NCBI RefSeq assembly: GCF_000293885.2
Contig: NZ_CP010945.1
Span: 682,001 to 746,000, forward strand
Reading direction: 5' to 3'
Length of the DNA: 64,000 nt
From: Pseudomonas fluorescens NCIMB 11764
GTDB taxonomy: Bacteria > Pseudomonadota > Gammaproteobacteria > Pseudomonadales > Pseudomonadaceae
The position numbers and the translations under genes are program-made. Positions 1-64,000 of this stretch are shown here, piece after piece. The notes beneath the pieces are model-generated. The model was not told the origin of the DNA. It was given only the letters and a program-made list of their open reading frames with translations, and ran no database searches. Every line of letters starts with the position of its first letter. Within the stretch, counting starts at the first letter, position 1.

Positions 1-1272
1 GAAGTCTCCCATCGCCCGAGTACCACGCGACACGTCGAAGGCGCGCGGTTGTCGGTGGACGGCGAGCCCTTGCTCGACCTGTTCGACACGCCGGGACTGG
101 AAGACGCCATCGCCCTGCTCGACTACCTCGAACGCCTGGAACGTCCCGGTGAACGCCTCGACGGCCCGGCGCGGCTGGCGCGCTTTCTTGAAGGAAGTGA
201 AGCCCGGCAGCGTTTCGAGCAAGAAGCCAAAGTGCTGCGGCAACTGCTCACCTGCGACGCCGGCCTCTATGTGATCGACGCCCGCGAACCGGTGTTGGCC
301 AAATACCGCGACGAACTGGAAGTGCTCGCCAGCTGCGGCAAACCGTTACTGCCGGTGTTGAATTTCGTCAGCAGTGCCAACCACCGCGAACCGGACTGGC
401 GCGAAGCGCTGGCACGGCTGGGCTTGCACGCCCTGGTGCGTTTCGACAGCGTGGCGCCGCCGGAGGATGGCGAACGTCGGCTCTATGAAAGCCTCGCGCT
501 GCTGCTGGAAAACTCCCGCGAGCAACTGGAACGACTGATCGCCGATCAGCAAGCCCAGCGCCTGGCCCGCCAACAAAGCGCGGCGCGGCTGATTGCTGAA
601 TTGTTGATCGATTGCGCAGCGTGTCGGCGCAGCGTGGTCAGCGATGCGGAACAGGAACAGCAAGCCATCAGCGAACTGCGCAAAGCCGTTCGGCAACGGG
701 AACAGCGCTGTGTCGAAGCGTTGCTCAAGCTCTTCGCCTTCCGCCCTCAGGACGCGGCGGCCAGTGATCTGCCGCTGCTCGACGGTCGTTGGGGCGATGA
801 TCTGTTCAATCCGGAAACCCTCAAGCAACTGGGCGTGCGGGTCGGCGGAGGTATCGCGGCGGGGGCGGCGGCCGGGGCCGGGGTGGATTTGCTGGTCGGC
901 GGTTTGACCCTCGGCGCGGCGGCACTGGCCGGCGCGATTGCCGGCGGCGCGCTGCAAACCGCACGCAGCTATGGCAGCCGGTTGCTGGGCAAGATCAAGG
1001 GTCAGCGAGAGTTGACGGTCGATGACAGCGTGTTGCGGTTGTTGGCATTGCGTCAGCGGCAATTGCTTCAGGCGCTGAATGCACGTGGGCACGCGGCGAT
1101 GGACAGCATTCAAGTCGCCACGCCACAGGACAAGAGTTGGCGCGAAGGCAAACTGCCCGAAGCCCTGAACAAGGCTCGGGCGCATCCGCAGTGGTCATCA
1201 CTGAATCCGCAGGCGAAGTTGAGTCAGGCGGAGCGGCAGGAGCAGGTTGAGGTATTGGCGCAGCAGCTGTAA
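1..1272 (+). CDS. GTPase / DUF3482 domain protein, 3' part
   Basis: The reading frame is open from base 1, so the gene begins upstream of the window; the TTG at 49 is not a convincing start. The visible 423 residues open inside a small-GTPase fold: a DTPGLED sequence at about residues 29-35 is the G3 (Walker B) switch, and the P-loop would lie upstream. A charged helical region follows. A glycine/alanine-rich stretch at about residues 279-318 looks like a membrane-inserting hairpin. This arrangement matches the Pseudomonas GTPase/DUF3482 family, whose role is not established. It is the only rightward gene before the leftward phosphonate cluster. Family assignment is from memory of the architecture. 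Confidence 0.75.
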   Translation, partial: EVSHRPSTTRHVEGARLSVDGEPLLDLFDTPGLEDAIALLDYLERLERPGERLDGPARLARFLEGSEARQRFEQEAKVLRQLLTCDAGLYVIDAREPVLAKYRDELEVLASCGKPLLPVLNFVSSANHREPDWREALARLGLHALVRFDSVAPPEDGERRLYESLALLLENSREQLERLIADQQAQRLARQQSAARLIAELLIDCAACRRSVVSDAEQEQQAISELRKAVRQREQRCVEALLKLFAFRPQDAAASDLPLLDGRWGDDLFNPETLKQLGVRVGGGIAAGAAAGAGVDLLVGGLTLGAAALAGAIAGGALQTARSYGSRLLGKIKGQRELTVDDSVLRLLALRQRQLLQALNARGHAAMDSIQVATPQDKSWREGKLPEALNKARAHPQWSSLNPQAKLSQAERQEQVEVLAQQL

Positions 1273-1316
1273 AACTACAGTGTCTGGGCCGGCCTCATCG
1301 TGCCTCGGCGCCTATG

Positions 1317-1346
1317 TCCTAAGCCCTAAGCCCTAAGCCCTAAGCC
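1317..1346. repeat. Four tandem CCCTAAG heptamers
   Basis: One TCCTAAG and three CCCTAAG copies run head to tail across the stop codon of the PhnZ-like gene. Read on the minus strand the unit is CTTAGGG. Each copy contains a TAG, and the 7-base period shifts it through all three frames. Confidence 0.9.
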
Positions 1347-1897
1347 GCCATCAGGCGCAAGGCCTTTTCCTTCAAAACGCCAAGATCAATCACCGGCACC
1401 CACATCTCCTTGGCCAGCTCATCCCACTGCCGCATGCGCAAACTGACGGCGCACAACGGGTCCTGCTCGAACGCTTCAGCCTCTGCCTCGGTCATCACCC
1501 CGCCCTGGTATTCCAGGGTCCGGCGGCTGGCTTCGCTCAAGCGATCGTAGTACCCGGGCTCGTTGAGTGTCAGATAACGCTTGGCTTGCACGTGGAATTC
1601 CACCAGCCGCGCCATGCGTTCGCTGAAGCCTGCGCGACGCAAGTAATCGGCGCCCAGACGCTCATGGCTGACCACGCCGAAACCACCCATGTTCTCAGCG
1701 CTCTCGGCGCAAATGTGTCCGATGTCGTGAAAGAACGCCGCCAGCACCACTTCGTCATCGAAGCCTTCGGCCATGGCCAGTTGTGCGGCCTGGGACATGT
1801 GCTCGATTTGCGACACCGGCTCGCCGATGTAATCACTGTCGCCAAAACGCTCGTACAGCGCGAATACCTCGTCGATCACTTGCTCAGTGCGGTCCAT
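1340..1897 (-). CDS. PhnZ-like HD-domain phosphonate oxygenase
   Basis: A small HD-domain protein of 185 aa from the ATG at 1897. That ATG overlaps the upstream FAD gene's stop by one base (TGATG); a TTG one codon earlier is possible. It belongs to the HDIG proteins of phosphonate operons. Their characterised member PhnZ is a di-iron oxygenase that cleaves (R)-1-hydroxy-2-aminoethylphosphonate to glycine and phosphate. Visible key residues are YIGE near 23-26 (substrate lid), H33, the HD pair at 57-58, H78, H102 and D159. These correspond closely in spacing to PhnZ's metal ligands. It is the last gene of the leftward unit with the FAD oxidoreductase and a 2-AEP-type ABC transporter. No PhnY-type dioxygenase is nearby, so the substrate is uncertain. 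Confidence 0.8.
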   Translation of the reverse strand: MDRTEQVIDEVFALYERFGDSDYIGEPVSQIEHMSQAAQLAMAEGFDDEVVLAAFFHDIGHICAESAENMGGFGVVSHERLGADYLRRAGFSERMARLVEFHVQAKRYLTLNEPGYYDRLSEASRRTLEYQGGVMTEAEAEAFEQDPLCAVSLRMRQWDELAKEMWVPVIDLGVLKEKALRLMAA

Positions 1898-3030
1898 CAA
1901 CGCTCTCCCAATACAGTCGCGACATTACGTTCTGCCATGGCCGGCCCGACACTCATGCCGACGCCCGTGTGCATCAGCGCCACGCTCACGCCCGGCATCG
2001 GCCGCAGGAATGAAAACGGTCCTGGCCCGCGTGAACCATAGACACCCTGCCAGCGCTCGACCACTTGTACCTTGCAGCGCAACGTCTGCTCGGCCAGTTC
2101 GATCATCCAGTCGTCCACTTGCTCGGCGTTGAATGGCGAGGGGTCGCGGCCATAGTGATGAGAGTCGCCGATGATCAGTTCGCCGTAAGGCGTCGGGCTG
2201 ATCAGCAGGTGAATACCGTTTTCGTGCAGGTGCGGTTCTTCACGCAGGATCTGCGCCTGCACCGCCGCCGCTTCCGGCAGATCGGCGAAGGCGCCGTAGT
2301 GCACGCAACTCAAACCGGTGAGCAGTGCGTGTTGCAGATTGAGGTTGATCTGCGGGCGGGCGCGGAGCATTTGCAGGCGGCAGATTTGCGGGTTGAGCGC
2401 GGCCATCGGCTCGGCGAGCAAGGTCTGATAATCATGGCCGGAGCAGATGATGATCTGCTCGGCGCTGAAGGTGCCGGCGGTGCTGTGCAAGCGGCCCGGT
2501 TCGATGTCGCGCACGAGGGTGGAGAAGTGAAACTCGACGTTCATTTCGCGGCGCAGGTAATCGATCAATGCCGGTATCGCTTCGCGGGAATACAGTTGTT
2601 GATCGTCCATGCCATGCAACGCGGCGCGATGATGGCTGAACTGGCCGCCGTACAGATCGCGCAATGCAGCACCGCGCAGCAGGTCGACGCGGTAACCGTG
2701 TTCCACGGCTCGTCCGGCGCAAAAAGCTTCCAGCAGGTGTTCCTCCGCCTCGGTGCGGGCGAACAGATACGAGCCGTTGCGCTTGAGCTGCAGGCCGGCC
2801 AGTGGCGCCCATTGTCCCCAGATCTCGCGGCTGGCCTTGGCCAGTTCCAGCATCGGGCCTGGCGGTTGGCCGGTGACGAGGGCCTGGCCGAAGTTGCGCA
2901 CCGAGGCGCCGAGCGGGGTTTCGCTGCGTTCGAAAACCGTGACCTTGAGGCCGCGCCTGGCGGCAGCGTAGGCGTGGGACAGGCCGAGGATGCCGGCGCC
3001 TACGATCAGCATGTCGTTGGGGTGTGTCAT
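1897..3030 (-). CDS. FAD-dependent oxidoreductase of phosphonate operons (DAO family)
   Basis: A 377-aa D-amino-acid-oxidase-fold protein. The N-terminal Rossmann motif GAGILG is at residues 11-16, followed by the FERS acidic end of the second strand. The C-terminal HTGVGMSVGP segment is typical of the family. It resembles the FAD oxidoreductases that recur in aminophosphonate catabolic operons, proposed to oxidise the amino end of (N-methyl-)aminoethylphosphonates. I chose the ATG at 3030. The frame is open about 36 codons further, but that stretch is translated from an intergenic palindromic repeat (3048-3140). It is translationally coupled to the PhnZ-like gene by a TGATG overlap. The exact substrate is inferred from context only. 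Confidence 0.75.
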   Translation of the reverse strand: MTHPNDMLIVGAGILGLSHAYAAARRGLKVTVFERSETPLGASVRNFGQALVTGQPPGPMLELAKASREIWGQWAPLAGLQLKRNGSYLFARTEAEEHLLEAFCAGRAVEHGYRVDLLRGAALRDLYGGQFSHHRAALHGMDDQQLYSREAIPALIDYLRREMNVEFHFSTLVRDIEPGRLHSTAGTFSAEQIIICSGHDYQTLLAEPMAALNPQICRLQMLRARPQINLNLQHALLTGLSCVHYGAFADLPEAAAVQAQILREEPHLHENGIHLLISPTPYGELIIGDSHHYGRDPSPFNAEQVDDWMIELAEQTLRCKVQVVERWQGVYGSRGPGPFSFLRPMPGVSVALMHTGVGMSVGPAMAERNVATVLGER

Positions 3031-3047
3031 TAAGATAATCCCGATTT

Positions 3048-3140
3048 TGTGGCGAGGGAGCTTGCTCCCGCTGGTCGCGAAGCGGCCCCAAAATAAGGGC
3101 CTGCTGCGCAGTCCAGCGGGAGCAAGCTCCCTCGCCACAG
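3048..3140. repeat. Long palindromic repeat (REPIN-like), family A copy 1
   Basis: The ends gtggcgagggagcttgctcccgc and gcgggagcaagctccctcgccac form a long inverted repeat around a variable centre. It lies between the FAD oxidoreductase and binding-protein genes. Other copies are at 7149, 14613, 20458, 38654, 50199 and 60790. Confidence 0.9.
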
Positions 3141-3152
3141 GATGTGAGTCAG

Positions 3153-4178
3153 TTACTTGGCAGCCACTTTCTCGGACTTGCCGTCATAGCGCTTGCGCCA
3201 CTCGGTCAGGATCTCGTCGCGATTCTTCGACGCCCAGGCAAAGTCGTTCTTGATCAAACGCTGCTCGTAATCCGCCGGCAATTCAGTCTGCGGCTTGGCA
3301 ATCCCCGGCTGCGCAAGCACCGCGAAGTTCTCTTTATAGAGCTCCATCGCCGCCGGACTGGCCGAGAAGTCAGCCAGTTTCTTCGCCGCATCTTCATGCG
3401 GTGTGCCCTTGATCACAGCCGTCGCTTCAATTTCCCAGCCCAGGCCTTCTTTCGGCAGGATGATGTCCAGCGGCGCGCCCTGGCGCTTCAACTGAACAGC
3501 CGGGTATTCAAAGGAAATACCAATCGGGAACTCCCCCGCCGCTGCCAGTTTGCAAGGCTTGGAGCCGGAGTGAACGTACTGGCCGATGTTCTGGTGCAGG
3601 TCGTCCATGTACTGCCAGCCCTGCTTCTCACCGAAGGTTTGCAGCCAGGCGCTGACATCGAGGAAACCGGTGCCGGACGAGGCCGGGTTGGGCATGACGA
3701 TCTTGCCTTTGTACTCAGGCTTGGTCAGGTCCTGCCAGCTCACGGGTTTGGTCAAACCCTGTTTTTCCGCTTCGACGGTGTTGAAGCAAATGGTTGCGGC
3801 CCACACGTCCATGCCGACCCAGGCTGGCGGGTTGGCGGCGTCGCGGTAGTTGCCGCCGATCTTGCCCAGGTCTTTCGGCGCGTAGCTTTGCAGCATGCCT
3901 TGCTGATCGAGGATCGCCAGGCTCGATGCGGCAAGACCCCAGACGGCGTCAGCCTGTGGCCGGGCTTTTTCGGCCAGCAGCTTGGCGGTGATGATACCGG
4001 TGGAGTCGCGTACCCACTTGATCTCGACGTCCGGGTTGGCTTTTTCGAAGGCTTCTTTGTAGGTCTTCAATTGTTCGGCCTCGAGGGCGGTGTACACCGT
4101 CAACTCGGTTTTCGCCGCGAAGGCGTTCAGGCTGAAAGCGGTGAGGACAGCAGCGGCCAGGGCCATAGGCTTGAACAT
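3153..4178 (-). CDS. 2-aminoethylphosphonate-type ABC transporter, periplasmic binding protein
   Basis: A 341-aa periplasmic solute-binding protein of the iron/phosphonate/polyamine class. A signal peptide is obvious (MFKP, hydrophobic core, NAFA-A cleavage near residue 22). The mature part starts with the family pattern TELTVYTALEAEQ, and WGLAASSLAI lies in lobe 1. It heads the transporter block: permease 40 bp upstream in coordinate order and ATPase after that, all leftward. Similar sets are annotated as the putative 2-AEP transporter (PhnS2/PhnU/PhnT2 type). Here the flanking PhnZ-like and FAD enzymes support a phosphonate ligand over iron. A REPIN separates it from the enzymes, which may weaken readthrough. 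Confidence 0.8.
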   Translation of the reverse strand: MFKPMALAAAVLTAFSLNAFAAKTELTVYTALEAEQLKTYKEAFEKANPDVEIKWVRDSTGIITAKLLAEKARPQADAVWGLAASSLAILDQQGMLQSYAPKDLGKIGGNYRDAANPPAWVGMDVWAATICFNTVEAEKQGLTKPVSWQDLTKPEYKGKIVMPNPASSGTGFLDVSAWLQTFGEKQGWQYMDDLHQNIGQYVHSGSKPCKLAAAGEFPIGISFEYPAVQLKRQGAPLDIILPKEGLGWEIEATAVIKGTPHEDAAKKLADFSASPAAMELYKENFAVLAQPGIAKPQTELPADYEQRLIKNDFAWASKNRDEILTEWRKRYDGKSEKVAAK

Positions 4179-4218
4179 GATCTTTTCCTGTTTGAGTTGA
4201 GGTTTGCGGGATTGGAAA

Positions 4219-5943
4219 TCAGTGACCGGGTGCGGTCTGGCGCCACGCCTGGGAACGGCGCAGCAAACCGCGCGAGGCCCAGGCCAGCAGCAGGGACACG
4301 CCCGCCGAGGTGAACAGAATCAGGGTCGACATCGCCGCCGCGCCGCCGACGTTGCCGGCGTCATCCATGTTCAGCACCGCCACCGCCGCAAGAATGGTGT
4401 CGGGGCTGTAGAGGAAGATCGCCGCCGAAACGGTGGTCATGGCCGAGACGAACAGATAGCGCACGATGTCCAGCAGCGCCGGCAGGCAAATCGGTACGGT
4501 GACCCGCAAGTAATGCCGATACAGCGGCGCCTTGAGCGACAGCGCGGCGGCTTCGAACTCAGCGTCGAGCTGGCGCAGCGCGGTGGTCGCGGTCATTTGC
4601 GCGGTGGTCAAATAGTGAGCAATGGTGCAGACCACCAGCAGGGTCATGGTTCCGTAAAGCACATGCAGCGGGTTGTCGGTGAGGTTGAAAAAGAAGACGT
4701 AACCCAGGCCCAGCACCAGCCCTGGCACCGCCATCGGTACGAAACTGAGCATGCGCAATGTCAGATTCAGTCCGCGCTGGCCTTTGGTTTTTTCCATCAG
4801 GTACGCGCCGGTGAAGATCAACGCACTGCCGATCAACGCCGTGCACAGGGCCATCTTCACGCTGTTGCCGTAGGCCAGCCAGCCACCGCCCGCCGTGTCG
4901 TTGAACTGGTAATGGTTGAGCGACAGCGACAGGTTGTACGGCCAGAATTTCACCAGCGACGAGAACACCGCCATGCCGAACACCAGCAGCAATACCGCGC
5001 AGATCAGCAGCACGATGGCGAGATAGAAGCCGTCGCGCAGTTTCGATGGTGCAGGTTGAAAGACCTGCGCCCGACCGCTCATGGAGTCGCCGTGACGCCG
5101 ACGCAACCAGGCATCGACCGCGAAGCTGAACAGCGCCGGCAGCAACAGGACCATGCCGATCAATGCACCGCGACCGAACTGTTGCTGGCCGACCACGGCT
5201 TTGTAGGCTTCCAGTGCCAGCACCTGATAATCGCCGCCGACCACCACGGGCACGCCGAAGTCGGTGATGGTCAGGGTGAAGACCAGGCAGAACGCTGCGA
5301 ACACCGCCTGACGCGTCGCCGGCCAGGTGATGCTGCGGAAGGCTTTGGCCGGACTGGCGCCCATGCTGGAGGCGGCATCGAAGAGGCGCGCATCCGCCAG
5401 GGACAGGGCCGACAGCAAAATCATCAAGGCGTGTGGGAAGGTGTAGATCACCTCACCCAGAACGATGCCCCAGAAGCCGTAGATATTGTCCGAGAGCAAA
5501 CCACGCAACAGGCCCTGGTTGCCGAACAGATAAACGAGTGCAATGCCCGGCAGCATCGACGGCGCCATCAGCGGCAACAACGACATCCCGCGCCAAATGC
5601 CTTTGCCCGGAATCAAGGTGCGTTGCAGGGCGTAGGCAAACAGGTAGGCCAGCGGTACGACAATGGCCGCCACGCTGAGGGAAACTTTCAGGCTGTTGCC
5701 GAGCAACCAGTGGAAATTCGCACTGGTGACCAGTTCACGTGCAGCCACCAGACCACCGCCCTGCCCGGCCTCCGGACTGAAGCCACGCCAGAAGATCGCC
5801 AGCAATGGCATCAACACGGCGATGCCGAGCAACACCAGCAACAAGACTTTGCCGCCGACCACGAACACCCGGTCGCCGATCTCGGCGCGGGAGGCCTGCC
5901 GAACCTGCTTGTGCGGTATCGGCAGCGCGATGTTCGCGCTCAT
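4219..5943 (-). CDS. 2-aminoethylphosphonate-type ABC transporter, fused permease
   Basis: An inner-membrane permease of 574 aa, about twice a single permease. It contains two BPD_transp_1 modules in tandem, each with about six hydrophobic segments, like FbpB/PhnU-type fused permeases. The N-terminal half carries an EVIYTFPHALMIL segment and the C-terminal half ends with a cytoplasmic RRSQAWRQ tail. It would form the whole translocation pore for the aminophosphonate imported by the neighbouring binding protein. Its start shares one base with the ATPase stop (TGATG at 5941-5945), so translation is probably coupled. Function is assigned from architecture and operon context. Confidence 0.8.
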   Translation of the reverse strand: MSANIALPIPHKQVRQASRAEIGDRVFVVGGKVLLLVLLGIAVLMPLLAIFWRGFSPEAGQGGGLVAARELVTSANFHWLLGNSLKVSLSVAAIVVPLAYLFAYALQRTLIPGKGIWRGMSLLPLMAPSMLPGIALVYLFGNQGLLRGLLSDNIYGFWGIVLGEVIYTFPHALMILLSALSLADARLFDAASSMGASPAKAFRSITWPATRQAVFAAFCLVFTLTITDFGVPVVVGGDYQVLALEAYKAVVGQQQFGRGALIGMVLLLPALFSFAVDAWLRRRHGDSMSGRAQVFQPAPSKLRDGFYLAIVLLICAVLLLVFGMAVFSSLVKFWPYNLSLSLNHYQFNDTAGGGWLAYGNSVKMALCTALIGSALIFTGAYLMEKTKGQRGLNLTLRMLSFVPMAVPGLVLGLGYVFFFNLTDNPLHVLYGTMTLLVVCTIAHYLTTAQMTATTALRQLDAEFEAAALSLKAPLYRHYLRVTVPICLPALLDIVRYLFVSAMTTVSAAIFLYSPDTILAAVAVLNMDDAGNVGGAAAMSTLILFTSAGVSLLLAWASRGLLRRSQAWRQTAPGH

Positions 5944-7019
5944 CAGGCAAACACCTGCAGGCTGCGCGGCGGCAAGGCGACCATGATCTGCTGGGCGCCG
6001 AGTCGCGGCATGGCTTCCGGCGCCAGTTCCGCGAGCAAGGCGTGGCCCGGCAGTTGATCGAGTTCGAAACTCATTCGGCAGCGGTTGCCGAGGAAGGTGA
6101 TTTCGCGAACCTTGGCCGGGAACAGGTTTTCCTCATGCACCAGCGGGTTGACGTTGATCGCTTCAGGGCGACAGAACAAACGGCCCGAGGCGGTTTTGGC
6201 GCTGCCGTCTGCCAGGCGCAGGCTCATCCCGCCGACCTGGGCGTGACTGTCGCTGCTGCGGCTGAATGGCAACCAATTGCCCTGACCGACAAACTCCGCC
6301 ACGAACGGCGTGGCCGGACGATCGTAGATTTCCTGTGGCGTGGCGTACTGCTCAACCTTGCCGTTGTTCATCACCGCGATGCGGTCGGCCATCAGCATGG
6401 CCTCGTCCTGATTGTGCGTGACCATCAGGGTGGTGATGCCGAGGCTGCGTTGAAGTTGGCGCAGTTCGGTGCACAAGTGCTCGCGGACCCGGGCGTCGAG
6501 GGCCGACATTGGTTCGTCCAGCAACAACAACGACGGCGCCGGCGCCAGGGCGCGGGCCAGTGCGACACGTTGCTGCTGACCGCCGGACAATTGGCCGGGG
6601 TACTTTTTCTCACTGCCGATCAGGCCGACCAGCTCCAGCATCTGACCGACGCGCTTGCGCACTTCATCGCGACCGCTGCCGGCAAGGCCGTAGGCAATGT
6701 TCGCTTCGACAGTGAGATTGGGGAACAGCGCGTAGGACTGGAACAGAATGCCGTAGTCCCGAGCCTGCGGTGCCAGGTGGGAAACGTCGCGATCACCGAG
6801 GTACAACTCGCCGCTGTCCTGTTTCTCCAGACCGGCGATGCAACGCAACAGCGTGGTTTTGCCACAACCCGACGGGCCCAGCAGGCACACCAGTTCACCG
6901 GCCGCCACGTCGAGGGAAACGTTATCCAGCGCAGTAAAGGCGCCGAAGCGTTTCTGCACGCCACGCACCCTCATCGGGGCGCCGGGATTGGTCAGGGCAG
7001 TTGCGATCGAGTGGTTCAT
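5943..7019 (-). CDS. 2-aminoethylphosphonate-type ABC transporter, ATP-binding protein
   Basis: A 358-aa ABC ATPase with Walker A GPSGCGKT at residues 48-55, signature LSGGQQQR, Walker B LLLLDEP and the switch histidine in VTHNQDE. A roughly 120-residue C-terminal TOBE-like extension is typical of the PotA/FbpC/PhnT group. It energises the fused permease immediately downstream. It is the first gene of the leftward transport-catabolism unit. The 238 bp upstream contain a family A REPIN and then the LysR gene. Confidence 0.85.
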   Translation of the reverse strand: MNHSIATALTNPGAPMRVRGVQKRFGAFTALDNVSLDVAAGELVCLLGPSGCGKTTLLRCIAGLEKQDSGELYLGDRDVSHLAPQARDYGILFQSYALFPNLTVEANIAYGLAGSGRDEVRKRVGQMLELVGLIGSEKKYPGQLSGGQQQRVALARALAPAPSLLLLDEPMSALDARVREHLCTELRQLQRSLGITTLMVTHNQDEAMLMADRIAVMNNGKVEQYATPQEIYDRPATPFVAEFVGQGNWLPFSRSSDSHAQVGGMSLRLADGSAKTASGRLFCRPEAINVNPLVHEENLFPAKVREITFLGNRCRMSFELDQLPGHALLAELAPEAMPRLGAQQIMVALPPRSLQVFA

Positions 7020-7148
7020 GGGCAGGCCTCATCAAGCAGATGAAGGCCATCCTAAGGAGGCAATGCGTCCGTCATGTGGCAGTGAGGCAAAAACGGCTGA
7101 TAGTGGTATTCGGGGATTTGGGTTGGATAGCACAGGCAATGAATAACC

Positions 7149-7253
7149 TGTGGCGAGGGAGCTTGCTCCCGTTGGATTGCGCAGCAGGCCCCTTCTTTTC
7201 AGGGGAAAGGGGGCCGCTTCGCAGCCCAGCGGGAGCAAGCTCCCTCGCCACAG
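7149..7253. repeat. Long palindromic repeat (REPIN-like), family A copy 2
   Basis: Same ends as the copy at 3048. The centre differs and contains an inner cccctt/aagggg pairing. It lies just downstream of the leftward LysR gene, so it could act as a stem-loop at its 3' end. Confidence 0.9.
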
Positions 7254-7257
7254 GGAT

Positions 7258-8121
7258 TTATGCTGGAGCCATTTCCTGCGCCAGGCCGAGAAATGCTGCC
7301 GGCAGACGCGCACCCTTTCGCTCCTTGAGGCAGTACAAATACTCCGGAATCTGCGGCGCGTTCTCGAGGGTCAGCACACGCAATTGCGGATCATGCGGCA
7401 CTTCCTGCCGGGCAATGATGCTGATCCCGATGTTGCGCAGCACCGCCTCGCGGATCGATTCACGGCTACCAATCTCCAGCAACGGCCCGAAACTCACCCC
7501 GGCGGTGGCCAGCAACTCCTCGGTCAGACGCCGGGTGGTCGAGCCCGGCTCGCGCATCAACAGCGTATGCCCGGCCAACGCGATGAGCGGCACATGATCG
7601 TGCACCGCCAACGGGTGATGGCGATGCACCGCCAACACCAGCGGATCGCTGCCAAGGACCCGGCGAATCAGTCGCGCGTCGTCGAGCAGTTGCGAGGACG
7701 CGGCGACATCGACCCGGTAATCCTCCAAGGCTTCCAGCACCTGCTGCGAATTGCCGATTTCCACCGACACTTCCACTTGCGGCAAGCGCTCGCGAAAGGT
7801 CTTCACCAGATCGAGAATGTAATACGGAGCGGTGGCGGCGATGCGCAACGTGCCCTGGACCTGGCCGCTGTTGCGCAGGAAAAACTCGATGTCGGCTTCC
7901 TGCTGCAATAGCGCCTTGACCATCGGCAGCAACCGCGCACCTTCATCGCTGACGCTGAGGCGGCGGCCGCCACGGTAAAACAGCTCGACCGAGTACTGGC
8001 TTTCCAGATTGCGGATCTGCGTGGTGACCGTGGGCTGGCTCAGGCCGAGCTTTTTCGCCGCCAGGGTAATGCTGCCCAGGCGGGCCACCATGTAAAACGC
8101 CTTCAGCTCGGCACTCAGCAC
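7258..8121 (-). CDS. LysR-family regulator, probable regulator of the phosphonate operon
   Basis: A 287-aa LysR-type transcriptional regulator. The N-terminal winged HTH is at about residues 16-60 (GSITLAAKKLGLSQPTVTTQ), followed by the two-lobed effector-binding domain. It resembles the LysR regulators found beside 2-AEP transporters in Pseudomonas. Its gene points the same way as the operon and sits directly upstream of it, so it may activate the ATPase-gene promoter at about 7020-7148. I could not identify a convincing LysR box. The 16-bp gap to cadA (8138) belongs to an unrelated unit. Confidence 0.8.
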   Translation of the reverse strand: MLSAELKAFYMVARLGSITLAAKKLGLSQPTVTTQIRNLESQYSVELFYRGGRRLSVSDEGARLLPMVKALLQQEADIEFFLRNSGQVQGTLRIAATAPYYILDLVKTFRERLPQVEVSVEIGNSQQVLEALEDYRVDVAASSQLLDDARLIRRVLGSDPLVLAVHRHHPLAVHDHVPLIALAGHTLLMREPGSTTRRLTEELLATAGVSFGPLLEIGSRESIREAVLRNIGISIIARQEVPHDPQLRVLTLENAPQIPEYLYCLKERKGARLPAAFLGLAQEMAPA

Positions 8122-8137
8122 ACCCGCTCCTCATCGA

Positions 8138-10423
8138 TTATTTGCGCAACAGACGCAAACCGTTGAACACCACCAACAGGCTCACGCCCATGTCGGCGAA
8201 CACCGCCATCCACATGGTGGCGATCCCGGCGAAGGTTACCCCAAGAAAGATAGCCTTGATGACCAAAGCGAGGGCGATGTTCTGTTTGAGGATGCTCGAC
8301 GTCTGCCGCGACAAACGTATGAACGTGGGAATCTTGCGCAGATCGTCGTCCATCAGGGCGACATCGGCGGTTTCGATGGCAGTATCGGTGCCGGCCGCGG
8401 CCATCGCAAAACCGATTTCCGCCCGGGCCAGTGCCGGAGCATCATTGATGCCGTCGCCGACCATGCCAACGTTATGACCCTGTGCATAAAGGGCTTCGAT
8501 GGCTTGCAGTTTGTCGGTCGGCAGCAGATCACCCCTGGCCTCGTCGATGCCGACTTGCGCAGCAATCGCCTGGGCGGTGTGGACGTTGTCGCCGGTGAGC
8601 ATCAGGGTCTTGATGCCCAGATCGTGCAGCTGCTGGATCGCCTCGCGGCTGGATTCCTTGACCGTATCGGCCACGGCGAACAGCGCCAGCGGACCGGAGT
8701 TGTCGAGCAACAGCACCACGGACTTGCCCTGCTTCTCCAGTGCAAACAGCTTTTCTTCCAGCTCTGGCGAGCACAGGTTCAGCTCTTCCACCAGGCGGTG
8801 GTTGCCCAAGTGGTAAGTCTTCCCGTCGATCTCACCGCGTACCCCGCGACCGCCCAGTGCTTCGAAGTTATGCACAACGAGCGGCGCAGAGGTTTTATCC
8901 ACTGCGGCGTTAGCAATCGCCAACGACACCGGGTGGTCCGAGCGTCCGGCCAACGCCGCTGCAATTGCCGGCGCCGAGGCATCGGCCGTGGGATCAAGCG
9001 ACAGGTAATCCGTCTGAACCGGCTTGCCGTGGGTGATCGTGCCGGTCTTGTCCAGCGCCAGATAGTCGAGTTTGTAGCCACCCTCCAGGTACACGCCGCC
9101 CTTGACCAGAATCCCTTTGCGCGCCGCCGCCGCGAGGCCGCTGACGATGGTCACCGGGGTGGAAATCACCAGTGCGCAGGGGCATGCGACCACCAGCAAT
9201 ACCAGCGCGCGGTAGATCCAGTCGAACCAGACTGCGCCCATGAACAGCGGCGGAATCACTGCCACCGCGAGGGCAAAGATGAACACGGCGGGGGTGTAGA
9301 TTTTCGAAAACTGGTCAACGAAGCGTTGGGTCGGTGCTCGTGCGCCTTGCGCCTGTTCCACGGCGTGGATGATCCGGGCCAGGGTCGAATGGTTTGCGGC
9401 GGCGGTTACGGAAAACTCCAGAGATCCCGCCTGGTTGATAGTGCCGGCGAACACCTTGTCGCCAATGGTTTTCTCAACCGGCAGGCTTTCCCCGGTGATC
9501 GGCGCCTGATTGATGGTCGAACTGCCCGATATGACTTCGCCGTCCAGACCAATCCGCTCACCGGGCCGCACCCGCACCCGGGCGCCCGGCTCGATGGATT
9601 TCACGTCTTGCAAGATCCAGCTGCCATCGGCCTGCAACACCGTGGCCTGTTCCGGGGTCATCTGCATCAAGCCGCTGATGGCGTTACGCGCGCGGTCCAG
9701 GGACTTGGCCTCGATCAACTCGGCCACGGTGAACAGGAACATCACCATCGCCGCTTCCGGCCACTGTCCGATCAGGATCGCGCCGGTCACCGCGATGCTC
9801 ATCAATGCATTGATGTTCAGGTTGAGATTTTTCAGCGCGATCCAGCCCTTCTTGTAGGTGCTGAGACCGGCGCTGAGGATCGAGATCAACGCGATAACCG
9901 CCACGACCCAATTGGGCGCCGCGCTGGTGAAGTGAATCACTTCGGCGGCGAGCGCGGTCACGCCGGACAACGCCAATGGCCACCACGGCTTTTTCTCGGG
10001 CGCTGGAACTGGCGCTTCGACGCCCTGCTCCAGCGGCTCGGCCTGCATGCCGAGGGACTTGATTGCGTCGATGATCGGCGCGGTGCTCGGCAGGTCGTGG
10101 GTCACGCCCAGCACGCGGTTGATCAGGTTGAATTCGAGCTGCTGCACACCCGCGAGCTTGCCGAGTTTGTTCTGGATCAGCGTCTGCTCGGTCGGACAGT
10201 CCATCGCGTCGATGCGGAAACTGCTCAACCGCGCGTTGGCAGTTGAGTTTTCACTGAGCTTGATCAGCGACGGCGCCGCCGCTTTGGAAGAACAGCAGGA
10301 ATCCCCGTGACCGCCATGGTCATGCTTCTGCACAGGCTGCAGCTTGTGGCTGTGATCGTGATCGTGATCGTGATCGTGATCGTGATCAGCCTCGGGTTTG
10401 TGGGTGTGAAGGGAATCGCTCAT
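8138..10423 (-). CDS. cadA: Heavy-metal P1B-type ATPase CadA (Zn/Cd/Pb export)
   Basis: A 761-aa inner-membrane P1B-ATPase that would export Zn(II), Cd(II) or Pb(II). In order: a His/Asp-rich N-terminus (alternating H and D near residues 12-25), a short His-containing linker, one metal-binding domain with the MDCPTEQ variant motif near 73-79, transmembrane helices, an ITGESLPVEK phosphatase motif, the CPCALVIST metal-site helix, DKTGTIT phosphorylation site, and GDGINDAPAL hinge. The CPC plus DCPTE pattern points to the Zn/Cd class rather than copper. It is divergent from cadR, with the operator at 10461-10481 between them, so it is almost certainly CadR-induced. The His-rich stretch is encoded by a hexanucleotide microsatellite. 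Confidence 0.95.
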   Translation of the reverse strand: MSDSLHTHKPEADHDHDHDHDHDHSHKLQPVQKHDHGGHGDSCCSSKAAAPSLIKLSENSTANARLSSFRIDAMDCPTEQTLIQNKLGKLAGVQQLEFNLINRVLGVTHDLPSTAPIIDAIKSLGMQAEPLEQGVEAPVPAPEKKPWWPLALSGVTALAAEVIHFTSAAPNWVVAVIALISILSAGLSTYKKGWIALKNLNLNINALMSIAVTGAILIGQWPEAAMVMFLFTVAELIEAKSLDRARNAISGLMQMTPEQATVLQADGSWILQDVKSIEPGARVRVRPGERIGLDGEVISGSSTINQAPITGESLPVEKTIGDKVFAGTINQAGSLEFSVTAAANHSTLARIIHAVEQAQGARAPTQRFVDQFSKIYTPAVFIFALAVAVIPPLFMGAVWFDWIYRALVLLVVACPCALVISTPVTIVSGLAAAARKGILVKGGVYLEGGYKLDYLALDKTGTITHGKPVQTDYLSLDPTADASAPAIAAALAGRSDHPVSLAIANAAVDKTSAPLVVHNFEALGGRGVRGEIDGKTYHLGNHRLVEELNLCSPELEEKLFALEKQGKSVVLLLDNSGPLALFAVADTVKESSREAIQQLHDLGIKTLMLTGDNVHTAQAIAAQVGIDEARGDLLPTDKLQAIEALYAQGHNVGMVGDGINDAPALARAEIGFAMAAAGTDTAIETADVALMDDDLRKIPTFIRLSRQTSSILKQNIALALVIKAIFLGVTFAGIATMWMAVFADMGVSLLVVFNGLRLLRK
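10352..10387. repeat. Six tandem GTGATC hexamers in cadA
   Basis: An exact 6-bp microsatellite inside the 5' end of cadA. On the coding strand each unit adds one His-Asp pair to the metal-binding tail. Slippage stays in frame and changes only the number of His residues. Confidence 0.95.
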
Positions 10424-10460
10424 TGGTTGCGTCCATGAAGGTGCCTGTTGCCAAGTAAAG

Positions 10461-10481
10461 ACCCTGTAGCCACTATAGGGT
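10461..10481. promoter_or_regulatory. CadR operator (MerR-type dyad)
   Basis: A near-perfect dyad with left half ACCCTGTAG and right half CTATAGGGT, between divergent cadA and cadR. The AccctRtag...ctaYagggt form is the recognised MerR-family heavy-metal operator, which normally lies in an over-long -35/-10 spacer. Confidence 0.9.
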
Positions 10482-10507
10482 CAAGCACCCATTTGGAGAT
10501 TGCCGTC

Positions 10508-10957
10508 ATGAAGATCGGAGAACTGGCGAAACTCACCGACTGCGCCGTAGAAACCATCCGCTACTACGAGCGCGAAAACCTGCTGCCGGAGCCGGCCCGC
10601 AGTGACGGCAACTACCGCGTCTACACCCAGGCCCATGCCGAGCGCCTGACTTTCATCCGCAACTGCCGCACCCTCGACATGACGCTGGAGGAGATTCGCA
10701 GCCTGCTGGCCTTGCGCGACAGCCCGCAGGATCAATGTGAGAGCGTGAATGCGCTGATCGACGAACATATTCATCACGTCAAAGCACGGATCGACGGGCT
10801 GCTGGCGTTACAGGCGCAACTGCTCGACCTGCGCCAACGCTGTGGCGAAGGGCCGGATATTGATCAGTGCGGGATTTTGCAGCGGCTGGAAGTGAGTGGC
10901 GGTGTGGTGGCGACGGAGGTTGAACAGTCGCATGTGGGCCGAAGCCACGGCCACTAA
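10508..10957 (+). CDS. cadR: MerR-family metal-responsive regulator CadR
   Basis: A 149-aa MerR-type activator. The start is the ATG at 10508, giving the canonical MKIGELAKLT N-terminus; upstream codons of the open frame overlap the operator. It has a winged HTH (residues 1-70, RYYERENLLP) and a dimerisation helix. Metal-site cysteines are at C77, C112 and C121, matching the CadR/PbrR pattern. A His-containing C-terminal tail (SHVGRSHGH), as in P. putida CadR, supports Cd/Zn/Pb sensing. It should repress and activate cadA through the intergenic dyad. Confidence 0.92.
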   Translation: MKIGELAKLTDCAVETIRYYERENLLPEPARSDGNYRVYTQAHAERLTFIRNCRTLDMTLEEIRSLLALRDSPQDQCESVNALIDEHIHHVKARIDGLLALQAQLLDLRQRCGEGPDIDQCGILQRLEVSGGVVATEVEQSHVGRSHGH

Positions 10958-10975
10958 GCACACCCCAAAACCCAA

Positions 10976-11010
10976 TGTGGGAGCTAGCTGCCTGCTAGCT
11001 CCCACAGGGG
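10976..11010. repeat. Short palindrome, TGTGGGAGCTAGC family
   Basis: tgtgggagctag and ctagctcccaca arms lie between the convergent cadR and thyA ends. It probably doubles as a bidirectional stem-loop. A related paired copy is at 37559-37630. Confidence 0.8.
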
Positions 11011-11026
11011 TATGGCGTGCAGATTG

Positions 11027-11998
11027 TCAGACCGCCATCGGCGCGGTCATTGGGGCGTGATGCTCGTAACCCTCGAGCGAAAAATCACTCGGCTCGATCA
11101 ACTCCAGCCATTCCGGCTGATAAACACCCGTCTTGGCGAAATCCGGCACACGATCACTGATCACCAGTTTCGGCATCGGGAACGGCTCGCGCTTGAGCTG
11201 TTCGTTCAGCATGTCCAGATGGTTTTCGTAGACGTGCGCATCACCGATGAAATAGGTGAACCAGCGCGGCGTGTAGCCGGTCAGGCGACCGATCAGGCTC
11301 AGCAGCGCGGCACCTTCGGTGAGGTTGAACGGCGTGCCCAGGCCCAGGTCGTTGGAGCGGATGTAGAGCGTCAGGGAGATTTCCCTGGTCTCGACATTCG
11401 GGTGGAACTGGTACAGCAAGTGGCACGGCGGCAGAGCCATTTCATCGAGTTGCGCAACGTTCCAGCCGTGGAACAGGATGCGGCGGCTGCCGGGGTCCTT
11501 GATGATGGTGTCGACGCACTGACGGATCTGGTCGATCGCCTTGTACAGCACCACGTAGGCCTGACCGTCTTCTTCACCTTCGGCAATCTGACGATAGCCC
11601 TGGCTCAGGGTCTGCTCGATAGCAGCCTTATTGCTGACCGGGATCTGCTTGTACGCCGGCCATTTGCGCCATTGCACGCCGTAGATCTCGCCGAGGTCGT
11701 CCTCACCCTGACGGAACGGGTTGGCCAGCCACTGCGCGTTTTCGTTGGCGTTCTGGTCCCAGACCTTGCAGCCCAACGCGCGAAATTCCGCAGCGTTGTT
11801 CACCCCACGCAGGAAGCCGCACATCTCGCCGATGGCCGATTTGAAGGCCATCTTGCGCGTGGTGATCGCCGGGAACCCTTCCTGCAGGTCATAACGCAGC
11901 ATCGCGCCGGGAAAACTGATGGTGTTCACGCCAGTGCGGTTGGCTTGTTTGGTGCCGTTCTTGATGACGTGGGCGACCAGTTCGAGATATTGCTTCAT
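11027..11998 (-). CDS. thyA: Thymidylate synthase
   Basis: A 323-aa thymidylate synthase making dTMP from dUMP with methylene-tetrahydrofolate. The catalytic cysteine lies in [10 protein letters not shown], and the C-terminal half has the conserved [14 protein letters not shown] and [12 protein letters not shown] segments. It is about 60 residues longer than the 264-aa E. coli enzyme because of an insertion near residues 85-150 (around [17 protein letters not shown]), as in other pseudomonads. Downstream of lgt in the same direction (48-bp gap), the lgt-thyA pairing common in gammaproteobacteria. Confidence 0.97.
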
Positions 11999-12046
11999 GA
12001 GTTACCTGTGTCCTTGAAACCGGAGCCGTCGCTCCGGTATTCGAAT

Positions 12047-12859
12047 TTATACGGCTGCCGCTGGAGTCGCCGGGGCGCGGTGATACGCCAGCCAGATCAG
12101 GAACAGACCGCCGACGATCATCGGCACGCAGAGCACCTGGCCCATGGTCAGCCAGTTCCAGGCCAGATAGCCCAGTTGCGCGTCCGGCACGCGGACGAAT
12201 TCGACGATGAAGCGGAAAATGCCATAGAACAGCGCGAACATCCCGGACACCGCCATGGTCGGCCGCGGTTTACGCGAGAACAGCCACAGGATCAGGAACA
12301 GCGCCACGCCTTCCAGCGCGAACTGATACAGCTGCGACGGGTGACGCGGCAACTGCGCCGGGTCGCTGAACGGCGGGAAGATCATCGCCCACGGCACGTC
12401 GGTCGCCTTGCCCCACAATTCGGCATTGATGAAGTTGCCGATACGCCCGGCGCCCAGGCCGATCGGCACCATTGGCGCGACGAAGTCCATCAGTTGGAAG
12501 AACGACTTGTTGTTCTTTTTACCGAACCACAACGCCGCCAGCATCACGCCGATGAAACCGCCGTGGAACGACATGCCGCCCTTCCACACTTCGAAAATCA
12601 GCGTCGGGTTGGCCAGATAAGCACTCAGATCGTAGAACAGCACATAGCCCAGGCGACCGCCGACGATCACACCCATCGACATCCAGAAGACCATGTCGGA
12701 GAGTTTCTCCTTGGTCCAGGTCGGGTCGAAACGGTTGAGCCGGCGCGACGCCAGCAGCCACGCACCGCCGATGCCGATCAGGTACATCAGGCCGTACCAG
12801 TGGATTTTCAGCGGACCGATGGCCAGGGCCACCGGGTCGATCTGCGGGTAAGGCAGCAT
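12047..12859 (-). CDS. lgt: Prolipoprotein diacylglyceryl transferase
   Basis: A 270-aa inner-membrane enzyme that transfers diacylglyceryl from phosphatidylglycerol to the lipobox cysteine of prolipoproteins. About seven hydrophobic helices are visible. The Lgt signature [13 protein letters not shown] lies mid-protein, with the HGGFIG motif upstream of it. Normal length and start (MLPYPQIDP). It is followed by thyA, with an 83-bp gap from the TauE-type gene upstream. Confidence 0.97.
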
Positions 12860-12942
12860 TGCGACTCCTCGTTAGAGTTGAAACCTTCAAAATTCCCGGG
12901 CGACGCTGCCACCTCAGGATTAAGCCAGGATTGTGCGGTGCG

Positions 12943-13725
12943 TCAGATCAGGAAACTCCAACCTACGCAGAACAGCAAAGCGGCGAACAGTCTTTTCAGC
13001 AACTTCGGCGACAGCCTGTGGGCCAATCGCGCACCGAGGCGGGCGAAAACCATGCTGGTCAGGGCGATCCCCAGCAGCGCCGGCAAATAAATAAAACCGA
13101 GACTATGGGCCGGCAGCAACGGATCGTGCCAGCCCAGAATCATGAAACTTAATGCACTGGCCAGCGCAATGGGCAGGCCGCACGCCGATGACGTCGCCAC
13201 CGCTTGTTGCATCGGCACACTGCGCCAGGTCAGGAACGGCACGGTCAGCGAACCGCCGCCAATCCCGAAAATCGCCGAGGCCCAGCCAATCACGGTGCCG
13301 GCCAGGGTCAGACCGACTTTTCCCGGCACCGTTCGGCTCGCCTTGGGTTTGACGTCCAGCATAAGCTGCACGGCGATGATCAGGGCAAACACGCCGATGA
13401 TTTTCTGCAGGTTGGGCCCGGAGATCGCTTCGGCGGTCAGCGCTCCGAAACCGGCACCCAGCAGAATGCCGACGGTCATCCAGGCAAAGATCGGCCAACG
13501 CACGGCACCGCGGCGATGGTGTTCGCGCACCGCGTTGACCGAGGTGAAAATGATCGTCGCCAGGGAGGTGCCGACCGCCAGGTGAGTCAGGATCGACGCA
13601 TCGAAGCCCTGCAGGGTGAAACTGAACACCAGCACCGGAACGATGATGATCCCACCGCCCACGCCAAACAGCCCGGCGAGCACTCCGGCACAGGCGCCGA
13701 GCGCCAGATAGAGCAGAAATTCCAT
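12943..13725 (-). CDS. TauE/SafE-type sulfite exporter family membrane protein
   Basis: A 260-aa polytopic inner-membrane protein of the TSUP family. The start is the ATG at 13725, giving MEFLLYLALGACAG; a longer open frame upstream reads antisense through the neighbouring NRDE gene and is not credible. Repeated GVGGG and GIGGGSLTVPFL motifs mark the two homologous halves. Family members move sulfite, sulfoacetate or other organic anions, but the substrate here cannot be told. It lies upstream of lgt in the same direction, as in other Pseudomonas genomes. Confidence 0.85.
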   Translation of the reverse strand: MEFLLYLALGACAGVLAGLFGVGGGIIIVPVLVFSFTLQGFDASILTHLAVGTSLATIIFTSVNAVREHHRRGAVRWPIFAWMTVGILLGAGFGALTAEAISGPNLQKIIGVFALIIAVQLMLDVKPKASRTVPGKVGLTLAGTVIGWASAIFGIGGGSLTVPFLTWRSVPMQQAVATSSACGLPIALASALSFMILGWHDPLLPAHSLGFIYLPALLGIALTSMVFARLGARLAHRLSPKLLKRLFAALLFCVGWSFLI

Positions 13726-13857
13726 GCTGTTTCCCCACCCAACCCCAAAACCGGAGCGGCATGGTAACGGATGCATGGCCTTGGGCTCCACTGGATGGCG
13801 ATGGATACCAGCACCATGACTGCGTAGAGTGGGCAAAAAACACACAAGGACCACCTT

Positions 13858-14604
13858 ATGTGCCTGATTGTCTTTGCCTGGCGCCCGGGTCATGCCCAGC
13901 CGCTGATCGTGGCGGCCAACCGCGACGAATTCTATGCCCGGCCCAGCCTGCCCCTGGCGCAATGGCCCGAAGCACCGCAGGTCCACGCCGGTCGCGACCT
14001 GGAAGCCGGTGGCACCTGGCTTGGTGTCGGCGCTAACGGGCGCTTCGCCGCCCTGACCAATATCCGCGACCCTCATCAACCGCCCGCTCGGAAATCCCGG
14101 GGTGAGCTCGTCGCGCAATTTCTCAATGGCGAAATGCCGATTGATGATTACTTGGCCGACGTTGTCAGACGTTCGCTGGAATATGCCGGATTTAACCTGC
14201 TTATCGGCAACGCCAACGAGCTGTGGCATTACAACGCACAGGGAACTGAGGCAGTGATGCTGCAGCCGGGCGTTTACGGTTTATCGAATGCGGGACTGGA
14301 TACGCCGTGGCCGAAGTTGCTCAAGGCGCGGGCAGCGTTGGAGATGGTTCTGGATAATCCGCAGCCTGAGGCGTTGTTGGCGTTGCTGAGTGATGCGCAG
14401 GTGGCGCCGTTTGCGGAGCTGCCCGACACCGGGGTGGGTTTGGCGACCGAGACGCTGTTATCGAGTGTGTTTATTGCCAGCCAGAGTTACGGGACGCGGG
14501 CGAGTACGGCGTTGATTGTTCATGCCGACGGGACGCGGCATCTGGTTGAACGGAGTTTCGGGCCGTATGGCGGGCATTTGGGGGAAGTTGAGGTCAGGAT
14601 TTGA
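13858..14604 (+). CDS. NRDE family protein
   Basis: A 248-aa protein starting MCLIVFAW, with the eponymous NRDE motif at residues 21-24. The Cys immediately after the initiator Met and the NRDE box are the family hallmarks and suggest an N-terminal-nucleophile fold. The family (related to eukaryotic TANGO2) has no settled biochemical role in bacteria. It is single, divergent from the TauE-type gene, and followed by a decayed family A palindrome. Confidence 0.8.
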   Translation: MCLIVFAWRPGHAQPLIVAANRDEFYARPSLPLAQWPEAPQVHAGRDLEAGGTWLGVGANGRFAALTNIRDPHQPPARKSRGELVAQFLNGEMPIDDYLADVVRRSLEYAGFNLLIGNANELWHYNAQGTEAVMLQPGVYGLSNAGLDTPWPKLLKARAALEMVLDNPQPEALLALLSDAQVAPFAELPDTGVGLATETLLSSVFIASQSYGTRASTALIVHADGTRHLVERSFGPYGGHLGEVEVRI

Positions 14605-14612
14605 CAATAAAT

Positions 14613-14735
14613 TGTGGCGAGGGAGCTTGCTCCCGCTCGACTGCGTAGCAGTCGCAAAATGGCAGATGAAGTTTTCCGAAAGAAAACATTGGCCAGATTG
14701 GGAGCGCTTCGCACTCCAGCGGGGGAGCAAGGGTC
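14613..14735. repeat. Family A palindrome copy 3, right end degenerate
   Basis: The left end is intact (tgtggcgagggagcttgctcccgct). The right end carries an extra g and then diverges (gcgggggagcaagggtcc), so the terminal pairing is lost. It separates the convergent NRDE and ptsP genes. Confidence 0.8.
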
Positions 14736-14744
14736 CTCAGTATT

Positions 14745-17024
14745 TCAGAGCGGTTTGATCGCCGCCGGATTGATCATCCGCGCCAATCCGAGGTTCTTCA
14801 GCGCCAACTGCAGCGAACTGTGGATCACTTGCGGGTTGTCGATGGTCATCAGCTCCGCGAGCAGTTCCTTGGCCTTGCTCAGGTTGATCTGACGCAGCAT
14901 CCACTTCACTTTCGGCAGGTTGGTGGCGTTCATCGACAGGCTGTCAAAGCCCATCGCCATCAACAACACCGCCGCCGCCGGATCACCGGCCATTTCACCG
15001 CAGATGCTCACCGGCTTGCCTTCGGCATGGGCGTCACGCACCACGCTTTGAAGGGCTTGCAGCACCGCCGGGTGCAGGTAGTCGTAGAGGTCGGCTACCC
15101 GCGGGTTGTTTCGGTCCACCGCCAGCAGGTACTGGGTCAGGTCGTTGGAGCCGACCGACAGGAAATCCACTTGCCGTGCCAGTTCCTTGGTCTGATACAC
15201 CGCCGCCGGGATCTCGATCATCACGCCGATCGGCGGCATAGGTACGTCGCAGCCTTCATCGCGGACTTCACCCCAGGCCCGGTGAATCAGGTGCAGGGCT
15301 TCTTCGAGTTCATGGGTGCCGGAGATCATCGGCAACAGAATCCGCAGGTTGTTCAGGCCTTCGCTGGCCTTGAGCATCGCGCGGGTCTGCACCAGGAAGA
15401 TTTCCGGGTGGTCGAGGGTGACGCGAATGCCGCGCCAGCCGAGGAACGGGTTGTCTTCCTTGATCGGGAAGTAAGAAAGCGATTTGTCACCGCCGATGTC
15501 CAGGCTGCGCATGGTCACCGGTTGCGGATGGAACGCGGCGAGTTGCTCGCGGTAGATCGCCAACTGCTCCTTTTCGCTCGGGAACCGCTGGTTGATCATG
15601 AACGGCACTTCGGTGCGGTATAGACCGACACCCTCGGCGCCGCGCTTCTGCGCCCGTGCCACGTCCGCCAGCAGGCCGGTGTTGACCCACAGCGGCATGC
15701 GGTGGCCATCGACGGTCACGCACGGCAAGTCGCGCAATGCATCCAGCCCGAGGGCCAGTTGTTTTTCTTCCTCGACCACTTCGGCGAACTGCTTTCGCAG
15801 TACTTCGCTGGGGTTGGTGTAGACCTCACCGTGATAGCCGTCGACGATCATCTGAATGCCGTCGACCTTGGAATACGGCAGGTCGACCAGGCCCATCACC
15901 GTCGGGATGCCCATGGCACGCGCGAGGATTGCCACGTGGGAGTTGCCGGAGCCAAGTACCGACACCAGGCCCGCCAGCTTGCCTTCCGGCACCTCGCCGA
16001 GCATCGCCGGCGTCAGCTCTTCGCTGATCAGAATGGTGTTGTCGGGGTAGACCAGGGTCTGCTGGCGCTCTTCCTGCAAGTAGGCAAGCAAGCGGCGGCC
16101 GAGGTCCTTGACGTCCGAGGCGCGTTCACGCAGGTAGGCGTCGTCCATCAATTCGAAACGATTGACATGATCGGTGACCACCTGGCGCAGCGCGCCCTGG
16201 GCCCACTGACCGGTCTTGATCACAGTGGTCACTTCGTTGCCCAGCGCGGCGTCGTCGAGCATCATCAGATACACGTCGAACAAGGCCCGCTCTTCGGGGC
16301 GCAGCTGCGTGGCCAATTTGGCCGACAACGCACGCATGTCGGCGCGCACGCCTTCGATGGCGGTCTTGAACAGCCCGAGTTCAGCTTCGATGTCGACGAT
16401 GGTCTTGTCCGGCACCACATCCAGATCGGCCGGCGGCAACATGACCACCGCCGTACCGACCGCCGCACCCGGCGAGCCCGGCACACCGACGAACTTGGCT
16501 TCCTGAATCCCTTTGCCCTGACGGCCCAGCCCCCGAATCGAACCGGTGGCCTCGGCGTGGGCGATAACGCCGGCGAGCTGCGCGCTCATGGTCACGAGGA
16601 AGGCTTCTTCACCCTCATCGAACTGGCGGCGTTCTTTTTGCTGAATGACCAACACGCCGACGACGCGGCGGTGGTGAATGATCGGCGCCCCGAGGAATGA
16701 GGCATAGCGCTCTTCACCGGTCTCGGCGAAGTAGCGGTAGCGCGGGTGATCCGCGGCGTTTTCGAGGTTAAGGGGTTCTTCACGCGTGCCGACCAGGCCG
16801 ACCAGACCTTCGTTGGGTGCCATGCTGACTTTGCCGATCGAGCGCTTGTTCAAGCCCTCGGTCGCCATCAGCACGAAGCGGTTGGTCTCGGGGTCAAGCA
16901 GGTAGACCGAGCAGACCTGGCTGCCCATGGCCTCTTTGACGCGCAACACAATAATCCCCAACGCCGCCTTGAGATCCTTGGCGGAGTTAACTTCCTGGAC
17001 GATCTTGCGCAGCGTATTGAGCAT
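14745..17024 (-). CDS. ptsP: PEP-protein phosphotransferase of the nitrogen PTS (EI-Ntr)
   Basis: A 759-aa cytoplasmic first enzyme of the PTS-Ntr chain, which phosphorylates NPr (PtsO) from PEP. It has an N-terminal GAF domain (about residues 1-150, sensing glutamine/2-oxoglutarate in homologues), then the PTS EI N-domain and a PEP-utiliser barrel. The phosphorylated histidine is H363 in GNSHVAILARAMGIPTV. The C-terminal barrel has GVMIEIPAAV and SVGSNDLTQY motifs. Full length and undisturbed. It is 22 bp downstream of rppH in the same direction, a pairing conserved in gammaproteobacteria. Confidence 0.96.
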   Translation of the reverse strand: MLNTLRKIVQEVNSAKDLKAALGIIVLRVKEAMGSQVCSVYLLDPETNRFVLMATEGLNKRSIGKVSMAPNEGLVGLVGTREEPLNLENAADHPRYRYFAETGEERYASFLGAPIIHHRRVVGVLVIQQKERRQFDEGEEAFLVTMSAQLAGVIAHAEATGSIRGLGRQGKGIQEAKFVGVPGSPGAAVGTAVVMLPPADLDVVPDKTIVDIEAELGLFKTAIEGVRADMRALSAKLATQLRPEERALFDVYLMMLDDAALGNEVTTVIKTGQWAQGALRQVVTDHVNRFELMDDAYLRERASDVKDLGRRLLAYLQEERQQTLVYPDNTILISEELTPAMLGEVPEGKLAGLVSVLGSGNSHVAILARAMGIPTVMGLVDLPYSKVDGIQMIVDGYHGEVYTNPSEVLRKQFAEVVEEEKQLALGLDALRDLPCVTVDGHRMPLWVNTGLLADVARAQKRGAEGVGLYRTEVPFMINQRFPSEKEQLAIYREQLAAFHPQPVTMRSLDIGGDKSLSYFPIKEDNPFLGWRGIRVTLDHPEIFLVQTRAMLKASEGLNNLRILLPMISGTHELEEALHLIHRAWGEVRDEGCDVPMPPIGVMIEIPAAVYQTKELARQVDFLSVGSNDLTQYLLAVDRNNPRVADLYDYLHPAVLQALQSVVRDAHAEGKPVSICGEMAGDPAAAVLLMAMGFDSLSMNATNLPKVKWMLRQINLSKAKELLAELMTIDNPQVIHSSLQLALKNLGLARMINPAAIKPL

Positions 17025-17046
17025 GGCTCGGGGTCGAACTCCGTCG

Positions 17047-17526
17047 TCAGTCGCGCGCTAAAAGGCGCGGGGCAAGCTCTTTGAGAGCGCGTCGATACAC
17101 CTCGCGCTTGAATGTCACCACCTGGCCCAACGGATACCAATAGCTGACCCAGCGCCAGCCATCGAATTCCGGTTTACCGGTCAAATCCATCCGCACCCGC
17201 TGCTCGTTGGAGATCAGGCGCAGGAGAAACCATTTCTGTTTCTGGCCGATGCACAGCGGTTGGCTGTGGGTACGGACCAGACGTTGCGGCAAACGATAGC
17301 GCAACCAGCCCCGGGTGCAGGCGAGAATTTCAACATCTTCACGCTCCAGACCCACTTCTTCGTTCAACTCGCGGTACAAGGCGTCTTCCGGCGTCTCCTG
17401 GGGGTTGATACCACCCTGTGGAAACTGCCAGGCATCTTGATTGATACGGCGAGCCCATAGCACCTGTCCGGCATCATTCGTGAGAATGATCCCGACATTG
17501 GGGCGGAAACCATCGGGGTCGATCAC
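17047..17526 (-). CDS. rppH: RNA pyrophosphohydrolase (Nudix)
   Basis: A 159-aa Nudix hydrolase that removes pyrophosphate from mRNA 5' ends, starting RNase E-dependent decay. The Nudix box runs from G38 to L60 (G-x5-E44-x7-R52-E53-x2-E56-E57-x-G59). I chose the GTG at 17526, giving the [13 protein letters not shown] start found in RppH homologues. The frame is open 20 codons further, but that leader is not family-like. ptsP follows 22 bp downstream. Confidence 0.95.
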
Positions 17527-17669
17527 GGCAACAACCTCGCAAACGCATGTCGCCGCATTGTTCCACAAAGGTTGTGAAGGCAGCAACGAGCCGGCTTAGC
17601 TTATGTGCACTCTTGTGAAAAGTCCGTATTCTGGACACCTTTCTACAGACTTTTCAGCGAGTAACTGCA

Positions 17670-18326
17670 ATGCGGCTGGCTTTATTCGACTTGGACAACA
17701 CCCTTCTGGGCGGCGACAGTGACCACGCCTGGGGCGATTACCTGTGCGAACGCGGCTTCCTCGACGCCGTTGCCTACAAGGCACGCAACGATGAGTTCTA
17801 TCAGGATTACCTGGCCGGCAAGCTGGATAACGACGCCTACCTGAACTTTTGCCTGGAAGTCCTTGGCCGCACCGAAATGGCCACGCTGGATCAATGGCAC
17901 CTCGATTACATGCGCGACTGCATCGAGCCGATTGTGTTGCCCAAGGCGATCGATCTACTGGCCCAGCATCGTGAAGCGGGTGACAAGCTGGTGATCATCA
18001 CCGCGACCAACCGCTTTGTAACCGGTCCGATTGCCGAGCGTTTGGGCGTTGAAACCCTGATCGCCACCGAATGTGAAATGGTCGATGGCCGTTATACAGG
18101 GCGCAGCACCGACATCCCGTGCTTCCGTGAAGGCAAAGTGACGCGGCTGAGTCGCTGGCTGGAAGAAACCGGGCATTCGCTGGAAGACAGTTACTTCTAT
18201 AGCGACTCGATGAACGACTTGTCATTGCTGGAGCAGGTGGCGAATCCGGTGGCGGTTGATCCGGATCCGAACTTGCGAGCCGAGGCCGAGAAGCGTGGCT
18301 GGCCGGTGATCAGTCTGCGCGACTGA
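17670..18326 (+). CDS. HAD-IB family phosphatase
   Basis: A 218-aa HAD phosphatase of the SerB/CicA-like IB class. Nucleophile motif DLDNT at residues 7-11, motif II in [10 protein letters not shown], and the acidic motif [10 protein letters not shown] near residue 180. Pseudomonas homologues are often annotated as histidinol-phosphatase or generic HAD hydrolase; the sequence alone does not decide the substrate. It is divergent from rppH across 143 bp, and a short GC palindrome follows the stop. Confidence 0.85.
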
Positions 18327-18331
18327 AATCG

Positions 18332-18356
18332 CCATCGCGGGCTTGCCCGCGATGGG
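18332..18356. terminator. GC-rich hairpin after the HAD gene
   Basis: ccatcgcgggc/gcccgcgatgg arms form a compact hairpin 5 bp past the HAD stop. There is no T-run, so it is better read as a REP-type half palindrome that may pause transcription. Confidence 0.5.
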
Positions 18357-18374
18357 GGTCGACTCGCCCAAGCC

Positions 18375-18800
18375 TTAAACCGGCTTCGCGCCCATCAATC
18401 CCGCAATCGCGACAAAACAAACAAAGCTGAACAGTGCCAGTGCAAAGGTGAACCTGCCGTTGCCTCCCGGCGCAGTGCGCAGCCTGTTCAGCCGCACCAG
18501 CAACCAGAACCAGCCCAACGCCGCCACGGTGTAGAGCACGCTGGACCCCAGCAACCACGTCTGCCCCAGCGGCCAGCCCACCAGGTGCACCATCCACCAG
18601 CCGGTAAACGGCATGCTCAGCAACGCCACGCCCATCAGTAGCCAGACGAACACTCGTGGCCGCTGGAGCGTGCGCGCCGCAGCAGTCGTATCGCCATTAC
18701 GCCGCGTTCGCCAAACCCATATCCCCAGGCCCAGTGCACAGCCCAACAATATTGCCGTCGCCGCGGTGTGGGCCATTTTCAGGGCAGTTAACGTTTCCAT
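18375..18800 (-). CDS. DUF2269-like small integral membrane protein
   Basis: A 141-aa protein with four hydrophobic segments: about residues 10-30, 50-72, 80-102 and 118-138. The N-terminal LKMAHTAATAILLG and central GWWMVH patterns resemble the DUF2269 family of unknown function. It lies 39 bp downstream of ilvA in the same direction, possibly co-transcribed. Nothing visible suggests a specific role. Confidence 0.6.
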   Translation of the reverse strand: METLTALKMAHTAATAILLGCALGLGIWVWRTRRNGDTTAAARTLQRPRVFVWLLMGVALLSMPFTGWWMVHLVGWPLGQTWLLGSSVLYTVAALGWFWLLVRLNRLRTAPGGNGRFTFALALFSFVCFVAIAGLMGAKPV

Positions 18801-18839
18801 TGTTCGATTTCCTTATGACCTGCCCATCAGCGTAGCCCC

Positions 18840-20354
18840 TCAGCCAAGAAACAGCTGATAGGCCGGGTTGTCGCTCTCGTCCCAGTACGGGTAGCCGATT
18901 TCTTCCAGCGCCGCCGGCACCAGATGACGTTCCTCGTGAGGCACTTGCAGGCCCGCGACCACACGACCATCCGCCGCGCCGTGGTTGCGGTAATGGAACA
19001 TCGAAATGTTCCAGCGCCCGCCCAGCTTGCTGAGGAAGTTGAACAGCGCGCCCGGCCGCTCCGGAAATTCAAAACGCAGCACCACTTCATCGACCACCTG
19101 CGCCGCGCGGCCGCCAACCATGTGCCGGATGTGCAACTTGGCCAGTTCGTTGTCGGTCAGGTCCAGCACCGGAAAACCCTGCTCGGTCAGGCTGGCGAGC
19201 AACGCACTGCGCGGGTCGTTTTCCGGGTGCGTCTGCACGCCAACGAAGATGTGCGCTTCGCTGCCGGTGTTGTAGCGGTAGTTGAATTCGGTGATCTGGC
19301 GCTTGCCGATGGCTTCGCAGAACGCCTTGAAGCTGCCCGGCTTCTCGGGAATGGTCACGGCGATAATGGCCTCGCGGCCCTCACCCAGCTCGGCGCGTTC
19401 GGCGACGTGACGCAAGCGGTCGAAGTTGACGTTGGCGCCGGAGTCGATGGCCACGAAGGTGTGACCTGTGACGGCGCGCTGCTCGACGTACTTCTTGATC
19501 CCGGCCACGCCCAAAGCGCCGGCAGGTTCAGTGATCGAGCGGGTATCGTCGTAGATATCCTTGATGGCCGCGCAGATCTCGTCGGTGCTGACCGTGATCA
19601 CTTCATCGACATAGTCTTTGCAGATATCGAAGGTGTGCTGACCGATCTGAGCGACCGCGACGCCATCGGCGAAGATGCCCACGGTCGGCAGCACCACGCG
19701 CTCGCCGGCGGCCATGGCCGCTTGCAGGCAATTGGAATCGTCCGGCTCGACGCCGATGATTTTGATTTCCGGGCGCAGGTATTTCACGTACGCCGCGATA
19801 CCGGCGATCAGCCCGCCGCCGCCCACCGGAACGAAGATCGCGTCCAGACGCCCAGGGTGCTGGCGCAGAATCTCCATGGCCACCGTGCCCTGCCCGGCAA
19901 TGGTGTGGGGATCGTCGTACGGGTGAATGTAGACGTAGCCTTTTTCGTCGACCAGTTTCAGCGAGTAGGCCAGGGCTTCCGGAAACGAATCCCCGTGCAG
20001 CACGACTTTGCCGCCTCGGGAACGCACACCTTCGACTTTGATCTCGGGAGTGGTTTTCGGCATGACGATGGTGGCTTTCACGCCCAGCACTTTCGCCGCC
20101 AGGGCCAGGCCCTGCGCGTGATTGCCCGCCGAAGCGGTCACTACGCCGCGAGCGCGCTCTTCATCGCTCAGCTGCGTGAGCTTGTTGTAGGCCCCGCGAA
20201 TCTTGAACGAGAACACCGGCTGCAAGTCTTCACGCTTGAGCAAAATACTGTTGCCCAGCCGCTCGGAGAGCTGGCGGGCAGTCTGCAATGGGGTTTCTAC
20301 GGCAACGTCATAAACGCGCGAGGTGAGGATCTTTTTGACGTACTGTTCGAGCAT
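18840..20354 (-). CDS. ilvA: Threonine ammonia-lyase, biosynthetic
   Basis: A 504-aa PLP enzyme converting threonine to 2-oxobutanoate, the first committed step of isoleucine synthesis. The catalytic PLP lysine lies in SFKIRGAYNKL, the substrate/PLP loop in SAGNHAQGLA and the glycine-rich phosphate loop in VGGGGLIAGIA. Two ACT-like regulatory subdomains fill about residues 330-504, identifying the allosterically inhibited biosynthetic form rather than the short catabolic TdcB. It is divergent from rpiA across 341 bp that hold a family A palindrome. Confidence 0.96.
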   Translation of the reverse strand: MLEQYVKKILTSRVYDVAVETPLQTARQLSERLGNSILLKREDLQPVFSFKIRGAYNKLTQLSDEERARGVVTASAGNHAQGLALAAKVLGVKATIVMPKTTPEIKVEGVRSRGGKVVLHGDSFPEALAYSLKLVDEKGYVYIHPYDDPHTIAGQGTVAMEILRQHPGRLDAIFVPVGGGGLIAGIAAYVKYLRPEIKIIGVEPDDSNCLQAAMAAGERVVLPTVGIFADGVAVAQIGQHTFDICKDYVDEVITVSTDEICAAIKDIYDDTRSITEPAGALGVAGIKKYVEQRAVTGHTFVAIDSGANVNFDRLRHVAERAELGEGREAIIAVTIPEKPGSFKAFCEAIGKRQITEFNYRYNTGSEAHIFVGVQTHPENDPRSALLASLTEQGFPVLDLTDNELAKLHIRHMVGGRAAQVVDEVVLRFEFPERPGALFNFLSKLGGRWNISMFHYRNHGAADGRVVAGLQVPHEERHLVPAALEEIGYPYWDESDNPAYQLFLG

Positions 20355-20457
20355 CGGAAAGCATCACTGAGCGGGTTGGGCAGGGCCATGGAGTCTAACC
20401 CGGCTTTCGGCCGGGCGACCACACTAAACCGGTGGTTTTAAGGCCAGGCACATACCT

Positions 20458-20581
20458 TGTGGCGAGGGAGCTTGCTCCCGCTCGGCTGCGCAGCAGTCGC
20501 AAACCCTGCTGGCGCGGTATGCCGGAAGGCATGCGAGAGGACCGCTTCGCGCTCCAGCGGGAGCAAGCTCCCTCGCCACAA
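20458..20581. repeat. Long palindromic repeat (REPIN-like), family A copy 4
   Basis: Both ends are intact around a centre with its own short palindrome (tgccggaaggca). It occupies much of the ilvA-rpiA divergent region, between the ilvA 5' side and the rpiA promoter. Confidence 0.9.
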
Positions 20582-20625
20582 GACTCTGCTCGCTCAGACA
20601 TACCGTCGCACCCGCCAATCGGGCA

Positions 20626-20654
20626 ATGACCTTCCCCGCCCCGAAGCCTATAAT
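20626..20654 (+). promoter_or_regulatory. Candidate sigma-70 promoter of rpiA
   Basis: A perfect TATAAT -10 at 20649-20654 lies 17 bp after ATGACC (4/6 match to the -35 consensus), about 40 bp before the rpiA start. The RBS is CGGAG. Confidence 0.6.
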
Positions 20655-20695
20655 GCCCGCCTTTCGTTTCCCCTCTTCGGCACCTCGGAGCCCGC

Positions 20696-21370
20696 ATGAC
20701 CCAGGATCAACTCAAACAGGCAGTGGCCCAGGCCGCCGTCGACTTCATCCTCCCGAAACTCGACGACAAGAGCATCGTCGGGGTCGGCACCGGCTCCACT
20801 GCCAACTGCTTCATCGATGCTTTGGCCCAGCATAAAGGTGCATTCGACGGCGCCGTCGCCAGCTCCGAAGCCACCGCCGCGCGCCTCAAGGGCCATGGCA
20901 TTCCGGTGTATGAGCTGAACACCGTCAGCGACCTGGAGTTCTACGTGGACGGCGCCGATGAAAGCGACGAGCACCTGAACCTGATCAAGGGCGGCGGCGC
21001 GGCCCTGACCCGCGAGAAGATCGTCGCGGCGGTGGCCAAGACCTTCATCTGCATCGCCGACGCCAGCAAACTGGTGCCGGTGCTCGGCGCGTTCCCGCTG
21101 CCGGTGGAAGTGATCCCGATGGCCCGCAGCCATGTGGCTCGCGAGCTCGTGAAGCTCGGCGGCGACCCGGTTTACCGTGAAGGCGTGTTGACCGACAACG
21201 GCAACATCATTCTGGATGTGTTCAACATGCAGATCACCAACCCGGTGGAGCTGGAGTCGCAGATCAATGCGATCGTCGGCGTGGTGACCAATGGGTTGTT
21301 CGCGGCGCGTCCGGCGGATTTGCTGTTGCTGGGCACCAGCGAAGGCGTGAAAACCCTCCGCGCCCAATAA
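20696..21370 (+). CDS. rpiA: Ribose-5-phosphate isomerase A
   Basis: A 224-aa enzyme interconverting ribose-5-phosphate and ribulose-5-phosphate in the pentose-phosphate pathway. Diagnostic motifs are [14 protein letters not shown] near residues 25-38, VDGADE near 84 and [11 protein letters not shown] near 97. Full length, with a CGGAG ribosome-binding site. ilvA is divergent upstream, the standard Pseudomonas arrangement. A family B palindrome follows the stop. Confidence 0.97.
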
Positions 21371-21390
21371 TCAGACACGCAGATAAACCC

Positions 21391-21480
21391 TGTGGGAGCG
21401 AGCCTGCTCGCGATAGCGGTCTTTCAGTCAACATCTCTATCGACTGACACGACCTCATCGCGAGCAGGCTCGCTCCCACA
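21391..21480. repeat. REPIN-like palindrome, family B copy 1
   Basis: The tgtgggagcgagcctgctcgcgat end pairs with atcgcgagcaggctcgctcccaca around a roughly 45-bp centre. It sits between the convergent rpiA and SdiA-regulated-family genes and probably marks their 3' ends. Confidence 0.9.
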
Positions 21481-21498
21481 TTGGTTTTGGGGTGTTGG

Positions 21499-22416
21499 TT
21501 AGTTTTGCGTTGGTTTTTTGAAGACGTAGAACAGGTTCGGCTCGCTCACCAGGTACATCGTGCCGTCGTCATCCATGGCGATCCCTTCCGCTTGCGGCAC
21601 CGTCTTCTGCAACCCCTGACGCCCCTTGTTCAATGACATGGTGCTCAGTGGTCGCCCGTCCACGTCCAGCTCCAGAATCAGTCGCGACTCGTCGGACAGC
21701 GCCAGCAAATGGCCGCTGCGTTCGTCGTATTGCAGACTCGACAGGTCTCGGACAAACATCCCGGCATCGCGCTTGGGGTTGTTGACCACGTGCACCGCGT
21801 AAGATTTTTCCGGGTTGTAATGCGGGAAACCCTGCACTTCATAGATCAGCATCGGGTCGCGCTCCTTGGCGACAAACAGGCGTTTGCCCACCGAATCGTA
21901 GGCCAGGCCTTCGAAGCCCTTGTTGCCGCTCATGTGCACGCCCAAGGTCATTTGCTCGGCTTCCGCTGCGTCGAGGAACGTGGTGTCCTTTTCCAGATGA
22001 ATCTTGATCAGCCGTTGCTGGCGCTCGTCAGTGATCACATACGTGTCGGCGCTGATGAACTCCACTGCCTCCGGATCACCGAAGCCGACCAGCGAGATAC
22101 GCCGAATGATCCGGCCTTCCAGCGACAGCTCGATCAGTTCGGAGTTTTTGTTGGTGACGGTGAACAGGCTTTTGCGCACCGGATCAAAGGTCAGCGCCGA
22201 CACATCGTCGTCCAGGCCTTCGATGACCCGACCCTCGACCGCGACCTGATAGTGACCCAGGCCGATGGACTGTTCGCTCTCAGCCTGCCAAAGCGTGTGC
22301 AGATTGAACCAGGTGCGCTCGAACAGCCGCAGGTACTGGCCGATCGCAACCAGCACGATCAGCGCAATTACCAGCACAATCAGCATCAGGGGTTTGGGAC
22401 GGGCAAGTCGGCGCAT
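21499..22416 (-). CDS. SdiA-regulated family protein, paralogue 1
   Basis: A 305-aa protein with an N-terminal membrane anchor (residues 12-30, LMLIVLVIALIVLVAIGQYL). A beta-propeller-like extracytoplasmic domain follows, with repeated blades such as GLDDDVSALTFDP, GFEGLAYDSVGKRLFV and AEGIAMDDDGTMYLVSEPN. This is the SdiA-regulated (YjiK-like) family, whose function is unknown. It lies 116 bp downstream of a clear paralogue in the same direction; both end with the same MYLVSEPNLFY(V/R)F signature. Confidence 0.75.
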   Translation of the reverse strand: MRRLARPKPLMLIVLVIALIVLVAIGQYLRLFERTWFNLHTLWQAESEQSIGLGHYQVAVEGRVIEGLDDDVSALTFDPVRKSLFTVTNKNSELIELSLEGRIIRRISLVGFGDPEAVEFISADTYVITDERQQRLIKIHLEKDTTFLDAAEAEQMTLGVHMSGNKGFEGLAYDSVGKRLFVAKERDPMLIYEVQGFPHYNPEKSYAVHVVNNPKRDAGMFVRDLSSLQYDERSGHLLALSDESRLILELDVDGRPLSTMSLNKGRQGLQKTVPQAEGIAMDDDGTMYLVSEPNLFYVFKKPTQN

Positions 22417-22532
22417 TCAGGCAAGCTCGGAATCAGGACGGGTGGATGAAATACCACGGCAGTCTGAATTGAAGCTTAATGGCCATTAGCCTGGGCCTAC
22501 AACTGAGCGTCGCGTTTCCTACAAAAATCGAA

Positions 22533-23465
22533 TCAGTGCTGCTTTTCGAATCGATAGAACAGGTTAGGCTCGCTCACCATGTACAGCGTGCCATTGTCAT
22601 CCATGGTCACGCCTTCGGCGCGAGGAATGGTCTTCTTCAGACCATTGAAGCCCCCCAGCAAGGTCATGAAACTGACCTGCTCGCCCTTCTCGTCCAGCTC
22701 CAGCAGCAAGTGGGAGTCAGCGGACAGCACCAGCGTGTGCCGGGTGCGCGGGTCAATGGCCAGGGCCGAGAGGTTGCGGATGTCCAGTTCGTCACTGGCA
22801 AGCTTCTGCTTGTCGCCGGTGAGTGTCTGACCGTCGGCGCTTTTCCAGGTGAACAGTGCCGGTGGCCGTTCCTCACCCAGCAGCATTTGTTGATTGCGTG
22901 CATCCCAGACCATCGCTTCGAAGGCTTTGTTCTGGTCTTTCGACGGACCGAGGTCGTACTTCGGGAAGTTGGCGATGTTCAACTCACGGGTATCGACGTC
23001 GACTTTGACGATGGTCAGCAAGTGCTCACGCTCATCGACGATGGCCAGCAGGCCGTTGCCCATGACCGTCACGGCTTCCGGATTGCTCCAGCCCACCAGC
23101 GGCATCTTGCGCAACACATCGCCTTGCAAAGTCAGCTCGACCAGGAACGGGTTTTTGCCCATCACCGAGAACAGGGTTTTGGTTTGAGGGTTGTAGGCCA
23201 GGTCGGACGCTTCGTCCTTTTCCATCCCCGGCAATGGCTTGGCATCGATTACCGCGCGGTATTCCGGGAGCCAGATACTTTCCTGGCGTTCGGTTTGGCT
23301 TTCGAAACGCTCCAGCACCCAGAGCACACCGCGGTCATCCCAATGCATCGCAAACGCAAGGCCATACGCGGCGGCCACGGCCAGCAACAGCCAGTAATAC
23401 CAGCGCATGAAAAAGCGCGGGCGCCGGGCAGTTTTAAGCGTGGGCAGCGATTGGATGGCCATCAA
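22533..23465 (-). CDS. SdiA-regulated family protein, paralogue 2
   Basis: A 310-aa tandem paralogue of the preceding gene. A hydrophobic N-terminal anchor is at about residues 20-40 (MRWYYWLLLAVAAAYGLAF), followed by an extracytoplasmic propeller-like domain. Shared landmarks are SDLAYNPQTKTLFSV, GWSNPEAVTVMGNGL and AEGVTMDDNGTLYMVSEPN. The pair probably arose by an old local duplication, since only the structural core is still similar. Function unknown. Confidence 0.75.
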   Translation of the reverse strand: MMAIQSLPTLKTARRPRFFMRWYYWLLLAVAAAYGLAFAMHWDDRGVLWVLERFESQTERQESIWLPEYRAVIDAKPLPGMEKDEASDLAYNPQTKTLFSVMGKNPFLVELTLQGDVLRKMPLVGWSNPEAVTVMGNGLLAIVDEREHLLTIVKVDVDTRELNIANFPKYDLGPSKDQNKAFEAMVWDARNQQMLLGEERPPALFTWKSADGQTLTGDKQKLASDELDIRNLSALAIDPRTRHTLVLSADSHLLLELDEKGEQVSFMTLLGGFNGLKKTIPRAEGVTMDDNGTLYMVSEPNLFYRFEKQH

Positions 23466-23610
23466 GGGATGCGTTCCAGAAATTCAGGCTAAGGGTAATA
23501 GCACAATTGGGACCGGCTCAGACGCCGGATTCCGCGGAATTATCCAGACAAGATGTGAAAAAAACGGCAAATGGCGGGATTGCCCTTTTTCGGCCGACCA
23601 CAAAAACCAA

Positions 23611-23702
23611 TGCGGGAGCGAGCCTGCTCGCGATGAGGCCGTGTCAGTCGACAAAGATGTTGAATGACAGACCGCCATCGCGAGCAGGCTCGCTCCCACA
23701 GG
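23611..23702. repeat. REPIN-like palindrome, family B copy 2
   Basis: tgcgggagcgagcctgctcgcgatg and its inverse catcgcgagcaggctcgctcccaca flank a 40-bp centre, just downstream of the FAH-family stop. Confidence 0.9.
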
Positions 23703-23711
23703 GTGTTGCGG

Positions 23712-24377
23712 TTAGCGGACGCTGCTTGTGAAGCTGCTGGCGCCCGGCAATTCGATAACCAGCTCATCACCGACATTCAGCGGACCCACGCCAACCGGCG
23801 TGCCAGTCAGGATCACATCACCGGCCTGCAGCGAGAAGCAGCCGGCCATGTGCTGGATCATCGGCACGATCGGGTTGAGCATCGCGCTGCTGTTGCCATC
23901 CTGGCGGACTTCGCCGTTGATGGTCAGGCGAATGCCGATGTCAGTCAGGTCGGCAAAGGTGCTGCCGGACACGAACGGGGCAATCACTGCGGCACCGTCG
24001 AAAGACTTGGCGATTTCCCATGGCAGGCCCTTGGATTTCAGCTCGGCCTGCTTGTCGCGCAGGGTCAGGTCCAGCGCCGGGGCGAAACCTGAAATGGCAT
24101 CCAGCACTTCTTCACGGCTTGGCTTCGTCGACAAAGGCTTGCCGATCAACACCGCGATTTCCGCTTCGTAATGCACCGAGCCACGCTCGGTTGGAATGGT
24201 AAAACCACCTTCCAGCGGCACCACGCAACTGCCCGGCTTGATGAACAGCAGCGGCTCTGTAGGCACCGGGTTGTCCAGTTCCTTGGCGTGTTCGGCGTAG
24301 TTGCGGCCGATGCACACCACTTTACCCAATGGAAAGTGGATACGCGTTCCATCGACATACTGGTGCTGATAGCTCAT
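23712..24377 (-). CDS. Fumarylacetoacetate hydrolase family protein
   Basis: A 221-aa FAH-fold protein starting MSYQHQYVDGTRI. Visible motifs are CIGRNYAEHAKEL, the metal-binding HYEAEIAVLIGK and the terminal GDVILTGTPVGVGPLN. Such short FAHD1-type enzymes are acylpyruvases or oxaloacetate decarboxylases. It lies 37 bp downstream of D-2-hydroxyglutarate dehydrogenase in the same direction, so the two are probably one transcript. That suggests a clean-up or 2-oxoacid role beside SerA by-product recycling (inference). Confidence 0.85.
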   Translation of the reverse strand: MSYQHQYVDGTRIHFPLGKVVCIGRNYAEHAKELDNPVPTEPLLFIKPGSCVVPLEGGFTIPTERGSVHYEAEIAVLIGKPLSTKPSREEVLDAISGFAPALDLTLRDKQAELKSKGLPWEIAKSFDGAAVIAPFVSGSTFADLTDIGIRLTINGEVRQDGNSSAMLNPIVPMIQHMAGCFSLQAGDVILTGTPVGVGPLNVGDELVIELPGASSFTSSVR

Positions 24378-24414
24378 TGACCGACTCCTGGTTCGTAGCT
24401 CTTAAGTTCGAAAG

Positions 24415-25809
24415 TCAAACAGCGAAAATCTTGCCCGGGTTCATGATGCCGTTCGGGTCGAACACCGCTTTGACGGCTTTCATGTACTCGATCTCAACCG
24501 GCGAGCGGCTATAGGTCAAGTAATCACGCTTGGTCATGCCCACGCCGTGTTCGGCGGAAATCGAACCGTTGTACTTCTCGACGGTTTCGAATACCCACTT
24601 GTTGACGGTGGCGCACTTGGCGAAGAACTCGTCCTTGCTCAGGTTATCGGGCTTGAGGATGTTCAGGTGCAGGTTGCCATCGCCAATGTGACCGAACCAG
24701 ACGATTTCGAAATCCGGGTAGTGTTCGCCGACGATCGCATCAATTTCCTTCAGGAACGCCGGGACTTTCGACACAGTGACCGAAATGTCGTTCTTGTACG
24801 GCGTCCAGTGGGAGATGGTTTCAGAGATGTATTCGCGCAGCTTCCACAGGTTCTGCAACTGGGTTTCACTTTGGCTCATCACGCCGTCCAGCACCCAGCC
24901 CTGCTCGACGCAGTGCTCGAAGGTTTCCAGGGCGTGGTTGGCCACTTCTTCGGTGGTCGCTTCGAATTCCAGCAGTGCATAGAACGGGCAATCGGTTTCG
25001 AACGGTGCTGGCACATCGCCGCGCCCCATGACTTTGGCCAGGGCCTTGTCGGAGAAGAACTCGAAGGCCGTCAGGTCGAGCTTGCTCTGGAAGGCGTGCA
25101 ACACCGGCATGATCGAGTCGAAATCGGCGGTGCCGAGCACCATCGCAGTGAGGTTTTTCGGCGCACGGTCCAGACGCATGGTCGCTTCGACCACAAAACC
25201 GAGGGTGCCTTCCGCGCCAATGAACAGCTGACGCAGGTCGTAGCCGGTGGCGTTCTTGATCAGATCGCGGTTCAGTTCCAGCACATCGCCCTTGCCGGTG
25301 ACGACTTTCATGCCGGCCACCCAGTTACGGGTCATGCCGTAGCGAATGACCTTGATCCCGCCGGCATTGGTGCCGATATTGCCGCCAATCTGGCTCGAAC
25401 CTGCGGAAGCGAAATCCACTGGATAGTACAGGCCTTTGTCTTCGGCGACGTTCTGCAGGTGCTCGGTGACCACACCCGGCTGGCATACAGCGGTGCGGTC
25501 GGTCAGGTTCACGTCGAGAATCTGGTTCATGTAGTCGAACGACACAACCACTTCGCCATTGGCGGCCACCGCAGCGGCGGACAGCCCGGTACGTCCGCCG
25601 GACGGCACCAGCGCCACCTTGTGCTTATTGGCCCAAAGGACGATGGCCTGGACCTGTTCGGTGGTCTTGGGAAACACAATGGCGGTCGGGGCCGGGGCGA
25701 AGTGTTTGGTCCAATCCTTGCCGTAAGCATTCAGGGAGTCGGCATCGGTCAGCACCTTGCCAGGCTCAACCAAGGTCTTCAGCTCATCAATCAGGGCAGG
25801 ATTGGTCAT
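24415..25809 (-). CDS. D-2-hydroxyglutarate dehydrogenase (FAD-binding)
   Basis: A 464-aa vanillyl-alcohol-oxidase-fold flavoprotein with the FAD-binding PCMH domain (VPSGGRTGLSAAAV; GGNIGTNAGGIKVIRYG) and C-terminal FAD_oxidase_C domain with GHIGDGNLHLNI and ISAEHGVGMTKR. The D-lactate/glycolate dehydrogenase relatives share this fold. Position decides: it is divergent from serA, and the Pseudomonas enzyme at this locus oxidises D-2-hydroxyglutarate made by SerA, keeping serine synthesis moving. I chose the ATG at 25809 (MTNPALIDEL); an ATG 10 codons earlier is possible but gives a non-family leader. Confidence 0.88.
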   Translation of the reverse strand: MTNPALIDELKTLVEPGKVLTDADSLNAYGKDWTKHFAPAPTAIVFPKTTEQVQAIVLWANKHKVALVPSGGRTGLSAAAVAANGEVVVSFDYMNQILDVNLTDRTAVCQPGVVTEHLQNVAEDKGLYYPVDFASAGSSQIGGNIGTNAGGIKVIRYGMTRNWVAGMKVVTGKGDVLELNRDLIKNATGYDLRQLFIGAEGTLGFVVEATMRLDRAPKNLTAMVLGTADFDSIMPVLHAFQSKLDLTAFEFFSDKALAKVMGRGDVPAPFETDCPFYALLEFEATTEEVANHALETFEHCVEQGWVLDGVMSQSETQLQNLWKLREYISETISHWTPYKNDISVTVSKVPAFLKEIDAIVGEHYPDFEIVWFGHIGDGNLHLNILKPDNLSKDEFFAKCATVNKWVFETVEKYNGSISAEHGVGMTKRDYLTYSRSPVEIEYMKAVKAVFDPNGIMNPGKIFAV

Positions 25810-25875
25810 CGACGGAACTCTCGAACAATTCATGGTCATCCTGAGAACGCTTCACGTCGCAGGAATGAGTGTTTA

Positions 25876-25907
25876 GCGGGGTGCATATGCTAGCATACCG
25901 ACCCCGC
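25876..25907. promoter_or_regulatory. 32-bp dyad in the D2HGDH/serA divergent region
   Basis: Outer arms GCGGGGT (25876-25882) and ACCCCGC (25901-25907) share one centre with a perfect inner 12-bp palindrome TATGCTAGCATA (25886-25897). No T-run follows. This is a candidate operator for a dimeric regulator of both genes. Confidence 0.6.
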
Positions 25908-26013
25908 AGGATAGTGCCCAACGGCTATTCTGCGGCGACGGCTTTCCTGCCGTCCGGGTCAGCGTCTGCTGGCTATTTCCTGCCATTTTTCTCCGGGATA
26001 CAGGTTTACGCAG

Positions 26014-27243
26014 ATGAGCAAGACTTCTCTCGATAAGAGCAAGATCAAGTTCCTTCTTCTCGAAGGCGTCCACCAATCGGCTGTCGACGTTCTCAAGTCG
26101 GCGGGCTACACCAGCATCGAGTACCTCACCGGTTCTCTGCCGGAAGCTCAGCTGAAGGAAAAGATCGCTGATGCTCACTTCATCGGCATTCGCTCCCGCA
26201 CTCAACTGACCGAAGAGATCTTCGATCACGCGAAGAAGCTCGTGGCTGTAGGGTGTTTCTGCATCGGCACCAACCAGGTTGACCTGAACGCGGCCCGCGA
26301 ACGCGGTATCGCGGTGTTCAACGCTCCGTACTCCAACACTCGCTCCGTTGCCGAGCTGGTGCTGGCCGAAGCGATCCTGTTGCTGCGCGGCATCCCTGAG
26401 AAGAACGCTTCCTGCCACCGTGGCGGCTGGATCAAGAGCGCGGCCAACTCCTTCGAAATCCGTGGCAAGAAGCTCGGCATCGTCGGCTACGGCTCGATCG
26501 GTACGCAACTGTCGGTCCTGGCTGAAGGCCTGGGCATGCAGGTGTACTTCTACGACACCGTGACCAAGCTGCCACTGGGCAACGCGACCCAGGTCGGCAA
26601 CCTGCACGAGCTGTTGGGCATGTCCGACATCGTCACCCTGCACGTTCCGGAAACCGCTGCGACCCAGTGGATGATCGGCGAGAAGGAAATCCGCTCCATC
26701 AAGAAGGGCGGCATCCTGATCAACGCCGCGCGCGGCACCGTGGTCGAGCTGCAAGCCCTGGCGGACGCGATCAAGGACAAGCACCTGATCGGCGCGGCCA
26801 TCGACGTATTCCCGGTGGAGCCACGCTCCAACGACGAAGAGTTCGAAAGCCCGCTGCGTGGCCTGGACAACGTGATCCTGACCCCGCACATCGGTGGTTC
26901 CACCGCTGAGGCGCAAGCCAACATCGGTCTGGAAGTGGCAGAAAAACTGGTCAAGTACAGCGACAACGGTACTTCGGTATCGTCGGTGAACTTCCCGGAA
27001 GTGGCCCTGCCGGCTCACCCTGGCAAGCACCGTCTGCTGCACATCCACGAGAACATCCCGGGTGTGATGAGCGAGATCAACAAGGTCTTCGCCGAAAACG
27101 GCATCAACATCTCCGGTCAGTTCCTGCAGACCAACGAGAAAGTCGGCTACGTGGTCATCGACGTCGACGCCGAGTACTCGGACCTGGCGCAAGAGAAGCT
27201 GCAGCACATCAACGGCACCATTCGTTGCCGCGTGTTGTTCTGA
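26014..27243 (+). CDS. serA: D-3-phosphoglycerate dehydrogenase
   Basis: A 409-aa enzyme for the first step of serine synthesis; homologues also reduce 2-oxoglutarate to D-2-hydroxyglutarate. The catalytic domain carries GIRSRTQLTEE, the NAD-binding motif GYGSIGTQLS near residue 157 and the NAARG active-site Arg region. The C-terminal ACT domain (about 335-409) is the serine-binding regulatory part. The last 149 bp (27095-27243) are repeated at 29813-29961 with one synonymous difference. The intact gene is this copy. It is followed by a strong terminator and then the bacteriocin cassette. Confidence 0.97.
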   Translation: MSKTSLDKSKIKFLLLEGVHQSAVDVLKSAGYTSIEYLTGSLPEAQLKEKIADAHFIGIRSRTQLTEEIFDHAKKLVAVGCFCIGTNQVDLNAARERGIAVFNAPYSNTRSVAELVLAEAILLLRGIPEKNASCHRGGWIKSAANSFEIRGKKLGIVGYGSIGTQLSVLAEGLGMQVYFYDTVTKLPLGNATQVGNLHELLGMSDIVTLHVPETAATQWMIGEKEIRSIKKGGILINAARGTVVELQALADAIKDKHLIGAAIDVFPVEPRSNDEEFESPLRGLDNVILTPHIGGSTAEAQANIGLEVAEKLVKYSDNGTSVSSVNFPEVALPAHPGKHRLLHIHENIPGVMSEINKVFAENGINISGQFLQTNEKVGYVVIDVDAEYSDLAQEKLQHINGTIRCRVLF

Positions 27244-27340
27244 TCGCGACTGCAGGGGCGAGCTCTGCTCGCAAAAAAACGTGCGGACTCCGTGGGCACC
27301 CAGACTGCCCACGTCATTACTGGCGTCCAGCGTTGTAAAA

Positions 27341-27378
27341 GGGAGCCCCTCGGCCTAGTGCCGAGGGGCTCCCTTTTT
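27341..27378 (+). terminator. Rho-independent terminator after serA
   Basis: A GGGAGCCCCTCGG stem pairs perfectly with CCGAGGGGCTCCC around CCTAGTG, followed by TTTTT. It lies 98 bp past the serA stop, inside the presumed inserted interval. It would stop serA transcripts before the oppositely oriented immunity gene. Confidence 0.9.
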
Positions 27379-27516
27379 GTTAATTGTCTAACCCTCAAAC
27401 AATCGTAAACCTATCTCTAGACTAGGCAGAATCTAGTCACCAGCATCAGGAAGCCGGACGTTTCCAAACAATATAGTTGCTAATCGCGCCCTAAAGGTGA
27501 CAGACGCTTAGCAAAA

Positions 27517-27789
27517 TCAATCAAAAGTATATTTTCCCTCTACCATGAATATCGGTTCTCTCCAGTTAGGCCCCCTCACAATTCCGCCTCCACTAAACTC
27601 TACAAAACCAGCATCACGCATATGTCTCACGAGATTCAACAGCCCCATGTTGTCTCCCACATGCGCCCACCCAGCCACATTGTAAAGTCTGTCCAGTTGA
27701 GGAAGAGATATACCTAACTCATTTTTTGTGAAAAATAGAATCACCTCTTCAGGTTTTTCGTTATGCATAATTTCGTCTATGACGCTCAT
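27517..27789 (-). CDS. Probable bacteriocin immunity protein
   Basis: A 90-aa acidic protein (MSVIDEIMHNEKPEE start) with no signal peptide or membrane segment, so cytoplasmic. I do not recognise a named family. Its start overlaps the stop of the bacteriocin gene by one base (TAATG at 27787-27791), so the two are translationally coupled. Small size, acidity and position directly after a colicin-like toxin are the usual signs of a nuclease-inhibitor immunity protein. Base composition is AT-richer than the flanking housekeeping genes. The alternative is an unrelated small regulator, but the tight coupling argues against it. Confidence 0.65.
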   Translation of the reverse strand: MSVIDEIMHNEKPEEVILFFTKNELGISLPQLDRLYNVAGWAHVGDNMGLLNLVRHMRDAGFVEFSGGGIVRGPNWREPIFMVEGKYTFD

Positions 27790-29561
27790 TACTTCATCCC
27801 TCCCAGTTGCCTGTACTCTCTTTCCCTTTGTTTTTTATCCGCCTCTAAAGCATCAGGCGTGTAGAGCAATTCAGAAGCATCCTTGAGTTTGTAATCCTCC
27901 AGGGTCGCCGCATGGGTGTTATTCCAAGTAGCACCTTCATCATTCGGATTTACACCGTCAGCCACCCCTAATGTTCTGAAACGTTCAAGCTCTCTTAGCT
28001 CATGAGTATAGAAACGTTTGTCGATGGCTGTGACTACTAGTTTACCTTGGAGAATTTTTTCCAAGCGTTCAATCATGATGGGATTGGCATCCGAAGGGTC
28101 GAAGCGACCTGTATGCAATTTGACAAGGTCAATACCCGCTTTCGTCACGGTAGCATTGGTCCAATCCAGATCCAGGATTGGGCCGCCAGCTTTGGCGGGA
28201 TTGAACAATCGACCGCTGTATTTTCCTCGTGTGGTAGCCCCCTCATAAGGACTATTGAAAACAACGTAAATCGGCGGCAAGCCACTGTTGATCGGGAAAC
28301 AATAAATACAATCCCTGAAATCCGGTAACTGGAATGCAGGAAATGTTTCGGGCTGCACGAGTAGTGGCAACAGCTCAACACCAGTGTAACGCGGTACTTC
28401 CATGGGCCTGGCAGGTGAAGTTGTCGAACTGTTATCCCAGTGGATAATGGGAAAACTGAGGGTGATGGGCGGTGTGTCGGCGGAGGTGAAACTGTAGCTG
28501 TTAGTCTTCTGGTCGAACTCCAGCGCCCGAACTGGCACCGCTGGTGAAATGCTTCCTCCCAACGGTGTTGCAACGAGTGTGTATTGACCAAGGTCACCAT
28601 AAATTCGATAGGGAAGATCAATGGTTCCTTCGACAGTGGCGATTTCATTCAGGTTGGCCGGTGCATCTGGCAAGACCGCACTACCCGATAGTTTGAGAAC
28701 CGTTTGAGGATAACGCTCGCCGTTACCCAGAGCAGGTGAATAGAGCAAAGTGCCGATCCCGATCGCCGTCGCTCGACTGAGAAGTGCTTCTCCCAAACCT
28801 GTCAACAACAGAGTGCCTTTACGGATTGCTGCCTCAAAAGTCCAACCTTCCGCGTTTTGGAGCGTAGCGGCACCTGCCACAGTTACCACCTGGGCGGCTT
28901 GACTAAAGGTTAACCTGAAGCTGTAGGTATTTTCACCTCTAGCCAAGGCAGAATGGATCGCAGCATCTAAAGCTGGAGAAGCGTCCTCTAAAATGGAAAC
29001 AGCCTCGACAAGGATTCGTTTAACGTAGGCGGCTGTCAGGGATCTCAGAAAATTCTCGTAATAGCCTCGGCGTTCCTCCTCGTTTTCTGCCGTATCCACA
29101 CTAGCCGCGAATGCCTCGGCATTTTCCGCACTGTCCAATGACAACAAATCTACGCCAGCAAATATATTCGCCTCATACCAACTCCTATTCATATTAATTT
29201 GTTGTAGAAGTTCGACAATAATCTCTTTCTTTTTTAAGGCGCTTTCCAAATCACTGAATAGATGAGTGTCATTAGCTGGACTTAAGCGCCTCTCTATTTC
29301 ACTTCGCACACCCCCTGAGCTATTCGAAAAAACGCTTCCTATCTGATCTTGCACCGAATGCCCTATGGCTACCAACTTTGAGTATGCGTCGCGCTCCCTA
29401 TCGATAGTTTCAATAGGGTACGCCACAGTGACTGCCGGGAGAGTTCCGTCCCAACTGAGAGCACTGTCTAAACCTGAAATATATCCTGGGCATTTCTTGT
29501 GTTCGTTGAGCAAATCGCTCGACGATTTCAAAGACGGAGGAAAAGCGATAGTTTTTGGCAT
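27789..29561 (-). CDS. S-type-pyocin-like bacteriocin
   Basis: A 590-aa protein without a signal peptide. Residues 1-200 are mostly helical and charged. About 200-410 resemble the pyocin-S (translocation-type) domain, with hallmarks YTLVATPLGG near 325 and YSFTSADTPPITLSFP. A cytotoxic domain at about 430-590 starts near PPIYVVFNSPYEGAT and contains KRFYTHELRELERF (about 515) and WNNTHAATLEDY (about 545). The toxin is not an HNH colicin-type DNase; an RNase-like activity is possible but unproven. RBS AAGGGA precedes the ATG. It is coupled to a small gene that would give immunity. Shorter than most S-pyocins, so the receptor-binding part is compact. Codon use is AT-richer than its neighbours. 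Confidence 0.75.
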   Translation of the reverse strand: MPKTIAFPPSLKSSSDLLNEHKKCPGYISGLDSALSWDGTLPAVTVAYPIETIDRERDAYSKLVAIGHSVQDQIGSVFSNSSGGVRSEIERRLSPANDTHLFSDLESALKKKEIIVELLQQINMNRSWYEANIFAGVDLLSLDSAENAEAFAASVDTAENEEERRGYYENFLRSLTAAYVKRILVEAVSILEDASPALDAAIHSALARGENTYSFRLTFSQAAQVVTVAGAATLQNAEGWTFEAAIRKGTLLLTGLGEALLSRATAIGIGTLLYSPALGNGERYPQTVLKLSGSAVLPDAPANLNEIATVEGTIDLPYRIYGDLGQYTLVATPLGGSISPAVPVRALEFDQKTNSYSFTSADTPPITLSFPIIHWDNSSTTSPARPMEVPRYTGVELLPLLVQPETFPAFQLPDFRDCIYCFPINSGLPPIYVVFNSPYEGATTRGKYSGRLFNPAKAGGPILDLDWTNATVTKAGIDLVKLHTGRFDPSDANPIMIERLEKILQGKLVVTAIDKRFYTHELRELERFRTLGVADGVNPNDEGATWNNTHAATLEDYKLKDASELLYTPDALEADKKQREREYRQLGGMK

Positions 29562-29638
29562 GCAGCATCCCTTGCAACAATTTTAATTCCATTTGACAGA
29601 AGCATCTAAGTTATCCCGCAACAACGACACCATATCAA

Positions 29639-29655
29639 CAGTAAAATATTTACTG
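29639..29655. promoter_or_regulatory. Palindrome upstream of the bacteriocin gene
   Basis: Perfect arms CAGTAAA and TTTACTG with a 3-bp centre, about 78 bp before the bacteriocin start. On the minus strand a TTGATA ... 17 bp ... GATAAC promoter-like pair begins at its edge. It may be an operator. The half-site order is not that of a LexA box (CTGT-N8-ACAG). Confidence 0.45.
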
Positions 29656-29812
29656 CATATGCCGTGATTAAAGACTGGGTAAACTCAATACAAATTACTA
29701 TCCATAGTTAAATTTCCCACATCAAAAAACTCTATTTCAGGCAGAAATTCTTGGTGCATTCTGTAGAAATTGATGGTCTGTTACCCAAATTTTACTCAGC
29801 AGCAATATGCAC

Positions 29813-29961
29813 AAAACGGCATCAACATCTCCGGTCAGTTCCTGCAGACCAATGAGAAAGTCGGCTACGTGGTCATCGACGTCGACGCCGAGTACTCGGA
29901 CCTGGCGCAAGAGAAGCTGCAGCACATCAACGGCACCATTCGTTGCCGCGTGTTGTTCTGA
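29813..29961 (+). pseudogene. Displaced serA 3'-end fragment
   Basis: 149 bp match the end of serA (27095-27243) except C to T at 29853, a synonymous Asn codon change. It encodes the last 48 residues of the ACT domain and the stop, with no catalytic domain or start of its own. It is probably the original serA end left beside its native terminator when the bacteriocin cassette entered. Confidence 0.88.
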
Positions 29962-29979
29962 CAGCAATTTGAGCGACAA

Positions 29980-30007
29980 AAAAAGGAGACCTTCGGGTCT
30001 CCTTTTT
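29980..30007. terminator. Bidirectional terminator (probably the original serA terminator)
   Basis: GGAGACC/GGTCTCC stem with a TTCG loop, flanked by A-run and T-run, 20 bp after the displaced serA stop and 18 bp before the convergent DUF4399 stop. Confidence 0.9.
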
Positions 30008-30024
30008 CATGGCCGCTACTATCG

Positions 30025-30450
30025 TTACTTGACGTTGACGGTGATCTTCTCGGAAACGATCGGCGGATCGAAGGCCATGTGGCTCATGTCGCCCAACTCG
30101 AGCTGCAAGGTGTGCTTGCCCGGTGTCAGCGTCAGCTCGGTTTCTGTCTGCGCCTTGCCGAAATGAACGTGATTGGCATCTGTCGGGATGACGGCCCCTG
30201 CTGCAACGATTTCCTTGGCATCGACCAGCAAATGGTGGTGGCCCGTATTCTTGGTGAGATCGCCCGCTGGCGCCAACGCCACGTTCTTAACAGCGAACTT
30301 GATTTTGAACGTTTGCGGGACAGTCCCACCATCTTTAGGAGAAACGATGGACACTTCAGCACCCTTGGGTGCCGGCGTAGCCGCACTGGCCAGCACCGAA
30401 ACGCCCATCAGCAGACCGGTCAGCGCAGCACGTGACATAAAGGTTTTCAT
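30025..30450 (-). CDS. DUF4399 domain periplasmic protein
   Basis: A 141-aa secreted protein. I chose the ATG at 30450 because GGAGAAGAG precedes it and the signal peptide (MKTFMSRAALTG...VLASA-A) starts there; an ATG 7 codons earlier lacks an RBS. The mature domain is a beta-rich DUF4399 fold with the family's HHHLLVDAKE and NHVHFGKAQTETEL motifs. The His-rich pattern may bind metal. Function unknown. The gene's position just after serA is its usual place in Pseudomonas. Confidence 0.82.
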   Translation of the reverse strand: MKTFMSRAALTGLLMGVSVLASAATPAPKGAEVSIVSPKDGGTVPQTFKIKFAVKNVALAPAGDLTKNTGHHHLLVDAKEIVAAGAVIPTDANHVHFGKAQTETELTLTPGKHTLQLELGDMSHMAFDPPIVSEKITVNVK

Positions 30451-30586
30451 TCTCTTCTCCAGTTTTTTCATAAAATCCGCGTGACCATGACAACTTCACG
30501 GCCATTCGTTGTCGAAGGCTCTCGACAACCATAGCAAAGCGAGCCTGAATCAGCGCATCGCGATAAATGTATTCAAAGGAGTGACC

Positions 30587-31171
30587 ATGCGCTTTCTGCC
30601 TGGCCTGATCTGCCTGCTACCCATTCTGAGCCCTTTGGCTCATGCCGAACTGATTGATGATGTAAACGACCGCGGCGAATTGCGCATTGCCCTTGAGGCT
30701 AATACACCGCCCTTCAATTTCAAGGACGACGGCCAACTCAGTGGCTTCGAAGTCGAGTTGGGCCATCTGCTGGCCAACGAGCTGGATGTACGGGCCGACT
30801 TTGTCGTCACCGACTCCAGCGATCTGTTGTCCGGCGTCGAAAGCGGCAAGTACGACATCGCCATCAACCACATAGCAGTGACCCCGGAACTCAAGGATCG
30901 TTTCGACTTCAGCGAACCTTACATTCAGGCCGATGCGCAGTTGATCGCTCAGAAAGAAGAGCCTCGCTCCATCCTGCTGGTGCAATCGCTGACGGACGAA
31001 AAACCGAAAGCCAGCCCTCCTGTCGAGCTGGCAATTCCGTTTCAGAAGGGTAACCCGGCGTTCCACGCCAGCCTGGAGAATGCATTGCAGCGGATCAAGG
31101 CGGATGGGCGGATGGCGGCGCTGGAGCAGAAATGGTTTGGGGCGGATGCGAGTGTGGCGCCCAAACCCTGA
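30587..31171 (+). CDS. Short family-3 periplasmic binding protein (amino-acid type)
   Basis: A 194-aa exported protein starting at the ATG at 30587 behind AAAGGAG; a longer frame upstream gives no signal peptide. Signal peptide MRFLPGLICLLPILSPLAHA. The mature part has lobe-1 motifs of polar amino-acid binding proteins: GELRIALEANTPPFNF, SGFEVELGHLLANEL, KYDIAINHIAVTPELKDRFDFSEPY. The usual hinge and lobe-2 region (L.GK.VGV..GT and what follows) is missing; the chain jumps to the C-terminal NALQRIKADG...KWFG helix. It is about 60 residues shorter than normal and no permease follows. It may be a degenerate or single-lobe sensor protein. Confidence 0.7.
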   Translation: MRFLPGLICLLPILSPLAHAELIDDVNDRGELRIALEANTPPFNFKDDGQLSGFEVELGHLLANELDVRADFVVTDSSDLLSGVESGKYDIAINHIAVTPELKDRFDFSEPYIQADAQLIAQKEEPRSILLVQSLTDEKPKASPPVELAIPFQKGNPAFHASLENALQRIKADGRMAALEQKWFGADASVAPKP

Positions 31172-31192
31172 TCTCAGGCTGATGAACAACCC

Positions 31193-31288
31193 TGTGGGAA
31201 CGAGCCTGCTCGCGATGAGGGCATAACACTCAACATCTTCATTGATTGTCAGACCGCTATCGCCGGCAAGCCGGTCTCGATCCCACAG
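31193..31288. repeat. Family B palindrome copy 3, right arm altered
   Basis: Left end tgtgggaacgagcctgctcgcgatg is intact. The right arm reads atcgccggcaagccggtctcgatcccaca, so only the outermost bases still pair. Between convergent genes. Confidence 0.75.
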
Positions 31289-31305
31289 TGGTTTTGTGTT
31301 GATCG

Positions 31306-31791
31306 CTAGCTGAGTGCTGCCAGGACCGAAGCCGCTTGCGGCAACTCCAGTTCGCTGAACACTTGCACACCATGGCGCTTGAGCAACGCAGCAGTGACGC
31401 CTTCACCACTGACCTTCACGCCGCTGAACGTGCCGTCATAGGTCAGCAAATTCCCGCAAGACGGGCTGTTGGCCTTGAGCACGGCGATGCGGATGCCGTG
31501 TTTTTCTACCAGTTCCAGCGCCTGATAAGCGCCAGAAAGAAACTGCGCACTGACATCCTCGTCTTCGGTGGTGATCACCGAAGCCTGGCCATCAAGCACC
31601 TCCCCACCCTGCCCGCCCGGAATCTCTGCCGCCGCCCGTGGCGTCGGCAACCCGCCGGCGACCTCAGGGCACAACGGCACGACGCGACCTTCGTCGAGCC
31701 ACTGTTGAAGCTGATCGAACGGCCCGCTGGCCCCGCCGTCATAACGCACGCGGTGGCCGAGCAGGCAGCGACTTACCAGGATTTTCTGCAT
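31306..31791 (-). CDS. DUF523 family protein
   Basis: A 161-aa cytoplasmic protein. The start is the ATG at 31791 (MQKILVSRCLLGHRVRYDGG); upstream codons overlap the dioxygenase gene. The SRCLLG...RYDG start, PLCPEVAGGLPTPR and NSPSCG motifs define the DUF523 family. Its conserved cysteines suggest a metal or Fe-S site, function unknown. It starts 3 bp after the upstream dioxygenase stop, so they are probably co-translated. Confidence 0.85.
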   Translation of the reverse strand: MQKILVSRCLLGHRVRYDGGASGPFDQLQQWLDEGRVVPLCPEVAGGLPTPRAAAEIPGGQGGEVLDGQASVITTEDEDVSAQFLSGAYQALELVEKHGIRIAVLKANSPSCGNLLTYDGTFSGVKVSGEGVTAALLKRHGVQVFSELELPQAASVLAALS

Positions 31792-31793
31792 GA

Positions 31794-32426
31794 TCAGAAC
31801 GGCTCGTTGCCACGGCGCCGGAACCAGCCGGTCAATGACAGGCGATCGCGGGTCGCGGGCAGGACTTCGTGGGGCACCTCGCCCGACAGGAACACCACCA
31901 GGCATCCGCCGGTAGGCACCACATCGTATTCGACGTCTTCCTTGAGGTACATGCGCAACTGACCGCCGTGCTCTGGCAACCAGGCGTCGTTGAGGTAGAC
32001 CACCGCCGAGACCATGCGTCGGTCGTCATCGCGGAAGCGGTCGACATGCTTGAGGTAGAAAGCACCGGGCGGGTACATCGCAAAATGGCTTTCGAAATCT
32101 TCAAGGCCCAGATACAAGCCTCGATTCATGGTCTCGCGCAGGCTGTCCATCAACTGCAGGTAGCTGTCGCATGCCAACGCCTGACCGGGCTCGATCCACT
32201 GGATCTTGTCGCCGCGAATCCCCTCGCGAATCTCCGATGTCGGCCCGCGGCCCACGGCGGCAGGGGCCAGTTCACCCTCGGCGGCACGTTTACGGCACTC
32301 AGCGGCCAACGCCCGGGTCAGATCCGGAGGAAGGAAAATATTCTGCTGCGACCAGCCGTGTTCAGCCAGGTCATCGACGATACGTAACAGCAGCGGGTGA
32401 TCAGAGGATATTTGCATGGCGCGCAT
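31794..32426 (-). CDS. Fe(II)/2-oxoglutarate prolyl hydroxylase (PPHD-like)
   Basis: A 210-aa double-stranded beta-helix dioxygenase. Iron ligands are H127 and D129 in YLKHVDRF and H186 in VPHEVLPA; R195 in RDRLSL would hold 2-oxoglutarate. It resembles the PHD-like prolyl hydroxylase of Pseudomonas (PPHD), reported to hydroxylate a proline of elongation factor Tu, and has a similar surrounding gene order. PiuC-type proteins are a less likely alternative. AGGA lies 5 bp before the chosen ATG. DUF523 follows directly. Confidence 0.75.
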   Translation of the reverse strand: MRAMQISSDHPLLLRIVDDLAEHGWSQQNIFLPPDLTRALAAECRKRAAEGELAPAAVGRGPTSEIREGIRGDKIQWIEPGQALACDSYLQLMDSLRETMNRGLYLGLEDFESHFAMYPPGAFYLKHVDRFRDDDRRMVSAVVYLNDAWLPEHGGQLRMYLKEDVEYDVVPTGGCLVVFLSGEVPHEVLPATRDRLSLTGWFRRRGNEPF

Positions 32427-32534
32427 AGTATTCCTGTGCCCGAAAATCCGACAGAGCCGCGCAGCGGCTTGATACGAATTCTCGACAAGTCCGTATGCCG
32501 CACGGAGAATAGTCGCCTGCTGACAGGAGTCCCT

Positions 32535-33287
32535 ATGCGCCGTTTGCTTTTCTCACTGCTGATGTTCTGCGTTTTGCCCGCCTGGGCAGACGGCCACGAC
32601 CAGTTGTACAAGGTCGCCGGCTGGCCAGAACAACGCGCGCATTTCAACGATGCTCTCTCAGCCGCTCAGCAGCGTTACCAGAACAGCCTGCCGCCCGCCG
32701 TGTTTCAAGCGCTGGTGAATAACAGCAATCAGCGCTTTGCCCCGCAGGCCGTGGACCAGCGCGCCGAAGCGCAATTGCGCAAAACCCTTGCTGATCCGAA
32801 GCCGGCACTGACCTTCTTCCAGTCGCCGCTGGGCAAGAAAATCGTGGCCGCCGAACTGCTGGCGACCCGTCGTGATCAGTTGGCGAAGAACGCCAAGGGC
32901 CTGCCGAAGATTCAGGCCAGCGACAACCGCATGCTGATCATCGGTCACCTCGCCCAGGCCTTGCCCGCGCGCGAGGCCGGCGCGGAAGTCAGCCTGGCGA
33001 TTGCCGGCGTCGCGGCCGACAGCTTGAGTTCGATGATCCCCGGCCTGCTCGGCGGCGGTCAGGCGCAAGGCCTGTTGAACGGTCAGCGTCAGCGCTTGAT
33101 GGAGCAGATCGGCAGCGACCTGAACAACACGTTGCTGTATGTCTATCGCGACCTGTCGGATGACGAGCTGGAGGAGTTCGCCACGTTTGCCGAGTCGGCT
33201 GAAGGCAAGGCGTATTACCAGGCGGCGTTGGCGGCGATTCGGGCGGGGTTGGCGGTGGGGCAGAATCCTTCGAGCCTCAACCAGTAA
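32535..33287 (+). CDS. DUF2059 domain secreted protein
   Basis: A 250-aa exported protein from the ATG at 32535 behind ACAGGAG. Signal peptide MRRLLFSLLMFCVLPAWA. The mature part is mostly helical; its C-terminal region matches the DUF2059 pattern (LSDDELEEFATFAESAEGKAYYQA). The family function is unknown. The start is fixed by the signal peptide, since the open frame begins 46 codons earlier inside the divergent promoter region. Monocistronic; half a family B palindrome follows. Confidence 0.82.
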   Translation: MRRLLFSLLMFCVLPAWADGHDQLYKVAGWPEQRAHFNDALSAAQQRYQNSLPPAVFQALVNNSNQRFAPQAVDQRAEAQLRKTLADPKPALTFFQSPLGKKIVAAELLATRRDQLAKNAKGLPKIQASDNRMLIIGHLAQALPAREAGAEVSLAIAGVAADSLSSMIPGLLGGGQAQGLLNGQRQRLMEQIGSDLNNTLLYVYRDLSDDELEEFATFAESAEGKAYYQAALAAIRAGLAVGQNPSSLNQ

Positions 33288-33347
33288 TCTTCGGCATCAG
33301 ATAGGCTCGCACACATTAGACCGGTTTTCCCAAGCAACTCGGTCAAC

Positions 33348-33378
33348 TGTGGGAGCGAGCCTGCTCGCGATGAGGCCC
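33348..33378. repeat. Family B half palindrome, copy 4
   Basis: Only the tgtgggagcgagcctgctcgcgatgaggc half is present (a single REP rather than a pair), between convergent DUF2059 and hydrolase genes. Confidence 0.8.
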
Positions 33379-33387
33379 GAACAAACG

Positions 33388-34335
33388 CTAAAGATTCCGG
33401 CCTTTGATCCGCTTCGTCAAAAACCCGAAATACTCCCCCCGCAACGCCAAGGTCTCATTCGCCAAATGATGCCGAGCCTGCGGCAACATCAGCACCTGCG
33501 GCCGATCGAACTTGGTTTTCAACACTTCAAGGTTGTGCTTCCAATCCACCGTCATGTCCGCCTGCCCCTGCACGATCAGCGGCTGGCGCATGCTGCCGGG
33601 TGCGGCCTCGATGCGCTTGATCCAGCGCGCCAGCGCGCCGACCCACGCTGTTGGCAGGCGCAGCGGCTGCAACGGGTCGGCTTGCAGGAATGGCAGGAAA
33701 TCCGGGTCGTTGGAGTTCTCGCTGAAGCGCCGGGCGATGGCTTTGACGAAAGGTTTGAGCAGGTAATAACTGAGCTGTGACCACCCCCAGGCCCGCGGCC
33801 TCACCAGCGGCGACAACAGAATCACCTGACCCTGTGCCGGGCTGTTCGCACCTTCATTCAACACATGATCGATCACGATGGCGCCACCGGTACTCTGCCC
33901 GCACAGGTGCCACGGTTGCGGCAGATCGAGGGATTGCGCCTCGGCAAACAGCCCTTGCAGAGTGTCCTGATACTCGGCGAAATCCTTGATGCTCGCCCGT
34001 TCGCCGCTGGACAGACCGTGCCCCGGCAAGTCGCAGGCAATCACCGCAAACCCCTGATCCAGGGCCCATTCGATCACATGCCGGTAAAGCCCGGTGTGAT
34101 CGTAGAAACCGTGAAACACAAACAACGTGGCCTTCGCCCGCTCCGGCCACCAGAGCTGGCTGACCAGCTCATAACCGTCCACCTCGAAACGCCCCAGGCC
34201 CCTGCGCAACTGACGCCCTGGAAAATCCACGCCGTAGAACCGCTGGTACGCCAGCGCCTCCACGGACAGCGGCTGCCACTCGGCCAGAGGGCGCAGGCCG
34301 GCACGCAGATGATCAGGGTCGAAAGTGGCGGACAT
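33388..34335 (-). CDS. Alpha/beta hydrolase (lysophospholipase-like)
   Basis: A 315-aa cytoplasmic serine hydrolase of the monoglyceride/lysophospholipase class. Oxyanion/lid region FVFHGFYDHTG, nucleophile elbow CGQSTGG, acid in QGQADMTVDWKHN and histidine in ARHHLANE. No signal peptide. It is divergent from the DUF6436 gene. The physiological substrate cannot be read from sequence. Confidence 0.82.
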   Translation of the reverse strand: MSATFDPDHLRAGLRPLAEWQPLSVEALAYQRFYGVDFPGRQLRRGLGRFEVDGYELVSQLWWPERAKATLFVFHGFYDHTGLYRHVIEWALDQGFAVIACDLPGHGLSSGERASIKDFAEYQDTLQGLFAEAQSLDLPQPWHLCGQSTGGAIVIDHVLNEGANSPAQGQVILLSPLVRPRAWGWSQLSYYLLKPFVKAIARRFSENSNDPDFLPFLQADPLQPLRLPTAWVGALARWIKRIEAAPGSMRQPLIVQGQADMTVDWKHNLEVLKTKFDRPQVLMLPQARHHLANETLALRGEYFGFLTKRIKGRNL

Positions 34336-34432
34336 GGGCGATTCCAGAGCACGAAGCAGACTTTATAAGCCTGCGATATTCATCTGTCGCGGCAAGCATG
34401 GCAAGCTGGGCGACCTTCGAGGATCGACACCC

Positions 34433-35014
34433 ATGCGCTTGCCCTACCGCACCCCACTGCTTGCCAGCCTGATCGCCCTCGTGTGTGCCGGTGTGTTGTG
34501 GTCGGCTTACGACTGGTTTCAGGGACGCTATCTGCGCGCGTTCAGCGAGCACACCGCGGTATTTTCCGGCGACCCGTTGCGCCTGCCCGACACCCTCGCC
34601 GGCCCCGGCGCCATCCGCCTCGTGCATTTCTGGGACCCGGCCTGCCCGTGCAACGTCGGCAATCAGCAACACCTGAGCGAACTGGTCGAGCAGTACGCTG
34701 CGCAGGGCGTCGAGTTCTATGCGGTACAAAAGCCCGGCAGCCACGGCCAGTTGCCCAGCACCTTGAGCAGCCTGAAAACCATCACCGTCCTCCCAGGCTC
34801 GGAACAGATCCCGGCCAGCCCGGCCGTGGCGATCTGGGATCGCAGCGGCAAGCTCGCCTACTTCGGCCCTTACAGCGAAGGCCTGACCTGCAATTCGAGC
34901 AACAGCTTTATCGAACCGATCCTGCAAGCGTTGAACGCCGGCCGCGCGGTGAATGCCACGCACACCCTGGCAGTCGGGTGTTACTGCCCGTGGCCAGTCG
35001 ATACAACAAAGTAG
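34433..35014 (+). CDS. DUF6436-like membrane-anchored thioredoxin-fold protein
   Basis: A 193-aa protein with an N-terminal signal anchor (residues 8-25, LLASLIALVCAGVLWSAY), then a thioredoxin-like domain. The strand and turn RLVHFWDPACPCN place a CPC pair where Trx proteins have CXXC. A second pair of cysteines (CYC) is near the C-terminus. It may handle periplasmic thiols; the DUF6436 assignment is from memory. The start at 34433 is fixed by the anchor; upstream codons overlap the divergent gene. Confidence 0.65.
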   Translation: MRLPYRTPLLASLIALVCAGVLWSAYDWFQGRYLRAFSEHTAVFSGDPLRLPDTLAGPGAIRLVHFWDPACPCNVGNQQHLSELVEQYAAQGVEFYAVQKPGSHGQLPSTLSSLKTITVLPGSEQIPASPAVAIWDRSGKLAYFGPYSEGLTCNSSNSFIEPILQALNAGRAVNATHTLAVGCYCPWPVDTTK

Positions 35015-35128
35015 CGACAGGTCAGGCAACAAGAATCCCTCCTACGGGTGATGGGCCGATTCGGCAGGCCATGTTAAACAGTGATGCCAGGGAATTGCTG
35101 CCACTCATAACAAGAACAAGGAATCACC

Positions 35129-37540
35129 ATGAAACGCCTCCTGACTGCGCTCGTCCTGCTGATTGTCGTGCTCGCCGCAGGCGCCGGCTGGTACGTCTAC
35201 AGCAAGCAGCCGACACGCCAGGGCATGGTTGAGTTGCAACACCTGCAAGGCTCCGTCACCGTCCGTTACGACGAGCGCGGCATCCCGCACATCCGCGCCG
35301 AAAACGAGACCGACCTGTACCGCGCCCTCGGCTATGTGCACGCCCAGGACAGGCTGTTCCAGATGGAAATCCTGCGTCGCCTCGCCCGCGGTGAACTGGC
35401 CGAAGTGCTGGGCCCGAAACTGCTCGACACCGACAAACTGATGCGCAGCCTGCGGATTCGCGAACGCGCCGAAACCTACCTCGCCAATCTGGACAAACAG
35501 TCCCCGTCTTTCATTGCCATGCAGGCCTATCTGGATGGCATCAACCAGTATCAGGACGGTCATGCAAAACCCGCCGAGTTCGATGCGCTGGGCATATCAA
35601 AACGCCCGTTCACCGCGCAGGACACCATCAGCATCGCCGGATACATGGCCTACAGTTTTGCCGCGGCGTTTCGTACTGAACCGTTGCTGACGTACGTGCG
35701 CGATCAGTTGGGCGCCGAGTACCTGAACGTTTTCGATCTCGATTGGCAGCCCAAAGGCGTGCTGGCGAAAAACCCCGGCGGCGCCATGCCACCCCTCGCC
35801 AGCGCCGACTGGAAAGACCTCAACGCCCTCGCCCGCCTGAGCGAGCAGGCGCTGGCAGACAACGGCTTGCCACAGTTCGAGGGCAGCAACGCCTGGGTGG
35901 TCTCCGGCAACCACACCAAAAGCGGCAAGCCGCTGCTGGCGGGTGACCCGCATATCCGCTTTTCCGCGCCGTCGGTGTGGTACGAAGCACAACTCTCGGC
36001 ACCGGGCTTCGAACTCTACGGTCACTATCAGGCGTTGATGCCGTTCGCCTCGCTGGGGATGAACCGCGACTTCGGCTGGAGCATCACCATGTTCCAGAAC
36101 GACGACCTCGACCTGATCGCCGAGAAGGTCAACCCGGATAACCCCAATCAGGTCTGGTATCGCGGCAAGTGGGTGGACATGGTCACCAGCGAGCAGCAGA
36201 TCGCGGTCAAGGGCCAGGCGCCCGTGACATTGGTGCTGCGCCAGTCGCCCCATGGGCCGATCGTCAACGATGCGCTGGGCAACAGCGTCGGCAAAACGCC
36301 AATTGCCATGTGGTGGGGCTTTCTCGAAAGCCAGAATCCGATTCTCGAAGGTTTTTATCAGCTCAACCGCGCCGACACCCTGGCCAAGGCGCGCAGTGCC
36401 GCCGCCAAGGTCCAGGCACCCGGCCTGAACATCGTTTGGGCCAATGCCAAGGGCGACATCGGCTGGTGGGCAGCGGCGCAATTGCCGAAACGGCCCGCCG
36501 GTGTTCGGCCCTGGTTCATCCTTGACGGCAGCAGCGCCGAATCGGACAAGGACGGCTTCTACCCCTTCAGCGCCAACCCCCAGGAAGAGAACCCGGCACG
36601 GGGCTACATCGTCTCGGCCAACTTCCAGCCCGTGTCGCCGACCGGCATGGAGATTCCCGGTTACTACAACCTCGCCGATCGAGGTCAGCAGCTCAATCGC
36701 CAGCTCGGCGACAAAACCGTCAAGTGGGATCTGGAGACCAGCCAGAAGTTGCAATTGGGCACCACCACTGCTTACGGCCCGCGCTTGCTCGCGCCATTGT
36801 TGCCGGTGTTGCGTGAAGTGGTGAGCGACTCCGCCGAACTCAAACTGGTGGAGCAACTGGCTCAGTGGAAAGGTGATTACCCGCTGGATTCAACCAGCGC
36901 CACGCTGTTCAACCAGCTCCTGTTCAACCTCGCCGACGCATCGATGCACGATGAACTGGGCAACGACTTTTTCGAAACGCTGCTTTCGACGCGGGTGATC
37001 GACGCTGCGCTGCCTCGTCTGGCGGCGAACGCTGATTCGCCGTGGTGGGACAACCGCAACACCCTCGGCAAGGAAACGCGCGCCGATACGGTCAGGGTGG
37101 CGTGGCAAGCGAGCATTGCTCACCTCAAGACCACCCTGGGTGCGGATTTCGCGCAATGGCAGTGGGGCAAGGCGCATACGCTGACCCATGGTCATCCACT
37201 GGGGCAGCAGAAGCCGCTGGACCGGATTTTCAATGTCGGGCCGTTCGCGGCGCCCGGTACCCATGAAGTGCCAAACAACCTCTCGGCCAAAATCGGGCCG
37301 GCGCCATGGCCGGTCACGTATGGACCATCGACCCGGCGCCTGATCGATTTCGCCGACCCGGCGCACAGCCTGACCGTGAACCCGGTGGGCCAGAGTGGTG
37401 TGCCGTTTGACCGGCATTACGAGGATCAGGCGGAGGCGTATGTCGAAGGGATGTACTTCCAGGCGCATCTCAATGATGAGGAAGTGACGGCCAATACACG
37501 GAGCACGTTGAAGCTATTGCCGGCGCGGGCTGCGCAGTAG
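35129..37540 (+). CDS. Penicillin acylase family protein (HacB-like AHL acylase)
   Basis: An 803-aa Ntn-hydrolase precursor with an export signal (MKRLLTALVLLIVVLAAGAGW). The alpha chain contains DERGIPHIRAENE. The predicted self-cleavage nucleophile is S253 in PQFEGSNAWVVSG, which becomes the beta-chain N-terminus, followed by GDPHIRFSAPSVWYE. Length and motifs match Pseudomonas acyl-homoserine-lactone acylases. In P. aeruginosa the acylase HacB is encoded next to the spu locus, as here. Penicillin or other amide substrates cannot be excluded. Periplasmic. Confidence 0.82.
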   Translation: MKRLLTALVLLIVVLAAGAGWYVYSKQPTRQGMVELQHLQGSVTVRYDERGIPHIRAENETDLYRALGYVHAQDRLFQMEILRRLARGELAEVLGPKLLDTDKLMRSLRIRERAETYLANLDKQSPSFIAMQAYLDGINQYQDGHAKPAEFDALGISKRPFTAQDTISIAGYMAYSFAAAFRTEPLLTYVRDQLGAEYLNVFDLDWQPKGVLAKNPGGAMPPLASADWKDLNALARLSEQALADNGLPQFEGSNAWVVSGNHTKSGKPLLAGDPHIRFSAPSVWYEAQLSAPGFELYGHYQALMPFASLGMNRDFGWSITMFQNDDLDLIAEKVNPDNPNQVWYRGKWVDMVTSEQQIAVKGQAPVTLVLRQSPHGPIVNDALGNSVGKTPIAMWWGFLESQNPILEGFYQLNRADTLAKARSAAAKVQAPGLNIVWANAKGDIGWWAAAQLPKRPAGVRPWFILDGSSAESDKDGFYPFSANPQEENPARGYIVSANFQPVSPTGMEIPGYYNLADRGQQLNRQLGDKTVKWDLETSQKLQLGTTTAYGPRLLAPLLPVLREVVSDSAELKLVEQLAQWKGDYPLDSTSATLFNQLLFNLADASMHDELGNDFFETLLSTRVIDAALPRLAANADSPWWDNRNTLGKETRADTVRVAWQASIAHLKTTLGADFAQWQWGKAHTLTHGHPLGQQKPLDRIFNVGPFAAPGTHEVPNNLSAKIGPAPWPVTYGPSTRRLIDFADPAHSLTVNPVGQSGVPFDRHYEDQAEAYVEGMYFQAHLNDEEVTANTRSTLKLLPARAAQ

Positions 37541-37558
37541 ATTCGTATTGGCTGGACT

Positions 37559-37630
37559 GGCCTCATCGCTAGCAGGCTAGCTGCCAGCACGCAGATCCAG
37601 TGTGGGAGCTAGCCTGCTAGCGATGAGGCC
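37559..37630. repeat. Paired TGTGGGAGCTAGC palindrome
   Basis: ggcctcatcgctagcaggctagct and its inverse agctagcctgctagcgatgaggcc form a two-armed unit after the acylase gene. Related to the single copy at 10976. Confidence 0.85.
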
Positions 37631-37655
37631 GGCAAGAGCGACGCATATTCATGGC

Positions 37656-38621
37656 TCAAACCATTGCCGAAAAATTCAACCTGAACTGCTGCGGTGTCAC
37701 GCCCAACCGGCGATTGAACACACTGCGCATGTGCTGGGCATCACGAAATCCGCACTGGTAGGCAACGGTCTTCAGCGGCGCCGATGTGCTTTCCAGCATC
37801 ACCCGCGCGGCATCCACCCTCGCCCGTTCGACAAATTCCGCCGGGGTGACTTTCGCCTCTTTGGCAAACACCCGGGAAAAGTTGCGCGCGCTCATGTTGG
37901 CCGCGTTGGCCAGGTCGGCAATGGTCAGATCGCCGGTCAGGTTGGCCAGTACGTAATGCTGAACCATCGCCACCGCCGACGTCGGTTCGGCGTGGGGTGT
38001 CAGGAATGGGCTGAACTGTGACTGTCCGCCCGAACGCTGGGTGAACACCACCAGCCGCTTGGCCACATTCAGTGCAACTTCCGGCCCGTGATCCCGGGCC
38101 AGCAGGTACAACGACAGATCTATTCCCGCGGTGACGCCGGCCGAGGTGTACAACTCACCGTCCTGCACGTACAGGCGATCAGCCTCGACCTGAGTCGAAG
38201 GACACAACGCAGCGAGCGCCGCGGCATCGCCCCAATGAGTCGTCACCGTTCGCCCCTCGAGCAACCCGGCGCGGGCGAGCATGAACGCGCCGTTGCAGAT
38301 CGAGCCGAAACGTTGCGCCAGTGCGCTGGCATCCCGCAGCCAGGCATCGAAGGCTGCGCCGAAATCCATGAAGGGCAACTGCGGTCCTCCGGCCACCAGC
38401 AACAAGTCGTACGCCTCCAGCGCCTCGCTGAAATGCCGATGGGCGTTCAGCGACAAACCGTTGGAACACGGCATCATCCCGCGCTCGACGCCAATCACCT
38501 CCAGCCGATAGTGATCCTCCGGCGCCAGGAAACGATTGGCCTCGGAAAACACATCCATGGGACCGGTGACGTCCAGGGACTGGACGCCAGCGAAGACCAC
38601 GATGGCAACGGTTTTACTCAT
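37656..38621 (-). CDS. GlxA-type AraC-family regulator
   Basis: A 321-aa regulator. The DJ-1/PfpI-like domain is at about residues 1-180 (MSKTVAIVVFAGVQSLDVTG; nucleophile-elbow analogue FGSICNGAFMLA). A C-terminal AraC HTH follows (LADAANMSARNFSRVFAKEA and CGFRDAQHMRSVFNRRLGV). The GlxA family includes GbdR, CdhR and ArgR, which sense amines and amino acids; the inducer here is unknown. It is divergent from the HD-hydrolase gene, which is its likeliest target. Confidence 0.85.
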   Translation of the reverse strand: MSKTVAIVVFAGVQSLDVTGPMDVFSEANRFLAPEDHYRLEVIGVERGMMPCSNGLSLNAHRHFSEALEAYDLLLVAGGPQLPFMDFGAAFDAWLRDASALAQRFGSICNGAFMLARAGLLEGRTVTTHWGDAAALAALCPSTQVEADRLYVQDGELYTSAGVTAGIDLSLYLLARDHGPEVALNVAKRLVVFTQRSGGQSQFSPFLTPHAEPTSAVAMVQHYVLANLTGDLTIADLANAANMSARNFSRVFAKEAKVTPAEFVERARVDAARVMLESTSAPLKTVAYQCGFRDAQHMRSVFNRRLGVTPQQFRLNFSAMV

Positions 38622-38653
38622 GGTTCAAAACGCCTCTAAGGATCACGTATGCC

Positions 38654-38786
38654 TGTGGCGAGGGAGCTTGCTCCCGCTCGACTGCGCAGCCGTCGCAAAA
38701 CCATCGGATGCGGTGTGCCTGACGGAATTCGGTTGCAGTTATTGGGGTCGATTCGCGGCCCGGCGGGAGCAAGCTCCCTCGCCACA
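38654..38786. repeat. Long palindromic repeat (REPIN-like), family A copy 5
   Basis: Intact tgtggcgagggagcttgctcccgct end and gcgggagcaagctccctcgccaca end around a 90-bp centre. It fills the first half of the GlxA/HD divergent region. I see no other feature in 38787-38960 except a GAGG ribosome-binding site. Confidence 0.9.
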
Positions 38787-38960
38787 AATAGCTTCCACGC
38801 TGCGACTCACCGTAGCCAATCCACGCCCAACAAGCGAGGCTGGCGCGATATGCATGCTCATTGGCAAGGATCGCAGCCATGGATCGATTGTCCGGTCTTG
38901 GCGGCCGGAACAGACTTGTCCCATCAGCGCCGCCACGGCGTTCGCCACGAGGACACCACC

Positions 38961-39602
38961 ATGAGCAGCACCATCGCCGGTATCAAAATCCCTGACAGCG
39001 CGTTGGCCCGAGCCACCACGGAATACATTCGCGACGTCGAATCCGACCTGCTTTACCACCACTCGCGCCGGGTGTTTCTGTTCGGCGCGCTCAGCGGTGA
39101 ACGCAAGCAACTGGCCTACAACCCCGAGCTGTTGTACGTCGGCGCCATGTTCCATGACCTGGGTCTGGTGGAAGGCCATCGCACGGACGACGAACGCTTC
39201 GAAGTCGATAGCGCCAACGCCGCCAAAGCGTTCCTCCAACCTTACGGACTGAGCGATGACGACCTCGAGCAAGTGTGGTTGTCGATCGCCCTGCACACCA
39301 CACCGGGCGTGCCACAACATCTGCGTCCAAACGTGGCGCTGGTAACCGCGGGTGTTGAAATGGACGTGCTGGGTATCGACTATGCGGCGTTCCCCACCGT
39401 GCAGCGCGAAGCGGTGGTGCACGCGCATCCGCGGGGTGAAGGGTTCAAGGAGTGCATTCTTTGTGCGTTCGCCAACGGCTTCAAACACAAGCCGGATACC
39501 ACGTTCGGTACGGTGAATGCGGACGTGCTGGTGGACAGCGAACCGGGCTTCAAGCCGATGAACTTCGTCGAGATCATCCGCAAATCGCCTTGGGTTTCCT
39601 GA
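38961..39602 (+). CDS. HD-domain hydrolase (cyanamide-hydratase-like)
   Basis: A 213-aa HD-superfamily protein. The start at 38961 (MSSTIAGIKIPDSAL) is preceded by GAGG; the longer open frame upstream runs through the palindromic repeat. Metal motif HHSRRVFLFG, then FHDLGLVEGH with the HD pair near residue 66. The family includes cyanamide hydratases and uncharacterised metal-dependent hydrolases; the substrate is unknown. The divergent GlxA regulator suggests inducible use of a small nitrogen compound. Confidence 0.78.
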   Translation: MSSTIAGIKIPDSALARATTEYIRDVESDLLYHHSRRVFLFGALSGERKQLAYNPELLYVGAMFHDLGLVEGHRTDDERFEVDSANAAKAFLQPYGLSDDDLEQVWLSIALHTTPGVPQHLRPNVALVTAGVEMDVLGIDYAAFPTVQREAVVHAHPRGEGFKECILCAFANGFKHKPDTTFGTVNADVLVDSEPGFKPMNFVEIIRKSPWVS

Positions 39603-39612
39603 ACTAAAAAAT

Positions 39613-39680
39613 CAAAAGATCGCAGCGTGCGGCAGCTTCTACATGGGAATGTAGGAGCTGCCGCAGGCTGCGATCTTTTG
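39613..39680. terminator. Palindromic hairpin between HD gene and spuH
   Basis: caaaagatcgcagc...cggcagct pairs with agctgccg...gctgcgatcttttg, a common Pseudomonas extragenic palindrome. Lying between convergent stops and ending in a TTTTG run, it probably acts as a bidirectional terminator. Confidence 0.7.
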
Positions 39681-39683
39681 CTG

Positions 39684-40577
39684 TTAAGCCGCTTCCGGCG
39701 CCTGTTGTGCGCGACGCACGTCCGGTTGCTTCCAGGAGTCGGCGGCGCTTTCTTCGATGGCCTGCTGAATCGCACGCTTGCGGGCTTCTTCGGCGCGACG
39801 GCTGAAGAACCAGACCAGGAAGGTCATCAGCGACACCGCCAGCAGAATCAGGCTGGCCACGGCGTTGATTTCAGGCTTCACACCCAGACGCACCGCCGAG
39901 AACACTTCCATCGGCAAGGTCGTCGACCCCGGCCCCGACACGAAGCTCGCCAGCACCAGGTCATCCAGCGACAGCGCAAACGACATCATGCCGCCCGCAC
40001 CCAACGAAGGCGCGATCATCGGGATGGTAATCAGAAAGAACACCTTCCACGGCCGCGCGCCAAGGTCCATGGCCGCCTCTTCGATGGACAGGTCCAGCTC
40101 ACGCAAGCGCGCCGACACCACCACCGCCACATACGCCGCACAGAACGTCGTGTGGGCGATCCAGATGGTGACGATGCCGCGTTCCTGTGGCCAACCGATC
40201 ATCTGCGCCATGGCCACGAACAGCAGCAACAGCGACAGACCGGTGATCACTTCCGGCATGACCAACGGCGCGGTGACCAGGCCGCCGAACAGCGTGCGGC
40301 CCTTGAAGTGGGTGATACGGGTCAGGACGAACGCCGCCAGTGTACCCAGCGCCACCGCCGCAATCGCCGTGTAGCAGGCGATTTCCAGCGAGCGCACCAC
40401 CGAGCCCATCAGTTGGGTGTTGTCCATCAACCCGACGTACCACTTGATCGACCAGCCGCCCCACACCGTCACCAGTTTCGAGGCGTTGAACGAGTAGATC
40501 ACCAGGATCAGCATCGGCGCGTAGATGAACAGCAAACCGGCTATCAGCATGAAACTCGAGAAACGGAAGCGCTTCAT
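39684..40577 (-). CDS. spuH: Polyamine ABC transporter permease SpuH (PotI-like)
   Basis: A 297-aa inner-membrane permease with six hydrophobic segments and the EAA loop (EEAAMDLGARPWKVFFLITIP). It is the PotI/PotC-type partner of SpuG. Its start overlaps the SpuG stop by 4 bp (ATGA at 40574-40577), so translation is coupled. Last gene of the leftward spu transport unit. Confidence 0.93.
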   Translation of the reverse strand: MKRFRFSSFMLIAGLLFIYAPMLILVIYSFNASKLVTVWGGWSIKWYVGLMDNTQLMGSVVRSLEIACYTAIAAVALGTLAAFVLTRITHFKGRTLFGGLVTAPLVMPEVITGLSLLLLFVAMAQMIGWPQERGIVTIWIAHTTFCAAYVAVVVSARLRELDLSIEEAAMDLGARPWKVFFLITIPMIAPSLGAGGMMSFALSLDDLVLASFVSGPGSTTLPMEVFSAVRLGVKPEINAVASLILLAVSLMTFLVWFFSRRAEEARKRAIQQAIEESAADSWKQPDVRRAQQAPEAA

Positions 40578-41494
40578 TCCTTGCCCTCCATTTCTTTGGC
40601 CTGGCTACGGTTGAACAGGATGATCGGCACAATCAGGATCAGCAGCATCACCACCGCCAGGGCAGAGGCCACCGGCCAGTCACGGTTGTTGAAGAATTCT
40701 TGCCACAGCACTTTACCGATCATCAGGGTTTCCGGACCACCGAGAAGTTCCGGGATCACGAACTCACCCACCACCGGAATGAACACCAGCATGCAACCGG
40801 CGACGATGCCGTTCTTGGACAGCGGAATGGTGATCTTCCAGAAGCTGTTGAACGTACTTGAGCCGAGGTCGGACGCCGCTTCCAGCAGACTGCTGTCGTG
40901 CTTCACCAGGTTGGCGTAGAGCGGCAGGATCATGAACGGCAGGTACGAATAAACCACGCCGATATACACGGCCAGGTTGGTGTTGAGAATCTGCAGCGGC
41001 TCGTCGATCCAGCCCATGGTCATCAGGAAACCGTTGAGCAGGCCGTTGTTGCTGAGGATGCCCATCCACGCATAAACGCGGATCAGGATCGCGGTCCAGG
41101 TCGGCATCATGATCAGCAGCACCAGCACCGTTTGCATCTCTTTACGGGCACTGGCAATGGCGTAGGCCATCGGATAACCGATCAGCAGGCAGAGGATGGT
41201 GCTGATCAGCGCCATCTTCAACGAACCGAGGTAGGCAGCGATGTACAATTCGTCGCCGGCCAGCATCGCGTAGTTGCCGAGGTTGAGTAGCACCTGCAGC
41301 TTCTGGTCAACGAAGTTGTAGATCTCGGTGTACGGCGGAATGGCCACGTCGGCTTCTGCAAAGCTGATCTTCAGGACAATGAAGAACGGCAGCATGAAGA
41401 ACAGGAACAGCCAGATGAACGGAACCCCGATGACCAGCTGACGGCCACCGGGAATTATTCGATTGAGGCGGCGTTTGAATTTGCGCATGTTCAT
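40574..41494 (-). CDS. spuG: Polyamine ABC transporter permease SpuG (PotH-like)
   Basis: A 306-aa inner-membrane permease. The start is the ATG at 41494 (MNMRKFKRRLNRII), which overlaps the spuF stop by 4 bp (ATGA); the longer open frame would run back into spuF. Six hydrophobic helices and the EAA loop (LLEAASDLGSSTFNSFWKIT) are present. It pairs with SpuH to form the putrescine/spermidine channel. Confidence 0.93.
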   Translation of the reverse strand: MNMRKFKRRLNRIIPGGRQLVIGVPFIWLFLFFMLPFFIVLKISFAEADVAIPPYTEIYNFVDQKLQVLLNLGNYAMLAGDELYIAAYLGSLKMALISTILCLLIGYPMAYAIASARKEMQTVLVLLIMMPTWTAILIRVYAWMGILSNNGLLNGFLMTMGWIDEPLQILNTNLAVYIGVVYSYLPFMILPLYANLVKHDSSLLEAASDLGSSTFNSFWKITIPLSKNGIVAGCMLVFIPVVGEFVIPELLGGPETLMIGKVLWQEFFNNRDWPVASALAVVMLLILIVPIILFNRSQAKEMEGKE

Positions 41495-42633
41495 GAGCGA
41501 AGTACCACGCCGCTGTCGTCTTCCCAATACACGTAAACCTGGTCACCCCAGGTCGGGCGCTGACCGCGGCGCTCGGCGTTGGCGACAAACGACTGGACGA
41601 TCTTGCCGCTCGGCAGTTCGACGTAGAACACCGAATGCCCGCCGAGGTAGGCGATGTCATGCACCTTGCCGCTGGACCAGTTGTATTCGCAGGTCGGCAT
41701 GGTCGGGGTCACCAGCAGTTTCTCCGGACGGATCGCGTAGGTCACCGACTTGTCCTGCACCGAGGTGCTGATGCCGTGCCCCACGTAAATCTGCCGGTCC
41801 AGGTCCTTGCAGGTGATGATGGCGTGACCTTCGGCGTCATCGATCACTTCACCGTCGAAGATGTTGACGTTGCCGATGAACTCGCAGACCAGACGGCTGG
41901 TCGGGGTTTCGTAGATGTCGATCGGGCTGCCGATCTGGGCGATCCAGCCCAGGTGCATGATCGCGATGCGCTCGGCCATGGTCATGGCCTCTTCCTGGTC
42001 GTGGGTCACCATGACGCAGGTTACGCCGACGCGCTCGATGATCTCGACCAGTTCCAGCTGCATTTGCGAGCGCAGTTTCTTGTCCAGCGCACCCATCGGT
42101 TCGTCGAGCAGCAGCAACTTCGGTCGCTTGGCCAGCGAACGCGCCAGGGCCACACGCTGACGCTGGCCACCGGACAACTGATGCGGTTTGCGCTTGGCGT
42201 ACTGCGTCATCTGAACCAGCTTGAGCATGTCCGCCACGCGAGCATCAACTTCAGCCGCCGGCAGCTTGTCCTGCTTGAGGCCGAAGGCGATGTTCTGCGC
42301 CACGGTCATGTGCGGGAACAAGGCGTAGGACTGGAACATCATGTTGATCGGCCGCTCGTACGGCGGCATGTCGGTGATGTCTACGCCATCGAGGAAAATG
42401 CGCCCCTCCGTGGGCCGCTCGAAACCTGCGAGCATGCGCAGCAACGTAGATTTGCCCGATCCCGAACCGCCGAGCAGGGCGAAAATCTCGCCTTTCTTGA
42501 TTTCCAGGGACACGTCGTCCACGGCAATCGTCTCGTCGAACTTCTTCGTGACCCGGTCGATTTTGACCAGCACCTGTTTAGGTGACTGGTCGCCCTCGAG
42601 GGCTTTCTTATAGGCGCCGGAGGCAACTGCCAT
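41491..42633 (-). CDS. spuF: Polyamine ABC transporter ATP-binding protein SpuF (PotA-like)
   Basis: A 380-aa ABC ATPase with Walker A GGSGSGKS, signature LSGGQRQR, Walker B LLLLDEPMGALD and a C-terminal TOBE regulatory domain with the polyamine-transporter pattern. It energises SpuG/SpuH. It lies 73 bp after spuE, and its stop overlaps the spuG start. Confidence 0.94.
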   Translation of the reverse strand: MAVASGAYKKALEGDQSPKQVLVKIDRVTKKFDETIAVDDVSLEIKKGEIFALLGGSGSGKSTLLRMLAGFERPTEGRIFLDGVDITDMPPYERPINMMFQSYALFPHMTVAQNIAFGLKQDKLPAAEVDARVADMLKLVQMTQYAKRKPHQLSGGQRQRVALARSLAKRPKLLLLDEPMGALDKKLRSQMQLELVEIIERVGVTCVMVTHDQEEAMTMAERIAIMHLGWIAQIGSPIDIYETPTSRLVCEFIGNVNIFDGEVIDDAEGHAIITCKDLDRQIYVGHGISTSVQDKSVTYAIRPEKLLVTPTMPTCEYNWSSGKVHDIAYLGGHSVFYVELPSGKIVQSFVANAERRGQRPTWGDQVYVYWEDDSGVVLRS

Positions 42634-42706
42634 TTACGAAACTCCCAGAAAAAAAGAGTGCAGTTCGCTCAAGGTGAGCCAACCTTGGATAGTTTGAGCC
42701 TTGAAG

Positions 42707-43846
<1,140 letters not shown>

Positions 43847-43992
43847 TTACATGACAGTCGTAGCTGCCCAGCAACAAAACCGGCGCGCAACTTACCCTCG
43901 AAAAACCGTTCCAGCAAAACTTTCTGTCATTTAATTACACCTGCTGCCGTCACCGCGCAGGCGACGACAACAGGTTGTTACCTCAAACCGGC

Positions 43993-45105
43993 TTATTTAC
44001 CCGATTTGATCTTGGTCCAGCTGCGAGTCAGGATCCGCTGGGTCGCGGCCGGCAAGTCGGCGATCGCGTACAGCTTGGCCAGCACGTCCGCTGGCGGGTA
44101 GATGCCTGGATCATCGGTGATTTCTTTTTCGACCAATGGGGTGGCGGCCGCGTTACCGTTCGGGAAACGCACGGCGTTGGTGATTTCGGCCATGACTTCC
44201 GGCTTCTGCAGGAAGGTCATGAACTTGTAGGCGCCTTCGACGTTTTCGGCATCTTTAGGGATGGCGACCATGTCATAGAAACTGCCGGCACCTTCTTTCG
44301 GAATGTTGTAGCTGACTTTCACCTTGTCACCGGCTTCAGCCGCGCGGGACTTGGCCTGGTAGATGTCACCCGAATAACCCACGGCTACGCAGATGTTGCC
44401 GTTGGCCAGGTCAGAGATGTACTTGGACGAGTGGAAGTAGCCCACCGAAGGACGAATCTTCAGGAACAGTGCTTCGGCTTCGGCCAGTTGTTTTTTGTCC
44501 TGGCTGTCGGTTGGATAGCCCAGGTAGTGCAACGCCACCGGAATCATTTCGGTTGGCGAATCGAGGAAACTGATCCCGCACGATTTCAACTTCGCGGCGT
44601 TTTCAGGTTTGAACAGCAGGTCCCAGGAATTGGTTGGCGCATCGGCACCCAGCGCAGCCTTGACCTTCTCGGCGTTGAAGCCGATACCGATCGAACCCCA
44701 CATGTACGGGAAGGCGTGCTCGTTGCCCGGGTCGCTCACCGATACCGCTTTGAGCAGGTCAGTGTTCAGGTTCTTCCAGTTAGGCAGCTTGGACTTGTCC
44801 AGCTTCTGGTAAACGCCGGCCTTGATCTGCTTGGCCAGGAAGTTGTTCGACGGTACGACGATGTCGTAGCCGGACTTGCCTGCCAGCAACTTGGCTTCCA
44901 GGGTTTCGTTACTGTCGAATACGTCGTAAACGACTTTGATGCCCGACTCGGCTTCGAACTTCTTGATGGTGTCCGGAGCGATGTAGTCGGACCAGTTATA
45001 GACGTGCAACACCTTGTCGTCCGCCTGAACCGCACCCGCCATTATGCCCATCAGGGACATGGCGAGGAGTGTCTTGCCAGCAAGCTTTTTTCCTAATGCC
45101 TTCAT
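43993..45105 (-). CDS. spuD: Polyamine-binding periplasmic protein SpuD
   Basis: A 370-aa binding protein from the ATG at 45105 ([28 protein letters not shown] signal). The 49 open codons upstream are untranslated leader. The mature start [16 protein letters not shown] and [16 protein letters not shown] match the putrescine-preferring SpuD/PotF type. Followed by the paralogue spuE 188 bp away. A stem-loop at 45234-45267 separates it from spuC. Confidence 0.9.
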
Positions 45106-45233
45106 GCGTAATGCTCCAAATTTTTTCTTTTTTGAACCACTTTGTTCAGCGGCCGAAACCGGACAACTGGAACCGCGGCTAGTCTGGCAAGATCCGAGGC
45201 GGTCTTTCAAGGAAAGGCCACCCTTTGGAACTG

Positions 45234-45267
45234 CTCTGAGCGAAAGTTTCATGACTCCCGCTCAGAG
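45234..45267 (-). other. Intercistronic stem-loop between spuC and spuD
   Basis: CTCTGAGCG and CGCTCAGAG form a perfect 9-bp stem with a 16-nt loop just after the spuC stop. There is no T-run. It may stabilise the upstream mRNA or damp readthrough, so that uptake and catabolic genes are expressed at different levels. Confidence 0.55.
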
Positions 45268-45275
45268 CCTAGCAC

Positions 45276-46640
45276 TTAGCCCTGCAACGCACTCAGCGTC
45301 AGGTCCAGGCACTTGCGGGCCTTGGTTACCAGTTCATCGATTTCAGCCTTGGTAATCACCAGTGGCGGAGCAATGATCATGGTGTCCCCCACGGCACGCA
45401 TGATCAGGCCGTTGTCGAAGCAGAACGTACGGCAGATCATGCCGACGCCCTTGCCTTCGTAACGTTTGCGCGTGGCCTTGTCCTGAACCAGTTCGATGGC
45501 CCCCAACAGACCGACCCCTCGCACTTCCCCCACCAACGGGTGATCGTTCAATTCCCGTAGACGCTTTTGCAAATAGGGTGCCGTTTCGGCATGAACGTGC
45601 TCGATAATTTTTTCTTCGCGCAGGATGCGGATGTTTTCCAGTGCTACCGCGGCCGCTACCGGGTGACCGGAGTAGGTGAAGCCGTGGTTGAAGTCCCCGC
45701 CTTCGTTGAGCACCGCCACCACTTCGTCACGCACGATCAGGCCACCCATCGGGATGTAACCGGATGTCAGGCCTTTGGCGATGGTCATCATGTCGGGCTT
45801 GAGGTCGTAGAAATCGGTACCGAACCACTCACCGGTGCGGCCGAAACCACAGATCACTTCGTCCGCCACGAACAGGATGTCGTACTTGGCGAGGATTTCC
45901 TTGATGCGCGGCCAGTAAGTGTCTGGCGGAATGATCACGCCGCCGGCACCCTGGATCGGCTCGGCAATAAAGGCACCGACGTTGTCCACGCCGATTTCCA
46001 GAATCTTCTCTTCCAGCTGGTTGGCCGCCCACACACCGAACTCTTCCGGTGTCATGTCGCCGCCTTCACCGAACCAGTACGGCTGGGCGATGTGGACGAT
46101 GCCCGGGATCGGCAAGTCGCCCTGTTCGTGCATGTAGGTCATGCCACCCAGGCTCGCGCCGGCCACGGTGGAACCGTGATAACCGTTCTTGCGGCTGATG
46201 ATGACTTTCTTCTTCGGCTGACCCTTGATCGCCCAATAGTGGCGAACCATGCGCAGCATGGTGTCGTTGCCTTCGGAACCGGAACCGGTGAAGAACACGT
46301 GGTTCATGCCTTCAGGTGCGATGTCGGCGATGGCCTTGGCCAGCTCCAACACCGGCGGGTGAGCGGTCTGGAAGAATAGGTTGTAGTAAGGCAGCTCGCG
46401 CATTTGCTTGCTGGCGGCATCCGCCAGTTCATCGCGACCGTAGCCGATCGCTACGCACCACAGGCCGGCCATGCCGTCGAGGATCTTGTTGCCTTCGCTG
46501 TCCCACAGGTAAACGCCCTTGGCGTTGGTGATGATCCGCGGGCCTTTCTCTTTCAGCTGCTTGAAATCGCTGAACGGGGCCAGGTGGTGATCGTTGCTCA
46601 GGGTTTGCCATTCACGGGTTTGCGGGTTGTTGCTGGTCAT
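45276..46640 (-). CDS. spuC: Polyamine:pyruvate aminotransferase SpuC
   Basis: A 454-aa class III PLP aminotransferase. The PLP lysine is in TIAKGLTSGYIPMGG, preceded by LFVADEVICGFGRTG; substrate/PLP residues are in FFTGSGSEGNDTM and KNGYHGSTVAGASL. In P. aeruginosa SpuC transaminates putrescine (and cadaverine) with pyruvate. Gene order (spuB upstream, spuD downstream) supports the name. Full length. Confidence 0.93.
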   Translation of the reverse strand: MTSNNPQTREWQTLSNDHHLAPFSDFKQLKEKGPRIITNAKGVYLWDSEGNKILDGMAGLWCVAIGYGRDELADAASKQMRELPYYNLFFQTAHPPVLELAKAIADIAPEGMNHVFFTGSGSEGNDTMLRMVRHYWAIKGQPKKKVIISRKNGYHGSTVAGASLGGMTYMHEQGDLPIPGIVHIAQPYWFGEGGDMTPEEFGVWAANQLEEKILEIGVDNVGAFIAEPIQGAGGVIIPPDTYWPRIKEILAKYDILFVADEVICGFGRTGEWFGTDFYDLKPDMMTIAKGLTSGYIPMGGLIVRDEVVAVLNEGGDFNHGFTYSGHPVAAAVALENIRILREEKIIEHVHAETAPYLQKRLRELNDHPLVGEVRGVGLLGAIELVQDKATRKRYEGKGVGMICRTFCFDNGLIMRAVGDTMIIAPPLVITKAEIDELVTKARKCLDLTLSALQG

Positions 46641-46698
46641 GCGAATTCTCCTAAGATTCCAGTGAAGGGCGCCGCCAAGTGCAGCGGCGCCCGGCGCA

Positions 46699-48057
46699 TC
46701 AGACGGCGAAGAGCAGGAATTCCCGCTCCCACGAACTGATCACGCGCTTGAAGTTTTCATGCTCGGCCCGCTTGACCGCGACGTAGCCAGTGATGAATTT
46801 CTTGCCCAGGTATTTCTCGATGGTCGCGCTGTTTTCCATGCGTTCCAGCGCGTCTTCGATGGTCAGTGGCAGGCGCAGGTTGCGGCGTTCATAGCCACGT
46901 CCTACCACCGGCGCACTCGGGTTCAGGCCTTCGACCATGCCGATGTAACCGCAGAGCAGGCTCGCGGCAATCGCCAGGTACGGGTTGGCGTCGGCGCCCG
47001 GCAGGCGGTTTTCCACCCGACGGTTTTGTGGCCCGGCATCCGGAACCCGCAGGCCCACGGTGCGGTTCTCTTCGCCCCACTCCACGTTCACCGGTGCCGA
47101 GGTGTCCGGCAGGAAGCGGCGGAACGAGTTCACGTTGGGCGCGAACAGCGGCAACAGCTCGGGGATCAGTTTCTGCAGGCCACCGATGTGGTGCAGGAAC
47201 AGTTGGCTCATGGTCCCGTCTTCATTGGAGAAGACGTTCTTGCCGGTTTCGATGTCGATGATGCTCTGGTGCAAGTGCATCGCGCTGCCCGGTTCGCCGG
47301 TCATGGGCTTGGCCATGAACGTGGCCGCCACATCGTGCTTGAGCGCCGCTTCGCGCATGGTGCGCTTGAAGATCAGGATCTGGTCGGCCAGGGACAGGGC
47401 ATCGCCGTGACGGAAGTTGATTTCCATCTGCGCCGTGCCGTCCTCGTGGATCAGCGTGTCGAGGTCCAGTTCCTGCAGTTCGCACCAGTCGTAGACGTCT
47501 TCGAACAGCGGATCGAATTCGTTTGCCGCTTCAATCGAGAACGACTGACGACCGATTTCCGGGCGACCGGAACGGCCAATCGGCGGTTGCAACGGATAGT
47601 CCGGGTCGTCGCTGCGCTTGGTCAGGTAGAACTCCATCTCCGGCGCCACGATCGGCTGCCAGCCTTTGTCGGCATAGAGTTTCAACACTTTCTTGAGCAC
47701 GTTGCGCGGCGACAGCTCGATCGGGTTGCCTTGCTTGTCGTAGGTGTCGTGAATCACCTGGGCGGTCGGCTCGATGGACCAAGGCACCAGGTAAACCGCG
47801 TTCTGATCGGGCCGGCAGATCATGTCGATGTCCGCCGGGTCGAGCAGTTCGTAATAGATGTCGTCTTCGACATAGTCGCCGGTCACGGTCTGCAACAGAA
47901 CGCTCTCGGGCAGGCGCATGCCTTTTTCAGCAATGAACTTGTTGGTCGGCGAAATCTTGCCCCGGGTGATCCCGGTCAAGTCGGCGATCATGCATTCGAC
48001 TTCTGTGATCTTGTGGTCTTTCAACCAATCGGTGAGCTGGTCGAGGTTGTTACTCAT
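46699..48057 (-). CDS. spuB: Gamma-glutamylpolyamine synthetase SpuB (glutamine-synthetase family)
   Basis: A 452-aa GlnA-like ligase that attaches glutamate to a polyamine amino group in the gamma-glutamylation pathway. Catalytic core motifs are EMEFYLTK, AQMEINFRHGDAL, GSAMHLHQSI and NRTVGLRVP. A C-terminal EREFLLFAV replaces the adenylylation region of true GlnA. The spuA remnant lies directly upstream, then divergent spuI, a second synthetase of this family. spuC follows 58 bp downstream. Confidence 0.9.
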   Translation of the reverse strand: MSNNLDQLTDWLKDHKITEVECMIADLTGITRGKISPTNKFIAEKGMRLPESVLLQTVTGDYVEDDIYYELLDPADIDMICRPDQNAVYLVPWSIEPTAQVIHDTYDKQGNPIELSPRNVLKKVLKLYADKGWQPIVAPEMEFYLTKRSDDPDYPLQPPIGRSGRPEIGRQSFSIEAANEFDPLFEDVYDWCELQELDLDTLIHEDGTAQMEINFRHGDALSLADQILIFKRTMREAALKHDVAATFMAKPMTGEPGSAMHLHQSIIDIETGKNVFSNEDGTMSQLFLHHIGGLQKLIPELLPLFAPNVNSFRRFLPDTSAPVNVEWGEENRTVGLRVPDAGPQNRRVENRLPGADANPYLAIAASLLCGYIGMVEGLNPSAPVVGRGYERRNLRLPLTIEDALERMENSATIEKYLGKKFITGYVAVKRAEHENFKRVISSWEREFLLFAV

Positions 48058-48087
48058 AAATGCCTCTTAGGCTGAGTTTCCTGACTC

Positions 48088-48474
48088 TTATAAGTCAGGC
48101 GTTGTTTGACGCGTGGGCGTCGCTTGGTACAGATTGCCATTGCAATTGCCGCGCACAACCACCCACTCGGGTAATGGCAGGGTGAGCAAGAGAGGATCAG
48201 GGCGTGCAGAATCATGAGCAGCGGCCGACACGTTGCACGGGCTGCCAAGGTAAAACGGTTCTATATTGGAAGGACAAGCCGTAAAGAGAATGTCGTGCGG
48301 ACCGTCCAGAATATCGGACGGAGCCAGCCGGTTCGCCGGGGAAAGAGAAGTCGACGACACGCCTTGGGCAACACGGGCCCTGGCGTGGACGTAACGATCG
48401 CCACTGATGTGATAAGCATGCAGACCGATCTGCCTGGAGCAGATGGTGACGCCGATTAACGGCAGGCGAGACAT
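48088..48474 (-). pseudogene. spuA: Truncated spuA remnant (gamma-glutamyl-GABA hydrolase)
   Basis: An open frame of 128 codons. Its start MSRLPLIGVTICSRQIGLH and the blocks RLAPSDILDGPHDILFTACP, SNIEPFYLGSP and AHDSARPDPLL match the N-terminal half of class I amidotransferase-type SpuA/PuuD proteins (about 250 aa). The middle block around residues 38-50 is scrambled, as if by compensating indels. The nucleophile region is reduced to GNCNG, and the following half with the catalytic His/Glu is gone. Only 30 bp remain before spuB. Location between spuI and spuB is exactly where spuA belongs. Probably non-functional. Confidence 0.85.
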
Positions 48475-48688
48475 GAAGCACCCCGGTATTATTGCTGTTA
48501 TGGGTTTGAATCGAGCTTAGCCTTGTTCATTTTTTTACACAACACCCCCGTAAAAAATACAACACGGCCCGCTCAAACCCGCGGCCGGTAAAGCGCTCAA
48601 AGGCATAAAAACGCCCCAAAGTGCCTCAAAAAAGCCTCATGGGCGCTTTTTTAGGGCAAAAAAGGCCTCGCTTGACTTCGGCATGCCG

Positions 48689-48710
48689 TTCGGGTTGACT
48701 GAAACCCGAA
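48689..48710. promoter_or_regulatory. Inverted repeat upstream of spuI
   Basis: TTCGGGTT and AACCCGAA, 6 bp apart, 43 bp before the spuI start. No T-run. Candidate operator or leader hairpin for the divergent polyamine promoters. The rest of 48475-48752 shows only AT-rich stretches I cannot assign. Confidence 0.45.
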
Positions 48711-48752
48711 GAGATCAATGATTGATATTTTTAACAACAAAGGTGTTGCATC

Positions 48753-50129
48753 ATGTCGGTACCCCCGCGTGCCGTTCAGCTTAACGAAGCGAACGCGTTC
48801 CTTAAGGAACATCCTGAGGTTCTGTACGTTGACCTTCTGATTGCGGATATGAATGGTGTGGTGCGCGGCAAGCGCATTGAACGCACCAGTCTCCACAAGG
48901 TTTACGAGAAAGGCATCAACCTGCCGGCCTCTCTATTTGCTCTGGATATCAATGGCTCGACGGTGGAAAGCACCGGCCTGGGCCTGGACATCGGCGATGC
49001 TGACCGAATCTGCTATCCAATCCCTGACACCCTGTGCAATGAGCCCTGGCAGAAGCGCCCGACCGCGCAACTGTTGATGACCATGCACGAACTCGAAGGT
49101 GACCCTTTCTTCGCCGATCCTCGCGAAGTCCTGCGTCAGGTCGTGACCAAGTTCGACGAGATGGGCCTGACCATCTGCGCCGCCTTTGAGCTTGAGTTCT
49201 ACCTGATCGACCAGGAAAACGTGAACGGTCGTCCGCAACCTCCACGTTCGCCCATTTCCGGCAAACGCCCGCATTCGACTCAGGTGTACCTGATCGACGA
49301 CCTCGACGAATACGTCGACTGCCTCCAGGACATTCTGGAAGGTGCGAAAGAGCAAGGCATCCCTGCCGACGCGATCGTCAAGGAGAGTGCCCCGGCGCAG
49401 TTCGAAGTGAACCTGCACCACGTGGCCGACCCGATCAAGGCCTGCGACTACGCGGTCCTGCTCAAGCGACTGATCAAGAACATCGCCTACGACCATGAGA
49501 TGGACACCACCTTCATGGCCAAGCCTTACCCGGGCCAGGCGGGCAACGGTCTGCATGTACACATTTCGATTCTTGATAAAGATGGCAAAAACATTTTTGC
49601 CAGCGAGGATCCCGAGCAGAACGCCGCACTGCGTCACGCGATCGGCGGTGTGCTCGAGACCCTGCCGGCGCAGATGGCTTTCCTCTGCCCGAACGTCAAC
49701 TCCTACCGTCGTTTCGGCGCACAGTTCTACGTGCCGAATTCGCCGTGCTGGGGCCTGGACAACCGCACCGTAGCGATCCGCGTGCCGACCGGTTCTTCCG
49801 ATGCCGTGCGCATCGAGCACCGTGTAGCCGGTGCCGACGCCAACCCGTATCTGTTGATGGCTTCGGTCCTGGCAGGCGTGCACCACGGCCTGACCAACAA
49901 GATCGAGCCGGGCGCACCCGTGGAAGGCAACTCCTACGAGCAGAACGAGCAAAGCCTGCCGAACAACCTGCGCGATGCGTTGCGCGAGCTGGACGACAGC
50001 GAAGTCATGGCCAAGTACATCGATCCGAAGTACATCGATATCTTCGTGGCCTGCAAGGAAAGTGAGCTGGAGGAGTTCGAACACTCCATCTCCGACCTTG
50101 AGTACAACTGGTATCTGCATACCGTTTAA
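48753..50129 (+). CDS. spuI: Gamma-glutamylpolyamine synthetase SpuI (glutamine-synthetase family)
   Basis: A 458-aa GlnA-like ligase starting MSVPPRAVQLNEANAF, with core motifs AAFELEFYLID, AQFEVNLHHVADP, NGLHVHISILDKDGK and NRTVAIRVPTGS. Substrate is a polyamine rather than ammonia by homology and context. It is divergent from the spuA remnant/spuB and forms the right arm of the polyamine locus. A strong terminator follows at 50147. Confidence 0.9.
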   Translation: MSVPPRAVQLNEANAFLKEHPEVLYVDLLIADMNGVVRGKRIERTSLHKVYEKGINLPASLFALDINGSTVESTGLGLDIGDADRICYPIPDTLCNEPWQKRPTAQLLMTMHELEGDPFFADPREVLRQVVTKFDEMGLTICAAFELEFYLIDQENVNGRPQPPRSPISGKRPHSTQVYLIDDLDEYVDCLQDILEGAKEQGIPADAIVKESAPAQFEVNLHHVADPIKACDYAVLLKRLIKNIAYDHEMDTTFMAKPYPGQAGNGLHVHISILDKDGKNIFASEDPEQNAALRHAIGGVLETLPAQMAFLCPNVNSYRRFGAQFYVPNSPCWGLDNRTVAIRVPTGSSDAVRIEHRVAGADANPYLLMASVLAGVHHGLTNKIEPGAPVEGNSYEQNEQSLPNNLRDALRELDDSEVMAKYIDPKYIDIFVACKESELEEFEHSISDLEYNWYLHTV

Positions 50130-50146
50130 GCGGTTGCAGTAAAAAC

Positions 50147-50182
50147 AACGCCGCCGGCTATTGAAGCCTGCGGCGTTTTTTT
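50147..50182 (+). terminator. Rho-independent terminator of spuI
   Basis: AACGCCGC pairs with GCGGCGTT around a 15-nt loop, followed by a run of seven T, 18 bp after the spuI stop. Confidence 0.9.
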
Positions 50183-50198
50183 ATGGCCAACATCAAAC

Positions 50199-50332
50199 CT
50201 GTGGCGAGGGAGCTTGCTCCCGCTGGGTTGCGAAGCGGCCCCAAAACAGTCAATGAGGTGTGTCTGACAGAACCGTATCGCTGTTACAGGGAGTCCTTCG
50301 GCCTCCAACGGGAGCAAGCTCCCTCGCCACAG
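50199..50332. repeat. Long palindromic repeat (REPIN-like), family A copy 6
   Basis: Intact ends; the centre shares tctgacagaaccg-like bases with the copy at 60790 (tgtctgac). It occupies nearly all of the spuI to TetR-gene gap. Confidence 0.9.
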
Positions 50333-50392
50333 GGGATATGGAACATCTGCCCGCTCTGCGTACAATGCCCGCTGCCCCGCAGGAGGACTCCA

Positions 50393-51031
50393 ATGACGCG
50401 CACCGCCACCATTCGCAAACCCCGCGCCCGCAGCCAGGCCCGGATCGATTCGATACTCGATGCCGCCCGCACGCTGCTGGCTGCCGAAGGTGTGGCCAGC
50501 CTGTCGATCTACAGTGTCGCCGAACGCGCGGAGATCCCGCCCTCCTCCGTCTACCACTTTTTCGCCAGTGTCCCGGCCCTGCTCGAAGCGCTGACCGCCG
50601 ACGTCCACGCCGCTTTCCGCGCCTGCCTGCAAGCGCCCATCGACCACGGCGCCCTCGACGGCTGGCGCGACCTGTCGCGGCTGGTGGAACAACGGATGCT
50701 CGCGATCTACGACGAGGACGCCGCCGCCCGCCAGTTGATCCTCGCCCAGCATGGCCTGACCGAAGTCACCCAGGCTGACCGTCAGCACGACATCGAATTG
50801 GGCGACCTGATGCACAAGCTGTTCGATCATCACTTCGAACTGCCGACGCTGCCGACAGACGTTGATGTGTTTGCGCTGGCCATGGAATTGGGGGATCGGG
50901 TGTATGCACGCTCGGTGCAACAGCATGGGCAGATTACGCCGCGCATGGCCGAGGAAGGGATGCGGGTGTTTGATGCGTATCTGGGGTTGTATTTGCCGCC
51001 GTATCTGCCGAAGCGCGCCGTTTCAGCCTGA
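50393..51031 (+). CDS. TetR-family transcriptional regulator
   Basis: A 212-aa regulator starting MTRTATIRKPRARSQ behind AGGAGGACTCC; earlier open codons run through the palindrome and are rejected. N-terminal HTH at about residues 17-62 (ILDAARTLLAAEGVASLSIY, then AEIPPSSVYHFF), helical ligand-binding domain after that. The target is unknown. No gene divergent from it, and the spu genes are separated from it by a terminator. Confidence 0.82.
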   Translation: MTRTATIRKPRARSQARIDSILDAARTLLAAEGVASLSIYSVAERAEIPPSSVYHFFASVPALLEALTADVHAAFRACLQAPIDHGALDGWRDLSRLVEQRMLAIYDEDAAARQLILAQHGLTEVTQADRQHDIELGDLMHKLFDHHFELPTLPTDVDVFALAMELGDRVYARSVQQHGQITPRMAEEGMRVFDAYLGLYLPPYLPKRAVSA

Positions 51032-51050
51032 TCTCTATGGCGGCTGCGAC

Positions 51051-51136
51051 GGCCTCATCGCGAGCAGGCTCGCACAGCGAATACAGCATTTGTGGACCAC
51101 AACAATCCCTGTGGGAGCGAGCCTGCCCGCGATGGC
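51051..51136. repeat. Family B palindrome copy 5, arms in reversed order
   Basis: ggcctcatcgcgagcaggctcgcac comes first and tgtgggagcgagcctgcccgcgatgg second, the opposite arm order to copies 1 and 2. Between convergent TetR and ssuF. Confidence 0.8.
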
Positions 51137-51168
51137 AGCACCGCCGAACTCACTGATTCTCATCCATG

Positions 51169-51199
51169 AAAAACCCCGAAGGGCTCACACCCTCCGGGG
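51169..51199 (-). terminator. Rho-independent terminator of the ssu operon
   Basis: On the minus strand CCCCGGAGGG-TGTGAG-CCCTTCGGGG is followed by TTTTT, 20 bp after the ssuF stop. Confidence 0.9.
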
Positions 51200-51218
51200 T
51201 GGCTCGACATGCACACGA

Positions 51219-51434
51219 TCACAACTTGGCGATCGACACCTCGGTGGATTTCACAAACGCAATCACTTCGCTCCCGACCACCAATTCCAGCTCCTTGACC
51301 GAACGGGTGGTGATCACCGAAGTGACAATGCCGGAAGCGGTCTGCACGTCGATTTCCGACAGCACGTCACCCAGGACGATTTCCTTGATCGAGCCTTTGA
51401 ACTGGTTACGAACGTTGATGGCCTTGATAGTCAT
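51219..51434 (-). CDS. ssuF: Molybdopterin-binding-like protein SsuF
   Basis: A 71-aa single Mop/TOBE domain (MTIKAINVRNQFKGSIKEI; ASGIVTSVITTRSVKEL; GSEVIAFVKSTEVSI). The last gene of the ssuEADCBF operon of pseudomonads encodes such a protein, reported as needed for full sulfonate use in P. putida. It lies 33 bp after ssuB and just before the operon terminator. Its exact biochemical job is unsettled. Confidence 0.88.
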   Translation of the reverse strand: MTIKAINVRNQFKGSIKEIVLGDVLSEIDVQTASGIVTSVITTRSVKELELVVGSEVIAFVKSTEVSIAKL

Positions 51435-51467
51435 GATGTTGATTCCTGTCGTTGGATGAGGCTTGAG

Positions 51468-52274
51468 TTATTGAGCCCAACGCAATTGCGTAGGCAAGGG
51501 TGAAACAGGTTCAGGTTCCGGCGGTTCGCCGGGCAGTGCGAGGACGCGATTGAGGACTTCGGTTTCCAGCGCCGCCAGCCGATGCGAACCCCGAACCCGA
51601 GGCCGCGGCAGCTCCACGTGCAGGTCGAGACCGACTTCGCCCTCTTCGATCAGGATCACCCGATCGGCAATCGCCACCGCTTCGCTGACATCGTGGGTCA
51701 CCAGCAACACGGTAAAACCGTGCTTCTGCCAGAGCCGTTCGATCAGCTGCTGCATTTCAATTCGGGTCAGGGCATCCAGTGCACCCAGCGGTTCGTCGAG
51801 CAACAGCAACCGCGGTTGATGGATCAGCGCGCGGGCCAGGGCCACACGTTGCTTCTGGCCACCGGACAGCGCCGCGGGCCAGTCATTGGCGCGATCTGCC
51901 AGGCCGACTGACTCCAGCGCTTCCAAGGCTTGCGGACGCCAGTGGCCCTTGAGCCCGAGGCCGACGTTGTCGATGACCTTTTTCCATGGCAGCAAACGCG
52001 CTTCCTGGAACATCAGCCGAGTGTCTTCCCTCGCATCGCCCAGCGGTGCGGAACCGGCGCGCAATTCACCACCCGTGGGTTTGTCGAGACCGGCGAGCAA
52101 CCGCAGCAAGGTACTTTTGCCACAACCGCTGCGCCCCACCACGGCGACGAACTGGCCGGCCGGAATGTGCAGATCGATCTCACGCAGTACCTGCCGCGAG
52201 CCGAAGGTTTTTTGCAGCCTGCGCACCACCAGCGGAATACCGCGCAGCAGGCGTGGAGGTTGTTGAGCGGTCAT
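51468..52274 (-). CDS. ssuB: Aliphatic sulfonate ABC transporter ATP-binding protein
   Basis: A 268-aa ABC ATPase: Walker A GRSGCGKS, signature LSGGQKQR, Walker [13 protein letters not shown], switch His in VTHDVSEA. The C-terminal tail [18 protein letters not shown] is typical of SsuB/TauB. Its start overlaps the ssuC stop by 4 bp (ATGA at 52271-52274). Confidence 0.93.
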
Positions 52275-53053
52275 GCTGCACCTCCCTTGGCAACCTGATA
52301 CGCCGGATGCCAGCGCAGCCAGACGCGCTCAAGTCCACGGGCTGCGAGGTCGGCGAGTTTGCCGAGCACCGCATACATCAGGATCGCCAGCACCACCACG
52401 TCGGTCTGCAAAAACTCCCGGGCATTCATCGCCAGGTAACCGATGCCCGCACTCGCGGAAATGGTTTCAGCGACGATCAAGGTCAGCCACATGAAGCCCA
52501 GCGCAAAACGCACGCCGACCAGAATCGAAGGCAATGCACCCGGCAGGATCACCTGACGGAACAGCCTGAAACCGGACAAGCCATAGCTGCGTGCCATCTC
52601 CACCAGCGCCGGATCGACGTTGCGAATGCCGTGATAGGTGTTGAGGTAGATCGGGAACAACGTGCCCAGCGCCACCAGAAAAATCTTCGCCGACTCATCG
52701 ATGCCGAACCACAGGATCACCAGTGGAATCAGCGCCAGGTGTGGCACGTTGCGGATCATCTGCACCGAACTGTCGAGCAGGCGTTCGCCCCACTTCGACA
52801 GACCGGTGATGAAGCCCAGCGCCAGTCCGATGCTGCCGCCAAGGGTGAAGCCCAGCGCCGCACGCCAGCCGCTGATCGCCAGGTGCGTCCAGATTTCGCC
52901 GCTGCGTACCAGGCTCACGCCGGCCTCAATCACCGCGATCGGCGCCGGCAGGATCCGTGTCGACAACCAGCCCGCCGACACTGACAACTGCCACACCGCC
53001 AACAGCAAAACCGGCAACACCCAGGGCGCAAGGTTGTGGATGATTTTCTTCAT
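52271..53053 (-). CDS. ssuC: Aliphatic sulfonate ABC transporter permease
   Basis: A 260-aa inner-membrane permease of the NitT/TauT group. The start is the ATG at 53053 ([14 protein letters not shown]); 96 open codons further upstream lie antisense within ssuD and are rejected. Six hydrophobic segments, and the EAA loop [20 protein letters not shown]. It starts 8 bp after the ssuD stop. Confidence 0.93.
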
Positions 53054-53061
53054 GGCGCGCC

Positions 53062-54210
53062 TCAGCTCCGGGGCGCGGCTTTGGGAAGAATGTCGTTGGC
53101 GACCATCTCGCCGAACGGACTGACGTAACCGGCGCTTTTCGGCAGCTCGGGGCGCTCGATATCGAGATGCGGGAACAGCAATTCCGCGACGCGGTAGGAC
53201 TCTTCGAGGTGCGGATAGCCGGAAAAAATGAAGGTGTCGATGCCCAGGTCCGCGTATTCCTTCACGCGTGCGGCCACGGTCGGACCGTCGCCGACCAACG
53301 CGGTGCCAGCACCGCCACGCACCAGACCGACGCCCGCCCACAGGTTGGGGCTGACTTCCAGGTTGTCGCGGCTGCCGCCATGCAATGCCGCCATGCGTTG
53401 CTGGCCGACGGAATCGAAGCGCGCCAGTGAAGCCTGGGCACGGGCGATCGTGTCGTCGTCCAGATGCGAGATCAGTCGGTCCGCCGCTTGCCAGGCTTCG
53501 GCATTGGTTTCACGAACGATCACATGCAGGCGAATCCCGAAGCGCACCGTGCGGCCAAGCTTCGCGGCTTTAGCGCGAACCTGTTCGATTTTCTCGGCAA
53601 CAGCGGCCGGTGGCTCGCCCCAGGTCAGGACCATTTCCACTTGCTCTGCCGCGAGGTCCTGCGCCGCTTCCGAAGAGCCGCCGAAGTACAGCGGCGGACG
53701 CGGTTGCTGGATCGGCGGATAGAGCAACTTGGCGCCCTTCACGCTGATGTGCTGACCGTCGTAATCAACGGTTTCACCTTCCAGTACACGACGCCAGATG
53801 CGGGTGAATTCCACCGAGGCTTGATAGCGTTCTTCGTGCGTCAGGAACAAACCGTCGCCGGCCAGTTCTTCCGGATCGCCACCCGTCACCAGGTTGAACA
53901 ACGCACGACCGCCGGACAGGCGATCCAGTGTCGCGGCCTGACGCGCGGCCACCGTCGGGGAAATGATCCCGGGGCGTAGTGCGACAAGGAATTTCAGACG
54001 CTGGGTCACCGGGATCAGCGACGCCGCCACCAGCCACGAGTCTTCGCACGAGCGGCCGGTGGGAATCAGCACCCCGCCGAAGCCCAGGCGATCCGCCGCT
54101 TGCGCAACTTGTTGCAGGTAACCGTGATCGACGGCGCGAGCGCCCTCGGCGGTGCCAAGGTAATGGCCGTCGCCGTGGGTAGGCAGGAACCAGAAGATAT
54201 TGAGGCTCAT
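53062..54210 (-). CDS. ssuD: FMNH2-dependent alkanesulfonate monooxygenase
   Basis: A 382-aa bacterial-luciferase-like monooxygenase that cleaves C1-C14 alkanesulfonates to aldehyde and sulfite with FMNH2 from SsuE. N-terminal [31 protein letters not shown] and [14 protein letters not shown] motifs are characteristic. A cysteine sits near residue 60 in the typical place. Full length. Flanked by ssuA (25-bp gap) and ssuC. Confidence 0.96.
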
Positions 54211-54235
54211 GGAGTGGTCTCCTTGGGGAATCGAA

Positions 54236-55201
54236 TTACTGCGCGTTGGCGACGGCCGCCGGTGGCGTCCAGATCACGTCTTTGATGCTCAGCGGCTTCG
54301 GAATCAGCTTGAGCTGATAGAAGCTGTCGGCAATTTTCTGTTGGGCGGCGACCACTTCAGGAGTCAGGAACAGGGCGCCGTAGCCCTGGCGTTTCACCGA
54401 GGTCAGGGTGATGTCCGCCGGCAGGCCAAGCAGTGGCGAAACCTGTTGGGTCACGTCTTCCGGGTTGGCCTTGGACCACTCGCCGACGGCGCGCACTTCT
54501 TCCACGAGGGTCTTGATGACCTCAGGATTTTTCTGTGCGTAGGGTTTGGTCGCCAGGTAGAACTGATGGTTGTCGACGATGCCTTGGCCATCGCGCAGGG
54601 TGCGCGCTTGCAGCTGTTGTTCGGCGGCGGCCTGGTACGGGTCCCAGATCACCCAGGCGTCGACGCTGCCACGTTCGAACGCGGCTCGGGCATCGGCCGG
54701 GGGCAGGAAGACGGTCTGGATGTCGGTGTATTTGAGGCCGGCGTCTTCCAGCGCGCGAACCAGCAGGTAGTGAACGTTGGAGCCTTTGTTCAGGACGACT
54801 TTCTTGCCCTTGAGGTCCTTCACCGATTTGATTGGCGAGTCTTTCGGCACCAGGATCGCTTCGCTGTGGGGCGCTGGCGGTTCGTAGGCGACGTAGAGCA
54901 GATCGGCACCCGCCGCTTGAGCGAATACCGGAGGCGTTTCGCCGGTGACACCGAAGTCGATGGAGCCGACATTCAGCCCCTCAAGCAGCTGCGGGCCGCC
55001 GGGGAATTCAGTCCATTGCACATCCACGCCTTGGGCGGCGAGGCGTTTTTCCAGCGTGCCTTTGGCTTTGAGCAGCACCAGCGTGCCGTACTTCTGATAA
55101 CCGATCCGAAGGGTCTCGGCTTGAGCTTGAGTAATGGCGCCGAAGGACACAGCCGCAGCAAACAGAGCGACCAGACCACGACGCAAAATGACAGTGCGCA
55201 T
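54236..55201 (-). CDS. ssuA: Aliphatic sulfonate-binding periplasmic protein
   Basis: A 321-aa binding protein from the ATG at 55201 behind AAAAAGGAG; the signal peptide [19 protein letters not shown] ends near AQA-E. Mature motifs [39 protein letters not shown] and [12 protein letters not shown] belong to the SsuA/TauA family. Codons upstream of the chosen start lack a signal-like sequence. Confidence 0.94.
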
Positions 55202-55303
55202 AGCGCTCTCCTTTTTGCAGTTGGGTTTTGGCTGCACCTGCTTGGCCGTTGACGGCTGAGTAAGGTGAGTACTTCAGAATTCAGGTGTGGCTTGAGTGCA
55301 GGC

Positions 55304-55897
55304 TTAAATGCTCCAGCGAGCACTCAACAGACGTTCATTCAACAGGTTCGGATCGAGCGGCTTCGGCCGTCGCGCCATGGCGCTGAAAAACAGCTCCAGG
55401 GATTCGTTCAAACGTTCTTCCAGCTCTGGCGCCAGTTGCGCTTGTGCGCTGCCTTCACCGTAAGCGATCTGGCTGTCCGCAGCGAAAATCCCGTGGAGCA
55501 TTTCCTGGGCCTTCAACGCCGACAACACCGGTTTGAGTGCGTAATCCACCGCCAGCATGTGGGCGATGCTGCCGCCGGTAGCCATCGGCAAAACCACTTT
55601 GTGGGCCAGGGCGCGTTCGGGCAGCAGGTCCAGTACGGTTTTCAGTGCGCCGGAGAACGATGCCTTGTACACCGGCGTCGCGATCAGCAGGCCGTCGGCG
55701 TTTTCAATCTGTTGCAGCAGGTCGATCACCTTCGGGCTGTCGAAACGTGCGTGCAGCAAGTCTTCGGCCGGGAAGTCCCGCACCTGGTAACTCACCACCT
55801 CCACACCCTGTTCCTGCAACCAGCGTTGGGAGCGCTCCAGCAGCACCCCGGAACGGGAGCGTTGACTCGGACTGCCACCCAGTGAGACGACCAGCAT
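55304..55897 (-). CDS. ssuE: NADPH-dependent FMN reductase SsuE
   Basis: A 197-aa flavodoxin-like reductase supplying FMNH2 to SsuD. N-terminal [17 protein letters not shown] and [19 protein letters not shown] motifs are characteristic. First gene of the leftward ssuEADCBF unit; ssuA starts 102 bp later. The upstream 216 bp to lsfA contain the lsfA terminator and an AT-rich stretch (about 55975-56035) likely to hold the sulfur-starvation promoter; I cannot place a CysB site. Confidence 0.93.
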
Positions 55898-56048
55898 TCA
55901 GACGATTCCTTGAACGGTGTTGGCGATTCGCCGTGTGCGATCTCGCTTCGATGAAGAGACCTTAACAGGCGAGTCATATATCTTTAAATCATATTTATTC
56001 ATTTGGTTATTCGATACAGAGATATACGGCGCCGTGTTTTCCAGGCAT

Positions 56049-56070
56049 AAAAAGGCCGTCGAAACGGCCT
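56049..56070 (-). terminator. Rho-independent terminator of lsfA
   Basis: On the minus strand AGGCCGT-TTCG-ACGGCCT is followed by TTTTT, about 44 bp past the lsfA stop. Confidence 0.85.
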
Positions 56071-56113
56071 GAAATGCCTGTTCTTCGGATAACTTGAACC
56101 ATGTGCTGAAGGT

Positions 56114-56752
56114 TTACTTGTTCGGTTGCGGCGTCAGACGCAGGTACGGCTTCACCGCGCGATAGCCCTTGGGAAAGCGTTTCTTGATTTCATCCGGGTC
56201 CTGCAGCGACGGCACGATCACCACTTCTTCACCGTCCTTCCAGTTGGCCGGGGTGGCCACCTTGTAGTTGTCGGTGAGTTGCAGCGAGTCGATCACCCGC
56301 AGGATTTCATGGAAGTTACGGCCGGTGCTGGCCGGGTAGGTGATGGTCAGCCGAACCTTTTTGTTCGGGTCGATCACGAACAGCGAACGCACGGTCAAAG
56401 TGTCGTTGGCGTTCGGGTGAATCAGGTCGTACAGGTCCGACACCTTGCGGTCAGCGTCGGCCAGGATCGGGAAGTTGACGGTCGTGTTCTGGGTTTCGTT
56501 GATGTCCTCGATCCACTTGTGGTGCGAGTCCACCGGGTCCACGGACAGCGCAATGGCCTTGACCCCGCGCTTGGCGAATTCATCCTTGAGCTTGGCGGTG
56601 AAGCCCAGCTCCGTGGTGCACACTGGGGTGAAGTCTGCCGGGTGGGAGAACAGCACGCCCCAACTATCGCCCAGCCATTCATGGAAACGGATGGTGCCGA
56701 CGCTGGAATCCTGCTCGAAATCGGGGGCGATGTCGCCGAGTCTGATGCTCAT
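56114..56752 (-). CDS. lsfA: 1-Cys peroxiredoxin LsfA
   Basis: A 212-aa Prx6-type peroxiredoxin; peroxidatic cysteine C45 in HPADFTPVCTTELG, with no resolving cysteine in the usual place. In P. putida lsfA is a sulfate-starvation gene adjacent to ssu, and the same linkage appears here. It probably protects against oxidants made by flavin-dependent desulfonation (inference). Confidence 0.93.
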   Translation of the reverse strand: MSIRLGDIAPDFEQDSSVGTIRFHEWLGDSWGVLFSHPADFTPVCTTELGFTAKLKDEFAKRGVKAIALSVDPVDSHHKWIEDINETQNTTVNFPILADADRKVSDLYDLIHPNANDTLTVRSLFVIDPNKKVRLTITYPASTGRNFHEILRVIDSLQLTDNYKVATPANWKDGEEVVIVPSLQDPDEIKKRFPKGYRAVKPYLRLTPQPNK

Positions 56753-56984
56753 GGTGGGCTCCTGATGAGTGTGATGTAGAACTCAACTGTAGCTCGTGTT
56801 GGGGATCATACAAAAAGAATATATATCTCGATTATTAGACCGAAAATGAATATTAAATAACTGTTCACTGGACCCGCCAATCCATCGCGACGACTATCGT
56901 TTCCAAGGTTCGAGAAGGCCTTGAGTTGCTGCAAAAGAGGGAAATCAGGGCGGGATTACGGGGGTGACCCCGCTCTGGAAACGC

Positions 56985-57025
56985 AAAAGCCCCGCCCGGC
57001 GTGATGCCGGGCGGGGCTTTTTTTT
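56985..57025. terminator. Strong bidirectional terminator after the first OprD-family gene
   Basis: AGCCCCGCCCGGC/GCCGGGCGGGGCT stem with a 5-nt loop, A-run on one side and T-run on the other. It lies 20 bp downstream of the leftward porin stop. The rest of 56753-56984 is AT-rich at its lsfA end, with no gene. Confidence 0.92.
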
Positions 57026-57045
57026 CAGCGGTTACGCGAGCGCTA

Positions 57046-58413
57046 TTACAACAGCGGGATCGAGTAGCTGACGATCAGGCGGTTTTCGTCCTGGTCGCGT
57101 TGACCTGGGATGTCGTTGCGCCAGGTAGCGTTTTTCCACATCAGGCCCAGGTTTTTCAACGGGCCTTCCGGTACGACGTAACCAATGGTCAGGTCGCGTT
57201 CCCACTCGGAGCGGCCAGTAGCGTTGACGTTGACTTGGCGGGCGCCTACTTTACCGGAGGTGTCGATGTTATCGCCACGCAGGTAAACCACACCGGCGGT
57301 CAGGCCAGGAACGCCAACCTTGGCGAAGTCGTACGAGTAGCGAGCTTGCCATGTACGTTCACCGGCACGGGCGAACTTGGCGATCTGCATGTCAGTGGTG
57401 ATGTAAGCCGACGAACCGTCACCTTGGTTAAGCCAAGGGAAGTCGCTGTTACCGTTGCTGACCTGGTAGCCACCACCGAAGGTATGACCTGAAACGGAGT
57501 ACAGGAACAAGCCGCTGTACAGGTTGTTGTCAACCTTGCCTTTGGTGATGCCAGTGCCGTAGTCACCGGTGGTGTAGTAGGCAGAGTCATGGCCATTAGC
57601 GCCATCATCACGGCTGTTGAAGTAACGGAAGTCAGACTTCAACACACCCGGACCGATTGCCCAGTTGTGAACCAGACCCAGGAAGTGCTGCTTGTAGAAA
57701 TCTTCCAGGTTGCCGTAGTAGTACTGGGCAGTCAGGTCTTTGGTGATTTTGTAGTCACCGCCACCATAGATGAACTTGTTGCTGTCCCGACCGGCTGCGG
57801 TGTGAGCGTTGGCACCCGCAATCGACAACTCTTCGTTGTTGCTGGAGTTACGGCCCTTGGCGTGCTCGATCTGACCACCAACCAGTGTCAGGTCCTTGAT
57901 GTCGTTCGTAGTGATCTGACCACCCTGGAAGGTTTGCGGCAGCATGCGACCGTCGTTGGTCACGATAACCGGCAGTTTTGGCTGCAGGGTGCCCAGCTTC
58001 AGTTCGGTCTGGGAGATCTTGGCTTTGGCAGTCAGGCCCAGGCTGGAGAAGTTATCAACCGCTTCGCCGTTGGATTTGCTTGGGAAAACAGTGCCGCCGT
58101 ACGAAGTTGCCGTGGCGCCGTTGGTACCGCCGCCGGAATCCAGACGCACGCCCAGCAGGCCGATCGCGTCGATACCAAAGCCGACGGTGCCTTGGGTGTA
58201 GCCGGAGGTGTAGCGCAGATCGAAGCCTTGGCCCCACTCTTCTTGCTTGTTCTGAGCCTTGGCAGCTTTGGTATCGCCGTCACGGTTATCGGTATTGATG
58301 TAGAAGTTACGCAGCCCCAATGTAGCCTTGCTGTCTTCGATGAAACCGGCGGCGCCTGCCTGCTGCGCCAAAACCCCTACGGCCACAGCCAGGGCCAAAG
58401 TGGACTTGTTCAT
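57046..58413 (-). CDS. OprD-family outer-membrane porin, copy 1
   Basis: A 455-aa OprD-type substrate-specific porin from the ATG at 58413 (MNKSTLALAVAVGVLAQQAG signal, cleaved near AGA-A). The mature part has alternating beta-strand patterns, the KEEWGQGFDLRYTSGYTQG-like first hairpins, LPVIVTNDGRMLPQTFQG on the constriction side and a final YSIPLL ending in an aromatic-less Leu. The first 30 residues are nearly identical to the upstream paralogue at 58788. Substrate unknown; proximity to ssu suggests sulfonates, but this is only context. Confidence 0.88.
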   Translation of the reverse strand: MNKSTLALAVAVGVLAQQAGAAGFIEDSKATLGLRNFYINTDNRDGDTKAAKAQNKQEEWGQGFDLRYTSGYTQGTVGFGIDAIGLLGVRLDSGGGTNGATATSYGGTVFPSKSNGEAVDNFSSLGLTAKAKISQTELKLGTLQPKLPVIVTNDGRMLPQTFQGGQITTNDIKDLTLVGGQIEHAKGRNSSNNEELSIAGANAHTAAGRDSNKFIYGGGDYKITKDLTAQYYYGNLEDFYKQHFLGLVHNWAIGPGVLKSDFRYFNSRDDGANGHDSAYYTTGDYGTGITKGKVDNNLYSGLFLYSVSGHTFGGGYQVSNGNSDFPWLNQGDGSSAYITTDMQIAKFARAGERTWQARYSYDFAKVGVPGLTAGVVYLRGDNIDTSGKVGARQVNVNATGRSEWERDLTIGYVVPEGPLKNLGLMWKNATWRNDIPGQRDQDENRLIVSYSIPLL

Positions 58414-58593
58414 TGTTTCGCTCCTCTCGTTTCTAATTTTTTCGGTCCTGAGTCGAATGCTCTGGATCCTGAAATGCGCGTGTGCCGCTGTCCGCGATCC
58501 GCACGCCACTCAACCGAAGGCTCTAAGTCAACGGTCTGACTGCGGAAAATGGGCCGGCATGGTAAACGGAAAAAACTCAATTCATTCTTTTTT

Positions 58594-58622
58594 AATGCCG
58601 TACGGGAATAAAAGACGGCATT
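58594..58622. promoter_or_regulatory. Inverted repeat upstream of OprD copy 1
   Basis: AATGCCGT and ACGGCATT, 13 bp apart, with GGGAATAAAA inside. It resembles in position and flanks (ttcttttt...gggaat) the repeat upstream of OprD copy 2, so it is a candidate shared operator. The remaining 58414-58787 holds an untranslated leader and a terminator. Confidence 0.4.
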
Positions 58623-58742
58623 TTGATCGCCAAGGGACACTAGTATCGGCCCCGACGGGATTCACTTTAGGGATTTATCTTAAAAGCTAAAAAGAATATT
58701 AAATTACTGATCAATACCTAATTCGAATATTAAAAAGAACGC

Positions 58743-58771
58743 AAAAAAAAGCCCCGCCGACCGGCGAGGCT
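58743..58771 (-). terminator. Rho-independent terminator of OprD copy 2
   Basis: On the minus strand AGCCTCGCCGG-TC-GGCGGGGCT is followed by eight T, 17 bp past the porin stop. Confidence 0.88.
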
Positions 58772-58787
58772 CTCTTCGCGAAGCTTG

Positions 58788-60113
58788 TTACATGAAGCTG
58801 TAGGTGTAGTTGAAGATCAGACGGGTCTGGTCTTGGGCGGTGATGTTGTCGCCGCGATAGGTACCGTGACGCAGTGTTGTGCCAAATCCTTTAAGCGCAC
58901 CTGTTTGAATTACGTAATCCACACGCAGGTCGCGCTCCCACTCGGTCAGGTCTTTACCCACACCATTGGACGCTTTGATGTTCTCGCCACGCAGATAGAC
59001 GGCCGACGCCTTCAGGCCCGGAACCCCCAGAGAGGCGAAGTCATAAGTGTACTGACCGAAGGTGGTGTTTTCGCCTGCACGGACGAAACCGTTGATCATC
59101 GAGTCAGTGAACAGATAGAAGCTGGCGCCCGCCGCCCCTTCGTTGCGACCATTGCCATCGACCACGCTGCCCTGGTTCAGATATACGAAACCGCCGTCGT
59201 CGCTGACACGCTGGTGACCGACCAGGAAAGCACTGCCACCCAAGGTGTAAGTGAACATGGCGCTCCAGGTCGTGTTATCAACCTCGCCTGGGGTCTTGGC
59301 GTAGCCGTTGTTGTTGTTGAAGCGATAACCCGCATCACCATTCTTGCCGTCGGAGCTGCTGTCGAAGTAGCGCAGGTCGGTCTTGAAAGACTGGTTGTTG
59401 CTGATCGGGAAGACGTGCACGAGGCCGAAGAAGTTTTGCTTGTAATAATCTTCCAGGTTCGCGTGGTAGTACTGCAGCGTCAGGTCCTTGGTAACCTTCC
59501 AGTCAGCACCGGCGTAACGGAACTGGTTGCTTTCTTCGGTACCGCCAGCCACTGCCAGGCCGGTGGTGTTCGAGGATGCGCGACCCGCTGCATGCTCAAG
59601 TTGACCGACGTTGAACGTGAAGTTGTCGATCTCCTTCGAGGTGATGGTGCCACCCTCGAAAGTCTGTGGAAGCAGACGGCTGTCGTTCGCGACCAGGATC
59701 GGCATGTTGGGTTGCAGCGCGCCACCCAAGTGGGCCTCGGTTTTCGAGAATCGCGCTTTGACGTTACCCGCTACGCGGCTCCATGGGTCGGATGCCGAGC
59801 CGTCGCTGTCGCTTGGGAAAAAGTTGCTGTTGTCCGGGTGATGACCACGACCACCGTCCAGATGGATGCCCACCAGCGCCTGGGCGTCAAAACCAAACCC
59901 AACTAAGCCTTGAGTGAAACCGGACAGGTAATCGAACTTGAAGCCTTGAGCGGTTTCGCGCTGATCGTTGGCAGTCCCTTCGCGGGTATCAGCGTTGTAA
60001 TACATCGTCCGAGAACTGACGGAAGCCTTGCTGTCTTCGATGAAACCGGCGGCGCCTGCCTGCTGCGCCAAAACCCCTACGGCCACGGCCAAGGCCAAGG
60101 TGGACTTGTTCAT
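58788..60113 (-). CDS. OprD-family outer-membrane porin, copy 2
   Basis: A 441-aa OprD-type porin with the same signal peptide and first mature residues as copy 1 (MNKSTLALAVAVGVLAQQAG, then AGFIEDSKA). The sequences diverge after residue 30 but keep LVGFGFDAQALVGIHLDGG, PILVANDSRLLPQTFEGG and the terminal IFNYTYSFM. The terminal aromatic/Met fits a beta-barrel insertion signal. The 5' leader (tcgctcctctcgtttctaat-like) is also shared, so the 5' ends are recently duplicated or gene-converted. Substrate unknown. Confidence 0.88.
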   Translation of the reverse strand: MNKSTLALAVAVGVLAQQAGAAGFIEDSKASVSSRTMYYNADTREGTANDQRETAQGFKFDYLSGFTQGLVGFGFDAQALVGIHLDGGRGHHPDNSNFFPSDSDGSASDPWSRVAGNVKARFSKTEAHLGGALQPNMPILVANDSRLLPQTFEGGTITSKEIDNFTFNVGQLEHAAGRASSNTTGLAVAGGTEESNQFRYAGADWKVTKDLTLQYYHANLEDYYKQNFFGLVHVFPISNNQSFKTDLRYFDSSSDGKNGDAGYRFNNNNGYAKTPGEVDNTTWSAMFTYTLGGSAFLVGHQRVSDDGGFVYLNQGSVVDGNGRNEGAAGASFYLFTDSMINGFVRAGENTTFGQYTYDFASLGVPGLKASAVYLRGENIKASNGVGKDLTEWERDLRVDYVIQTGALKGFGTTLRHGTYRGDNITAQDQTRLIFNYTYSFM

Positions 60114-60322
60114 TGTTAAGCTCCTCTCGTTTCTAATTCTTGTAGTCCTGGTCCTGAGTTCAAACGCTCGGGATCCTAGGATTGGCGATTAGCGCCAGAC
60201 CGTGACCTACAAGTCAATCGTAACTATCTGTGTCTACGACCATGGTCTAATCCCCGTCAATTCGGTCCATGCGGGTTTATGACGTCGCCATAAACCTAAA
60301 AAGAAGTCTGTGCTTCTTTTTC

Positions 60323-60382
60323 ATACCCTTTGGGAATGAGCTCGCTGAAAAAACCCTTCCAAAGCTAATTCCCAAAAGGTAT
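60323..60382. promoter_or_regulatory. Inverted repeat upstream of OprD copy 2
   Basis: ATACCCTTTGGGAAT at 60323 and ATTCCCAAAAGGTAT at 60368 match in inverse orientation at 14 of 15 positions, 30 bp apart. Candidate two-site operator for the leftward porin promoter. Nothing else recognisable in 60114-60514. Confidence 0.45.
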
Positions 60383-60514
60383 TTAATTTTATTTTTTTAG
60401 ATGAATTGGGTTTAAAAACCCGTTTTCAATCTCATCGAAAGCAACGCCATGACGGCCAAGCGCGCACTATCCAGATCAATTGTTACAGTTTGTGTATCGG
60501 TGTTATTTCTTTGA

Positions 60515-60778
60515 GTGCTCCAAACCAGCTGGACCGCTGATTCGGTACCGGTGCAGAAAATCGCCAAACTGACCGGTGCCAATACCGCCGATGTGCCGGA
60601 ACTGCTGGCCGGTTCGGCTTTCCCGGACGCGAAGGCACAGGAGACCACCGCGCTGCTGGACAGCGGCACGGCGAAGGCCATGGGTGAGACGGCGAAGTTC
60701 TTGAAGGAACAAGGGAAGGTTGAGACGGTGCTGCCAGATTACTCGCCGTATATCAGCGCGAAATTCGTCACCGAGTAA
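60515..60778 (+). pseudogene. 3' fragment of a sulfonate/taurine-type binding-protein gene
   Basis: Open for 87 codons from a GTG. The residues after about position 10 (VQKIAKLTGANTADVPELLA, then FLKEQGKVETVLPDYSPYIS) read like the C-terminal end of a TauA/SsuA-family periplasmic binding protein. There is no signal peptide, N-lobe or ribosome-binding site. About three quarters of the gene is missing, and the truncation point falls in the porin's upstream region. Probably a leftover of a transporter gene deleted here. Confidence 0.75.
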
Positions 60779-60789
60779 CACACAAACCC

Positions 60790-60922
60790 TGTGGCGAGGG
60801 AGCTTGCTCCCGCTGGGCTGCGCAGCAGCCCCAAAACAGGCAAACGCGTTATGTCTGACTTATCGCGTTGCCGGGTTTGGGTGCCCTTCGGCCCCCAGCG
60901 GGAGCAAGCTCCCTCGCCACAA
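60790..60922. repeat. Long palindromic repeat (REPIN-like), family A copy 7
   Basis: Intact ends. It separates the binding-protein fragment and argA, which are convergent. Confidence 0.9.
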
Positions 60923-60932
60923 AAGCCTGCGG

Positions 60933-62231
60933 TTACAGGGCTTTTTCGAAGATCTTCGAATTACGCTGATAGTTGTACAGCGACGCCCGCGCCGACGGCA
61001 GGCGCTCGACGCTGCTCGGCACGAAGCCACGCTCACGGAACCAGTGGGCGGTCCGGGTGGTGAGGACGAACAGCGTCTTCAACCCCTGAGCCCGAGCGCG
61101 GGTTTCGATCCGCTCCAACAGCTCATCCCCACGGCCACCATGCCGGTACTCCGGGTTCACCGCCAGGCACGCCAGCTCCCCCGCATCCGAATCGGCAATC
61201 TGATACAGCGCCGCACACGCGATGATCATGCCTTCGCGCTCGACCACACTGAACTGCTCGATTTCGCGCTCCAGCACTTCGCGCGAACGACGCACCAGAA
61301 TCCCCTGCTCTTCCAGCGGGCTGATCAGGTCCAGCAGACCGCCAACGTCTTCAATCGCGGCTTCACGCACGACTTCGAATTGTTCCTGCGCCACCAGCGT
61401 ACCACCACCGTCACGGGTGAACAGTTCGGTCAACAGTGCGCCGTCCTCGACGTAACTGACGATATGACTGCGCGCCACGCCGCCACGGCAAGCTTCAGCC
61501 GCAGCGTCCAGCAATTCGCCCTGATAGTTATTGCCCAGACGCTGCAAATGCGCCGGCACTTGCTGCGGACGCAGTTCACGCACCAGACGCCCGTTTTCAT
61601 CGATCAAACCCAGGTCGGCACCGAACAGCAGCAGTTTATCGGCCCCCAGATCAATGGCCGCGCGGGTCGCCACGTCTTCACACGCGAGGTTGAAAATCTC
61701 ACCGGTCGGCGAGTAACCCAACGGCGACAGCAACACGATGGAGCGCTCGTCCAGCAGGCGATTGATGCCTTTGCGGTCAACCCGGCGCACTTCGCCGGTG
61801 TGGTGATAGTCGACGCCTTCGAGCACACCGATCGGCCGTGCGGTCACCAAGTTGCCGCTGGCGACCCGCAGGCGCGAGCCCTGCATCGGCGACGAAGCCA
61901 TGTCCATCGACAGCCGTGCTTCGATGGCAATGCGCAGCTGGCCGACGGCATCGATCACGCACTCGAGGGTCGCCGCATCGGTGATGCGCATCCCGTGGTG
62001 GTAATGCGGGGTCAGGCCACGCGCGGCCAGGCGGGTTTCGATCTGCGGGCGGGAGCCGTGAACCAGCACCAGTCGCACGCCGAGGCTGTGCAGCAGCACC
62101 AGGTCGTGGACGATATTGCCGAAGTTCGGGTGCTCCACCCCGTCGCCGGGCAGCATGACGACGAAGGTGCAATCGCGGTGGGCGTTGATGTAAGGCGAAG
62201 CGTGACGAAGCCAATTAACGTATTCGGGCAT
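60933..62231 (-). CDS. argA: N-acetylglutamate synthase
   Basis: A 432-aa first enzyme of arginine synthesis. N-terminal amino-acid-kinase-like domain (residues 1-280; FVVMLPGDGVEHPNFGNIVH start, VLVHGSRPQIE) binds arginine for feedback control. A C-terminal GNAT domain (about 285-432) has the acetyl-CoA loop EYRHGGRGDELLERIE. Normal length for Pseudomonas. It is followed downstream by a family A palindrome and preceded by argE in the same direction across 182 bp. Confidence 0.96.
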   Translation of the reverse strand: MPEYVNWLRHASPYINAHRDCTFVVMLPGDGVEHPNFGNIVHDLVLLHSLGVRLVLVHGSRPQIETRLAARGLTPHYHHGMRITDAATLECVIDAVGQLRIAIEARLSMDMASSPMQGSRLRVASGNLVTARPIGVLEGVDYHHTGEVRRVDRKGINRLLDERSIVLLSPLGYSPTGEIFNLACEDVATRAAIDLGADKLLLFGADLGLIDENGRLVRELRPQQVPAHLQRLGNNYQGELLDAAAEACRGGVARSHIVSYVEDGALLTELFTRDGGGTLVAQEQFEVVREAAIEDVGGLLDLISPLEEQGILVRRSREVLEREIEQFSVVEREGMIIACAALYQIADSDAGELACLAVNPEYRHGGRGDELLERIETRARAQGLKTLFVLTTRTAHWFRERGFVPSSVERLPSARASLYNYQRNSKIFEKAL

Positions 62232-62374
62232 GAACCTGGGCCTGTAAATAAATAGCAGCCAAAAAATGGGCGAAACGGAAAACGCACAGCGGGCTGATGG
62301 TTATCGTCGGAACAGGCTTGGCGACACGCGCGCTCTCCTCATGAATACGGGTTGGGGCATTGGCAATTTATACC

Positions 62375-62404
62375 TGTAGGAGTTGCCGAAGGCTGCGCCT
62401 ACAA
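62375..62404. repeat. Short extragenic palindrome
   Basis: tgtaggagttgcc...ggctgcgcctaca, a single arm of the Pseudomonas GTAGGAGC palindrome type also seen at 39613. Between argE and argA. Confidence 0.65.
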
Positions 62405-62413
62405 GGGTCGCGC

Positions 62414-63577
62414 TCAAGCCATTGGCGCTTGAGCCGGTGTCAGGCAGTAATGTTCGATCAGTTGCCGTAATAGATGCACGGTAGGCTGCAAACGTGACAT
62501 TTCGAGGTATTCCCCCGGTTGGTGCGCGCAGGCAATGTCGCCCGGGCCTAACACCACTGTTTCGCAGCCAAGACGCTGAAGATAAGGCGCTTCGGTGCCG
62601 AACGCCACTGCTTCGGCGCGATGACCCGTAAGCTTTTCCGCGACGCGCACCAATTCGGCGTCCTCGGCCTGCTCGAAGGGCGGCACTTCGGGGAACAGCG
62701 GCGCGTAATCGATCTTTACCTGATGCCGTTCGGCAACCGGGTTGAGTTTCTTCAGAATCTCCGCGCGCAGCATCTTGGGGTCCATGCCCGGCAGCGGACG
62801 CAGGTCGAATTCCAGCGAGCACTGGCCGCAGATGCGATTGGGGTTATCCCCGCCATGGATGCAGCCGAAGTTCATGGTCGGCACCGGTACGCCGAACTGC
62901 GGATTACGGTATTCGCGCTGCCACAACAGGCGCAGCCCGCGCAGTTCGCCGATGGCATCGTGCATGGCTTCGAGAGCGCTATGACCGAGGCGCGGGTCCG
63001 AGGAATGGCCGCTCTGACCGAGGATGTCGATGCGCTCCATCATGATGCCTTTGTGCATGCGGATCGGTTTCAGTCCGGTCGGCTCGCCGATCACCGCCGC
63101 CCGGCCCAACGGGCGTCCTGCTTGAGCCAAGGCACGGGCACCGGACATCGAGCTTTCTTCATCGCAAGTGGCGAGGATCAGCAACGGCTGTTTGAACGGC
63201 TGGTCGAGCAAGGGCTGGACGGCTTCGATGGCCAGGGCGAAAAAGCCTTTCATGTCGCAACTGCCCAGACCGACCCAGCGGCCATCGACTTCGGTCAGTT
63301 TCAGCGGATCGGTCTGCCATAGCGCGCCATCGAACGGCACAGTATCGCTATGTCCGGCAAGCACCAGACCACCGGGGCCGGAACCGAAACTGGCCAGCAG
63401 ATTGAATTTGCCGGGGCTGACCTGCTGGATATCGCAGGCAAACCCCAGGTCGCCGAGCCACGTCGCCAGCAAATCGATCACTGGACGGTTGGATTGATCG
63501 AGGCTGGCCTGGGTACAACTGACCGACGGCGTGGCAATCAGCGCAGCGAACTGATCTTTCATGGACGGCAAAGGCAT
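62414..63577 (-). CDS. argE: Acetylornithine deacetylase
   Basis: A 387-aa M20-family zinc amidohydrolase. The ATG at 63577 (MPLPSMKDQFAALIATPSVS) has GGAG 6 bp upstream; an ATG 4 codons earlier is less likely. Zinc-site motifs are LAGHSDTVPFDG and LATCDEESSM, with the GEPTGLKPIRMHKG lid-domain start. It would release ornithine from N-acetylornithine. Pseudomonads also use ArgJ recycling, so its role may be auxiliary. Adjacent to argA. Confidence 0.9.
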   Translation of the reverse strand: MPLPSMKDQFAALIATPSVSCTQASLDQSNRPVIDLLATWLGDLGFACDIQQVSPGKFNLLASFGSGPGGLVLAGHSDTVPFDGALWQTDPLKLTEVDGRWVGLGSCDMKGFFALAIEAVQPLLDQPFKQPLLILATCDEESSMSGARALAQAGRPLGRAAVIGEPTGLKPIRMHKGIMMERIDILGQSGHSSDPRLGHSALEAMHDAIGELRGLRLLWQREYRNPQFGVPVPTMNFGCIHGGDNPNRICGQCSLEFDLRPLPGMDPKMLRAEILKKLNPVAERHQVKIDYAPLFPEVPPFEQAEDAELVRVAEKLTGHRAEAVAFGTEAPYLQRLGCETVVLGPGDIACAHQPGEYLEMSRLQPTVHLLRQLIEHYCLTPAQAPMA

Positions 63578-63733
63578 CGCTGACTCCAACTCGCGAATTG
63601 AAGTCCATCATAGAACCATCCGGCGACAGGAATAAACCGTCGCGGCACCTAGGAACGTTCACTCCTGTACACTGCACGACCTTGGCAGCCACACATTCCC
63701 CCGGCTGCGCTCCCGATCCTGGATTTTCCGGCC

Positions 63734-64000
63734 ATGCAGAAAGAAACCGAAATCAAACTCCGCGTCAGCCGCGAAACCCTCGCCGCCCTGCGCGAGCACC
63801 CGCTCCTGAAAAAACGCAACAAAAGTGGCTGGGAACGCCGTGAACTGATGAACCAGTACTTCGACACGCCTGAGCGTGACCTGGCCCGCGCCAAGGTTGC
63901 CCTGCGCCTGCGCCGCGATGGCGAAGAAGTGATCCAGACCCTCAAGACCCGTGGCCAGAGCGTCGCCGGTTTGTCCGAGCGTAACGAATACGACTGGAAC
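63734..64000 (+). CDS. CYTH-domain inorganic triphosphatase, 5' part
   Basis: Starts at the ATG at 63734 (MQKETEIKLRVSRETLAAL) and runs off the window, 89 codons visible. The E-T-E-I-K-L start is the ExExK signature of CYTH triphosphatases; YFDTPERDL, ALRLRRDGEE and LKTRG are further metal/triphosphate-binding strands. Full-length homologues often add a CHAD domain, which cannot be checked here. Divergent from argE. Confidence 0.9.
   Translation, partial: MQKETEIKLRVSRETLAALREHPLLKKRNKSGWERRELMNQYFDTPERDLARAKVALRLRRDGEEVIQTLKTRGQSVAGLSERNEYDWN

Follow-up and report, generated by a model that had tools for sequence, protein, structure and literature searches.

Between serA and a gene for a DUF4399 protein, Pseudomonas fluorescens NCIMB 11764 carries two minus-strand genes, one for an S-type bacteriocin of 590 aa (the toxin, pI 5.0) and one for a 90-aa protein that we assign as its immunity protein. 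They lie in the stretch of 64,000 nucleotides analysed here, which we call the window, and the features of the locus in window positions are as follows.

26014..27243, plus strand: serA, intact (a 2-hydroxyacid dehydrogenase with an ACT domain; gene name from homology and recall)
27095..27243, plus strand: 3′ end of intact serA, the left copy of a 149-bp direct repeat
27337..27377, plus strand: 18-bp stem resembling a terminator, in the gap that separates serA from the immunity gene
27517..27789, minus strand: immunity gene, 90 aa, with a one-base overlap with the toxin stop
27789..29561, minus strand: S-type bacteriocin gene, 590 aa (open reading frame, Pyocin_S match, full-length relatives)
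27792..28256, minus strand: C-terminal toxin domain, residues 436–590, with a helical model; probably a non-HNH DNase by predicted activity
28260..28652, minus strand: Pyocin_S translocation domain, residues 304–434, including the D417-x4-FP-x8-Y432 (DPY) motif (profile match; motif from the translation)
28962..29561, minus strand: N-terminal region, residues 1–200, presumed to bind a receptor and common to full-length relatives
29770..29814, plus strand: stub that corresponds to the beginning of a 102-aa ORF in Pseudomonas sp. KK4 and breaks off at the serA copy (2-bp AA overlap, by eye)
29813..29961, plus strand: serA 3′-end fragment, the right copy of the repeat, followed by native-like serA-downstream sequence and DUF4399

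A preliminary description made from the sequence alone had both genes at these coordinates, strand and lengths with a one-base overlap, in a housekeeping locus and in DNA richer in AT than its neighbours, and all of this holds. The junction of the two genes reads TAATG, so that stop and start share one base; the pair adjoins serA; and the 1-kb segments starting from 27001 to 29501, at 45–51% GC, are the lowest of the 64-kb window, compared with 58–60% in those starting from 25001 to 26501. The 90-aa protein is indeed acidic (pI 5.0; 13 D+E against 8 K+R). Inspection by eye revealed no credible or integrase-like ORF in 27244–29812 besides the toxin and immunity genes, and Rfam gave no match at the gathering score. 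Upstream of the toxin we found no LexA-like site, no promoter-like site above chance and a single half-match to a P-box pattern. Elsewhere in the window a repeat of about 105 bp, 80% identical (21391–21493 and 23611–23712), flanks two other genes.

Pyocin_S (PF06958) matches residues 304–434 of the toxin over 139 of 139 profile positions (E 3.6e-27), which confirms the S-type bacteriocin with a pyocin-S-like translocation region that had been proposed, including the resemblance to pyocin-S domains expected beforehand within residues 200–410. At E ≤ 0.001 this is the sole match of the toxin in Pfam, NCBIfam, PADLOC (defence) and PHROGs. Against PDB sequences, the toxin has weak matches in the translocation region alone (klebicin G, E 0.025; an uncharacterised chain, E 0.033). 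The translation contains an exact D-x4-FP-x8-Y motif from D417 to Y432, a motif that Sharp et al. 2017 (PMC5536347), in the available part of the paper, assign to all nuclease bacteriocins examined and, outside these, to colicin B only. Judged by sequence, the classification of the toxin as an S-type bacteriocin with the motif of nuclease bacteriocins acting in the cytoplasm holds. Thirty-two listed proteins besides the window's own (P0002–P0033) align over 95–100% of the toxin at 78–89% identity, and the P. syringae-group proteins P0103, P0106 and P0108 align over 98% of it at 40–41% identity; in this search the 8000 candidates sharing most words were scored, 161 homologues were found and the best 120 listed. 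Because these proteins align near full length, the N-terminus is a common one and no orphan module, contrary to the unusual receptor-binding module predicted from it.

The C-terminal residues 436–590 match no family at E ≤ 0.001 in Pfam, NCBIfam, PADLOC or PHROGs and, in Pfam, none even at E ≤ 1; one NCBIfam match, to a T6SS-effector family, overlaps residues 413–437 but scores far below the cut-off. No Col-Pyo_DNase or HNH profile of Pfam or NCBIfam matches the toxin, and identity as an HNH DNase of the colicin E9/pyocin S2 kind was rejected on these grounds; the same Pfam library detects Col-Pyo_DNase in another bacteriocin locus, L226. The domain has chance-level matches only to PDB sequences. 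Its model is helical with a pLDDT of 90, and comparison of the model with PDB folds, including a second look, and with viral models produced no convincing match and no solved nuclease. The landmarks KRFYTHELRELERF and WNNTHAATLEDY fall within conserved blocks of the domain, whose conserved-residue list was drawn from 102 distinct sequences, in keeping with the distinct toxin domain lacking an HNH motif that had been noted. The 90-aa protein likewise has no family at E ≤ 0.001 in Pfam, NCBIfam, PADLOC or PHROGs and chance-level matches only to PDB sequences.

The toxin domain is probably a non-HNH DNase of the pyocin S3/carocin S1 type, as judged from published descriptions of such bacteriocins. 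A 711-aa relative in P. aeruginosa (L265; 39% identity over 449 aa) lies near toxA, and has a 53% identical toxin domain and an 85-aa immunity protein of the same family as the 90-aa protein. The pyocin S3 genes of strain PA14 are given as PA14_49520/49510, which we take to be the toxA neighbourhood. A locus of Pectobacterium betavasculorum carries the same toxin domain at 56% identity. In the available part of Loper et al. 2012 (PMC3390384), bacteriocins of the P. fluorescens group with PF06958 are described whose active domains resemble that of pyocin S3 (about 50% identity) or that of carocin S1 (about 40%). Another paper mentions hybrid Pseudomonas bacteriocins with S3-like DNase domains (PMC5358913), and Sharp et al. 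2017 (PMC5536347) treat the pyocin S3 kind as a non-HNH DNase and report a new member, pyocin Sn, as active on three P. aeruginosa strains. It is these descriptions, the S3-like hybrids and the L265 relative near toxA that make this type likely, if unproven. The absence of the domain from the libraries is expected, since in a 2023 review (PMC9990079) both pyocin S3 and carocin S1 appear as DNases whose domains escape detection. The assignment is weakened by disagreement on whether Pfam covers the pyocin S3 domain: Sharp et al. 2017 (PMC5536347) state that they used Pfam profiles for this cytotoxic domain, whereas the available part of the review (PMC9990079) gives pyocin S3 no family.

Alternatively, the domain could be a different, new activity, for example a helical RNase, mounted on a pyocin-S carrier and blocked by the 90-aa protein. 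Such an activity would suit a region that has neither a Pfam or NCBIfam family nor a PDB sequence relative nor a convincing PDB or viral fold match, and the Pfam profile that Sharp et al. mention for pyocin S3 has no counterpart among the matches here. Conversely, Loper et al. report S3/carocin S1-like active domains in the PF06958 bacteriocins of this very group, and the review leads one to expect such DNase domains to be missing from libraries. We regard a new activity as unlikely, and the earlier suggestion that the killing activity may be new gives way to a non-HNH DNase of an already published kind as the likeliest class.

The assignment of the 90-aa protein as the coupled immunity protein, proposed from gene order, is now supported by its distribution. 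We compared 181 loci (the window and 180 fetched), 134 of which were distinct and long enough, and examined the 1.6 kb that follow the translocation match for the immunity family. This family lies downstream at 79/79 loci with the toxin domain and at 1/55 with other toxin domains, which divides the 134 loci into 79 with domain and immunity, 54 with neither, one with immunity only and none with the domain only. Among the 66 loci chosen independently of the toxin domain, the counts are 11/11 with it and 1/55 without. These proportions (79/79 against 1/55) therefore argue for a genuine toxin–immunity pair, and as the two remain together on varying carriers, it is the toxin domain that the antidote accompanies. 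With a simpler search by a single sequence, 96 of 100 fetched loci (duplicates counted) had an immunity match, the exceptions being L098, L113, L131 and L133. Across 68 loci, comparison of distance matrices gave no specific coevolution signal for toxin domain and immunity protein, since the divergence of the latter is correlated no less closely with that of the translocation domain (r 0.63) than with that of the toxin domain (r 0.57). The 90-aa protein may nonetheless bind the toxin domain directly, as we infer from the pairing. Two further loci deserve mention in their own right: L261 is a pyocin locus with the immunity family and without this toxin domain, where the immunity gene is possibly an orphan, and a locus of Pseudomonas viridiflava p2.C9 (L094/L206) is a module array with six toxin-domain and at least three immunity matches.

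Relatives of the pair are widespread. At E ≤ 0.001 the whole toxin is matched in 141 of 298 genomes of the genus, many of them via the translocation domain alone, and the 90-aa protein is matched in 46 of the 298. When the toxin domain was searched by itself, 493 of 1833 scored candidates proved to be relatives at E ≤ 0.001; the domain was confirmed in 106 of 154 pattern-matched stretches of species-representative genomes, of which 80 were kept as loci. It occurs in Pseudomonas, Kosakonia, Erwinia, Serratia, Klebsiella, Pantoea, Pectobacterium, Rouxiella, Xenorhabdus and other genera, in 36 plasmid records and in 16 IMG/VR viral contigs, while phage records contain no match to the full-length toxin. 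Outside the gammaproteobacteria, a toxin-domain match of 31% identity lies some 0.9 kb ahead of an RHS core gene on the Methylosinus trichosporium plasmid pOB3b3 (L267). Some chromosomal slots are shared between strains: close cassette relatives occupy one slot in three strains (L044, L045, L063), flanked by what we take from the sequences to be flagellar basal-rod and CheR-like genes, and another slot (L065, L070, L073, L074) holds cassette relatives beside a 90-aa gene, with a presumed efflux-like gene on its other flank.

A feature that the preliminary description missed concerns how the pair came to lie where it does. The last 149 bp of serA (27095–27243) recur beyond the toxin at 29813–29961 with one mismatch, and these are the two matches, and the only ones, that the serA end has in the whole genome (one contig, 6,998,154 bp); this duplication is clearly a recombination scar. 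The site is empty in each of the 29 close relatives that were inspected, serA being followed there by intergenic and then DUF4399-side sequence, and it is this serA-downstream sequence that the DNA to the right of the second serA copy in the window resembles. Pseudomonas sp. KK4 (L068) has the immunity and toxin genes in the same order between serA and DUF4399, without a second serA end and with the toxin homologue split into two ORFs. Window and KK4 are collinear from 25000 through serA, the terminator, the immunity gene and most of the toxin gene to 29814, with 132 bp of the latter (28702–28833) having no match in KK4. Past 29814, KK4 continues with a 102-aa ORF and then DUF4399, whereas the window jumps, with a 2-bp overlap, to serA sequence. 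The simplest reading would be an exchange between a cassette-bearing donor and a cassette-free recipient, homologous at serA and illegitimate at the other side, the two kinds of side being read from a single comparison strain, KK4. A similar scar would result if a circle had been inserted by a single crossover. The single mismatch of the right serA copy occurs in none of the 41 rows compared (37 genomes; a further row, the 42nd, was dropped for incomplete alignment), so that no donor is identified by it. A second match to the serA end is present in 18 of 297 other genomes; in the 13 of these that were examined, none lies in the stretch fetched around serA, and serA as a hotspot of repeated duplication was rejected for this reason.

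The same scar could be read differently, as the mark of a small integrative element inserted at the 3′ end of serA by an integrase acting in trans, in which case the 149-bp repeats would be attL and attR. The position at a gene end, the gene left intact and the repeat on both sides would all be in line with this, as would two other cassettes (L061, L077) that lie in islands beside integrase-like ORFs, recognised by eye, with repeats of 514–540 bp. Set against these are the lack of any integrase-like ORF seen by eye between the two copies, the KK4 cassette, which occupies the same place without a second serA end and whose homology reaches the right boundary, where the KK4 ORF is cut in the window, and the zero of 13 examined genomes with a match around serA. 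An integrative element is, to our minds, rather improbable, and we continue to prefer capture by one homologous and one illegitimate join.

Direct repeats also bracket other bacteriocin genes. In the final test, with repeats of at least 60 bp and at least 80% identity lying less than 6 kb apart, and genes of at least 300 aa from the same stretches as controls, such repeats flank 14 of the 154 distinct bacteriocin loci but only 8 of the 596 other genes. The odds ratio is 7.4, with a p of 1e-5 that is rough because the loci are related. A first run, with repeats of at least 35 bp and duplicate loci included, had given 12 of 101 loci against 25 of 1282 intervals; a second (17/173 against 9/681) was set aside for incomplete removal of duplicates. 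Within the 14, L140 and L224 look by position alone like repeated toxin or immunity modules, L194 and L196 have repeated terminator-containing segments and L061 and L077 are the islands described above; these six may have other causes, and eight remain when they are left out, L047 and L078 among them without an explanation. The repeat is the 3′ end of a neighbouring gene in the window (serA), L090 (ABC transporter ATPase), L226 (MotB), L073 (a 90-aa gene without a Pfam match) and L132 (DUF6124). In L226, an HNH pyocin lies between motB and a 125-bp, 80% identical copy of the motB 3′ end with terminator-like sequence, and in L050 the repeat, found immediately behind the immunity gene, is a 97-bp stretch from inside a GntR-aminotransferase gene (6078–6174 and 9448–9544). 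At four loci (the window, L090, L226 and L073) the fragment is upstream of the toxin, and the intact gene is directed towards the immunity gene; in L132 this orientation is reversed. The L073 fragment recurs upstream of the toxin in L072, with a 23-bp remnant in L070. The excess of repeats suggests that capture with bracketing repeats is no one-off. Searches of the open-access literature on bacteriocins, such recombination, direct repeats and serA turned up no description of core-gene-end duplication beside bacteriocins.

What we observe directly is the set of domains, the strict association of the toxin domain with the immunity family, the duplication, and a collinear cassette in KK4 that lacks it; the account that we build on them, of a secreted nuclease bacteriocin and its immunity protein captured beside serA through a homologous and an illegitimate join, is in our judgement probably correct. 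The toxin would bind an outer-membrane receptor of related bacteria via its N-terminal region and cross the envelope with its Pyocin_S domain. Once in the cytoplasm its C-terminal domain would act, the likeliest activity being that of a metal-dependent non-HNH DNase of the pyocin S3/carocin S1 type, and in the producer the 90-aa protein would bind and block this domain. The pair would have arrived between serA and DUF4399 from a strain already carrying the cassette there, one end being joined by homology in serA and the other by an illegitimate join into the 3′ end of the recipient's serA, a join that would leave the 149-bp duplicate. That the pair is instead a decayed remnant without function, a reading for which the split KK4 homologue and stops or frameshifts in some relatives (L047, L061) might speak, is most improbable, as neither reading frame is interrupted in the window and relatives of full length are common.

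The bacteriocin itself is of a known kind with an ordinary toxin, and the interest lies in its capture route. The serA scar, together with the duplication-free KK4 cassette in the same slot, offers a traceable example of the entry of a bacteriocin into a housekeeping locus. A bolder proposal, which we put forward tentatively and as somewhat doubtful, joins two claims: that the toxin domain has a helical nuclease fold absent from the PDB, with H483, N493, R499, H520-E521, E524, N547, H550 and E555-D556 as candidate active-site residues, and that Pseudomonas bacteriocin cassettes are repeatedly captured without an integrase at the 3′ ends of core genes, with a partial copy of the end on the far side. 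Repeated 3′-end capture, if true, would explain how such toxins come to occupy the same small number of chromosomal slots. The confident model and the conserved residues make the catalytic site of the domain testable, and the domain is widespread, yet no Pfam, NCBIfam or PDB entry was found for it.

Among known systems, pyocins S3 and Sn are described as having a non-HNH toxin domain and a downstream immunity gene, as in the window pair; the P. aeruginosa relative L265 differs from the window toxin in N-terminus and length. The pyocin S3 immunity protein has about 154 aa and is therefore a poor fit with the 90-aa protein. Carocin S1, from another host genus (Pectobacterium), is described as a DNase without a recognised domain. 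Its immunity protein, at about 90 aa, is similar in size to that of the window. Sano and Kageyama are said to have described, in 1993, a transposon-like structure carrying the pyocin AP41 genes; that pair would travel on a mobile unit, whereas no transposon-like structure is recognised around the window pair. The carocin D type is a second, distinct non-HNH kind (PMC5909648), carocin S3 was rejected as a model because it is described with an H-N-H domain (PMC7461348), and a Yersinia pyocin-like DNase effector is described in PMC11237486. The bacteriocin genes of the P. fluorescens group often lie in atypical regions, clustered with immunity genes (PMC3390384), and the Group N2 bacteriocins among them share, by description, PF06958 and an S3/carocin S1-like active domain with the window toxin; duplicated core-gene ends, of which the window pair has one, go unmentioned in the available part of that paper. 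A parallel to the proposed capture comes from the T6SS effector–immunity modules of Vibrio cholerae, for which homology-facilitated illegitimate recombination has been proposed (PMC5361080): there, too, toxin–immunity cassettes would enter by one homologous and one illegitimate join, but the Vibrio event, as described in the available part, displaces the effector and keeps an orphan immunity gene, whereas in the window it is the 3′ end of a core gene that is duplicated.
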